From a virus, in IMG/VR virus record IMGVR_UViG_3300030451_002195, positions 5,348-45,580 of that record: 40,233 nucleotides of DNA, one strand, 5' to 3'. Position numbers and translations under genes: made by a program. How positions within the stretch are numbered: the stretch's first letter is position 1; each line of letters opens with the position of its first letter. Below the pieces are notes generated by a model. The model searched no databases and was not told the origin of the DNA. It saw only the letters and a program-made list of their open reading frames with translations. Below, piece by piece: positions 1-40,233 of the stretch.

Positions 1-129
1 ACGCATGTTGTATCAAGTGAGGGACGTATCAACCCACATAACTGTAGTTGGTGCGGTAGACCTGATCTTGTACAAGCAAGGTTAAAAGATTTTGATAATC
101 CAGTTGTAGGAATAGTCAACAATGACTGA
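1..129 (+). CDS. 3' end of an early phage protein (partial)
   Basis: Frame 1 is open from the window edge to a TGA at 127-129, giving the last 42 residues of a protein whose start lies outside the window. The visible part holds a short Cys motif (HNCSWCGRPD), which resembles half of a zinc-binding knuckle, and ends in GIVNND. The stop overlaps the next ATG by 8 nt, which supports it as a real gene in the same operon. I do not recognise the family, and its position suggests an early gene. Confidence 0.55.
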   Translation, partial: THVVSSEGRINPHNCSWCGRPDLVQARLKDFDNPVVGIVNND

Positions 130-328
130 GTACAACGACCTGATGAAACAGGCGGAAGACTTCAACAAAAAGCTCCACCGCACTAAAGATATAAACGTCG
201 CTGACATTCTCACATGGGAGGACAGGGACGCAATCGCAAACATAGTAGATAAACGAGTTGCCAAGGAATATGGCGACATGTATCCGTTTAAATGGCAATT
301 TACCTGTTCAGGTCACTTTATCTGCTAA
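122..328 (+). CDS. Small early protein of unknown function (68 aa)
   Basis: The ATG overlaps the stop of the preceding partial gene by 8 nt. The protein is hydrophilic and mostly helical in character (DLMKQAEDFNKKLHRTKD, then DILTWEDRDAIANIVDKRVAKEY), with no membrane segment and no recognised domain. It lies in the early region, where T7-like phages carry short host-takeover genes. No function can be assigned from sequence. Confidence 0.6.
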   Translation: MTEYNDLMKQAEDFNKKLHRTKDINVADILTWEDRDAIANIVDKRVAKEYGDMYPFKWQFTCSGHFIC

Positions 329-411
329 TTTGCCCTCTCAGGATCGCCTACAAGGTGCCTGAAAAAAAGCTTGGGTACGTTTGTACCTTCAAAAAACACC
401 ACCCTGACTAG
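292..411 (+). CDS. Possible 39-aa early peptide with hydrophobic N-terminus
   Basis: An ATG at 292, inside the 3' end of the previous gene, opens a 39-codon frame ending in TAG at 409-411. The first half is hydrophobic (MAIYLFRSLYLLICPL) and the second half is basic (KVPEKKLGYVCTFKKHH). This would fill the otherwise empty stretch between 328 and 461. It is too short for composition to be decisive, and the alternative is that 329-460 is simply untranslated. Confidence 0.35.
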   Translation: MAIYLFRSLYLLICPLRIAYKVPEKKLGYVCTFKKHHPD

Positions 412-460
412 CAAACAGTCATAAAACCCTTTGCACTCTTCACAATCATGCAGGGACGCA

Positions 461-622
461 ATGACTTATTCAGTTACTTACAAACCAGAGGGATCTTTAT
501 TCTTCAGAACATACACAATTATGAACTGTGACTCAGACGAGGACGCAGCATGGATTGGTAAGAAATACTGCGACGATTACGGCTACAAACTTATTGACAT
601 TAAAAAATACGATGAAGCGTAA
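461..622 (+). CDS. Small early protein of unknown function (53 aa)
   Basis: I chose the ATG at 461 because a purine-rich AGGGACG sits just upstream. An upstream in-frame TTG at 431 has no such support. The product (MTYSVTYKPEGSLFF... to KKYDEA) is acidic, and its spacing suggests a beta-strand then helix: a strand, then DEDAAWIGKKYCDDYG, then a final strand. The gene overlaps the next one by 11 nt. No family is recognised. Confidence 0.6.
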   Translation: MTYSVTYKPEGSLFFRTYTIMNCDSDEDAAWIGKKYCDDYGYKLIDIKKYDEA

Positions 623-920
623 ATACTATCCCAACAATTGGGAAGCTATCAAAGCATGCCCACCTCAATATTTTCCTCCAATGGAATATGAAGAGTTTGC
701 TGATTGGAAGATACATGGTTATGTATTACCATCAAGCGTCTTTGGCGTTATCAGGACAGAATGCCCAAAAACAGGAAAGGTAGAAGAATACACATATCAA
801 ACCAAACACCATGCCAAGCAAAGGCTAAATAAAGAAATAAAAAAGAACAAGAAAATAGTTTTAGCCACAATGGAAGGCGTTTACCATTTACAACCGAACC
901 CACCATTAGATTTTATTTAA
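612..920 (+). CDS. Hypothetical early protein, basic C-terminus (102 aa)
   Basis: The start at the ATG at 612 overlaps the preceding stop by 11 nt. An in-frame upstream ATG at 528 would lie almost entirely inside the previous gene, so I rejected it. The N-terminal half is rich in Pro and aromatic residues (CPPQYFPPMEYEEFADWKI). A middle section, ECPKTGKVEEYTYQ, resembles a short beta-hairpin, followed by a strongly basic helix (HHAKQRLNKEIKKNKK). It could bind nucleic acid, but this is inference only. Confidence 0.6.
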   Translation: MKRKYYPNNWEAIKACPPQYFPPMEYEEFADWKIHGYVLPSSVFGVIRTECPKTGKVEEYTYQTKHHAKQRLNKEIKKNKKIVLATMEGVYHLQPNPPLDFI

Positions 921-923
921 TCC

Positions 924-1058
924 ATGAACGAACGAACATTTGACAGACGTTACAACCAACTTGTAACATTAATTAATATACACCCTCACAAAGAGGAGTT
1001 GCTTAACATTATGAAACAACAGATGGCAGAAGATTGTGTTACAGTAAATACAAAGTAA
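924..1058 (+). CDS. 44-aa early peptide
   Basis: An ATG at 924, three bases after the preceding stop, opens a 44-codon frame to the TAA at 1056-1058. The product (MNERTFDRRYNQLVTL... HPHKEELLNIMKQQM...) reads as one or two amphipathic helices. Its close spacing fits the packed layout of this region. The function is unknown. Confidence 0.5.
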   Translation: MNERTFDRRYNQLVTLINIHPHKEELLNIMKQQMAEDCVTVNTK

Positions 1059-1066
1059 CTCAAAGT

Positions 1067-1075
1067 TGGTATAAT
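1067..1075 (+). promoter_or_regulatory. Candidate extended -10 host promoter before the RHH gene
   Basis: TGGTATAAT is an exact extended -10 element (TGn + TATAAT), which lets bacterial sigma70-type polymerase initiate with a poor -35. The bases 17 nt upstream do not resemble TTGACA. Transcription would begin near 1082, inside the putative N-terminus of the RHH regulator, so this promoter may serve that gene from a leaderless or internal start, or may serve the MarR-integrase genes. A chance match is possible in AT-rich DNA. Confidence 0.35.
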
Positions 1076-1216
1076 TTGGACATAAAAAGAATTACGATTC
1101 GCATGCCTAAAGATAAACATATAAAGCTGAAAATTCAGGCAGCAACTAAAGATTCTACACTTGAGCAAATAGTATTAGATGCAGTAGATATGTATATACA
1201 GTCCAACTGTAAATAA
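1076..1216 (+). CDS. Ribbon-helix-helix (Arc/CopG-like) DNA-binding protein
   Basis: The translation has the classic ribbon-helix-helix layout in about 46 residues: a short strand of alternating residues (RITIRMPKD), a first helix (KHIKLKIQAATKD) and a second helix (STLEQIVLDAVDMYIQ). Such proteins dimerise and insert the paired strand into the DNA major groove, usually as repressors. The start is uncertain. TTG at 1076 keeps the whole strand, TTG at 1034 adds an unlikely tail, and ATG at 1103 would delete the DNA-contacting strand. It sits directly upstream of the MarR-like regulator and integrase, so a lysogeny or early-gene control role is plausible but inferred. The 87 nt downstream hold only a weak 5-bp hairpin at 1274-1287. 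Confidence 0.6.
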   Translation: MDIKRITIRMPKDKHIKLKIQAATKDSTLEQIVLDAVDMYIQSNCK

Positions 1217-1303
1217 GGTTTAACTGCATTAGAAATACATAACTTTTAAATACTTTACTAAATTAATTGTTAAACTACTTTCGTAGTATTTTATACCTAC
1301 ATT

Positions 1304-1525
1304 ATGCAACTTCTCTCAGTCGGGACGTTCTACTTAGGCTACGAATCCGACAAATACTGTGACTTTTCTGTCCATCTTGGTAATCTTCTGATAGAATACC
1401 AATGTCCGAATGCAAAAGGCAATGGAACCATTCAGAAAGACGACAGATCTGGAGATGGAGAAACTCCTGAAGGCAATGGAGCTATTCAGGAGCTACGACC
1501 CAGAGATACCAGCACAGGTAATTAG
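1304..1525 (+). CDS. Doubtful 73-aa ORF overlapping the MarR-like gene
   Basis: An ATG at 1304 opens a frame whose first 35 codons cover otherwise unassigned DNA and read plausibly (MQLLSVGTFYLGYESDKYCD). The remaining codons overlap the regulator gene in another frame and turn Gly/Asp/Arg-rich, as shadow frames often do. There is no clear ribosome binding site. It may be a short leader gene or non-coding DNA. Confidence 0.3.
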   Translation: MQLLSVGTFYLGYESDKYCDFSVHLGNLLIEYQCPNAKGNGTIQKDDRSGDGETPEGNGAIQELRPRDTSTGN

Positions 1526-1781
1526 TGTGTTTCTCTACATCGCAAGTCACGATGACGTATCAAAGGTACAGATTCAGGACAAGGAGGTAGGGATAAACAT
1601 GCCAAGTGCTAGTGCTTCGCGTAATACTGATTGGCTTGCCCAAAAGCATCGGCTCGGTAAAAGCGGACTCAATTGGATTATCAAATATCGTGATCCAACT
1701 GACATGCGTAAACAAATAATGAAGCTATCCCCTCAAGGTGTGCTTCTAGTCAAACAACTCAGAGACATTCTCTATGGTTAA
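1410..1781 (+). CDS. MarR-like winged-helix transcriptional regulator
   Basis: The protein is 123 aa from ATG 1410, or 119 aa from ATG 1422. An in-frame TAG at 1392 rules out a longer form. After an N-terminal helix it shows the MarR arrangement: a helix IPAQVISVFLYIAS, a recognition region with SASASRNTDWLAQ, and then a wing with DPTDMRKQIMKLSPQG, matching the DxxDxR...LTxxG pattern of MarR wings. It should bind DNA as a dimer. It overlaps the integrase start by 8 nt, so the two are probably co-translated. A role in controlling integrase or the early region is inferred from this position. Regulator-integrase neighbours of this kind occur in integrase-bearing cyanopodoviruses. Confidence 0.65.
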   Translation: MQKAMEPFRKTTDLEMEKLLKAMELFRSYDPEIPAQVISVFLYIASHDDVSKVQIQDKEVGINMPSASASRNTDWLAQKHRLGKSGLNWIIKYRDPTDMRKQIMKLSPQGVLLVKQLRDILYG

Positions 1782-2649
1782 ATCCACTTGGAAACAATGC
1801 AGAGACTACACGCTCCGACATTGCCCATCATGGGTATCAGGCGGAGGACGTAAGTCTGCGATTTTATACTCTGGTAAGTTTGGAGAGTTACATCCTTTAA
1901 CCTTTGACCCACACAAGATCACATTGCGTCTCATACTTGAAGATTGCTATGAACTTAAGGCTCAAGGAATGAAGCATGGTTCACTCAACCGATACGTATC
2001 AGCAGTATCAAAAGTTCTCAAATTTTCTCAGGAAATGCAGCTTTTATCTCAGGACTGGACAGTCCCTAGATTTAAAAGATTTAGCGAGGACGAAGATTGC
2101 CAAGAGCGTAATGCTTTTACAGCAGATGAGCTAAAGGCAATGATTACATTTGCACGTGACTCATTGATGCACGATGCACTAGCTGACATCATATTGTTTT
2201 CAGCTTTGACTGGTATCAGACAAGAAAAAATCTTGACTCTAACCAAGGACAAAGTTGACTTAGACAATAAAATCATCACAGTAATGAAGCCAAAAGCACG
2301 AAACAAAAAGTATCGTCCTGTAGGCATACATGACCAGTTAATTCCTATGCTTGTACGAAGGTGCAACGAAAATAGGACTTACTTGTTTGGCGATGACTGG
2401 CTCAATGCCGACCAGCTACGTAGGCATTTCCGTAAGTGTTTACGACACATCAACAGAACCGATGGAACATACACATTCCATGGACTACGCCATACAAATG
2501 GCACGCTCCTGATTCAATCAGGTGTAAATATCAAGGACGTTGCTGACCATATGGGTCACAGCTCCACACGCGTAACTGAACGCTACTTACACGCAGCAGA
2601 TAAAAACCTATCTGAACGTGTAAACTCTATAGACTTCGCTATAGCGTAA
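1774..2649 (+). CDS. int: Tyrosine recombinase (phage integrase)
   Basis: This 291-aa site-specific recombinase would join phage and host DNA at a shared core sequence. The N-terminal part (to about residue 100) is the core-binding SAM-like domain and the rest is the catalytic domain. Catalytic residues seen are Arg149 in TGIRQEK, His236 and Arg239 in HGLRH, His262 in MGHSS, and nucleophile Tyr271 in ERYLH. Lys174 in the strand hairpin is the likely catalytic lysine. All are present, so the enzyme looks intact. The gene lies immediately upstream of a tRNA-Leu fragment that is the probable attP, and its ATG overlaps the MarR-like gene by 8 nt. P-SSP7-type cyanopodoviruses carry the same arrangement. 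Confidence 0.93.
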   Translation: MVKSTWKQCRDYTLRHCPSWVSGGGRKSAILYSGKFGELHPLTFDPHKITLRLILEDCYELKAQGMKHGSLNRYVSAVSKVLKFSQEMQLLSQDWTVPRFKRFSEDEDCQERNAFTADELKAMITFARDSLMHDALADIILFSALTGIRQEKILTLTKDKVDLDNKIITVMKPKARNKKYRPVGIHDQLIPMLVRRCNENRTYLFGDDWLNADQLRRHFRKCLRHINRTDGTYTFHGLRHTNGTLLIQSGVNIKDVADHMGHSSTRVTERYLHAADKNLSERVNSIDFAIA

Positions 2650-2728
2650 TCTAACGCGTCTATAGATCTTAAAATCATCACTTTTTACATCAATTTTTGT
2701 GCAAGTTTACAATAAAAGTTACAATAAA

Positions 2729-2744
2729 AAGGCTGAGAAGCCTT
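2729..2744 (-). terminator. Hairpin with T-run on the minus strand beside attP
   Basis: AAGGCT-GAGA-AGCCTT is a perfect 6-bp hairpin. Read on the minus strand it is followed by TTTTTATTG, the layout of an intrinsic terminator. Read on the plus strand it runs straight into the tRNA fragment with no T-run. It would stop antisense transcription before it enters the integrase gene. The stem is short, so efficiency is uncertain. Confidence 0.45.
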
Positions 2745-2788
2745 GGGAGTGTGGCGGAATTGGTAGACGCGCCGGACTTAAAATCCGT
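2745..2788 (+). other. Putative attP: 5' half of a tRNA-Leu(UAA) gene
   Basis: The sequence has the 5' acceptor strand GGGAGTG, a D-arm region (GGCGGAATTGGTAGACGC), the anticodon stem GGACT/ATCCG around TTAAA, and anticodon TAA. After 2788 it stops resembling a tRNA, and no variable arm, T-arm or 3' acceptor strand follows. This is a fragment of about 42-44 nt, not a gene. Such a fragment next to an integrase is the hallmark of an attachment site, and cyanophage P-SSP7 was reported with a 42-bp match to its host tRNA-Leu downstream of int. The reading is continuous across the position where many cyanobacterial tRNA-Leu(UAA) genes carry a group I intron. Confidence 0.8.
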
Positions 2789-2812
2789 ACGAACTTGATG
2801 TAGATAGTGGAC

Positions 2813-2840
2813 GGGATTAGCTGAAAAGCTAGTCCCTTTC
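2813..2840 (+). terminator. Intrinsic terminator between attP and RNA polymerase gene
   Basis: A 10-bp stem, GGGATTAGCT with AGCTAGTCCC (one G-U wobble in RNA), closes a GAAA tetraloop and is followed by TTTCTTTATT. It lies 45 nt before the RNA polymerase start, with no obvious promoter in between. Host polymerase coming from the early genes would therefore meet it before reaching the polymerase gene. This suggests attenuation or partial read-through during infection. Confidence 0.7.
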
Positions 2841-2885
2841 TTTATTGTCCATGTGTACGAAAGTGCACAAAAAAATCTACCGAGC

Positions 2886-5216
2886 ATGCTAACCGAAAAA
2901 CAGATAGAGGATCAGCAGGAGTACGAGCGTAAACAAATAAGTGGTGGACTACATAAGCTTAGATCTAATACTCAAAAGTTAGAAGAAAAGACTTATGCGT
3001 CTGCAACTGTTTATGGCTCAGCGTGTGTTAACTCCATCATGCCTGATCTAATTGCATTCATTGATAGTAAAAAAGAAAGATATAAAACAATAGGTGCTAA
3101 AGATAATGTGCTTCTTCACAAGCATGTCTTTCCAGCCGACACATCAATACAAGCTTTGCTTACATGCAAGGTCGTATTTGACCATGTATTCTCGCCGAGA
3201 CAGAAGCAACATTACATAACAACCATAGCTATGGCTATTGGTACTGCTTTAGAAGCTGAAGCTCAGATGGAATACTACGAGCAGGAAGCTCCAGCACTAT
3301 TAACTACACTTAAAAAGAATTACTGGCATCAAGCCAAAGGTACAGAATACAAACGTAAGTGCATACAAACTCTCATGCACAAAACAAATATCACTCCTTG
3401 GATACGTTGGGATAAAACTACCAAAGTCAAGGTCGGAACCTTCTTGATGGATTGCCTTATGGAAGTATCAGGGTGGTTTGAGAGAGACTTGATAGTAAAA
3501 GGTAGAAAGAGATATGCAGTACTAAATCCTACCGAATTATTAATTAAACAACATGCTGAAATCATGCGAATGGCTGAACTATTCAGTCCACTTGCTAAGC
3601 CTATGCGTATCCCTCCTCGTAATTGGCACGCTCTCCAAGATGGTGGTTACTATTTAAACGATTTGACACGTTGCCATCAATTAATCCGTAGAAGCAATGG
3701 CGGGTTAATACAGGGAGAAATCCCCTACGAGTTTATTAACAAAATTCAACAAGTTTCTTATAAGCTAAACCCTTTTATAGTCAAGGTAGCGAAAGAATTA
3801 GAAGAGAGAGGAGTTAGCGTAGGAAAGTTTAGACCTGTTATCCAACATGATATACCTCCCAAGCCTCCAGAGGAAGCAAGCAAGGAGGTGTGGAAGAGTT
3901 GGAAAAAAGAAGCAACTATAGCTAGAAACTTGCAGGCTGCTGAAGTACGTAAGTCCTGCCGTACTCGTATGACGATGGAAGTTGTACGAGAGTTTGAAGG
4001 AAAAGATTACTTTATTCCTTGGAGTTTTGACTATAGAGGTAGAGCATATCCAATACCAAACCTACTAACACCACAAGATACTGACTTTGGAAAAAGTTTA
4101 ATTTTGTTTAGTGAAGGTGCAAAGATAACACCTAAAGGTTTGGAGTGGATTAAGTTTCAGTTAGCAACTACGTATGGATTAGATAAAGCTACGATGCAGG
4201 AAAGATTAGAGTGGGTATCTATACCAGCTAATCAAGATCTTGTATTCAGAATAGTCAAAGACCCTATCAAATACATAGCTGACTGGGAAAATGCAGATGA
4301 ACCTTGGTTATTTTTAGCTGCTGCAAATGAGTATGTCAGTCTCATTATGGGACACACAGACATGACTCATCTACCAGTAGCAGTAGACGCTACATGTAGT
4401 GGTCTCCAGATTCTTGCTGGTCTCGCCAAGGACGCCTCCACTGCTCGCATGGTAAATGTTATTGGGAGCGAAAAGCCTCAAGACGCCTATGCAACCATCG
4501 CTTCAAGGAGCATGGAGGCAATCCCTGATCGGCTAAAACCCCACTGGGATAGAAAGGTGACTAAGCGTTGTGTGATGACTATTCCATACAACGCTAAGCC
4601 CTTTTCTAATCGTTCTTATATCAGAGACGCCTTCAAAGAAAAAGGTGTTGATGTAGAAAAAGAAGAATTAACTCAATGCGTAAATGCTGTACGAGCTGCA
4701 ATGAATGTTGTTGTTCCGGGAGCTATGAGCGTAATGAAATGGATAGAAACGGAGATAGCTCGAGCAATACGAGCTGGAGCTGATGAGATTAGATGGACAA
4801 CTCCGTCTGGTTTCAACGTTAAGCAAAGACTAATGAAAACCAAGTCGACAGTTATCAAAACACAGTTGATGGGTAGATGCGAGGTTCATGTGTCAGGTGC
4901 TGAAACAGGTGTAGATCTAAAGCATCACAAAAATGCTACTGCTCCTAACCTGATACACTCGCTTGATGCCAGCCTTCTCCATATGGCTGTTATGAGCTTC
5001 AATGCACCTATTGCGTTGATACATGATTCAGTTCTATGTAGAGCTACTGATATGTGTAAACTGTCCACATTGGTACGTAAAACTTACATGCGTCTGTTCG
5101 CAGAGCATGAACCACTAACCGACTTCGCCCTAGCAATAGGAGCTGAAGAACAACCACCGATTATTGGCGACTTAAAACCAGAAGCCGTAATTGATTCACA
5201 ATATTTTTTCTGTTAA
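2886..5216 (+). CDS. T7-type single-subunit RNA polymerase
   Basis: This DNA-directed RNA polymerase (T7 gp1 family) transcribes the phage middle and late genes from phage promoters. I prefer ATG 2886 (776 aa, MLTEKQIEDQQEYE...) because the family begins with this charged helix. GTG 2853 would add 11 residues. Catalytic features are Asp501 in VDATCSG (T7 Asp537), Lys560 and Tyr568 in TKRCVMTIPYN (T7 Lys631/Tyr639), and His691/Asp694 in HSLDASLLH (T7 His811/Asp812), followed by ALIHDS. The length is shorter than the 883-aa T7 enzyme, mainly in the N-terminal domain. Its stop overlaps the SSB start as TAATG. Confidence 0.96.
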   Translation: MLTEKQIEDQQEYERKQISGGLHKLRSNTQKLEEKTYASATVYGSACVNSIMPDLIAFIDSKKERYKTIGAKDNVLLHKHVFPADTSIQALLTCKVVFDHVFSPRQKQHYITTIAMAIGTALEAEAQMEYYEQEAPALLTTLKKNYWHQAKGTEYKRKCIQTLMHKTNITPWIRWDKTTKVKVGTFLMDCLMEVSGWFERDLIVKGRKRYAVLNPTELLIKQHAEIMRMAELFSPLAKPMRIPPRNWHALQDGGYYLNDLTRCHQLIRRSNGGLIQGEIPYEFINKIQQVSYKLNPFIVKVAKELEERGVSVGKFRPVIQHDIPPKPPEEASKEVWKSWKKEATIARNLQAAEVRKSCRTRMTMEVVREFEGKDYFIPWSFDYRGRAYPIPNLLTPQDTDFGKSLILFSEGAKITPKGLEWIKFQLATTYGLDKATMQERLEWVSIPANQDLVFRIVKDPIKYIADWENADEPWLFLAAANEYVSLIMGHTDMTHLPVAVDATCSGLQILAGLAKDASTARMVNVIGSEKPQDAYATIASRSMEAIPDRLKPHWDRKVTKRCVMTIPYNAKPFSNRSYIRDAFKEKGVDVEKEELTQCVNAVRAAMNVVVPGAMSVMKWIETEIARAIRAGADEIRWTTPSGFNVKQRLMKTKSTVIKTQLMGRCEVHVSGAETGVDLKHHKNATAPNLIHSLDASLLHMAVMSFNAPIALIHDSVLCRATDMCKLSTLVRKTYMRLFAEHEPLTDFALAIGAEEQPPIIGDLKPEAVIDSQYFFC

Positions 5217-5785
5217 TGAGAAACATACACGTAACACCCGAGCCTGTAACCCTAGAAGGATATCAGGCTGTGTTAAAGCCAAGTAAGTTTGGCTATTCAT
5301 TAAAAGCGATAGTTGGAGATGATTTAATCTCACAGCTAGAGACAGAGCGAGACGACTGCCTCAAGTGGGCTGAGTCAAAGCTAAAGAACCCAAAGAGATC
5401 GACACTAAAACCTACACCATGGGAAGAAGTATCGAAAGGTAAATATCTCATCAAGTTTTCTTGGGGAGAAGAGAAAAGACCTCCAGTTGTTGATACTGAA
5501 GGTACGCCCATCAAGGACGAAACTACACCAGTATATGCAGGCAGCAAGGTTAAGCTTGGATTTACTCAGAAACCATACATATTGAGAGATGGCGTAACTT
5601 ACGGAACAACACTTAAGTTATCTGGCGTACAGATAGTTAGTGTTCAATCAGAGGTAGGTGTAGATACAGGAGATCTTGATGAGCAAGGAGCTGCTGAGTT
5701 GTTTGGTAGTACTGCTGGATTTAAGACACAAGAACCAAATGTGACACCTGACACAACACCAAGTTCAGTAGAAGACGACTTCTAA
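5216..5785 (+). CDS. ssb: Single-stranded DNA-binding protein (gp2.5-like)
   Basis: This 189-aa protein would coat ssDNA during replication and recombination and recruit the polymerase and helicase. It lies exactly where T7 gene 2.5 lies, between RNA polymerase and endonuclease I. The body is beta-rich with many Lys and aromatic residues. It ends in an acidic Ser/Asp/Thr tail finishing SSVEDDF, with the terminal Phe and Asp/Glu run typical of gp2.5 tails that contact replisome partners. Start and stop both form one-base TAATG overlaps with the flanking genes, indicating coupled translation. Confidence 0.85.
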   Translation: MRNIHVTPEPVTLEGYQAVLKPSKFGYSLKAIVGDDLISQLETERDDCLKWAESKLKNPKRSTLKPTPWEEVSKGKYLIKFSWGEEKRPPVVDTEGTPIKDETTPVYAGSKVKLGFTQKPYILRDGVTYGTTLKLSGVQIVSVQSEVGVDTGDLDEQGAAELFGSTAGFKTQEPNVTPDTTPSSVEDDF

Positions 5786-6141
5786 TGGCATTTCGATCAG
5801 GACTTGAAGAAAAAGTAGCTGATCTATTAGTAAGTTTGGGCGTTGACTACGAATACGAGGAAGCGTCCTACCCTTACACTATTCAACACAGCTATACTCC
5901 TGATTTTGTTTTACCAAATAATGGAGTAATCCTAGAGGTTAAAGGATATTGGGATCCACCATCTAGGCGAAAGATAAGACAAGTCATAAAAGATAACCCA
6001 AAGATTGACCTTCGCATGGTCTTTCAAGATCCATATAAAAGGATTTCCAAGAAGAGCAAAACAACCTATGCGAAGTGGTGTGAAAGATATGGAATATTAT
6101 GGTGCGCTGCTCATTGCATACCAGTTGATTGGTTGAAATGA
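5785..6141 (+). CDS. Endonuclease I, Holliday-junction resolvase (gp3-like)
   Basis: At 118 aa it is a little shorter than T7 gp3 (149 aa). The active-site pattern is visible: an N-terminal Glu pair (Glu8/Glu9), Asp40 in TPDFVL, and Glu51-x-Lys53 in ILEVKG, matching T7 Glu20, Asp55, Glu65 and Lys67. The enzyme cuts branched DNA and helps degrade host DNA and resolve concatemers. It begins in a TAATG overlap with ssb and ends overlapping the primase-helicase ATG by 4 nt. Confidence 0.9.
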   Translation: MAFRSGLEEKVADLLVSLGVDYEYEEASYPYTIQHSYTPDFVLPNNGVILEVKGYWDPPSRRKIRQVIKDNPKIDLRMVFQDPYKRISKKSKTTYAKWCERYGILWCAAHCIPVDWLK

Positions 6142-7658
6142 CAGCAGAATTTTTAAGACACGAGCCATGTGAATCATGTGGCTCTTCTGACGCCAAAGCA
6201 ATATATGACGACGGAAGTACATATTGTTTCAGCTGTCAAAACTACACGACAGAAAACCACAATCATCAAATGCCCACCAATGTCCAATTCAAAGGATCAG
6301 CCCAAAGGCTGCACAAACGAAGAATCAGCGAAGCAACCTGTCAACACTACAAAATATACAGAGACGGAGAACTTCTCCGCTTCCCTTATTTCAGCAGCGA
6401 TAAAACACTTCGAGGATTCAAAACCAAAAGCAAGCTAAAAGAGTTTAAGTATGAAGGAACTACTACTGACACTTTATTTGGTCAGTCTCTTATTCCTTCT
6501 ACTGGCAAACTTATTATTGTCTATGAAGGCGAACTCGATGCTGCATCGGGGTGGGAGGCGTACCCGAACTGGGCGCATGTTTCACTACCGCATGGCGCAG
6601 CGTCTGCCAAGAAAGACATTCAAAAACAACTCCAGCTATTTCAAGGTTATAAAGAGATTGTTCTCTTCTTTGACAAAGATGAACCGGGGAAAAAAGCTAC
6701 GGAGCAAGTGGCTGCTCTCCTACCAAGTGGGAAAGTTAAGATTGCTCACTTACCGGATCCGTACAAGGATGCTTCTGACGCTCTCATGGCTGGAGATGGA
6801 GAGGCGATTAGAAAAGCTATCTGGAACGCATCGCCGTATCAGCCGGATGGTATCGTCGATGGTAAATCGCTTCTGGAATTAGTCACTAACCCTAGTCCTC
6901 CATGCGACTTTGAGTATCCATTTGCAGGACTGCAACGTATGACTCATGGATGCAGATACGGAGAGCTTACGGTAATAAGTGCAGGAACAGGTCAAGGTAA
7001 AAGTACCCTGACACGTCAGTTAGCGACTCACTTTTTAGACTTAGATGAACGAGTAGGATATATCGCTCTGGAGGAATCTAATAGAAGAACAGCTTTAGGC
7101 TTGATGTCTGTAGCTACTGGTAAAGCATTACATCTTGGAGAACATACCAAGGAAACATTACAAGAAGCATATGACCACTTCGGCAGTGCTGATCCTGATA
7201 TTATCTACAGTCGCATTGAATATATGGCACTCGCGCTCGAAACGAAAACCATATTTCTGGACCATCTAAGCATATTGATCTCTGGATTAGAAGGAGACGA
7301 GCGAAAGATGATCGACACCACTATGACTAAGCTAAGAAGTTTAGTTGAAAAGACTGGAATAAAACTATTTCTAGTATCGCATCTACGTAGAACACAAACA
7401 GATAAGAATCACGAAGAAGGAGCACGCGTAACTCTTGGTCAACTAAGAGGTAGTGCAGCCATTAGTCAACTAGCAGATGAAGTTTGGGGACTCGAAAGAA
7501 ACCAACAATCTGATGCAGTAGACCAGACAATACTACGTGTTCTCAAGAATAGATACTCAGGTGAAGTAGGTGTCGCATGTCAATTGAAATACAACAAAGA
7601 AACATGTAAATACGATGAAACTACAGAGCCAATTTTCAATCCCAGCACAGACTTCTGA
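6138..7658 (+). CDS. Primase-helicase (gp4-like)
   Basis: This bifunctional replicative protein makes RNA primers and unwinds the fork as a hexamer. I chose ATG 6138, which overlaps the endonuclease stop. An upstream TTG only adds three residues. From the N-terminus it has a zinc ribbon with Cys11/Cys14 and Cys30/Cys33 (CESCG... CFSCQ), a Toprim domain with YEGELDA and FFDKDEPG, and a RecA-like helicase with Walker A GTGQGKST near residue 283. Then come a Walker B-type FLDHLS and the SHLRR sensor region. At 506 aa it is slightly shorter than T7 gp4A (566 aa). All catalytic motifs are intact. Confidence 0.95.
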   Translation: MTAEFLRHEPCESCGSSDAKAIYDDGSTYCFSCQNYTTENHNHQMPTNVQFKGSAQRLHKRRISEATCQHYKIYRDGELLRFPYFSSDKTLRGFKTKSKLKEFKYEGTTTDTLFGQSLIPSTGKLIIVYEGELDAASGWEAYPNWAHVSLPHGAASAKKDIQKQLQLFQGYKEIVLFFDKDEPGKKATEQVAALLPSGKVKIAHLPDPYKDASDALMAGDGEAIRKAIWNASPYQPDGIVDGKSLLELVTNPSPPCDFEYPFAGLQRMTHGCRYGELTVISAGTGQGKSTLTRQLATHFLDLDERVGYIALEESNRRTALGLMSVATGKALHLGEHTKETLQEAYDHFGSADPDIIYSRIEYMALALETKTIFLDHLSILISGLEGDERKMIDTTMTKLRSLVEKTGIKLFLVSHLRRTQTDKNHEEGARVTLGQLRGSAAISQLADEVWGLERNQQSDAVDQTILRVLKNRYSGEVGVACQLKYNKETCKYDETTEPIFNPSTDF

Positions 7659-7740
7659 GCTGAAGAAACCAAACCCACCCACAAAACAAGCAAAGAAAAA
7701 AGCAAAGTTTAGGGATAAAACATATACCGCAAAAAAATAA
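7615..7740 (+). CDS. 41-aa basic peptide between helicase and DNA polymerase
   Basis: An ATG at 7615, inside the helicase 3' end in another frame, opens 41 codons to a TAA at 7738-7740. Its last base is the A of the polymerase ATG (TAATG). The product is Pro/Lys-rich, with KKPNPPTKQAKKKAKF and a C-terminal AKK. The stop-start overlap and the filling of an otherwise empty 80-nt gap argue that it is translated. The composition suggests nucleic-acid contact, but no family is recognised. Confidence 0.5.
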   Translation: MKLQSQFSIPAQTSELKKPNPPTKQAKKKAKFRDKTYTAKK

Positions 7741-8258
7741 TGCTGGTATTCGATATAGAAACAAACGGATTATTATATGACGTTTCTAAAATACATTGCA
7801 TTTCCACTTACGATACCAAAGAGGAAAAAAGCTACGTATATAACGATCAAGATGACGAGACGCCCAGTATCAGGGATGGTATCAATCAACTTATGGAAGC
7901 TGATACTCTCGCTGGGCACAATATTATTGGGTATGACCTTCCTGTTTTACGGAAGCTTAGCAGTGAGTTTTCTACTACTGCTGAATGCGTTGATACTCTT
8001 GTCCTTTCTCGCTTATTTCATCCAAATTTGATGGAGATAGATAAGAAAAGACAGTGGCGACATATGCCACTACAACTATATGGAAGACATTCACTCGAAG
8101 CATACGGTTACAGATTGGGAGAATACAAAGGAGACTTTGGTAAAACCTCAGACTGGCAAGAGTGGAGTCAAGATATGCAGGACTATATGGTCCAAGACGT
8201 TAAAGTTACCACCAAATTATGCGAACACTTCCGCCCTTATCTGACTCGTGTCGGTTAG
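7740..8258 (+). CDS. DNA polymerase, 3'-5' exonuclease part (first half of a split gene)
   Basis: The 172 aa match the proofreading domain at the start of T7-type family A polymerase. Exo I motif Asp5-Ile-Glu7 sits in VFDIETNG, Exo II is AGHNIIGYDLPVL, and Exo III is YMVQDVKVT. The frame then stops at 8256-8258, where T7 DNA polymerase would continue into the palm-thumb-fingers domain. That remainder is encoded in the -1 frame, overlapping by 40 nt. Either the polymerase is genuinely made as two chains or by frameshifting, or one base is extra near 8232-8245. The exonuclease residues are intact. Confidence 0.85.
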   Translation: MLVFDIETNGLLYDVSKIHCISTYDTKEEKSYVYNDQDDETPSIRDGINQLMEADTLAGHNIIGYDLPVLRKLSSEFSTTAECVDTLVLSRLFHPNLMEIDKKRQWRHMPLQLYGRHSLEAYGYRLGEYKGDFGKTSDWQEWSQDMQDYMVQDVKVTTKLCEHFRPYLTRVG

Positions 8259-9478
8259 AGCATCAAGTCGCTGAGATATTAACTGAACAGGAAATACATG
8301 GATGGACATTTAATGAATCAAAAGCTCAGCAACTTGAGTCATCTCTCAGAAAAGAGATGGAAGACACTATTGAAATACTTCGAGGACAATTCCCTTTCGT
8401 TGCAGGATCGTTGTTCACTCCTAAACGAGATAACGCAACACAAGGATATAGAGCAGGATGTGAAATACAACGAATAAAGGAGTTTAACCCAACATCACGA
8501 GACCACATAGCATGGATTCTGACGACTCATTTCAAAGTCAAATTGAACAAGATCACAACGACTGGGAAACCAATTATCGACGAGATTACATTGACGGAGA
8601 TAGATATTCCCTTCTCGAGAGCATGTGCGAACTGTTTGACGATAAAGAAGAAGCTTGGAATGATATCCGAAGGCGTGAACGCATGGAACAAGCTTGTTAC
8701 GACTGAAGGTCGAATACACCATAACTGCTCGGTTAGTACGAACACATTTAGATGTGCTCATCGTAAACCGAACTTAGCTCAAGTTCCTGCTGATAAAGAA
8801 TTTAGAGAACTATTTACAGCCAGTCCGGGAAAGATAATGGTTGGTGCCGATTTAAGTGGCATCGAGCTGCGTATGTTAGCCCATTACTTAGGACGATATG
8901 ACGGAGGTCGATATGCCGACATATTACTCAATGATGATATACATCAAGTTAATGCAGACAAAATAGGAATCACCAGACGCCAAGTTAAGACTGTTACTTA
9001 TGCCTTTCTTTATGGTGCTGGAAACGAAAAAATAGGTACGAGTTATGATAACTCTTTACAACCCAAGGAAGCCCGTCAAAAAGGATCCGAGATTAGAAAA
9101 GCTTTTGTTGCTGCAATCGAAGGACTATCCGACTTATTGGGAGCGGTTTCAAATAAGGCTACTAATGGGTGGTTGTTGGCAATTGACGGACGACGAGTCT
9201 TGGTCGATAGCCCGCACAAAGCCCTAAATTATTTGCTTCAATGTAGTGCCGGTATCGTTGCAAAACGCTGGATGGTAATTGCAAACGACTTTAACTTTCA
9301 TGCTAATCAACTCGCATTTGTCCACGACGAATTGCAATATGAGTGTGAAACACAGCATGCGGATAAACTGATGCAAATTCTGGAAAATTCAGCAAAATTA
9401 GCTGGAGATTACTATAACTTGCGTTGTCCAATAGCTGCCGAAGCAAAAAAAGGCAAAACATGGGCAGACGTACATTAA
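8219..9478 (+). CDS. DNA polymerase, polymerase domain (second half of a split gene)
   Basis: This is the family A polymerase domain. Motif A is Asp211 in GADLSGIELRML. Motif B is Arg253-x3-Lys257-x3-Tyr261 in RRQVKTVTYAFLYG. Motif C is His369-Asp370-Glu371 in FVHDELQYE. The ATG at 8219 lies within the first half, and no good ribosome binding site precedes it. Similarity to T7 polymerase begins around RLEHQVAEIL, so the first dozen residues (MRTLPPLSDS) may belong to a frameshifted fusion product. There is no long insertion where T7 has its 76-residue thioredoxin-binding loop, so the combined protein would be only about 580 aa. Confidence 0.9.
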   Translation: MRTLPPLSDSCRLEHQVAEILTEQEIHGWTFNESKAQQLESSLRKEMEDTIEILRGQFPFVAGSLFTPKRDNATQGYRAGCEIQRIKEFNPTSRDHIAWILTTHFKVKLNKITTTGKPIIDEITLTEIDIPFSRACANCLTIKKKLGMISEGVNAWNKLVTTEGRIHHNCSVSTNTFRCAHRKPNLAQVPADKEFRELFTASPGKIMVGADLSGIELRMLAHYLGRYDGGRYADILLNDDIHQVNADKIGITRRQVKTVTYAFLYGAGNEKIGTSYDNSLQPKEARQKGSEIRKAFVAAIEGLSDLLGAVSNKATNGWLLAIDGRRVLVDSPHKALNYLLQCSAGIVAKRWMVIANDFNFHANQLAFVHDELQYECETQHADKLMQILENSAKLAGDYYNLRCPIAAEAKKGKTWADVH

Positions 9479-9481
9479 TTT

Positions 9482-10264
9482 ATGAAAATACTGATAGATT
9501 GCGACTATATAGTCTATAAATGCTGTGCAGCAGCAGAAACAGAAATGGATTTTGGAGATGACGTAATAGTTGTAACTTCTAATTTCTCAGATGCAATGAA
9601 ATGCGTAAAAAGAGATTTAGACAAGATCCGTAATGAATTAGGTTCGTTTGATGATGAATTAATATTGTTTTTTACAAGCCCTAATAATTTTAGGAAAAAA
9701 ATTTTGCCCGATTACAAGGGTCATCGACAACGAAAAAAGCCCTGTGGATTCAAACGTGTCATACAGGAGCTGAAGAAAAAATATAAAGTTATCCTCAAAG
9801 ATACACTTGAAGCTGACGATGCGTTAGGTATCTACGCAACAAAGTACCCCGGAAATATTATTGTCTCTCCTGACAAAGACATGAGACAGATTCCCGGTAA
9901 ATTATATGACTTTAAAGAGACTGTTACTATCACTCCAGAAGAAGGAGCAAGATGGCATCTTATACAAACCATGGCAGGCGATAACACTGATGGTTACTCA
10001 GGCGTGCCCGGGATTGGAGTAAAAAAAGCAGAGAAAATCTTTAACGAAAAAGGATACACATGGAAAGCAGTTGTTGAAACCTTTGAAGAAAAGGAAATGA
10101 CTGAAGAAGACGCTCTTGTTAATGCAAGGCTTGCAAGGATACTTACTACTGACGACTACGACCATGAAAAAAGAGAACCAATTCTCTGGAGCCCCTTGGG
10201 ACAGTACCAAATTGACCCTCCATCAGGACTTAGAGATGAGAGAGATCCAGTTAGCACTGTATGA
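9482..10264 (+). CDS. 5'-3' exonuclease (gp6-like, FEN family)
   Basis: The 260-aa protein begins MKILIDCDYIVY, with the N-terminal acidic cluster of the flap/5' nuclease family. It then has LEADDALG and SPDKDMRQI metal-binding segments. Near residues 165-185 it has the helix-hairpin-helix AGDNTDGYSGVPGIG that clamps DNA. In T7 this enzyme removes RNA primers and degrades host DNA for nucleotide recycling, which fits the nucleotide genes immediately downstream. It starts 3 nt after the polymerase stop. Confidence 0.9.
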   Translation: MKILIDCDYIVYKCCAAAETEMDFGDDVIVVTSNFSDAMKCVKRDLDKIRNELGSFDDELILFFTSPNNFRKKILPDYKGHRQRKKPCGFKRVIQELKKKYKVILKDTLEADDALGIYATKYPGNIIVSPDKDMRQIPGKLYDFKETVTITPEEGARWHLIQTMAGDNTDGYSGVPGIGVKKAEKIFNEKGYTWKAVVETFEEKEMTEEDALVNARLARILTTDDYDHEKREPILWSPLGQYQIDPPSGLRDERDPVSTV

Positions 10265-10382
10265 AATAGATAAAGAAACCATGATGGAACTTTATCTAAA
10301 GCTACAAGAACAAGTTTTTAAATTAAATAATTTAATTTCACCCTTTTTAAATGAAGCAAAAAAACGCAAACGAAGGTCCTGA
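10236..10382 (+). CDS. 48-aa helical protein of unknown function
   Basis: The ATG at 10236 overlaps the exonuclease 3' end by 29 nt. An upstream in-frame ATG at 10116 would be buried in the exonuclease gene. The product is a predicted long helix (MREIQLALYEIDKETMMELY, then LKLQEQVFKLNNL) with a very basic end (KKRKRRS). Heptad-like leucines suggest a coiled coil. It overlaps the DUF3310 gene by 32 nt. The function is unknown. Confidence 0.55.
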   Translation: MREIQLALYEIDKETMMELYLKLQEQVFKLNNLISPFLNEAKKRKRRS

Positions 10383-10569
10383 TTACTACCAGAGAGGGAA
10401 CATAGAAGTATGGGATTTCATAAGAGATCAATCCTTGAACTATCACCTTGGAAACGTAATCAAATACATATGTCGAGCTGGATATAAAGAAGACGACTTA
10501 AAAGATTTAAAAAAAGCTGCCCACTATTTACTAAATGAAATCGAATCAAGAACAAGCAAAGGAATTTAG
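10351..10569 (+). CDS. DUF3310 family protein (72 aa)
   Basis: The segment VWDFIRDQSLNYHLGNV followed by KYICRAGYKEDDLKDLKKA is the signature of DUF3310, a small helical domain also fused to phage nucleotide kinases such as T7 gp1.7. Free-standing copies are common in marine podoviruses and sit beside nucleotide metabolism genes, as here. The biochemical activity is not known. The gene overlaps both neighbours, which supports operon coupling. Confidence 0.8.
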   Translation: MKQKNANEGPDYYQRGNIEVWDFIRDQSLNYHLGNVIKYICRAGYKEDDLKDLKKAAHYLLNEIESRTSKGI

Positions 10570-10909
10570 AAAACTATATAGACTGAAAAGTTCTGAGAGC
10601 AAACCAACAAGACAGTATCAATGTGACTTAATTACTGAAGAGTATCAAGAGTTTATTGAAGCTGAAGGTATGTTGTTCAGAGGTACAGATAAGTACAAGG
10701 AAGAATGTCTTAAAGAGTTAGCCGACCTTGTGTATGTCTGTTATCAGTATGCTGCCAACATGGGTTGGGATCTTGATAGAGCATTGAAGTTAATACATGA
10801 AAGTAATCTTTCCAAACTAGATGAAGATGGGAATCCAATCTACAGGGAAGACGGAAAGGTATTGAAAGGACCTAACTATAAAAAACCAAACTTACATTCA
10901 CTCATATAA
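10535..10909 (+). CDS. MazG-like nucleotide pyrophosphohydrolase
   Basis: This 124-aa all-alpha protein has the metal-binding pattern of the MazG/PRA-PH superfamily. A first helix carries EEYQEFIEAEG (ExxE-type pair) and a second helix carries LKELADLVYVCYQYA (ExxD), followed by the C-terminal KVLKGPNYKKP seen in phage members. These enzymes hydrolyse nucleoside triphosphates to monophosphates and pyrophosphate, which may sanitise pools or alter (p)ppGpp-linked signalling. The start overlaps the DUF3310 gene by 35 nt. Substrate cannot be assigned from sequence. Confidence 0.75.
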   Translation: MKSNQEQAKEFRKLYRLKSSESKPTRQYQCDLITEEYQEFIEAEGMLFRGTDKYKEECLKELADLVYVCYQYAANMGWDLDRALKLIHESNLSKLDEDGNPIYREDGKVLKGPNYKKPNLHSLI

Positions 10910-12301
10910 ATGGCTAACAAAATTGCTAGGACTGGTCGAGTCCAGTCATGGATTGAAAACCCAACCACACGTCTACCCGTATCATGCACAATCTTCAACG
11001 TAGAAGATTCAATGGAAGGAACAGATGGAATCGAAGCAAGCTGGAGATTTGTGTCTCATGCTCTCCGCTTTGGAGCAGGAGTTGCGGTCCACTTGTCGGA
11101 CCTTAGACCAGCAGGAACAAAAAGCATTAAGGGAACTGATACTCTCGTTGCATCAGGACCCGTCTCATTCGCAAAAATTTACTCAACATTAAATGAAATT
11201 CTTAGACGCGGGGGTACGTACAAAAATGGTGCGGTTGTTGCCCATCTTGATATTGACCACGCCGATATTATTGACTTCGTGCAAACGCCCAGAGAAGAAC
11301 TCCCATGGATTAAACGATGTGTTAATCTCTCCCCCAGCCTCTGGTCTGATACAAGACCTGAAGTTAAGGCAGCAGTTATTAAAGGAATTGGACGAGGAGA
11401 CATTTGGTTATCAAAAATAAAACATGATAAATATGGCAAACGGATCAGATCAAACGTCTGTCTTGAGGTTTACTTGCCCTCACGCGGAACGTGCTTACTC
11501 CAACATATCAATCTCGGTGCCTGTCGCATCGGCGACTTACGCCCGGCTTTCCGTCAAGGCATGTCCGAGTTGTGCGACCTCCATGGCAGGACAGGTGTTG
11601 GAGAGTCTGGAGAGTATCTCAAACCAAAAGTAGACAGACAAGTAGGACTAGGAATGCTTGGCTTAGCCAACTTCTTAGCTCATAACAAGATTACATATGC
11701 CCAGTTTGGCGAAGCTCTTAAAGCTGTTAATAACGGTGAGAGCTACGATGGTTACGCGGGGTTAGCTGCGCGTGAACTTTTTCTGGGCATAGAAGATGCA
11801 GCTAACTTAGCAAGAGAGAACAACATGGAAAGAGCATTCGCTATAGCTCCTACCGCTAGTTGTTCTTACAGAAGTAGAGACCTAAAAGGTAATACATCTA
11901 CACCAGAAATTGCACCTCCTATCAGCAGAGTAGTTGATAGAGATTCAGGTACGTTTGGTGTGGAGCAAGTTAAATATGGCGACGTAGAGATCGCATCCGA
12001 AGTCGGATGGGAGAGTTATAAATTAGTAGCAGATCAGATAATGATTATGCTCGATAATACTGGCTTGCTTCATGGCTATAGCTTCAACAGTTGGAGTGAC
12101 ATGGTGACATACGATGAGGCATTTATAGAAGAGTGGCTACTTAGTCCACAAACTTCTCTCTATTATTCTTTACAAGTAATGGGAGACACACAGGATAAGA
12201 CTGATGCTTATGCAGCGTTAGAGGATACCTCAGTTGAAGATTACTTGGCAGAAATAATGAGCAATAAACCTGACGATATCGCTTGTGACTGTCAACAATG
12301 A
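10910..12301 (+). CDS. nrdA: Class I ribonucleotide reductase, alpha subunit (NrdA-like)
   Basis: This subunit makes deoxynucleotides for phage replication. At 463 aa it is short and lacks the N-terminal ATP-cone. Visible active-site residues are Asn182-x-Cys184-x-Glu186 in NVCLEV (thiyl radical site), the redox pair Cys26 (PVSCTIF) and Cys195 (GTCLLQHINLG), the radical-relay pair Tyr418-Tyr419 in SLYYSL, and a C-terminal CDC for thioredoxin or glutaredoxin contact. The Tyr-Tyr pair and adjacent beta gene mark it as class I, although cyanopodovirus homologues were long annotated as class II. It overlaps the beta-subunit start by 4 nt. Confidence 0.85.
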   Translation: MANKIARTGRVQSWIENPTTRLPVSCTIFNVEDSMEGTDGIEASWRFVSHALRFGAGVAVHLSDLRPAGTKSIKGTDTLVASGPVSFAKIYSTLNEILRRGGTYKNGAVVAHLDIDHADIIDFVQTPREELPWIKRCVNLSPSLWSDTRPEVKAAVIKGIGRGDIWLSKIKHDKYGKRIRSNVCLEVYLPSRGTCLLQHINLGACRIGDLRPAFRQGMSELCDLHGRTGVGESGEYLKPKVDRQVGLGMLGLANFLAHNKITYAQFGEALKAVNNGESYDGYAGLAARELFLGIEDAANLARENNMERAFAIAPTASCSYRSRDLKGNTSTPEIAPPISRVVDRDSGTFGVEQVKYGDVEIASEVGWESYKLVADQIMIMLDNTGLLHGYSFNSWSDMVTYDEAFIEEWLLSPQTSLYYSLQVMGDTQDKTDAYAALEDTSVEDYLAEIMSNKPDDIACDCQQ

Positions 12302-13011
12302 ATCCCTATATAAAATTACTGTCCAGAAAAAGAACTTGGACACCCGTACAAACATCTAAAGGAAAACTAAAAGAAGGTGCAGAAGAGACCATCTACCGTG
12401 CTCTTGCAATACGCCATATGGAGTTACCAGTTGGCGAGTTCATTACAGAAGCACTTGATAAGGAAGTTCCCGACACTGCTAGAGCACTTCTAGAGTCGAA
12501 CGTTAAGGATGAGATCAAACATGATCTTGCTCTTGGCTACATCACCAACGCACTAGGCGTAGATGAAAAAGCCGAAGCCGAAGCATTGCGCTTACGTGCA
12601 GCGTGGGAAGAACATCCAGATCACACAATATTAAAAGCATTAGTAGCCGAGAGAGCAATCTTCTTTGTGCTACTTCCTTTCTTCAGATTCTGTGGTGACG
12701 CAGGATTAAGAACAGTATCAGCAGATATATCTAGAGATGAGCAAGTGCATGTCGCTGCTAATTCTCTTGTATGTGCAGAGCTAGGTCTTAAACCTAGTCA
12801 GTCATTAGACAAGCTTAGAAAGGCAACTATTAATTGGGTTATGCAACCCTTAAAACAAAGTGCCGATAGATATTTGGACAAAAAATTTTGGTTAGATGCC
12901 AGCGACAGACTTATGTACGAAGGCAAAGCACCAGAATTTTCTCAGACAAAGGCAGCGAGAATGCCTGCATTTTTTGAACACTCGAATGTCAACCTCCCTC
13001 AATACTCTTAG
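12298..13011 (+). CDS. nrdB: Class I ribonucleotide reductase, beta subunit (NrdB-like)
   Basis: The 237-aa protein has a ferritin-like metal site. Candidate ligands are Glu42, Glu72-x-x-His75 (DEIKHD), Glu118 (VAERAIFF) and Glu148-x-x-His151 (RDEQVHV). The residue four after His75, where E. coli NrdB has the radical Tyr122, is Leu79; the nearest Tyr is Tyr81. A metal-centred radical (Ic/Id-like chemistry) is therefore likelier than the classical tyrosyl radical. This is inference from the alignment by eye. The protein is much shorter than E. coli NrdB (375 aa). The start overlaps nrdA by 4 nt. Confidence 0.8.
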   Translation: MNPYIKLLSRKRTWTPVQTSKGKLKEGAEETIYRALAIRHMELPVGEFITEALDKEVPDTARALLESNVKDEIKHDLALGYITNALGVDEKAEAEALRLRAAWEEHPDHTILKALVAERAIFFVLLPFFRFCGDAGLRTVSADISRDEQVHVAANSLVCAELGLKPSQSLDKLRKATINWVMQPLKQSADRYLDKKFWLDASDRLMYEGKAPEFSQTKAARMPAFFEHSNVNLPQYS

Positions 13012-13174
13012 GCTTTATAACGATAAGCTTGATGACTTAATAAAGAAGTTAGACGATAACTTCAAGTGGGAACCAGTCCACCCAAAAGAACCAATTGAAT
13101 CAATTATGTATAGAGCTGGACAAGCCAAAGTAGTTGATTATGTCAAATCATTATTAGAAGAGGACGAAATCTAA
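12986..13174 (+). CDS. Small protein of unknown function (62 aa)
   Basis: The internal ATG at 12986 overlaps the nrdB end by 26 nt and is preferred to a longer frame starting at 12896 inside nrdB. The product is acidic and helical (DDLIKKLDDNFKW..., ending VKSLLEEDEI). A central IESIMYRAGQAKVVDYV resembles a helix that packs on a partner. The stop overlaps the next ATG by one base. No family is recognised. Confidence 0.6.
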   Translation: MSTSLNTLRLYNDKLDDLIKKLDDNFKWEPVHPKEPIESIMYRAGQAKVVDYVKSLLEEDEI

Positions 13175-13428
13175 TGTGTATATTCGGAGGCGGATCGCCA
13201 CCACCACCACCACCATTACCCCCAGCACCACCACCACCAGAGCCACCTAGAGCACCAACACCACCTCCAGAACCTGTTAATCAGGAAATGGATCCGCGTG
13301 TTAGGAGAGCTAGAACAAAGGCTAAGAAAAAAGGTAGTAATTATTCGGAGGGCACTGGTGCGTTAAGAATAAAATTAAATCCAAAACTAAATACAGGTAC
13401 AGACCCACGGTCTGGAGGGCTTAACTAA
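13174..13428 (+). CDS. Pro-rich small virion assembly protein (gp7.3-like position)
   Basis: The 84-aa product starts MCIFGGGS, runs into a polyproline segment of about 25 residues (alternating PPPP, LPP, APPPPEPP), then a basic stretch (RVRRARTKAKKKG) and a C-terminal GALRIKLNPKLN and SGGLN. T7 gp7.3, a tail assembly and host-range protein encoded just before the portal, also ends in a basic segment plus a short SSGGGINI-type tail. The assignment rests on position and this similarity. TAATG overlaps link it to both neighbours. Confidence 0.55.
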   Translation: MCIFGGGSPPPPPPLPPAPPPPEPPRAPTPPPEPVNQEMDPRVRRARTKAKKKGSNYSEGTGALRIKLNPKLNTGTDPRSGGLN

Positions 13429-14987
13429 TGTTAGCTCGTGAGAGATACAATCAACTGGTAACAGATCGACGTCAATTCCTAGACAAAGCCGTTGAATGTT
13501 CAAAGCTCACGTTACCTTATTTAATTCAAGACGATACTTCTTCAAGACCTACACACGAAACTCTGAATATTCCGTGGCAGTCAGTAGGTTCTAAATGTGT
13601 AGTGGGGCTTGCAGCAAAACTTATGCTTGCAACCCTACCTCCACAAGGAACTTTCTTTAAGCTACAAGTAAGAGAGGATAAGTTAGGTGAAGATTTACCT
13701 CCCGAAGCAAAGTCAGAACTTGATCTTTCTTTGTCGAAGATGGAACGGATGGTCATGGACTATATCGCTGCATCAAATGACAGAGTAGTTATACATCAAG
13801 CACTTAAACATTTAATTGTTAGTGGTAATGCTTTGTTGTTTATGGGCAAAGATGGTATTAAGAACTATCCACTTAATAGGTATGTCGTCAACAGAGATGG
13901 AAATGGTAACGTCCTAGAAATAGTTACAAAGGAATTGATAAGTCGAGATGTAATCGGTTATGACATCCCAGTCAAAGAACCCAACACAGTTATCGACGAA
14001 ACAAAAGGTACACATACTGATGAAGTCGAAGTTTACACGTGCGTGAAACTAGAGAACGGCAGATGGGTTTGGTATCAAGAAGTAAATGACATGATAATTC
14101 CCGGGTCACGTAGTACCGCTCCTAAGAATGCAAGTCCATGGTTAGTCCTGACTTTCAATTCAGTAGATGGAGAACAGTATGGTCGTGGCAGAGTAGAAGA
14201 GTTCCTTGGTGATCTCAAATCTCTTGAAGGATTATCGCAAGCATTAGTTGAAGGTGCAGCAGCTGCCTCAAAAGTTATCTTTTTAGTTAGCCCATCATCA
14301 ACTACAAAACCAGCCACTATTGCAAAGGCTGGTAACGGAGCCATCGTACAAGGCAGGGCAGAAGATGTCCAAGTAGTTCAAGTCGGTAAGACAGCAGATT
14401 TTTCTACAGCCGCTCAAATGGCACAAACAATTGAGAGAAGATTACTTGAAGCTTTCCTTGTAATGAATGTAAGGAATGCAGAAAGAGTAACAGCAGAAGA
14501 AGTCAGACTAACTCAGTTAGAACTAGAGCAACAGCTCGGTGGAATCTTTAGTTTGTTAACTACATCTTTCCTCATACCCTATTTAGATAGAACACTTTTA
14601 GTTTTACAGAGAAGTAACGAATTACCTAAGTTACCTAAAGATGTAATAAGACCAGCAATTGTAGCTGGTGTAAATGCTTTAGGTCGTGGGCAAGATAGAG
14701 AAGCTTTAACTATGTTCGTGCAAACTATTGCACAGACATTAGGACCAGAGTCATTGATGAGATTTATCAATCCTATGGAAGCAATCAAACGTCTAGCTGC
14801 TGCACAAGGTATTGATGTACTTAACCTTGTTAAGACTGAACAACAACTTGCAGATGAGAAACAAGAGCAGATGCAGATACAGCAGAACCAGACTCTTCTT
14901 GAACAGGCTGGACAGTTTGCTAATTCTAAATTAGCTGACTCTGAAAATTTGCAAGGAATGCAACCACCACAAGAACAACCTGAATAA
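13428..14987 (+). CDS. Portal (head-tail connector, gp8-like)
   Basis: The 519-aa protein forms the dodecameric DNA gate at one capsid vertex. It starts MLARERYNQLVTDRRQFLDKA and contains the T7-family portal features LPYLI, VGLAAKLMLATLPP, a central GRGRVEEFLGDLKSLEGL helix and the VRNAERVTAEEVR segment. The C-terminal part is Gln-rich (QQLADEKQEQMQIQQNQ). Length and place before scaffold and capsid match the family (T7 gp8, 536 aa). Its start shares one base with the previous stop. Confidence 0.93.
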   Translation: MLARERYNQLVTDRRQFLDKAVECSKLTLPYLIQDDTSSRPTHETLNIPWQSVGSKCVVGLAAKLMLATLPPQGTFFKLQVREDKLGEDLPPEAKSELDLSLSKMERMVMDYIAASNDRVVIHQALKHLIVSGNALLFMGKDGIKNYPLNRYVVNRDGNGNVLEIVTKELISRDVIGYDIPVKEPNTVIDETKGTHTDEVEVYTCVKLENGRWVWYQEVNDMIIPGSRSTAPKNASPWLVLTFNSVDGEQYGRGRVEEFLGDLKSLEGLSQALVEGAAAASKVIFLVSPSSTTKPATIAKAGNGAIVQGRAEDVQVVQVGKTADFSTAAQMAQTIERRLLEAFLVMNVRNAERVTAEEVRLTQLELEQQLGGIFSLLTTSFLIPYLDRTLLVLQRSNELPKLPKDVIRPAIVAGVNALGRGQDREALTMFVQTIAQTLGPESLMRFINPMEAIKRLAAAQGIDVLNLVKTEQQLADEKQEQMQIQQNQTLLEQAGQFANSKLADSENLQGMQPPQEQPE

Positions 14988-15782
14988 ATGGCAGAAACAT
15001 TGTCGTATGATAATACTCCTGAAACAGAGGTTTTAACTGAAGAGGAACAGAACTCTCTTGAAGTAGGAGAACAGTTAGTAGCAGAACAAGAAGGATTACT
15101 AGCTGGTAAATATAAAAACGCTGAAGATTTAGAAGCAGCTTACTTATCATTACAAAAGAAACTTGGACAAGAAGAAGAAGTCGACTACGAAGAAAGCGAC
15201 GAAGGATATGCAGAGGAAGAAGAAGGCGATGAGGAGGTATCTGATGAAGCTCCTGCGATCAGTTTGATTAACGAAGCATCAGAAGAATACTACGCGAATG
15301 ATGGTCAACTTAGTGAGGAAACAATATCTAGGTTCTCCGAAATGAGCAGCCAAGATTTGGTTAATGCTTACTTAGAGATCCAAGCCAACAATCCGCAAGC
15401 ACCTCAACAGTCTGTTGAAATGTCAGAGGCACAAGTTAATAGTGTCCAGAATGCAGCAGGCGGAGAAGCTAATTACAACCGAGTAATCGAATGGGCTGCA
15501 AGTAATTTACCTGAAGCACAGATAGATGCTTTTGATTCTGTAGTTGACTCAGGAAATCCAGCAGCTATTGGAATTGCTTTCCAAGGCTTACAGAGACAGT
15601 ACGAAGAATCCAATGGATACGAAGGCAGAATGCTACAAGGCAAACCAGCTGCATCCGGAGGAGATATATTCAGATCTCAAGCCGAATTAGTAGCAGCGAT
15701 GGGCGACCCTCGCTACGACAATGACCCAGCTTATAGAGCAGAGGTCATCAGAAAATTAGACCAATCAGATCTTAACTTTTAA
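14988..15782 (+). CDS. Capsid scaffolding protein (gp9-like)
   Basis: The 264-aa protein directly follows the portal. It is very acidic in the middle (EEEVDYEESDEGYAEEEEG), and the remainder is predicted helical with Gln-rich linkers. It ends with a compact helical segment (VIRKLDQSDLNF), as T7-like scaffolds do for capsid contact. The segment GKYKNAEDLEAAYLSLQKKL is also common in cyanophage scaffolds. It directs procapsid assembly and then exits. Confidence 0.88.
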   Translation: MAETLSYDNTPETEVLTEEEQNSLEVGEQLVAEQEGLLAGKYKNAEDLEAAYLSLQKKLGQEEEVDYEESDEGYAEEEEGDEEVSDEAPAISLINEASEEYYANDGQLSEETISRFSEMSSQDLVNAYLEIQANNPQAPQQSVEMSEAQVNSVQNAAGGEANYNRVIEWAASNLPEAQIDAFDSVVDSGNPAAIGIAFQGLQRQYEESNGYEGRMLQGKPAASGGDIFRSQAELVAAMGDPRYDNDPAYRAEVIRKLDQSDLNF

Positions 15783-15913
15783 TGGCAAACACAGTTGACG
15801 AAACCGGAAAAATTAAAGTCCGTACAAATGAATATAGACCTTGCCCTTCTGGATTTGTGAAAAAGAATGGCAAGTGTGTACAAGCTGGTGTAGGACCAGA
15901 GTACAAACCATGA
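15782..15913 (+). CDS. 43-aa Cys-containing peptide
   Basis: An ATG at 15782 shares a base with the scaffold stop (TAATG), and the frame ends at 15911-15913, overlapping the hli ATG by 4 nt. The product contains EYRPCPSGFVKKNGKCVQAG, a CPxGF...GKC loop that could form a small disulphide or metal-bound turn. The double stop-start coupling is strong evidence that it is translated. The function is unknown. Confidence 0.65.
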   Translation: MANTVDETGKIKVRTNEYRPCPSGFVKKNGKCVQAGVGPEYKP

Positions 15914-16131
15914 AAACAAAAGATCTTGATACGTTATTTGATAACGAATACCCTTACGAACCACCAATAAGAGTTATGTCTCACAACGCAGATTGCGATG
16001 GCAATCATTCACACAATACAATTATGACACCAGAAGCAGAAAGATTTAATGGCTGGGCAGCAATGCTTGGCATAGTAGCAGCTCTAGGAGCTTACGCTAC
16101 AACCGGTCAAATTATACCCGGCGTATTTTAA
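15910..16131 (+). CDS. hli: High-light-inducible protein (Hli)
   Basis: The 73-aa protein has an N-terminal soluble part and one membrane helix with the chlorophyll a/b-binding signature. Residues 44-54 read ERFNGWAAMLG, including Glu44, Asn47 and Ala51 that hold pigment and packing positions, followed by IVAALGAYATTGQIIPG. Hli proteins bind chlorophyll and carotenoid in the thylakoid and protect photosystem II, here presumably during infection. I chose ATG 15910, which overlaps the previous stop, over a longer in-frame ORF. It ends exactly before the psbA ATG, so the two are probably co-expressed. Confidence 0.93.
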   Translation: MKTKDLDTLFDNEYPYEPPIRVMSHNADCDGNHSHNTIMTPEAERFNGWAAMLGIVAALGAYATTGQIIPGVF

Positions 16132-17211
16132 ATGGCTGCAATCTCACTAACAAGAGAAAGCAGTAGCAACTGGCAGAAGTTTTGTGAGTGGGTCACAAGT
16201 ACCGAGAACCGCCTATACGTAGGTTGGTTCGGGGTGCTAATGATCCCTTGCTTACTAGCTGCAACTACATGTTTTATACTCGCCTTTATCGCAGCACCGC
16301 CTGTAGATATAGATGGCATACGTGAGCCCGTAGCAGGCTCGTTGTTGTACGGAAACAACATTATTTCTGGAGCAGTAGTTCCAAGCTCCAACGCAATAGG
16401 ACTGCACTTTTACCCGATCTGGGAAGCTGGCACTTTGGACGAGTGGTTATATAACGGCGGACCATATCAACTTGTTGTGTTCCATTTTTTGATAGGTGTC
16501 GCAGCCTATGCAGGAAGACAATGGGAACTATCTTACAGACTTGGAATGAGACCTTGGATTTTTGTAGCTTACACAGCTCCACTATCCGCAGCTCTCGCAG
16601 TATTTCTAGTCTACCCTTTCGGACAAGGGAGTTTCAGTGATGGTATGCCTCTTGGTATCTCTGGTACTTTTAACTTTATGTTCGTATTCCAAGCAGAACA
16701 TAATATACTCATGCACCCATTCCATATGGCTGGTGTTGCTGGGGTATTCGGTGGATCTCTTTTCTCTGCTATGCACGGAAGTCTGGTTACTTCCTCACTT
16801 ATTGCAGAAACGACAGAGGAGGTATCACAGAACTATGGTTATAAGTTTGGGCAAGATGAAGAGACATATAATATTGTCGCTGCACACGGGTACTTTGGGA
16901 GATTGATATTTCAATATGCTTCTTTCAATAATTCTCGTTCTTTACATTTCTTTCTTGCTGCTTTCCCCGTGGTTGGCATATGGCTTACCTCCATGGGAGT
17001 CTGCACTATGGCATTTAACCTTAATGGTTTTAACTTCAATCAGTCAGTAATTGATGCTAATGGAAAGATAGTCCCTACTTGGGCTGATGTAGTCAACAGA
17101 GCTAACCTCGGATTTGAAGTAATGCACGAGCGTAACGCTCACAACTTCCCACTCGACTTAGCAAATGTTGGATCCACAGAAATTGCCCTCTCCGCCCCAG
17201 AAATTGGTTGA
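16132..17211 (+). CDS. psbA: Photosystem II D1 protein
   Basis: The 359-aa D1 is full length. It starts [18 protein letters not shown], has five membrane helices and contains [12 protein letters not shown] and [12 protein letters not shown]. The C-terminal processing site falls after Ala344 (DLA | [15 protein letters not shown]), with Asp342 and upstream His/Glu ligands ([15 protein letters not shown]) of the manganese cluster present. Phage D1 replaces damaged host D1 so that photosynthesis keeps supplying energy during infection. It follows hli without a gap. A 9-bp hairpin begins at the stop codon. Confidence 0.98.
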
Positions 17212-17247
17212 GAAAATTTTAATTTATTTAACTTTAATAACCAATTT
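17201..17247 (+). promoter_or_regulatory. Long-loop hairpin at the psbA stop codon
   Basis: AAATTGGTT (17201-17209), which includes the last psbA codons, pairs perfectly with AACCAATTT (17239-17247) across an AT-only loop of 29 nt. No T-run follows directly, so it is a weak terminator candidate. It could instead protect the psbA mRNA 3' end from exonucleases. Confidence 0.35.
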
Positions 17248-17263
17248 ATTTATATGTTCTGGG

Positions 17264-17284
17264 GTTATTCGTCATTGGAATAAC
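17264..17284 (+). promoter_or_regulatory. Hairpin abutting the start codon of the 50-aa gene
   Basis: GTTATTC (17264-17270) pairs perfectly with GAATAAC (17278-17284) around a 7-nt loop, and the ATG begins at the next base. The only G-rich ribosome-binding candidate (TGGGG, 17260-17264) abuts the stem. Translation of the downstream gene could be restrained unless the hairpin opens. Confidence 0.4.
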
Positions 17285-17437
17285 ATGCCACATCAATCAA
17301 ACAAAGCTCGTGCTGCTGTAACTTGGTTTACACCAGAGAAACAAAAAGCACAAGAAGAAGAAGAATATCAATCATTAGAAGAAGCACTGTTAGGTGAAGT
17401 CAAACCGAAAGAACCTGAAGGTGATCCTTCTTACTAA
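17285..17437 (+). CDS. Small charged protein downstream of psbA (50 aa)
   Basis: The ATG at 17285 starts a 50-aa product, MPHQSNKARAAVTWFTPEKQ, then a very acidic Glu-rich helix (EEEEYQSLEEALLGEV) and a Pro/Lys end. An in-frame upstream start at 17165 would overlap psbA and is not needed. It lies between psbA and the riboswitch. I do not recognise the family. Confidence 0.6.
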   Translation: MPHQSNKARAAVTWFTPEKQKAQEEEEYQSLEEALLGEVKPKEPEGDPSY

Positions 17438-17446
17438 CGCTACGTC

Positions 17447-17497
17447 CGTTCATCCCTACGGGGACGCATGACTCCTAAGCATGGAACGGGGCTTAGG
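17447..17497 (+). promoter_or_regulatory. Glutamine-II ('Downstream-peptide') riboswitch
   Basis: Three helices can be drawn. P1 pairs CGTTC (17447-17451) with GAACG (17484-17488). P2 pairs TCCC (17453-17456) with GGGA (17461-17464) under a TACG loop. A 7-bp pseudoknot pairs CCTAAGC (17474-17480) with GCTTAGG (17491-17497), which lies outside P1. This H-type pseudoknot, the GACGCATGACTCC joining strand and the short ORF following 16 nt later match the Downstream-peptide class of cyanobacteria and their phages, established as a glutamine-binding riboswitch. The pseudoknot 3' strand sits just upstream of the Shine-Dalgarno TGGAG, suggesting translational control by glutamine level. Confidence 0.8.
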
Positions 17498-17513
17498 TAT
17501 ATGGAGATGACAC

Positions 17514-17567
17514 ATGAAAGTTACTTTCGTATATCGTGGCGTTGCTTACACAAGAGTAGTCAAGTAG
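17514..17567 (+). CDS. 17-aa 'downstream peptide' under riboswitch control
   Basis: The ATG at 17514 follows a GGAG at 17503-17506 and encodes MKVTFVYRGVAYTRVVK before TAG. The YRGVAY core resembles the DUF4278 small protein family of cyanobacteria (K-x-x-YRG-x-x-Y). Peptides of about this size are exactly what follows riboswitches of this class. The peptide's role is unknown, and it could itself act in nitrogen control or serve only as a translated leader. Confidence 0.65.
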   Translation: MKVTFVYRGVAYTRVVK

Positions 17568-17598
17568 ACCTTTGGGGAGGTGCGAATCCTCCCTACTC
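17554..17598 (+). ncRNA. tRNA-like acceptor/T-arm minihelix (uncertain)
   Basis: GAGTAG (17554-17559) pairs with CTACTC (17593-17598). Inside it GGAGG (17576-17580) pairs with CCTCC (17588-17592) around the 7-nt loop TGCGAAT, close to the T-loop consensus TTCRANY. The two helices would stack into an 11-bp acceptor-plus-T-arm shape, with a 16-nt single strand where D and anticodon arms would be. The 5' strand overlaps the end of the 17-aa peptide gene. No CCA follows. It may be a degenerate tRNA, a tRNA mimic or an mRNA processing signal. Confidence 0.4.
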
Positions 17599-17750
17599 AA
17601 TTTGGCTTTTGCCCTCTGAGGAGGATACCATTAGCCGTCGACGGTGGGAAACAGACCACAAAGCGTGCAGTCTCACGCTAGACCAAATAAGACTGACAAC
17701 ATTCTAGATCTAGGAACGACAATATATACCTTTACATTTAGGAAAAAATA
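17599..17750 (+). promoter_or_regulatory. Structured untranslated leader of the capsid gene
   Basis: No credible gene lies here. It holds the 10-nt palindrome CCGTCGACGG at 17635-17644, a 6-bp hairpin AGCGTG/CACGCT at 17662-17679, and the palindrome CTAGATCTAG at 17704-17713. The AT-rich AATATATACC is at 17721-17730, and the ribosome binding site AGGA lies at 17740-17743 before the capsid ATG. A phage or host promoter for the capsid gene could be here, but I cannot identify one with certainty. Confidence 0.4.
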
Positions 17751-18941
17751 ATGGCTCATCAGAGTTCAGATTTAACTACCTCGCTAACACGCCAAGGTCA
17801 GTTAAACATGGCAGGGGATTCCCGTGCCCTTTACCTGAAGCTGTTCAGTGGAGAAATGTTTAAAGGCTTCCAGCATAACGCTATCGCTAGAGATCTCGTT
17901 ATGAAGAGAACCCTTAAGAATGGCAAATCTTTACAGTTCATCTATACAGGTCATACAACAGCCGAGTTCCATACACCCGGCAACAGCATACTAGGTAACT
18001 CCGATGGAGCACCTCCAGTAGCTGAGAAGACTATCACTTGTGATGATCTTCTAATCTCAAGTGCATTCGTTTACGAGTTAGACGAGACACTTGCTCACTA
18101 CGAATTGAGAGGAGAAATATCTAAGAAGATTGGATATGCTCTTGCTCAGAAGTACGACAGACTTATCTTCCGTGCTATCGCCAAAGGTGCTAGACAAGCA
18201 AGTCCTGTTAAGAAGGCTAACAATACTTTTGAAGAGCCCGGCGGAACACAGATCAGAGTTGGTGCTAGTTCATCTAATGCTTCTGCTGCTTATGACGCTA
18301 CCGCTCTAGTAGATGCTTTCTACGATGCTGCTGCTGCTCTTGACGAAAAGGGAGTTAGCTCTCAAGGTAGAGTCGCTGTACTTAACCCACGTCAATACTA
18401 CAGTCTTATCAACTCTGTAAGTTCTGGTGTAATCACATCTGGTTTAATCAACCGTGACGCACAAGGAACAGCTTTACAGTCTGGACAAGGCGTAGCAGAG
18501 ATTGCTGGTATCAAGATCTACAAGTCCATGAACATTCCTTTCTTTGGAAATTATGGTACTAAGTATGGTACTGCTGGTACTGCTAACCCCGGAATCGCAG
18601 ATCCCGGAAACAAAGGTAACTTCGTTGGAGAAACCTTAGAGGATGGCAGAGCTTCTGTTACTGGTATTAACAACAACTATGGTAATGCTACAGACTTCGC
18701 TAACTCTTGTGGATTAATCTTCCAGAAGGAAGCTGCTGGAGTTGTAGAAGCTATTGGACCACAGGTTCAGGTAACTTCAGGCGACGTTTCAGTTGTTTAC
18801 CAAGGTGACGTAATCCTTGGAAGATTAGCTATGGGTGCAGACTTCCTAAACCCTGCTGCTTGCGTAGAACTTATCGCTGGAGCTGCTACTGGTTCAACTG
18901 GTAACGCTGCATTCGGTACTTCATACCCTGCAAACGCTTAA
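17751..18941 (+). CDS. Major capsid protein (gp10-like)
   Basis: The 396-aa HK97-fold shell protein starts MAHQSSDLTTSLTRQGQLN and contains the T7-capsid-family segments LFSGEMFKGFQHNAIARD, RTLKNGKSLQFIYTG and VLNPRQYYSLI. It has the C-terminal GDVSVVYQGDVILGRLAMG. Its codons are richer in G/C-ending choices than those of the neighbouring tail genes, consistent with high expression. A strong ribosome binding site precedes it and a strong terminator follows it, as for T7 gene 10. Confidence 0.96.
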   Translation: MAHQSSDLTTSLTRQGQLNMAGDSRALYLKLFSGEMFKGFQHNAIARDLVMKRTLKNGKSLQFIYTGHTTAEFHTPGNSILGNSDGAPPVAEKTITCDDLLISSAFVYELDETLAHYELRGEISKKIGYALAQKYDRLIFRAIAKGARQASPVKKANNTFEEPGGTQIRVGASSSNASAAYDATALVDAFYDAAAALDEKGVSSQGRVAVLNPRQYYSLINSVSSGVITSGLINRDAQGTALQSGQGVAEIAGIKIYKSMNIPFFGNYGTKYGTAGTANPGIADPGNKGNFVGETLEDGRASVTGINNNYGNATDFANSCGLIFQKEAAGVVEAIGPQVQVTSGDVSVVYQGDVILGRLAMGADFLNPAACVELIAGAATGSTGNAAFGTSYPANA

Positions 18942-18958
18942 TTTTTATTCTTTTATAC

Positions 18959-18983
18959 GGGACCTTCGGGTCCCCTTTTTTTT
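18959..18983 (+). terminator. Intrinsic terminator after the capsid gene (Tphi position)
   Basis: GGGACC-TTCG-GGTCCC is a perfect 6-bp stem with a stable UUCG loop, followed by C and eight T. It lies between capsid and tail tube A, exactly where T7 has Tphi. The next gene's ATG is only 4 nt after the T-run, so tail genes must be read by passage through it. This would keep capsid transcripts more abundant than tail transcripts. Confidence 0.92.
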
Positions 18984-18986
18984 ATT

Positions 18987-19643
18987 ATGCTTACTCAAAT
19001 AGGAACCGATACCGAACTATCCGCAGTTAACTCTATCTTGGGTAGTATTGGACAATCTCCGGTAACAACTTTAGGAACAGTAACTACTGATTCCACAAGT
19101 TCAGGACAAGAATTAGTTAATACATTTGCCAATCCACAGATTGCATTAATACATAACATCCTTATGGAATCAAATAAAAATGTACAAAATGAAGGATGGC
19201 ATTTTAACAAAGAAGATAAGGTAGAAATAGCACCAGACGGTAATGGATATTTTGTAGTTCCTTCAAACTACTTGAGAATGGATATGCACGACGGTCAATA
19301 TGAAAAACATAGAGACGTTGTTAGAAAAGATGGCAAATTATGGGACAACGTAAACCATACAAATAAATTTACGAAATCATATTACTTTGACATAACATAT
19401 CTTTTTGCTTTTGATGATGTACCTCCAGCTATTCAGAGGCTCATTATTTCAAGAGCATCAATCAAAGCAGCTACACAGTTAGTTTCTAATCCAGATTTAG
19501 TTAAATTATTACAACTAGAAGAAGCACAAAATAAAGCAGCAGCTTTGGAATATGACTGTGAAATGGGAGATCATACTTTCTTTGGTTTACCTCAACAAAG
19601 TAGTTACAGATCTTATCAACCTTATAAAGCACTTATTAGATAA
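18987..19643 (+). CDS. Tail tube protein A (gp11-like gatekeeper)
   Basis: The 218-aa protein starts MLTQIGTDTELSAVNSILGSIGQSPV, the recognisable N-terminus of T7-like tail tubular protein A. It contains NEGWHFNKEDKVEIAPDG and FVVPSNYLRMD. It forms the ring between portal and nozzle. No ribosome binding site fits between the terminator T-run and the ATG, so translation may be weak or depend on the terminator stem being opened. It overlaps the next gene as TAATG. Confidence 0.92.
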   Translation: MLTQIGTDTELSAVNSILGSIGQSPVTTLGTVTTDSTSSGQELVNTFANPQIALIHNILMESNKNVQNEGWHFNKEDKVEIAPDGNGYFVVPSNYLRMDMHDGQYEKHRDVVRKDGKLWDNVNHTNKFTKSYYFDITYLFAFDDVPPAIQRLIISRASIKAATQLVSNPDLVKLLQLEEAQNKAAALEYDCEMGDHTFFGLPQQSSYRSYQPYKALIR

Positions 19644-22600
19644 TGGCAAACATTACACAAACTATTCCAGCATTAACGGCTGGCATTTCACAACAACCTG
19701 ACGAGCAAAAGATTCCCGGTCAGGTGAAAGATATGGTGAACGCATTCCCAGACGTTACACAAGGACTATTAAAAAGACCGGGTGGGAAGTTTGTGGCATC
19801 TTTATCTGACAACGCTGATGCAGCTCTTAATTCAACAGCAGATGGTAAATGGTTTCACTACTATCGTGATGAGAACGAACAATATATAGGACAGGTAGCA
19901 CGTAATGGTGCTATTAAAATGTGGGACTGTTTAACTGGTGCAGAGAAAACAGTTGTTAATGCTATTGGAAATAACACATATCTAACTCACACAGGTGACG
20001 AAGATATACAAACATTAACTCTTAATGATTTTACCTATATAAATAATAGATCCATCGAAACTGAGATGGATACCCTCACAGAACCATTAAATAATTTTGG
20101 TAAAGAAGTTTTTATTGAGTTAAAAACTATTTCTTATGCTCGACAATATGCTTTTAATGTTTTTAATGATACTTCTACAACAACATTAACTACAGCAACT
20201 CGTATTGAAGTTAGACGAATAATTGATTCATCTAATAGTTGCCGACTACCAACTGGTACGGCACCTGATTATTTAGAAACGGATCGCGGACAATTCCCTC
20301 CCAGTGGAACTTTACCCGGCACAGGTGCTTATACCACAATGTGTAATCAACAAGGAGCTTTCTCTGATTCAAACCATACAAATCTTGATAGTTATTGCCC
20401 AAATGTAGATACAAGAATATTTAAAATATCTCATGGTGATGGTATTAATGGCAATGATAATAACTTTGTAGGAGGAACTTATAATGTAGTGCCTAATGGT
20501 GGGAATGCAGCAGATAGAAAAACTTTATTTTTTAGGCTTTCAACAACAGGTCAGTCGGTAGCACAAGGTAGATCTTCAACTCCTGAATATCACTGTAGAT
20601 ATACAACTACACATGATCTTTTACATGGTGGTTCAGGATGGCAAGCTGGTGATTATGTAGATGTTTGGATGAAAAATGCTAGATACCGAGTCACTATTAG
20701 GGAAGTCAGTACAGCTACGGTACAAGCTAACCTTGGTTTAGTACGTCCGACTCCTACTTCATTTGACACAAAAACTACAGTTACTGGTGAAAGTATTCTC
20801 GCTGATATGAGAACAACTTTACTTATGTCGACATATTTTGGAGCTTCTAATGTTACGCAAATTGGTAATGGTTTATATTTAAATCTTACGTCTGAATTTA
20901 ATGCTTCAACTCCTGTTCCAGATTTATTAAATGTAGTTGCTGGAAAAGTAAATGATGTAGGTGATTTACCTTCTCAATGTAAACATGGCATGGTTGTTGA
21001 AGTAATTAATAGTGAGGCAGAAGAAGATAATTATTTTGTTAAATTTTTTGGAAAATTAAAAAGTGGAGGAGATCCAAATAATGATTCAGACTATTTAGAT
21101 GGTGAAGGGACATGGGAAGAATGTGCTAAGCCGGGTAGAAAGATAAGATTTAAAAGATCTACAATGCCAATTGCTCTTATTAGAACTGCTGATGGTAATT
21201 TTAGATTGACTGAATTAGATGGGTCATCTTACACAGTTTCTACTAATGATGGTAATGTCACTGCTTATGCTCCTGTGTGGGAGGACTGTCTTGTTGGTGA
21301 CGATGTAACTAACAAAGAACCTTCATTTATAGGTAAAACTATAAATAAATTATTGTTCTTCAGAAATAGATTTGCAATACTTGCTGATGAAAATATTGTG
21401 TTATCTGCTGCCGGAGAGTTTACTAACTTTTGGGCTAAATCAGCTATCACATTAGTAGGAAGTGATCCAATAGACATTACTGCAAGTTCAGAATATCCAG
21501 CAATATTGTTTGATGGTATTCAAGTAAATACAGGATTAGTTTTATTTTCAAAAAATCAACAATTTATGTTGACTACTGATAGTGATGCTTTTACTCCTTT
21601 AACAGCAAAAATAAATGCGCTTTCTACTTATAACTTTAATCACCAAACCAATCCTATATCTTTAGGAACAACACTTGGATTTTTAGATAATGCTGGTAAA
21701 AATTCCAGATTTTTTGAAATGGCAAATGTTATAAGAGAAGGTGAACCAAGTGTAATAGAACAAAGTGCTGTTGTTTCTAGGTTATTTGAAAACGATTTAC
21801 AGTTAATTTCTAATTCAAGAGAAAACTCAGTAATATTTTTTAGTGAAGATAGAAAAGCAAATAATAATAATGGAACAGATACTCTTTATGGCTATAGATA
21901 TTTCGATCAAATTAACGAAAGAAAATTAGCATCTTGGTTTAAATGGAAATTAACTGGAACTATTCAATATCACTGTATTCAAGATGACTCTTTATTTGTA
22001 GTAGTTCAGAATAACGGTAAGAGACAGTTATTAAAATATGCAATAAAAATGGATTCTAATACTTTTGCTTTAGCAGAAAACAGAGTTCATTTAGATCATT
22101 TAATGTCAACATCTGGATGGCAATATGCGAATGGTAAATCAACAAAACCTAAACCAGTTGGATTAGAAAGTACTAATCAGTTAGTGGCTTACGATGTAGA
22201 TGCTGGTAATAACTTAGGAAGGTATGCCAAAGTAACATTTAATTCTGGTACAGGAAATCTTGAAATAGATGGTGATTGGTCTAGTGAAACATTTTTGATT
22301 GGCTATGAATTTACTATGGAAGTCAAACTTCCTACTATCTACTACGTAACTCAAAGTGGTCAAAACTGGAGATCTGATACTACAGCAAATACAATCTTAC
22401 ATAGAGTTAAATTTGGATTTGGTCCGTTAGGTGTTTACGAGACAACACTTAGTAGGAAAGGAAGAATGGATTATACAGAAACTTTTGAAGTTACTGCTGC
22501 TGATTCATATGCAGCAAATACAGCGGGTATTGTTGACGATAATCTTATTAGAACAGTTCCTATATACGACAGAAATATAAACGCATCATTAACACTTAAA

Positions 22601-22681
22601 TCTACACACCCAGCTCCAGCGACAATCCACAACATGACGTGGGAAGGAGTTTATACAACAAATAATTATACACGTGTCTAA
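19643..22681 (+). CDS. Tail tube protein B (gp12-like nozzle)
   Basis: The 1012-aa protein starts MANITQTIPALTAGISQQPD, with the typical GQVKDMVNAFPDVTQGLLKRPGGKF following. Near the middle are IGKTINKLLFFRNRFAILAD and SEYPAILFDGIQVNTGLVLFS, the conserved core of gp12. It is longer than T7 gp12 (794 aa), and the extra length lies between residues 150 and 450. That insert is AT-rich (many Asn/Thr/Asp) and may be an added surface domain. It forms the hexameric nozzle to which fibres attach. Confidence 0.92.
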   Translation: MANITQTIPALTAGISQQPDEQKIPGQVKDMVNAFPDVTQGLLKRPGGKFVASLSDNADAALNSTADGKWFHYYRDENEQYIGQVARNGAIKMWDCLTGAEKTVVNAIGNNTYLTHTGDEDIQTLTLNDFTYINNRSIETEMDTLTEPLNNFGKEVFIELKTISYARQYAFNVFNDTSTTTLTTATRIEVRRIIDSSNSCRLPTGTAPDYLETDRGQFPPSGTLPGTGAYTTMCNQQGAFSDSNHTNLDSYCPNVDTRIFKISHGDGINGNDNNFVGGTYNVVPNGGNAADRKTLFFRLSTTGQSVAQGRSSTPEYHCRYTTTHDLLHGGSGWQAGDYVDVWMKNARYRVTIREVSTATVQANLGLVRPTPTSFDTKTTVTGESILADMRTTLLMSTYFGASNVTQIGNGLYLNLTSEFNASTPVPDLLNVVAGKVNDVGDLPSQCKHGMVVEVINSEAEEDNYFVKFFGKLKSGGDPNNDSDYLDGEGTWEECAKPGRKIRFKRSTMPIALIRTADGNFRLTELDGSSYTVSTNDGNVTAYAPVWEDCLVGDDVTNKEPSFIGKTINKLLFFRNRFAILADENIVLSAAGEFTNFWAKSAITLVGSDPIDITASSEYPAILFDGIQVNTGLVLFSKNQQFMLTTDSDAFTPLTAKINALSTYNFNHQTNPISLGTTLGFLDNAGKNSRFFEMANVIREGEPSVIEQSAVVSRLFENDLQLISNSRENSVIFFSEDRKANNNNGTDTLYGYRYFDQINERKLASWFKWKLTGTIQYHCIQDDSLFVVVQNNGKRQLLKYAIKMDSNTFALAENRVHLDHLMSTSGWQYANGKSTKPKPVGLESTNQLVAYDVDAGNNLGRYAKVTFNSGTGNLEIDGDWSSETFLIGYEFTMEVKLPTIYYVTQSGQNWRSDTTANTILHRVKFGFGPLGVYETTLSRKGRMDYTETFEVTAADSYAANTAGIVDDNLIRTVPIYDRNINASLTLKSTHPAPATIHNMTWEGVYTTNNYTRV

Positions 22682-23192
22682 ATACATTCACCCAGCAACA
22701 TTAGAGGCTGCACTTCGTGTGGCTTCTAATCTTTTACCCGATGATTATCGGGAGGTTACTGAAGGTCATGGACATGACCCTTTAAATGCACTGGTTGTTG
22801 GTTTTCATAACTGCGACTCAGTTTATTTTGAAGTGCCAAATGGCGAGATAGCAGGCATGGCAGGAGTCCACGAAGGTGGACAAATCTGGATGCTTTGCAC
22901 CCCAGCTATCTACGACTATCCTCATACCTTTGCTAGAGAAGCAAAACGGTATGTCAATGCAAGAACAGAAAAGTTACTGTGGAACATTGTTGACGAAAGA
23001 AACAAAGTCCATATCAAGTTACTTAGGTTTTTAGGTTTTAAATTTCTTAGGAAATTTCCCTACGGACCAAACAATTTATCCTTTATAGAATTTTGCCGTG
23101 TGCAGTCCAGCAGCAATAGGACCAATGTTCTCCGCGATAGGGGGAGCAGCTCAAGCGTCCGCATCAAACAGAGCAGCAAGACGGAACTATGA
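22674..23192 (+). CDS. Internal virion protein, gp13-like
   Basis: The GTG start at 22674 overlaps the gp12 stop by 8 nt. The 172-aa product has features of an acetyltransferase-like fold seen in T7 gp13 relatives, with AGMAGVHEGGQIWMLCTPAIYDYPHT, then a helix with FAREAKRYVNARTEKLLWN, then GFKFLRKFPYGPNNLSFIEF. The last 30 residues overlap the next gene and are Ser/Arg-rich, suggesting they are tolerated rather than conserved. T7 gp13 is needed for virion maturation. Confidence 0.75.
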   Translation: MSKYIHPATLEAALRVASNLLPDDYREVTEGHGHDPLNALVVGFHNCDSVYFEVPNGEIAGMAGVHEGGQIWMLCTPAIYDYPHTFAREAKRYVNARTEKLLWNIVDERNKVHIKLLRFLGFKFLRKFPYGPNNLSFIEFCRVQSSSNRTNVLRDRGSSSSVRIKQSSKTEL

Positions 23193-23847
23193 GCATCAGC
23201 TTAAAGTCCGTGAACGTAAGTGGATGCAAACAAGATCTACTTACCAAACTAAACAAGTACAATATGAGCAAGAAGTTGACCAAGCAAACATAGCAGCTCA
23301 ACGTGCTTATTCAAGAACACAAAGACAATTAAATAATGCAAGATCTTTAGCCATACTTGAAAACCAAGAAGACTTTAAAAAGATGCTAGCTAACGAAGGA
23401 ATGATAGAAGCTAGAGCAGCAGAGCGTGGAGTTAGAGGAGCCTCAGTAGCTAGAGCATTAGCTATGAGTAGTGCCAATTTTGGTATGAGTCAAGCTATGA
23501 GATCTAGAGGTTTAGCTCAAGCAGGATATATGGCTAAACAAAGTAATGAAGATGTCAATAGACAACTAAAATCAACACTTGCTCAATCATATGGAAGGGT
23601 AGCTATTCAACCACAAGTAGACTTAGCACCACCACCTCCTGTTATGCAGAACGTAGGTTTGACCTTAATGCTAGGCATGGGTGAAGCTTTAGCCGCTGGT
23701 ATAGGTGGTATGGATAGTAAGGGTGATGGTACAAAAACAACTGAAACTCCTTCTGCTGGTACTGGAACGTCAATGGGACAGGACTATGGTTATGTTACAG
23801 ACCCTACATTTGGTCATCAAATTAGAACATTTCAGGGGTATTACTAA
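23098..23847 (+). CDS. Internal virion (core) protein, gp14-like
   Basis: The GTG start at 23098 encodes MCSPAAIGPMFSAIGGAAQASA, matching the N-terminus of T7 gp14-type proteins, and overlaps the previous gene by 95 nt. A long helical, Gln/Arg/Ala-rich region follows (QQ, AQRAYSRTQRQLNNARSL, EARAAERGVRGASVARALA). The C-terminal part is Pro/Gly-rich (LAPPPPVMQN). In T7, gp14 is ejected first to form a channel in the outer membrane. Confidence 0.85.
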   Translation: MCSPAAIGPMFSAIGGAAQASASNRAARRNYEHQLKVRERKWMQTRSTYQTKQVQYEQEVDQANIAAQRAYSRTQRQLNNARSLAILENQEDFKKMLANEGMIEARAAERGVRGASVARALAMSSANFGMSQAMRSRGLAQAGYMAKQSNEDVNRQLKSTLAQSYGRVAIQPQVDLAPPPPVMQNVGLTLMLGMGEALAAGIGGMDSKGDGTKTTETPSAGTGTSMGQDYGYVTDPTFGHQIRTFQGYY

Positions 23848-25911
23848 ATGATTCCAAATTATCAAATAACTGGGCAGTCACTTACTCCTGAAAAGGTACT
23901 AGATGTTATCCCAGAACAAGAAGCTTCTGACAGAGCTATGCAAGCGTCAGAAGAACGATACCTACAGCAATTAGAAAAGAACAATGCTGATAGGGTTAGA
24001 AATACTGAAAGAATGTATGAGGGTTTAGCTACTCTCTCATCTAAAGTCGGAGACATAATACAGAAAAGACAAGATAAATATAGAGCTGATAGAGAAGCAC
24101 AGATTAAGTTAGACATATTAACTAGAGGTGTTAGTCCAGAACTAGAAGCTAGATTTAGAGGAGAGCGAGATCAGTTATTTGAAGATGATTTAGCTACTCA
24201 AGAATTTGCTTCTAAATACGAAGAGGAAACCGGTGACTCTATCACCGCTCAAGAATTTCGTAATATGGCTGGCTGGGAAAAGTATATGGTTGCAGAACAA
24301 TATGCTTTACAGAAAGCTAAAGGCTACGACCAGTATGTTTACGATGCTTACGAAACTACAAAGATAGATGTTATTAGAGATGGTCAACAAGTTTCTGTTG
24401 GTCACATGGATAATCTATCTCCATCTGAACAAGCAGCATTAGACACAAAGATTAAGTTTGAATATGCAAAGCAATTTGCAGGATTAAACGAAGCACTTGT
24501 AGCTACTGTTGTTAAACCCGAAATAGATAAGTTTGACGAAAAAAGAAGAAAAGAACAATCTATAAAAAGAGAAGCTGCATATAAAATTAAGGTCAAAGAA
24601 TCTGATGACAAGATGATAGAAATTGGATTTGCAACAGCTAATCCTGAAGACGGTCATCAACTAGCCCATGATTGGGCTGCTAGATATGCAGCTAGAAATA
24701 GAGTTTCTATACAAGCAGGAAGAATAGCTTTTAAAGAAAGTCTTGTTGATTTAGTAGCTGATAATAAGATTTCATATGCAGAAGCTATGTCTATTGTTAG
24801 TCACGAAATAACAGCTCGTGACGGATCAACTAAGACTATGACTTCTTGGAAAGAGTGGGATAGTCTTGGAGAAGAATTAGCAGATGCAAATGTTAAATCT
24901 CAAGCTGCTAAAACAGAGGACAGAAATAGAGATATTGCTGCTGATGTAGAAATTATCAAGTCTTTGAAAAACCCTACCAACGAACAGAAAATGCAGCTTA
25001 TGGCTGTGTATAAACAAAAGTATGATGGCTTTATTCCTTCTGATATACAAGGTGCATTGAAAGGTCACTTAGATGATGATGTTGCTGAAGAAAGTCTTCA
25101 AGAATCTATTCGCTACCAAGGTGGTGTATATGATTTTGAACTAGCTAATGTCAGCACAAAGTTGTTTAATGAGTATAAAGATAAGCTTATTGTTGCTGGA
25201 TCTACTTCTATAGGAACTGACGATCATAAGAAAGCTAATGAGTTTATTACAACTTATACAAACGAAGGAACTGAAGAAGAGTTTGGTGAGACAGATGCTA
25301 AGTCTCCTCGATGGTTATCTCTACGTGATAATTTATCTGAACTATATTTCACAACCTACAAGAACACTTTATATAAAGGTGGTGTAAAAGTAACTACTGA
25401 AGCTGATGCTGATAGAGCTGCAAAACTTGCAGTACAACAAGCTGTAGGAGATCCCAATACTCTCAAGAGAATGATGAGTATAGATTTTACAGATGACGGT
25501 GATGAAACTTATAACCGTATGATGCAAGTATCTATGACGCAATCAGGTGGAGGTAAGTGGAGAAAGAATAAGATTACATCTAATGCAGAGGTAGATGCCG
25601 GTTTAATAGCTTGGCATAATACACCTCTTAAACAAGCAAAAGATATACCTTCTTACTACAAAGATTTAGCAATGCGAATGGGTATCAATCCTGTTGATTT
25701 AGCTAACTCACAAATTAGGTATCTTGTAGATGAAGATGTACAAGTAGAAGAACAACAAGAAGAATATAATCAAAAGATTTTAAACCTTATATATAAATTT
25801 CCAACTCGTGAAAAGATCACAAGAGCAAGACTTGAGGCAGAAGGAGCTGGAGATCAAAATGCAAAAACATCTATTTATAACAAAAAAGCCTTAATGATAA
25901 CGGACGAGTAA
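23848..25911 (+). CDS. Internal virion (core) protein, gp15-like
   Basis: The 687-aa, mostly helical and highly charged protein starts MIPNYQITGQSLTPEKVLDV. An early coiled stretch (DRVRNTERMYEGLATLSSKV) is followed by EFASKYEEETGDSITAQEFR and NMAGWEKYMVAEQYALQKAKG. Length and position match T7 gp15 (747 aa), which forms a periplasmic tube for DNA ejection. It begins immediately after the gp14 stop. One of the few non-coding gaps in the virion block follows. Confidence 0.85.
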   Translation: MIPNYQITGQSLTPEKVLDVIPEQEASDRAMQASEERYLQQLEKNNADRVRNTERMYEGLATLSSKVGDIIQKRQDKYRADREAQIKLDILTRGVSPELEARFRGERDQLFEDDLATQEFASKYEEETGDSITAQEFRNMAGWEKYMVAEQYALQKAKGYDQYVYDAYETTKIDVIRDGQQVSVGHMDNLSPSEQAALDTKIKFEYAKQFAGLNEALVATVVKPEIDKFDEKRRKEQSIKREAAYKIKVKESDDKMIEIGFATANPEDGHQLAHDWAARYAARNRVSIQAGRIAFKESLVDLVADNKISYAEAMSIVSHEITARDGSTKTMTSWKEWDSLGEELADANVKSQAAKTEDRNRDIAADVEIIKSLKNPTNEQKMQLMAVYKQKYDGFIPSDIQGALKGHLDDDVAEESLQESIRYQGGVYDFELANVSTKLFNEYKDKLIVAGSTSIGTDDHKKANEFITTYTNEGTEEEFGETDAKSPRWLSLRDNLSELYFTTYKNTLYKGGVKVTTEADADRAAKLAVQQAVGDPNTLKRMMSIDFTDDGDETYNRMMQVSMTQSGGGKWRKNKITSNAEVDAGLIAWHNTPLKQAKDIPSYYKDLAMRMGINPVDLANSQIRYLVDEDVQVEEQQEEYNQKILNLIYKFPTREKITRARLEAEGAGDQNAKTSIYNKKALMITDE

Positions 25912-25914
25912 CTG

Positions 25915-25948
25915 CGGTTTACTTGCCGTTCATTAGGCAATATTACCG
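25915..25948 (+). promoter_or_regulatory. Interrupted hairpin between gp15 and gp16 genes
   Basis: Outer CGGT (25915-25918) pairs with ACCG (25945-25948), and inner TTGCC pairs with GGCAA around GTTCATTA, separated by a 4x4 internal loop. It fills the short gap before the gp16 start. The shape suggests an RNase processing site or translational control rather than a terminator, since no T-run follows. Confidence 0.4.
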
Positions 25949-25956
25949 TGGTAACT

Positions 25957-28900
25957 ATGGAAGATGAAATGACTCTCGAGATAGGAATATCTGGAGATGG
26001 ACTAAGCGAAGAAGAGACTGCTGCGGCAGTCCAAACTATGCAAGAAGCAGAGCAAGAGCGTGCTGAGCTTCGGGAACAAAACGCTCAAATAGAAGAACAA
26101 AAAGCTGAAGCTAATAAACCTGAAGGTGCAAACTTAGGAGACTATATAGCTGATACTGTCAAAGCTCCACTAGCTGGTGCAAGAGATGGTGTAGCTAACA
26201 TAATCACTGCTCCAGAAAGAGTCATTGACTTTATCTCTGGAGAAATGCAAGAAGAATCTGAAACTGAAGAAGGCTATCAAACTGAGTGGGATTCATTACT
26301 TTATGGAGAGAATGATCCTTTAGAAACTAAAACTTGGTGGGGTGGTTTAATTAGAACAGGTACTGAAGTCGCAACTACTTTAGGTTTATCAGGTGGATTT
26401 GGAGGTGTAGGTAAAGTTGGTAGAGGCTTAAGCTTTATGCAAAGCCTTAAAACTGGTGCATTAACTGGAGCAAGATTTGACTTACTAGATAAAGATTCAC
26501 AAGACGATAATATTTCTGGAATGCTTAAGGAAAGATTTCCTCTACTAGACACACCACTCGCTACACAAGATTCTGATAGTCCAATAATGAAGACCGTCAA
26601 AAACGTAGCAGAGGGTATGTTAATTGGAGGAGTATTTGACACTGTTTTGTTTGGTGTTTCTAAAGGCAAACCTAAAGAAGCAATACAAGAGGTAATTGAA
26701 TCTAGAAGAAAAAGTGTTAAGTCACAGCAACTAGAAGAAGCTGCTACACAAATGAAAGAACCGGGATTTAGAGCAAGTAAGAATCCAAAACTTGCTAACA
26801 AATCACAAGGTGGTACTACTTCATTAGAAACAGGTCCAGCTCTTAATAAAGCTAGAAGACAGAAGAAAACACAACTAGGTTCTGAAGAAGGAAGTATTGG
26901 TTCTTCACTATCTAACACTGAGGTTACTGCACTTACTAAAGGAACTAAAGAAGCTAGAGGAGTTGTAGAAAAAGTATTACGTAGATTTAGAAGTCAAGGC
27001 TATGTTCAGCAGATGAAAGAGACTGCTGCACGTCAAGGTAAGACTCTTGATGAAATGTATGCACAAGATCTTGATACTTACAAAGCTGTATTTGAAGGTA
27101 GAAATACATCTGACATGACTCCTGAAGAGTTCTGGAAAGAAATTAGTAAGGAAAAATTAGTTCGTAAGAGTGGAAAGAAAACACTATATTCTTATGTTTC
27201 TAGTGAATATGCTGATGCTATAGATATGATAAATGCTTCTCTATTTAATGAGATTAGAGATGCAGGAGTTTCAGCTAGAGAACTAGCAAATATATACGAC
27301 ATAAAAGATATTGATGGTCCTGCACAGAAGATGGTTGAAAAACTAATCGCTGGTTTGCAGATGAGAAAAATGGCTAGTGCTGATATATCTCAACAACTAC
27401 GACAGTTTGGAAAAATGAGGGGTAAAACAGTTACTCCAAAACTACAAGCTGAAATGATAGACAAACAAGTACAGGAAAGTATTGATGCTTTCCGTATGGC
27501 GTTGGATATAACTGGCGATGAAGGTGACGAGATATTTAAGGCTATGTTCGAGGGTATCTCTATGGCTAAAGATATTCATACACTCGACGATCTTGACCAG
27601 TTTATGAGAGTTAAGATGAGAGGTGGTGAATGGGGTGGAGATCCTAAAAAGACTGGTGCATTTTTAAGAGAGATGGGAACTATGTTTACTCATAGTGTTT
27701 TGTCTGGACCAAAAACAGCAGTCCGAGCAATCTTAGGTACATCAACTGCAACCTTTACTAGACCTATGGCTATGGCTTTAGGTGGTTTGATGAAGGGTGA
27801 CGGTACAACAATGCGAGCTGGTTTAGCATCACTAAATGCTATGCGTGAAGCAATACCAGAATCCTTTGAATTATTTAAAAGAAAGCTTAATTCTTATTGG
27901 GCTGGTGATCTTTCAACAATGAAAACCAGATATGTAGAGAGAACTAAACTAGATGACCAATGGCAAATGTATGGTCACTGGGCAGAGACAAGAGGTGACA
28001 AGGTAGATAAAGCTTTATATAGAACTGCAAATATGGTCAGAAGTTTAAATGACAATAGTTTCTTAACCTACTCAACCAAAATCATGGCATCTACTGATGA
28101 TGCTTTTGCATTAATTATTGGTAGAGCTAGAGCTAGAGAAAAAGCATTCTTAAAAGCAGCAGAATTATTGCCTGATGGTAACTTCCAAAACCTAGACGCT
28201 AAGTTTTTTAGACAGTACGAAGATAATTTTAATAAAGAGATCTTTGATGCTAACGGTAATATCACAGATAAAGCTGCTGAATTTAGTAGAAAAGAAGCTA
28301 CTCTTACTCAAGACTTAACAGGTTTCTCAGCAAAACTTGGTGAAGCTTTTAATGAAGCACCTTGGGCTAGACCATTTTTCCTATTTGCTAGAACAGGTAT
28401 TAACGGCTTAGCACTTACTGCAAAACATACTCCCGGATTTAACTTCTTAGTAAAAGAATTTAATCAGATAGCTAAAGCAAAACCCGGAGATAATCTCCAA
28501 TCACTTAATAAGTACGGCATATTTAATACTCGTGATCTTATGAATGCTAAAGCTATCCAGAATGGAAGATTAGCTATGGGTAGTGCAGCATTGAGTATGG
28601 CTGCAATGGCATATCTTAGTGGTGGATTACATGGTAATGGACCAACAGATAGAACACAAAGACAAGCATGGTTAGATGCAGGATGGAAACCTAGAACAAT
28701 CAAGATAGGTAATGTCTGGGTTAACTATGATGCCTTTGAACCTTACAACCAGATACTTGCGTTAGTAGGAGATATAGGAGATCACCAACAGTTAATGGGT
28801 GAGGAATGGGCAGAAGATAGATTATCTAAATTAGCAATGGCATTAGCTGGTACTGCTACAAGTAAATCTTACTTAGCAGGATTACAGTCATTTGTAGATT

Positions 28901-29613
28901 TATTTTCTGGTGCTCCCGGACAACAAGAAAGAATTATTGCTTCATTAATGAACAATACTCTTCCATTATCTAGTCTTAGAAATGAGATAGGTAAAGTTCT
29001 TACACCTTATACAAGAGAGTTGGGTTCTGATATACAAGACTCTATTAGAAACAGAAACTTAATAACTGAAAATATTGCAGCAGATCCACTACCAATTAAA
29101 TACGACATCTTAACTGGAAGACCTATTAAAGATCACGACTTTATTACTCGGATGTTTAATGCGTTTTCACCTGTAAACTTCAACATAGATTACACACCCG
29201 GTAGAGAGTTGTTATTTAACAGTGGTTATGACATGAGAACTTCTACATACTCAGCTCCAGATGGAACAGATTTATCTGACAGTCCAAAGGTTAGATCAAT
29301 GTTCCAGAAGGCTATAGGTGAGCAAAACCTAGAAGCAATCTTCGACAAGATGGCAGAAGAGGAGTCAATACAAATATCTCTTGCAGAGATGAATTACTAC
29401 AGAAAAAACGGTATGAGCGATGTTGAACCAAGATCATTTCCACACTACAAACGAATCGCAAAAGTATTTGACAAGGCTAAGAAACGAGCTTGGGCAAGCC
29501 TTAAAAATGATAACGACGTCCAAAAGCTACTTATTGAAGAAAGAGATCAAAAGTTAAAAAACAGAAAAGCAAATAAAGGAACAATAGACAAAATTTTAGA
29601 AATGCCTAAGTAA
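25957..29613 (+). CDS. Internal virion (core) protein, gp16-like
   Basis: The protein is about 1218 aa. I prefer ATG 25957, because GTG 25948 lies in the stem of the upstream hairpin. T7 gp16 (1318 aa) starts with a lytic transglycosylase, but here the N-terminus is acidic and helical ([20 protein letters not shown]) with no transglycosylase motif. A membrane-affine Gly-rich part follows ([18 protein letters not shown]). The C-terminal half has the conserved gp16 features [38 protein letters not shown] and [20 protein letters not shown]. It helps carry DNA across the inner membrane during ejection. Confidence 0.88.
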
Positions 29614-29615
29614 CA

Positions 29616-31073
29616 ATGACATCACAAATACAAGACTTAGTAATAAGCGATTTAAATTTAATTCCACTAACCAATACAATAAGTTTTGATTATGTAAGAC
29701 CAACTGATGTCAAAGTTTCGGTAGGTACAACGGTATCAAACTTAACTCAAAAAACATACATTCAGGATTGGACCATAACAAACGATAATAAAGTCCAATT
29801 TGCAACAAATGTGTTTACTGCGACTGGAACTTATAAAGTAAGTATTTTTAGACAGACAGATGCAACTACACCAAGTCATTCTTTCCAAGCCGGTTCTTCA
29901 ATCAGAGCAGACGACCTTAATAACGTAAATAAACAAACTTTATTTGTAGCAGACGAAGTAAGAAATACTTTAAACAGTCTTGCACTTGGAAGTAATCCTA
30001 CAGGCGAACAGCTTCTAATTAATGGAGCGAATATAGCTGACGATTCTATTACATCTAGCAAAATTGATAATTTAGAAGTTAAAACTGCTGACCTAGATGA
30101 CCTTGCTGTAACTACAGAAAAAATAAATAATAGTGCAGTAACAAGTGCAAAAATAGAAGATGGAACTATTGTTAATGATGATATAGCGGATAATACGATT
30201 CAATCAGGAAAAATTTTAAATGGTACTTTATTAAATAGTGATATAAACGCAAGTGCAGCGATAGCAGGTACAAAGATTTCTCCTGATTTTGGTAGTCAAA
30301 ATATTACTACAACTGGAACTACAACTACTGGATCTTTAAGTGCTGGGACCACAACTTCTCAAAACGCAACAATAACTAATAATCTTACTTTGTCTTCTGG
30401 TAACAATGATAATAAAGGTCTAATTTTCCCTACAGATATTGGTGGGGGTTCTGGAGATAAAGCTTATATAAGGTATTTTGTTGACGGCACTGGAGAAAAT
30501 ACAAGATTAAAAATAGGTATTGAAAATGATGCTGAAGATGATATCTACCTTCAAGGTGGTTTAGTCCATACATCAAGTAATTTTAGTGTTAATGGAACTT
30601 GTACTGCTAACTCATTTAGTGGTGATGGAGCAAACCTTACAAACTTATTAATAGGTATAAGACAAGTTAAAGAAACTGTTTCTAATGGTCAGAATAATAC
30701 TACTTCAGAAACTTTTGTAGATAAATGTCAAGTGCAGTTAACTAATGTTGCAAGTAGTTCTAGAGTTCTTGTCCTTTCTACTTGCAGACTTTGGTCATCT
30801 ACACCATATAGCAGTACTCGTTACGCTGAAGCCATAACTACTGTAGGTAATTCCGGAACATTTGCAGGCAACACAAATGGCAGTCAAAAAAACAGTGAAG
30901 ATCCTAATCATGCTAATGCTTACATGTTACCTGTTGTTTTATGGGATACTTCCAATACTGCTGGAACTAGAACATACAAAATTAGGTTTCGCAAACACCA
31001 AGGCAATGTTAGTAATACGACGGCTTACATAAGTCAGGCAAGAATTATGGCAATCGAATTGCGAGCTACTTAA
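29616..31073 (+). CDS. Tail fibre 1 with T7-fibre N-terminal domain (gp17-like)
   Basis: The 485-aa protein begins with a T7 tail-fibre N-terminal adaptor (about residues 1-125: NTISFDYVRPTDVKV, TYKVSIFRQTD, HSFQAGSSIRADDLNN). This part anchors fibres at the nozzle. It continues with a beta-helical style stem of short repeats (DDSITSSKIDN, VTTEKINNSAVTSAKIEDGT). The C-terminal 110 residues resemble a globular tip (TSETFVDKCQVQL... YKIRFRKHQGN). It starts 2 nt after gp16. Confidence 0.88.
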   Translation: MTSQIQDLVISDLNLIPLTNTISFDYVRPTDVKVSVGTTVSNLTQKTYIQDWTITNDNKVQFATNVFTATGTYKVSIFRQTDATTPSHSFQAGSSIRADDLNNVNKQTLFVADEVRNTLNSLALGSNPTGEQLLINGANIADDSITSSKIDNLEVKTADLDDLAVTTEKINNSAVTSAKIEDGTIVNDDIADNTIQSGKILNGTLLNSDINASAAIAGTKISPDFGSQNITTTGTTTTGSLSAGTTTSQNATITNNLTLSSGNNDNKGLIFPTDIGGGSGDKAYIRYFVDGTGENTRLKIGIENDAEDDIYLQGGLVHTSSNFSVNGTCTANSFSGDGANLTNLLIGIRQVKETVSNGQNNTTSETFVDKCQVQLTNVASSSRVLVLSTCRLWSSTPYSSTRYAEAITTVGNSGTFAGNTNGSQKNSEDPNHANAYMLPVVLWDTSNTAGTRTYKIRFRKHQGNVSNTTAYISQARIMAIELRAT

Positions 31074-31103
31074 TACATAAATAAAATATAAATTGGACCA
31101 AAA

Positions 31104-33263
31104 ATGGCTACAACAACAAAAGATTATACAGGGGACGGGTCAAAAGGTATAGCTGGTCAAGCTCAATTAACTTTTGCTTTTGACTATTTGAAAACTGAAG
31201 ACATAAAAGTTTCACTTAATGGTGCAACTTTAGCGACAACTAAATACACATTTCCAACAGCCACATCCATCCAATTTAATGCTCTTGGTGGATCACCAAC
31301 TACATTAGAAACTAACACCCAAGAAAATACTGGTGCTCCTAAAACAGGAGTAAAAATTCTTATATACAGAGATACAGATGTAGACGCAGCTAAAGCTAGA
31401 TTTGCTGCTGGTTCTTCTATAAGATCAAAAGATTTAAATGATAATAAAGAGCAAGACTTATTTTTTCAACAGGAAGTACAAGATCCTGCTAACCCTAAAA
31501 ATAAACCAACTTCTTTAAATGGAACTGGTGCACCAGATCAAGGGTTAGGAAAAGAAGGTGATGTTTATATTGATACAACTAACAATGCTATCTATGGTCC
31601 AAAAACCAATGGTGCTTGGGGTTCTGCTACAACTTTAGCTGGAGTATTAGGTGTTACTGGTACTGCACCAATTACTTCTAGTGGTGGTGATTCACCAGTA
31701 ATAGGTATTTCGGCTGCAACAACAAGTGCAGCTGGATCTATGAGTGCAGCAGATAAAACAAAATTAGATGGTATAGAGAGTGGAGCTACCGCAGATCAAA
31801 CAGATGCGGAAATAAAAACTGCTTATGAAAACAACTCCGACACTAATGCTTTTACTGATGCGGAGAAAACTAAACTATCGGGTATAGAAACAGGTGCTAC
31901 AGCTGACCAGACTGCTGCTGAAATCAGAACATTGGTTGATAGTGCTTCTGATAGTAATGTGTTCACTGATGCAGATCACACAAAACTTGATGGTATAGAA
32001 TCAAACGCTACCGCAGATCAGACAGATGCAGAAATAAGAGCAGCAGTTGAAGCAGCTAGTGACAGCAATGTATTTACAGACGCAGATCATACTAAATTAA
32101 ATGGAATTGAAGCATCAGCAACTGCCGACCAAACTGGTGCTGAAATTAAAAGTTTATATGAAGGAGAATCTGATACAAATGCTTTTACTGATTCTGAAAA
32201 GACTAAGTTATCAGGAATAGAAACAAATGCAACTGCTGACCAAACTGACGCTGAAATTAGAGCAGCAGTAGAAGCTGCAACAGATTCTAATGTATTTACA
32301 GACGCAGACCATACTAAGCTAAATGGAATAGAAACAGGTGCTACAGCAGATCAAACTGGTGCAGAAATAAAAAGTGCTTATGAAGGAGAATCTGACACTA
32401 ATGCCTTTACTGATGCAGAAAAAACTAAGTTAAGTGGTATAGAAGCAAATGCTGATGTAACAGATGAATTTAATGTTACTGCTGCCATGGAATCGTTTAG
32501 TAATAGTGTAATCATTCCAGATAATATAGCGATCAGATTTGGTAATGATAGTAATTTAAGAATATTTCATAATGCCAATGATGATTGGTCATACATAAAA
32601 GAAACTGACGACGAAGTTCAAGGTCTTAGAATACAGGGTCAAAATTTAGTTTTAGAAGATAATGCTGGGGATAATTATGTTTTGTGCGAACATGATGGAC
32701 CAGTAAGCCTTTATCACGACGCTGCTTCAAAACTTATGACAAGGTCATATGGTGTAGAAATTAGAGGTGACGGTAGTTCTCAAGACGGAACAATACAGCT
32801 TAACTGTTCACAAAATAGTCATGGTGTAAAAATTCAATCACCACCTCATAGTGCTAACGCAAGTTATACATTAACTCTTCCAAACACAGATGGTAACGCC
32901 AACCAAGTTTTAAAAAGTGATGGATCAGGAAATTTAGATTGGGTAGATCAAACTACAGCTTATACAGACTCTAGCGTTGACTCGCACTTAAATACAAGTA
33001 CTGCATCAAGTAACGAAGTTCTTAGTTGGAATGGTTCTGATTATGCTTGGGTCGCACAATCTGGTGGTGGTGGTGGATCCGCTATAACTGTTCAAGATGA
33101 AGGATCTGCATTATCAACTGCTGCTACAACTTTAAATTTTGTAGGTGCTGGAGTTACAGCAACAGGTTCAGGAGCAACAAAAACTATCACAATATCAGGA
33201 GGCGGAGGCAGTGGTAGTGGAATATCACAAGCCAAAGCAACCGCTTTATCATTAATTTTATAA
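31104..33263 (+). CDS. Tail fibre 2 with T7-fibre N-terminal domain and tandem repeats
   Basis: The 719-aa protein carries a second copy of the fibre adaptor (DYTGDGSKGIAGQAQLTFAF, VKILIYRDTD, FAAGSSIRSKDLND). A collar-like EGDVYIDTTNNAIYGPKTN follows, then a block of 37-residue tandem repeats. After that come a beta-rich region (LRIFHNANDDWSYIKETDDE) and a Gly-rich end. Many marine phage fibres carry the same TKLDGIE-type repeats. Two fibres with the same anchor suggest either a branched complex or alternative assemblies. It lies 30 nt after fibre 1. Confidence 0.85.
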   Translation: MATTTKDYTGDGSKGIAGQAQLTFAFDYLKTEDIKVSLNGATLATTKYTFPTATSIQFNALGGSPTTLETNTQENTGAPKTGVKILIYRDTDVDAAKARFAAGSSIRSKDLNDNKEQDLFFQQEVQDPANPKNKPTSLNGTGAPDQGLGKEGDVYIDTTNNAIYGPKTNGAWGSATTLAGVLGVTGTAPITSSGGDSPVIGISAATTSAAGSMSAADKTKLDGIESGATADQTDAEIKTAYENNSDTNAFTDAEKTKLSGIETGATADQTAAEIRTLVDSASDSNVFTDADHTKLDGIESNATADQTDAEIRAAVEAASDSNVFTDADHTKLNGIEASATADQTGAEIKSLYEGESDTNAFTDSEKTKLSGIETNATADQTDAEIRAAVEAATDSNVFTDADHTKLNGIETGATADQTGAEIKSAYEGESDTNAFTDAEKTKLSGIEANADVTDEFNVTAAMESFSNSVIIPDNIAIRFGNDSNLRIFHNANDDWSYIKETDDEVQGLRIQGQNLVLEDNAGDNYVLCEHDGPVSLYHDAASKLMTRSYGVEIRGDGSSQDGTIQLNCSQNSHGVKIQSPPHSANASYTLTLPNTDGNANQVLKSDGSGNLDWVDQTTAYTDSSVDSHLNTSTASSNEVLSWNGSDYAWVAQSGGGGGSAITVQDEGSALSTAATTLNFVGAGVTATGSGATKTITISGGGGSGSGISQAKATALSLIL
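31749..32465 (+). repeat. Six and a half tandem 111-bp coding repeats in fibre 2
   Basis: Six full copies and one partial copy of a 37-residue unit (consensus A[DE][KH]TKL[DSN]GIE, then ATADQT[DG]AEI[KR], then [ED]S[DN]xNxFTD) follow each other. Two subtypes alternate, SDTNAFTD/K-rich and SDSNVFTD/R-rich, suggesting duplication of a two-unit block. Nucleotide copies have diverged at third codon positions, so the array is old or under selection. It probably forms a repetitive fibre shaft. Confidence 0.85.
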
Positions 33264-33272
33264 GGGAAAAAA

Positions 33273-33635
33273 ATGAGTAATCCAAATATTGCAGGATTAG
33301 CAACTGTTACCGGTAAAACTGTTGGTCTCGCACTAACAACATCTGCTGCTGATTTAGTTGCTAATGCCGCATCTAGTAATAAAATTTTTAAAATTAATTC
33401 GTTAATAGTTTCTAATGTTGATGGGTCTAATGCTGCTTCATGTGAGGTAATTTTACAAAAAAGTGGTTCAAATGATTTTCATTTAGCAAAAAATATTGAC
33501 GTACCATCAGAAACCACACTTATTGTAATTTCTAAGGAAACACAAATTTATTTAGAGGAAAACGATAAAATAAGAGTTTTAGCAAGTGCAGCAAGTGATC
33601 TACAAGCAATTTGCTCATATGAGGAAATCAGCTAA
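33273..33635 (+). CDS. Virion structural protein (120 aa), fibre-associated
   Basis: The gene has a good ribosome binding site (AAGGGA) and encodes a beta-sandwich-like protein: VTGKTVGLALTTSAADLV, KIFKINSLIVSNVDG, ASCEVILQKSG, ETTLIVISKETQIYLEENDKI. This arrangement is common in small cyanophage structural proteins encoded beside fibres. It may cap or decorate the fibre. It overlaps the next gene as TAATG. Confidence 0.65.
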   Translation: MSNPNIAGLATVTGKTVGLALTTSAADLVANAASSNKIFKINSLIVSNVDGSNAASCEVILQKSGSNDFHLAKNIDVPSETTLIVISKETQIYLEENDKIRVLASAASDLQAICSYEEIS

Positions 33636-34501
33636 TGAGATACTACAACGGTAATTTTATTAGATCAACAGATCCAAATGTAAGTAAAGGTAATAATAAT
33701 GGTTTTTTTAATCTAGAAGCACAACTTATTCACAAAGTAGAAAGCAGATGGCAAAGTCCAATAAATGGTGACCCTACAAGTGATTATGTTGAATTTAGCA
33801 GACGATTTATTGAAAGTGATGTATATATGAATGGAAATAGTGATTACAATGGTCCATATGACGTATCAGATGTAAACATTCCAGCTACTTTTAGTGGATC
33901 AGCAAGAGTTTATTTAGGTCATAAAAATTCTATAGATTCTCCCGGAAGTGTATATTATGCTGACACTCCTGTTGCTTGTATTCAAATATTAAATAGTGCA
34001 GGAAATAGTCTTCTTAAATCTTGGAACTGGCATAGTGGGAACACAACTCAAGGCTGGGAAAATCTTTTAACCGAAATTGAAATTTCTGGGTATCAAACTA
34101 CTGGTTTTCCTGAGACATTAGCAACATCTGCCGCAAGAACTTGGGGTGGTTCTGTTCCTGCAGCATTTGCTAAAACAAGATGGAGTTATGCAAATAGCAC
34201 AGGTTCTTCTAACACAGGAGCTGATAATGGCATAGGAGCAGCTTATTCAGAAAACGGTGTAGATGGTGGTAGTGGAACAATATTACCCTCGCCGGGTAAT
34301 GGAGTTGTTAACCAATTTACCTCAGGCTCAAATTACCTATATAGAGAAACCAGCGGTTCACAAAGATACTCAGGTGTCGTAGTTAGAAGTCCAGCCTATA
34401 CATTTTCTGGAGGTGAAATTATACGCATAGCACACGCTATGACAGGGTATTCAAGTGCACCAATGAAAGCAGATGACACAATGTATATAGGAGTAGCATA
34501 A
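33635..34501 (+). CDS. Putative fibre tip or tail structural protein (288 aa)
   Basis: The product is rich in Ser, Gly, Asn and Tyr and looks beta-rich, like receptor-contacting phage proteins. It contains DPTSDYVEFSRRFIESDVYM, SARVYLGHKNSIDSPGSVYY, SWNWHSGNTTQGWENLL and a final HAMTGYSSAPMKADDTMYIG. It is placed among fibre genes and overlaps both neighbours by one base. Host-range involvement is inferred from position and composition only. Confidence 0.6.
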   Translation: MRYYNGNFIRSTDPNVSKGNNNGFFNLEAQLIHKVESRWQSPINGDPTSDYVEFSRRFIESDVYMNGNSDYNGPYDVSDVNIPATFSGSARVYLGHKNSIDSPGSVYYADTPVACIQILNSAGNSLLKSWNWHSGNTTQGWENLLTEIEISGYQTTGFPETLATSAARTWGGSVPAAFAKTRWSYANSTGSSNTGADNGIGAAYSENGVDGGSGTILPSPGNGVVNQFTSGSNYLYRETSGSQRYSGVVVRSPAYTFSGGEIIRIAHAMTGYSSAPMKADDTMYIGVA

Positions 34502-34944
34502 TGCTGTATTCACTAAACAAATCGGAACCAAAAGAACTTCCATTTAAAATATATCTTTCTAACGGTAAAGTACGTACAGACCCTTCATCATTTACTGATG
34601 ACGAGATATCAGATGCTGGTTATGTATATGCTGGTTTTCCGCCAGCACATGATACAGCAACACAAAAAGCAACTTGGGATGGAACTGCATGGGTAATATC
34701 TAACAAGACTGATGAAGAATTACAGGCTGAAAAAGATGTTCTTTGGAAAGAAATACGTAAACAACGTGACGAAAAAATCAATGAAATTGAATGGCGTATT
34801 TCACGTTATTTAAGTGAAACTCGTCAAGGTATTAATCCAACTACCGACACGATAAGTGATCTTGATACTTATGTTCAGGCTTTACGTGACATAACTAAAC
34901 AATCAGATCCGTCTAATATTACCTTTCCAGAAATACCAACTTAA
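34501..34944 (+). CDS. Tail fibre assembly-type protein (147 aa)
   Basis: The N-terminal half (LPFKIYLSNGKVRTDPSSFT, then WDGTAWVISNKTDEELQ) followed by a charged helix (KEIRKQRDEKINEIEWRISRYL) and QALRDITKQSDPSNITFPEIPT is the usual layout of small phage tail-fibre assembly and chaperone proteins. The position after the fibres fits. It ends immediately before the next ATG. Confidence 0.65.
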   Translation: MLYSLNKSEPKELPFKIYLSNGKVRTDPSSFTDDEISDAGYVYAGFPPAHDTATQKATWDGTAWVISNKTDEELQAEKDVLWKEIRKQRDEKINEIEWRISRYLSETRQGINPTTDTISDLDTYVQALRDITKQSDPSNITFPEIPT

Positions 34945-35334
34945 ATGGAACTACCGGTATTATATTTACCTGATTCCGTTATATTACCAAGCTTTGAATT
35001 TGAATTACCTAAAGGAGAGATACCTTCTTACACTCCTTTAGTTGTTCCACCTAGTAATCTACAGGCACCAGAAGGCGTAGAGTCAGAAACTAAAGATGAA
35101 GAGCCTGAAGCTACTGGTATTAGACAAATTGATATTCCAATAATAGATATCAAAATGCCTGTACCTGAAAATGAAATACTTGTAACTGCTGGAACCACAG
35201 CAGTAGTTTCCGTAGCAGCCACCCTTACAGCTACAGCAGCATTTAAATGGGCTGTTACAGCCATGAAACCAATATTAAAAACTACATGGAAGAAACTAAG
35301 CCAGTCAAAGAAAAAGGATTCTTTGGCAAAGTAA
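34945..35334 (+). CDS. Membrane-anchored small protein with Pro-rich N-terminus
   Basis: The first 80 residues are Pro/Glu-rich (FELPKGEIPSYTPLVVPPSN; IPIIDIKMPVPENE). One hydrophobic, Ala/Thr-rich membrane segment follows (TTAVVSVAATLTATAAF) and then a basic tail (KTTWKKLSQSKKKDS). The topology suggests an N-out or N-in single-span anchor. It precedes another membrane protein by overlap, so the pair may belong to a lysis or late membrane module. Not identified further. Confidence 0.6.
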   Translation: MELPVLYLPDSVILPSFEFELPKGEIPSYTPLVVPPSNLQAPEGVESETKDEEPEATGIRQIDIPIIDIKMPVPENEILVTAGTTAVVSVAATLTATAAFKWAVTAMKPILKTTWKKLSQSKKKDSLAK

Positions 35335-35600
35335 AAGACATAGCATCAGAAAAAGAATATCAAGTTGAATTTGTTGGAACAGTAGTAAGACTTGGAGTTG
35401 TGGTGTGGTCTGGATTTATTATCACGATGAATTATGTAGATATACCTGTAATTAAGAAAGCAGGAAACTCTGATATCACGTTCGTCGCCAGCGTTTTTAC
35501 GGGCGCACTTGCAACTTTCGGGCTGACTACGGGCAAATCAAATGGAAATGGCAAGCCACCTGTCTGTCCAATGGCAAACAAAGATAAACCAAAGACATGA
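35286..35600 (+). CDS. Two-span membrane protein, holin candidate (104 aa)
   Basis: I chose ATG 35286 (MEETKPVKEKGFFGK), which overlaps the previous gene by 49 nt. A longer frame from 35247 would be buried. The product has a charged N-terminus, a first hydrophobic helix (VVRLGVVVWSGFIITM), a short loop, a second hydrophobic helix (ITFVASVFTGALATFGL), and a basic, Pro-rich tail. Size and topology suit a phage holin, and no other holin candidate is evident in the window. The function is inferred. Confidence 0.55.
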   Translation: MEETKPVKEKGFFGKVKDIASEKEYQVEFVGTVVRLGVVVWSGFIITMNYVDIPVIKKAGNSDITFVASVFTGALATFGLTTGKSNGNGKPPVCPMANKDKPKT

Positions 35601-35953
35601 AGAAATGGATTCTTTTCTTAGCACTGTTGTCACCCGCAGTAGCGAGAGCAAACACAATAACTCCCAACTTTACACAAGGGAGTATGAACTCAACGACAAC
35701 CACTACCCAAACAGTAAAAGAAGTCAAAAAGACTCAAATCTATGGAGCAGCAGTAAAAAGTTGGTCTGGAACAAATGTCGAACCTTCTGGAGACATTACC
35801 GCAACCGATACAACATTCTCGGTCAAAGATGTAACGAAAGATTGGACATTAGAAACAACAACAAGAGCTGCCGGAGTAGTACAAGAAATAGATACAACAA
35901 CAGATTGGACTATAAATACTACTACTACATCCTTATCGGTCTTCTCACAATAA
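35597..35953 (+). CDS. Secreted Thr-rich protein with signal peptide (118 aa)
   Basis: The N-terminus MKKWILFLALLSPAVARA is a clear signal peptide (basic start, hydrophobic core, Ala-x-Ala end). The mature part is rich in Thr, Val and Asn (STTTTTQTVKEVKKTQIYG; DWTLETTTRAAGVVQEID), suggesting an extended beta structure. It overlaps the preceding membrane protein by 4 nt and the following secreted protein by 49 nt. The function is unknown, and the placement suggests a late periplasmic or outer-surface role. Confidence 0.7.
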   Translation: MKKWILFLALLSPAVARANTITPNFTQGSMNSTTTTTQTVKEVKKTQIYGAAVKSWSGTNVEPSGDITATDTTFSVKDVTKDWTLETTTRAAGVVQEIDTTTDWTINTTTTSLSVFSQ

Positions 35954-36447
35954 GTCCTGTTTTAGCAGAAGAACCTGAAGTTAATAACACCAGTAATCCA
36001 GTAGCAGCAGCGACAGGAAACGTTACGAATCAAGCTATTCAATTTCAGAATAATGGAGCTGCATCTCGTCAGAACTATGGAAGTGGTATCGCATGTAATG
36101 GGTCAACTATGACCTTTTCACCTTTTTACATGGGAAACCATACTAATCCATATTCTGAAAAAGAAGATATGGAAGGGTTACACCCATCTAGCTATCAGCT
36201 AAATGAAAACTGGGGTTTTCAAGTTAACTTTATGGTTCCTCTTGATAAACGAGGTCTAGAGCAATGCAGACGTATAGCTGCAAGGCAAGAAGAGAAAATG
36301 CGATTAGACCACGAGCTGGTACGTGCTCTGAAATGTGCCGAACTACAACAAAAGGGTTTTACCCTTAGACCCGGTTCACGCGTTGAACATATGTGCAACG
36401 ACGTAGTACCAATATCATCACTTATTAAAAATGTTAGCAATCCTTAA
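35905..36447 (+). CDS. Secreted protein with signal peptide, TTG start (180 aa)
   Basis: The frame is open far upstream, but the part before 35905 runs through two other genes and has shadow-like composition. Starting at TTG 35905 gives MDYKYYYYILIGLLTISPVL followed by AEEPE, a good signal peptide. The mature part has NNTSNPVAAATGNVTNQ, a Cys-containing GSGIACNGSTMTFSPFYMGN, GFQVNFMVPL, and a basic helix with Cys pairs (EQCRRIAARQEEK; ALKCAELQQK). The next ATG overlaps its end. The TTG is the only plausible initiator that keeps the leader. Confidence 0.6.
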   Translation: MDYKYYYYILIGLLTISPVLAEEPEVNNTSNPVAAATGNVTNQAIQFQNNGAASRQNYGSGIACNGSTMTFSPFYMGNHTNPYSEKEDMEGLHPSSYQLNENWGFQVNFMVPLDKRGLEQCRRIAARQEEKMRLDHELVRALKCAELQQKGFTLRPGSRVEHMCNDVVPISSLIKNVSNP

Positions 36448-36586
36448 ACCATTTGTGCTATCTGCACTTAAGTCACCAAAATTTAAGACTTTCGTAATCG
36501 AACTACTTGAAAAATTAGTAGAGCAGACAGACAACGAATTAGACGATAAAGCAGTAGCAATAGTCAAGAAAGGACTAGGAGTCTAA
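36431..36586 (+). CDS. 51-aa helical peptide
   Basis: The ATG at 36431 lies within the end of the previous gene, and the frame closes with a TAA that shares its last base with the next ATG. The product MLAILKPFVLSALKSPKFKT then VIELLEKLVEQTDNELDDKA is amphipathic, perhaps membrane-associated at its N-terminus. Coupling on both sides supports translation. The function is unknown. Confidence 0.6.
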   Translation: MLAILKPFVLSALKSPKFKTFVIELLEKLVEQTDNELDDKAVAIVKKGLGV

Positions 36587-36822
36587 TGGCTAACGTCAGT
36601 TTAAAAATCGGCAAACACAAAAGTCGTACTGGCGGACTCACCAAAGCTGGTAGAGAAAAATACAACAGAGCTACAGGCTCAAACCTAAAAGCCCCTCAAC
36701 CGGGAGGAGGTCCTCGCAAAAGATCATTTTGCGCTCGCATGTCAGGGGTAAAAGGACCAATGAAAAAACCAAACGGCAAGCCTACTCGTAAGGCTTTAGC
36801 CCTACGCAAATGGAAATGTTAA
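36586..36822 (+). CDS. Small basic Cys-containing phage protein (78 aa)
   Basis: The strongly basic product has HKSRTGGLTKAGREKYNRAT, PQPGGGPRKRSFCARMSGVK, and a C-terminal KKPNGKPTRKALALRKWKC. The RSFCARMSGV motif recurs in small late proteins of marine phages. It may bind DNA or RNA during packaging, but no activity is known. It starts by one-base overlap with the preceding peptide gene. Confidence 0.7.
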   Translation: MANVSLKIGKHKSRTGGLTKAGREKYNRATGSNLKAPQPGGGPRKRSFCARMSGVKGPMKKPNGKPTRKALALRKWKC

Positions 36823-36824
36823 TT

Positions 36825-36899
36825 ATGCCAAAAGGAAAAGGTACCTACGGTACAAAAAAAGGAAGACCACCTAAGAAAGGAAAGTGTTGTCATGCCTAA
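36825..36899 (+). CDS. 24-aa basic peptide (MPKGKGTYG type)
   Basis: The ATG at 36825 is two bases after the preceding stop, and the product is MPKGKGTYGTKKGRPPKKGK followed by CCHA. The motif GKGTYGTKxGRPPKK resembles micro-proteins found beside packaging genes in other phages, and RPPKK recalls an AT-hook core. It overlaps the next gene by 8 nt. It is too short for statistical support. Confidence 0.5.
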   Translation: MPKGKGTYGTKKGRPPKKGKCCHA

Positions 36900-37038
36900 A
36901 CGCGGACTCTATGCAAATATTCACGCCAAGCGTCTAAGAATCAAAAAAGGTTCTGGCGAGAAAATGAGAAAACCCGGAGCTAAAGGTGCTCCTACTGCTG
37001 CAAATTTTAAACGTGCAGCTAAAACAGCAAAACGATGA
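36892..37038 (+). CDS. 48-aa basic peptide (MPKRGLYANIHAKR type)
   Basis: The ATG at 36892 is followed by PKRGLYANIHAKRLRIKKGS and GEKMRKPGAKGAPTAANF, then a Lys/Arg end. The LYANIHAKR...GSGEKMRKPG pattern is familiar from small phage proteins of unknown role. It overlaps the preceding gene by 8 nt and the next by 4 nt. Its charge suggests nucleic acid or capsid-interior contact (inference). Confidence 0.6.
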   Translation: MPKRGLYANIHAKRLRIKKGSGEKMRKPGAKGAPTAANFKRAAKTAKR

Positions 37039-37280
37039 AAAAGAAAGCAACCGAAGATCAATTCAACGAGTTGCATAACTTAGTTACTAAAGAGTTCCTC
37101 GCTCGCATCAAAGCAGGCGAGGCAACTACTCAAGACTTAAAGGCAGCCTGCGATTGGTTAAAAGCTAATGATATTAGCGGCGTTGCTTATGACGGAAACC
37201 CTCTGTCAAAACTTGCACAGGTTATGCCAACTGTTGATCCAGAATTAGTACAGGCGAAGCTCTATGGCAGGAACAGCTGA
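37035..37280 (+). CDS. Putative small terminase subunit (DNA maturase A)
   Basis: The 81-aa product KKKATEDQFNELHNLVTKEF then ARIKAGEATTQDLKAACDWL and LKANDISGVAYDGNPLSKL is a helical protein of the kind annotated as small terminase in T7-like marine podoviruses. It would recognise the concatemer end and load the large terminase, whose gene starts at 40127. It overlaps both neighbours. The T7 gp18 sequence itself is too different to compare by eye. Confidence 0.6.
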   Translation: MKKKATEDQFNELHNLVTKEFLARIKAGEATTQDLKAACDWLKANDISGVAYDGNPLSKLAQVMPTVDPELVQAKLYGRNS

Positions 37281-37515
37281 ATACTACCGATCCAACCCAA
37301 AAGCTAGAGCAACAAGACTCAAGCAACAAAAAAAATACAACAAAACAAAAAAGGGATTAGCCCTACGTGTAAATGCAAATCGACTTAATAGACAACTTGG
37401 TACCTACGGAAATGGTGATGGGCTCGACGCTGCTCACTATAAGGGGAGTACTACCAAGGGAAGACTCCAAAAGAAATCCACTAATAGAAAAAGCCGACTC
37501 AAAATACGTAAATGA
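37264..37515 (+). CDS. Small basic phage protein (83 aa)
   Basis: The product MAGTAEYYRSNPKARATRLK then KQQKKYNKTKKGLALRVNAN and RLNRQLGTYGNGDGLDAAHY is very basic. Its C-terminal GTYGNGDGLDAAHYKGST has a His/Asp arrangement that could be a degenerate nuclease loop or a structural turn. The type is common next to HNH and packaging genes in phages. It overlaps its neighbours by 17 and 4 nt. Confidence 0.65.
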   Translation: MAGTAEYYRSNPKARATRLKQQKKYNKTKKGLALRVNANRLNRQLGTYGNGDGLDAAHYKGSTTKGRLQKKSTNRKSRLKIRK

Positions 37516-37841
37516 CCCCTCTACTACCTAGTCCAAAACATTACTTACAAAACCTAATAACCATGACAAGTTCAGATTCTAAAAGGCTCTGGAGAAGAGC
37601 TGTAAAAGAGCACTTCAAATGTACATGTGTTTATTGCGGAGAAACTTATGAATTTAAAGAACTTACACTCGATCATGTCCAACCTCGTTCAAAAGGTGGG
37701 CAAGACCTTACATCAAATGTTGTATGCGCGTGCAGAAAATGTAATGCAGACAAAGGTAGTAGTCATTGGCTCGAATGGATGCGAAAAGCGTTTGGCTTCC
37801 AACCATTACGAGAGTTAGTTATACACAGACACATTAATTAA
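37512..37841 (+). CDS. HNH endonuclease (109 aa)
   Basis: It shows a complete HNH motif: Cys-x2-Cys in CVYCGETYEF, DHVQPRSKGG with the catalytic His, SNVVCACRKCN with the Asn and second Cys pair, and ADKGS. An N-terminal basic segment (SKRLWRRAVKEHF) precedes it. HNH nucleases next to terminases often help nick DNA at the packaging site; a homing nuclease is the alternative. The start overlaps the previous stop by 4 nt. Confidence 0.85.
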   Translation: MTPLLPSPKHYLQNLITMTSSDSKRLWRRAVKEHFKCTCVYCGETYEFKELTLDHVQPRSKGGQDLTSNVVCACRKCNADKGSSHWLEWMRKAFGFQPLRELVIHRHIN

Positions 37842-37842
37842 A

Positions 37843-39132
37843 ATGGCACGACCAAAAAGAGGAAACTATGCTACGGGTCCAGCTGGAGATGCCCGTTATA
37901 AAAAAAATTTAAGAGAATACTTAAAGAAGCAAAAAGAACTTCAAGAAAAGAAGACTAAAATTGATTCCACTAAAAAAAATATTGCCAAGCAGAAAACTGC
38001 CAACAAAAAAGCTGGTACTACTACTAAAACAAAAACAGTAGCTAAAACTAAAACAACACCTAAAGCAACAGCAGCTAAAGGTAAAACCTTAGCAACTGGA
38101 AAAACAACCAGCAAAACAAAAGCTGTTGAAACACCTAAAACAACTACAGCTACAAAAACTAGGACAAGAACTAGAACTCAGACAAAGAGTAAGACAACAC
38201 CTAAAAAAACAGTTACTCCTAAGAAGCCAGCAGGCAAAGTACCAGCAAAGAAACCTTTAATAAGTAATAAGAATAAATTACGTATTAAAAAAGCAGCTAG
38301 TACAGCAGCAGATACTACAAAGAAAGTAGTTAAAAAAGGTGTAGAGCAAAGTAAGAAGGTAGCATCTAACGTTAAAAAATTCGTTAACAAAGAATCACCT
38401 GTTAAAAAACCTACAACAACTGGACAGAAACTTGTATCTGGAGCAAATCAGGGTATCAAAAAGACCGCTAGAGGTGTTGGTAGAAACTTAAAAGCTGCCG
38501 GTTTAAGAATCGGTAGAGGTCTTAAGAGGGATCCTAAGTCACTATTAAAAGGTGCAAAAGGAGCTGGTATTTCATATTTAGCAGAAGCTGGTACTAAAGC
38601 ACTAATAAATAGAGCTTTTAAACCTAAAGGCATGACTCAAAGCGAGTATGCTAAAAAGCTAGAAGAAATGAAAGGCAAAAGAAATATTGTCAAATCAGTT
38701 AAAAATATAGCAAGTAAAATTAGAGGTAAATCTGGAGAATCCTCCACTACCCAAAACATCAACAAGCAAAAGCAAAATAATAAGTTACGAATCAAAGGTA
38801 AGAGAACTGAACGCTCAAGCCGTAAGAATACAAACAAGGATTACAACGCAACAACAGCAACTAAAACTGCTGACAAGCGTTTCTCAACTTTCAGAGTAAA
38901 TGCAGATGAAAATCTAAAGCTACAGAAAGAAAGACAAAAAGGTAATAAGGAAACTTACAGCAGAGTGTTGTCACCACAAGCTAAGAAGACACAAAATACA
39001 AAAACTACTTCTTCAGGCAGAAAAATGCACGCTATTGAAAAGCGGAACAGAAAACGTTTTGGAGACGCTCACGTTGACAGGTTAAAAGCTCAACACGAAG
39101 CATTTAAGAAAAGACGGAAGAAGAAAAAGTAA
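37843..39132 (+). CDS. Lys-rich histone-H1-like protein (429 aa)
   Basis: Residues 30-135 are a low-complexity Lys/Thr/Ala/Pro tract (TKTKTVAKTKTTPKATAAKG-type), like the tails of histone H1 and bacterial Hc1/AlgP proteins. Residues 150-260 carry helical KKVVKKGVEQSKKVASNVKK and a Gly/Arg segment (GVGRNLKAAGLRIGRGLKRD). The end (RKMHAIEKRNRKRFGDAHVD, then RLKAQHEAFKKRRKKKK) is a conserved-looking capsid-type tail. It probably neutralises or condenses DNA, either packaged or host. It is followed by an intrinsic terminator. Confidence 0.65.
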   Translation: MARPKRGNYATGPAGDARYKKNLREYLKKQKELQEKKTKIDSTKKNIAKQKTANKKAGTTTKTKTVAKTKTTPKATAAKGKTLATGKTTSKTKAVETPKTTTATKTRTRTRTQTKSKTTPKKTVTPKKPAGKVPAKKPLISNKNKLRIKKAASTAADTTKKVVKKGVEQSKKVASNVKKFVNKESPVKKPTTTGQKLVSGANQGIKKTARGVGRNLKAAGLRIGRGLKRDPKSLLKGAKGAGISYLAEAGTKALINRAFKPKGMTQSEYAKKLEEMKGKRNIVKSVKNIASKIRGKSGESSTTQNINKQKQNNKLRIKGKRTERSSRKNTNKDYNATTATKTADKRFSTFRVNADENLKLQKERQKGNKETYSRVLSPQAKKTQNTKTTSSGRKMHAIEKRNRKRFGDAHVDRLKAQHEAFKKRRKKKK

Positions 39133-39141
39133 ACACTAACC

Positions 39142-39161
39142 GCCCCGCAAGGGGCTTTTTT
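39142..39161 (+). terminator. Intrinsic terminator with embedded ribosome binding site
   Basis: GCCCC-GCAA-GGGGC forms a 5-bp GC stem with a GNRA loop and is followed by six T. The next ATG is at 39163, one base after the T-run. The GGGG of the 3' arm lies 8 nt before that ATG, at ribosome-binding distance. Read-through transcripts could therefore be translated only when the stem is open. Confidence 0.85.
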
Positions 39162-39162
39162 A

Positions 39163-40110
39163 ATGAAGCATATTATCAAGCCGCTTCTCGGCAACGGGAA
39201 GAAGGTGCTGGCTAATGGTGCGGATGTACTTGCAAAGAACGGAAAGAACGGACTTAACGGTAATGGCAACGGACTAGCTAGGTCTTATGCCAAAGAACAA
39301 AGAGCTTTAGCTAAAGCCAATACGTCCACTTTCGTACCAGAACCTGAAGCCGGATATGTTGAGCAATCTATTGATCTTGCAAAAGTCTATGCAGTTAACA
39401 ACCGTTATCAACCGGGAGGCAAAGGTCCGCTTAGATCAAATAGAGCTACACCAAAAAAAGCAGCTCATAGCATAATTTATTCTGAAGCCGTAAATATGAA
39501 AGAAGCATATCCTGACTTGCATGGTGAAATTGAAAGCTGGGTAAGAGGTGGTTATGCTTACGCAAGAGATAAAACTGTAGGAACTATTGAACAGCCGTTA
39601 AAAGGATACAAACCTTTTGTAGGACCAGATGGTAGATCATGGAGACTTAAATCAAAAGGTAGGTTTGGTGCTGGCTACAGGCTTAGTGCAATAGATAAAG
39701 GTAAGTTAAAAGGTTATGGTGCAGTAAGAACTTCAAGGGAAAAACCTTGGACAAATGATGCCGAGATGACCAAAATGCTTAGAGCATTAAGCAAAGTAGG
39801 TAAAGCACATAAATATAACCAGCTAATACAAATAATGAAAAATGATTTTAATGTAGGTATGGAAAAGATCAGAGTATCTGGTCCAAACATGTCTAAAGGT
39901 CATTTAATTTCATTAGATAACGGTGGGCTTGATGTTGCAGAAAACTTCATGCCACAACAATTTAAAAACAAAGTAAAAATAGTTGATGGTAAAAAAGTGG
40001 TAGTCAGAGGTAATCCTGCTATGCAGGCTGACAGCACTACAGAATTTGCAAGTGGTAGAGGAGTCTCTTCATGGGACGATTACGTCCGCCTGAAGCTGCA
40101 TTTACTATAA
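39163..40110 (+). CDS. Putative beta-beta-alpha (HNH-like) nuclease protein (315 aa)
   Basis: The N-terminus has Asn/Gly/Lys repeats (LLGNGKKVLANG; NGKNGLNGNGNG). The C-terminal region holds KGHLISLDNGGLDVAENFMP followed by Gln-Gln, with a His, Gly-Gly, Asn, Pro-Gln order typical of beta-beta-alpha metal nucleases. The middle has a basic GPDGRSWRLKSKGRFGAGYR. It lies between a terminator and terL, so it may cut DNA in packaging or exclude competitors. The nuclease reading rests on this one motif. It starts one base after the terminator T-run. Confidence 0.55.
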   Translation: MKHIIKPLLGNGKKVLANGADVLAKNGKNGLNGNGNGLARSYAKEQRALAKANTSTFVPEPEAGYVEQSIDLAKVYAVNNRYQPGGKGPLRSNRATPKKAAHSIIYSEAVNMKEAYPDLHGEIESWVRGGYAYARDKTVGTIEQPLKGYKPFVGPDGRSWRLKSKGRFGAGYRLSAIDKGKLKGYGAVRTSREKPWTNDAEMTKMLRALSKVGKAHKYNQLIQIMKNDFNVGMEKIRVSGPNMSKGHLISLDNGGLDVAENFMPQQFKNKVKIVDGKKVVVRGNPAMQADSTTEFASGRGVSSWDDYVRLKLHLL

Positions 40111-40126
40111 TTATCCACATTCGTAC

Positions 40127-40233
40127 ATGAACGACGTTTTAACGTCCTTACAGGGCGATTTCAAGCTGTTTCTGCAAGCATTATGGGACCAGCTTGATCT
40201 CCCTTCACCAACTAGGGCACAATATGCCATTGC
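40127..40233 (+). CDS. terL: Terminase large subunit, N-terminus (partial)
   Basis: The ATG at 40127 opens a frame running off the window: MNDVLTSLQGDFKLFLQALW then DQLDLPSPTRAQYAIA. The LPxPTxxQxxIA ending is the start of T7 gp19-type packaging ATPases, just before the Walker A region. Only 35 residues are visible. It follows the putative nuclease gene by 16 nt. Confidence 0.85.
   Translation, partial: MNDVLTSLQGDFKLFLQALWDQLDLPSPTRAQYAI

Follow-up and report, generated by a model that had tools for sequence, protein, structure and literature searches.

The stretch of viral DNA analysed here (40,233 nucleotides of a 45.6 kb virus record; henceforth referred to as the window) belongs to a T7-like cyanopodovirus close to Prochlorococcus phage P-GSP1, and carries between its psbA and capsid genes a Glutamine-II riboswitch that probably controls, as an ON switch, the translation of a minimal DUF4278-like peptide with a YRGxxY core. 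The riboswitch is of a known kind, and its output is specific to phages. Two features go beyond the initial annotation of this locus, which had proposed a Glutamine-II riboswitch at this place from the sequence alone: the stretch of leader behind the aptamer forms base pairs with the YRG codons, and a separate structured RNA (henceforth referred to as the capsid-leader RNA) precedes the capsid gene. In a cmscan search of the full 40 kb window against Rfam 15, the covariance search that the initial annotation had called for, the single match over threshold was RF01704 (Glutamine-II, or Downstream-peptide) at positions 17,444–17,497 of the plus strand, which spanned the full model (1–60) and scored 45.9 bits against a cut-off of 33 (E = 3.7e-8). 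The virus record holds one copy of the riboswitch. Other Rfam families reported near it at E ≤ 10 were chance matches only, and the glnA-type Glutamine family gave a weak cross-match of 16.7 bits, which is under its cut-off of 35. The proposed placement was likewise borne out: upstream lies psbA (photosystem II D1; 16,132–17,211, plus strand), at a position matching that of the annotated psbA in P-SSP7, P-GSP1 and others, and downstream lies the major capsid protein gene (17,751–18,941, plus strand), the product of which is 69–83% identical to cyanopodovirus capsid proteins.

The element does not occur by chance, because we found it in nine further phage loci (46–56 bits) and in 19 of 20 further IMG/VR loci anchored on the capsid gene (40–59 bits). 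The riboswitch cassette lies ahead of the capsid gene in P-GSP1, P-SSP7, P-SSP2, S-TIP37, 9515-10a, NATL2A-133 and P-SSP10, and also downstream of psbA wherever the sequence examined for these isolates reaches psbA. The Mediterranean contig C24 has the same element between psbA and the capsid gene; contig C849 carries the element and stops short of the capsid gene. The RNA was unannotated in the records of the relatives examined. Around the invariant CATGGAACGG we collected 156 distinct phage copies, in which compensatory changes were abundant. In the second aptamer hairpin (CCTAAGC/GCTTAGG in the window, with the 3′ strand CTTAGG at 17,492–17,497), the six pairs were standard in 93–100% of the copies, compared to 48–86% with shuffled partners, and each of the six occurred as 4–6 pair types. 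The four outer pairs of the first hairpin, which in the window is the TCCC-TACG-GGGA hairpin with the TACG loop originally described, were standard in 99–100%. The pseudoknot between CCGTTC (17,446–17,451) and GAACGG (17,484–17,489) exists as drawn in the initial annotation, although its length of 7 bp was slightly generous since it consists of 6 Watson-Crick pairs plus a possible G-U pair; CGTTC is invariant among the 127 of the 156 copies with a canonical first hairpin and its pairs, which never vary in the copies used, are uninformative on covariation. Overall, the covariance match and the abundance of compensatory changes in relatives both support the assignment of the window element to the Glutamine-II class. 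In one group of phages (L135, L137, L154, L192 and L258) the 5′ half of the aptamer apparently overlaps the end of the upstream gene (...EETFQQDA-stop), so that the aptamer strand would be coding there too.

As the initial annotation had stated, a ribosome binding site and a 17-codon ORF directly follow the aptamer. The Shine-Dalgarno sequence GGAG (17,503–17,506) is placed 7 nt before the ATG at 17,514, and the ORF (MKVTFVYRGVAYTRVVK; 17,514–17,567, plus strand, 17 codons and TAG) encodes a peptide with a single YRGxxY core that is kept in relatives. All 156 retained riboswitch copies were followed by a short ORF (usually 13–43 codons) with (Y/F)RG, which was nearly always YRG..Y. Substitutions between close relatives numbered 143, 94 and 331 at the first, second and third codon positions, respectively, and this third-position bias indicates that the ORF is read as protein. 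DUF4278 (PF14105) is the N-terminal domain of the glutamine synthetase inactivating factor IF17, and the phage YRGxxY core matches the last ~20 positions of its profile. Pfam scoring was applied to peptides of at least 20 aa, which is longer than the 17-aa peptide of the window; the longer phage versions matched the end of the profile with E values of 0.003–0.07 and at best 18.3 bits. As these scores are below the curated cut-off of 25.3 bits, and as the phage peptides are without the rest of the domain, we did not assign them to DUF4278. By analogy with the host DUF4278 proteins, the phage peptide probably acts on host nitrogen metabolism.

In picocyanobacteria, DUF4278 genes are preceded by type 2 glutamine riboswitches, which bind glutamine and activate expression (reviewed in PMC6316151), and Downstream-peptide RNAs sit upstream of ORFs of 17–100 aa (PMC2864571). 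The phage cassette resembles the type 2 riboswitches of marine Prochlorococcus and Synechococcus in its aptamer sequence, pseudoknot fold, ribosome site and short YRG-bearing ORF (PMC2864571, PMC6316151). We infer that the phage RNA also binds glutamine, and the direction of the switch (ON) is taken from the host riboswitches. In contrast to the phage ORFs, which usually encode 13–43 aa with a single YRGxxY, those of the host encode 23–139 aa and often contain several YRG motifs (29 copies); further, the phage riboswitch sits in the leader of the capsid gene, unlike the host copies, and the pairing between leader and YRG codons is often present in phage copies and absent from host copies.

This pairing is evident in the minimum free energy (MFE) structure of 17,440–17,570, in which 17,496–17,506 pairs with 17,525–17,535 so that the ribosome site is paired and the start codon lies in the loop. 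The resulting hairpin (17,496–17,535, plus strand; leader GGTATATGGAG..TGAC with coding GTTA.CTTTCGTATATC), the proposed OFF state, has as its 3′ strand the codons for F-V-Y-R and opens on its 5′ side with the last two Gs of the second aptamer hairpin, which is why the two hairpins compete. Its energy was −13.1 kcal/mol with the shared GG and −8.6 kcal/mol without, a balance between OFF and ON that is indicative since the MFE method cannot model the pseudoknot; because the blocking hairpin retains −8.6 kcal/mol, switching may be partial. Leader and codons change together among phages (GGTATATG with CGTATATC, GGTACTTC with GAAGTATC and GGTAAATG with CGTTTATC). A switch helix of at least 7 bp was present in 87 of the 156 phage copies and absent from the other 69, compared to a mean of 37 (maximum 50 of 500) when partners were swapped and a mean of 72 (maximum 82) when codons were shuffled synonymously; with one row per codon segment, helices were found in 15 of 44, compared to a control mean of 7.3 (maximum 14), and none of these comparisons is corrected for shared ancestry. 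No such helix was detected among 29 marine Synechococcus host copies. The phages thus appear to have kept the sensor while cutting the protein to one YRG motif, whose codons now form one side of the shutter. At low glutamine, the leader behind the aptamer would pair with these codons and so conceal the ribosome site and the start codon. At high glutamine, the ligand-bound aptamer would hold its second hairpin, thereby withdrawing two Gs from the blocking hairpin and allowing the peptide to be translated.

Since the riboswitch is located inside the late operon and upstream of the capsid gene, we considered whether it could act on transcription of the operon, by attenuation or antitermination, rather than on translation of the ORF. 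We regard this as quite improbable: inspection of the sequence between the aptamer and the ORF revealed no hairpin with a U-run resembling an intrinsic terminator, the conserved alternative hairpin masks the ribosome site, and the operon is presumably transcribed by a phage-type RNA polymerase, as in T7-like phages, which also counts against transcriptional control. That a host riboswitch was captured and is kept without function is scarcely credible, even though the source is ample (33 of 34 marine Synechococcus genomes searched contain 1–11 copies each). The strong compensatory change, the YRG ORF after every retained copy and a switch platform unseen in host copies show selection, and the covariation already largely refutes functionless capture. 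Translational control of the peptide remains the preferred reading.

Glutamine riboswitches have been reported in T4-like cyanophages, pelagiphages and methylophages (PMC9602691, PMC9964418, PMC9004378), and the window shares with them a glutamine aptamer on a marine phage. However, those carriers are myoviruses, and the Melnitz motif resembles glnA (type 1) and adjoins ssrA, whereas the cassette of the window is of type 2 and podoviral, lies between psbA and the capsid gene and has a peptide ORF of its own. The initial annotation had suggested that late gene output, or a nitrogen-related peptide, is tied to host glutamine during infection; such glutamine control of infection is plausible, and would mean that very abundant marine viruses read the nitrogen status of their host by means of a sensor that was captured from hosts and given a rebuilt output. 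The long-standing question of how cyanophages tune infection to the nitrogen state of the host thus becomes testable with isolates such as P-SSP7 and P-GSP1.

The most valuable surprise was the capsid-leader RNA, which starts within the peptide gene. Its 5′ part in the window is a tRNA-like domain (form A; 17,554–17,598, plus strand) recognized by sequence comparison, in which GAGTAG (17,554–17,559) pairs with CTACTC (17,593–17,598) and encloses a small D-like hairpin and a T-arm (GGAGG-TGCGAAT-CCTCC, 17,576–17,592); the stop codon of the peptide (17,565–17,567) is inside this domain, between the acceptor strand and the T-arm. The constant 3′ module (17,602–17,659, plus strand), defined from 223 parsed copies and RNAalifold, consists of a GGC..GCC helix, the hairpin CCTC-TGAG-GAGG (17,613–17,624), ATACC, the palindrome CCGTCGACGG (17,635–17,644) and the hairpin GTGG-GAAACAGA-CCAC (17,644–17,659). 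Across the 223 copies, the variable pairs of the inner hairpin were paired in 99–100%, compared to 41–66% after shuffling, and the last hairpin was paired in 100%, compared to 70–80%; RNAalifold on 20 divergent copies found double changes at 13 of 19 pairs. This covariation rules out a chance hairpin. The single-sequence fold of 17,540–17,735 was mildly more stable than shuffled sequences, with a z of just −1.68, so that the case for the capsid-leader RNA rests on comparison, not on energy. The RNA was found in hundreds of marine phage contigs (for example L021:2846-2942 and L005:3649-3745), and 226 of the 238 elements recovered by an anchor-pattern search were located 60–106 nt upstream of a capsid-like ORF. 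The window and L021 gave no credible match to an Rfam family even at E 10, no earlier description was found in the literature searched, and the RNA is probably undescribed. A host origin was rejected, as the sole match in the genome collection was a phage contig within a Synechococcus single-cell genome. This contig (L289:2742-2893, minus strand, of Synechococcus AG-670-B23), the only bacterial-genome match of the hairpin form, is that of a podovirus with capsid, portal and scaffold-like ORFs, and the single-cell genome is probably that of an infected cell.

Whereas the 3′ module is fixed, the 5′ part of the capsid-leader RNA takes one of three forms, namely a hairpin whose loop is CACCTCAGAGTCGGA, an anticodon-less tRNA-like fold (as in the window) or a true or decayed tRNA, and the form changes at least 37 times on the capsid-protein tree. 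The anticodon-less fold comprises an acceptor-like stem and a T-arm with the T-loop consensus. Under a looser test, 5-bp acceptor stems were also formed by 44% of swapped pairs; under a stricter test, in which each tail contributed a single sequence, they were found in 15 of 21, compared to a mean of 6.5 and a maximum of 12 in 1000 controls. Neither Rfam (RF00005) nor ARAGORN detected a tRNA in the window. At the same place in other phages, RF00005 matches above cut-off were obtained for L186 (70.3 bits), which has a tRNA-Gly(TCC), and for the weaker tRNAs of L232 (33.6 bits) and L271 (32.3 bits). The tRNA genes at this position, which range from intact to degenerate (L186:6154-6224 and L233:5185-5257, both on the minus strand; L232:2128-2195; L271:1565-1632; L287 near 455-524), end ~2 nt before the fixed module. 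From their sequences, they look like a series that leads from a working tRNA to the anticodon-less tRNA-like fold. With tRNAs, tRNA-like folds and a simple hairpin swapping before one fixed module, the capsid-leader RNA seems to be a so far undescribed RNA family and to document the conversion of tRNAs into parts of an mRNA.

In other systems, tRNAs and tRNA-like elements within transcripts serve as cutting signals for RNase P and RNase Z. The phage element resembles these signals in its acceptor-like stem, its T-arm with the T-loop consensus and the presence of a real tRNA-Gly in some phages, but differs in that it is mostly without an anticodon arm and is embedded 5′ of the capsid mRNA. The capsid-leader RNA probably has a job of its own, and we infer that it most likely serves as a leader through which the capsid mRNA is processed and stabilised. 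A possible, though doubtful, alternative to control of a functional peptide is that the peptide is mainly a leader peptide, the glutamine-set translation of which decides whether the tRNA-like domain folds and whether the capsid mRNA is cut (by RNase P or RNase Z/E) and stabilised; if so, glutamine would gate capsid output. Of the 51 adjacent cases, 48 have a T-arm that starts 8–15 nt past the stop codon of the peptide, and a ribosome terminating there would thus sit over the 5′ half of the tRNA-like domain. True or degenerate tRNAs occupy the same place in L186, L232 and L271. The tRNA-like form was also found beside a riboswitch more often (42 of 49) than the hairpin form (37 of 117; Fisher p = 8e-11, uncorrected for ancestry), an association that related sequences inflate. 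However, the peptide sequence is conserved as protein, and most hairpin-form phages have 66–1105 nt between the riboswitch ORF and the element, a spacing that speaks for the riboswitch and the capsid-leader RNA as separable parts. It is unlikely that the two form a glutamine-gated processing switch operated by ribosomes, in which ribosomes at the stop codon would determine whether the tRNA-like domain folds, and thereby whether host tRNA-processing enzymes cut and stabilise the capsid mRNA.

In two loci (L260 near 388 and L270, minus strand, near 1416) a longer, extended stem stands where the capsid-leader RNA otherwise has its small hairpin. Between the 3′ module and the capsid gene of the window there is a second perfect palindrome (CTAGATCTAG; 17,704–17,713, plus strand), and relatives have analogous palindromes at the same place. 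The first palindrome (17,635–17,644) stays perfect across phages (CCGTCTAGACGG, CCGTCATGACGG, CCGTCGACGG, CCGAACCGGTTCGG and others). At both places the letters differ from phage to phage but the palindrome is retained, which points to two RNA copies pairing with each other or to a dyad in the DNA, and not to a single fixed protein site.
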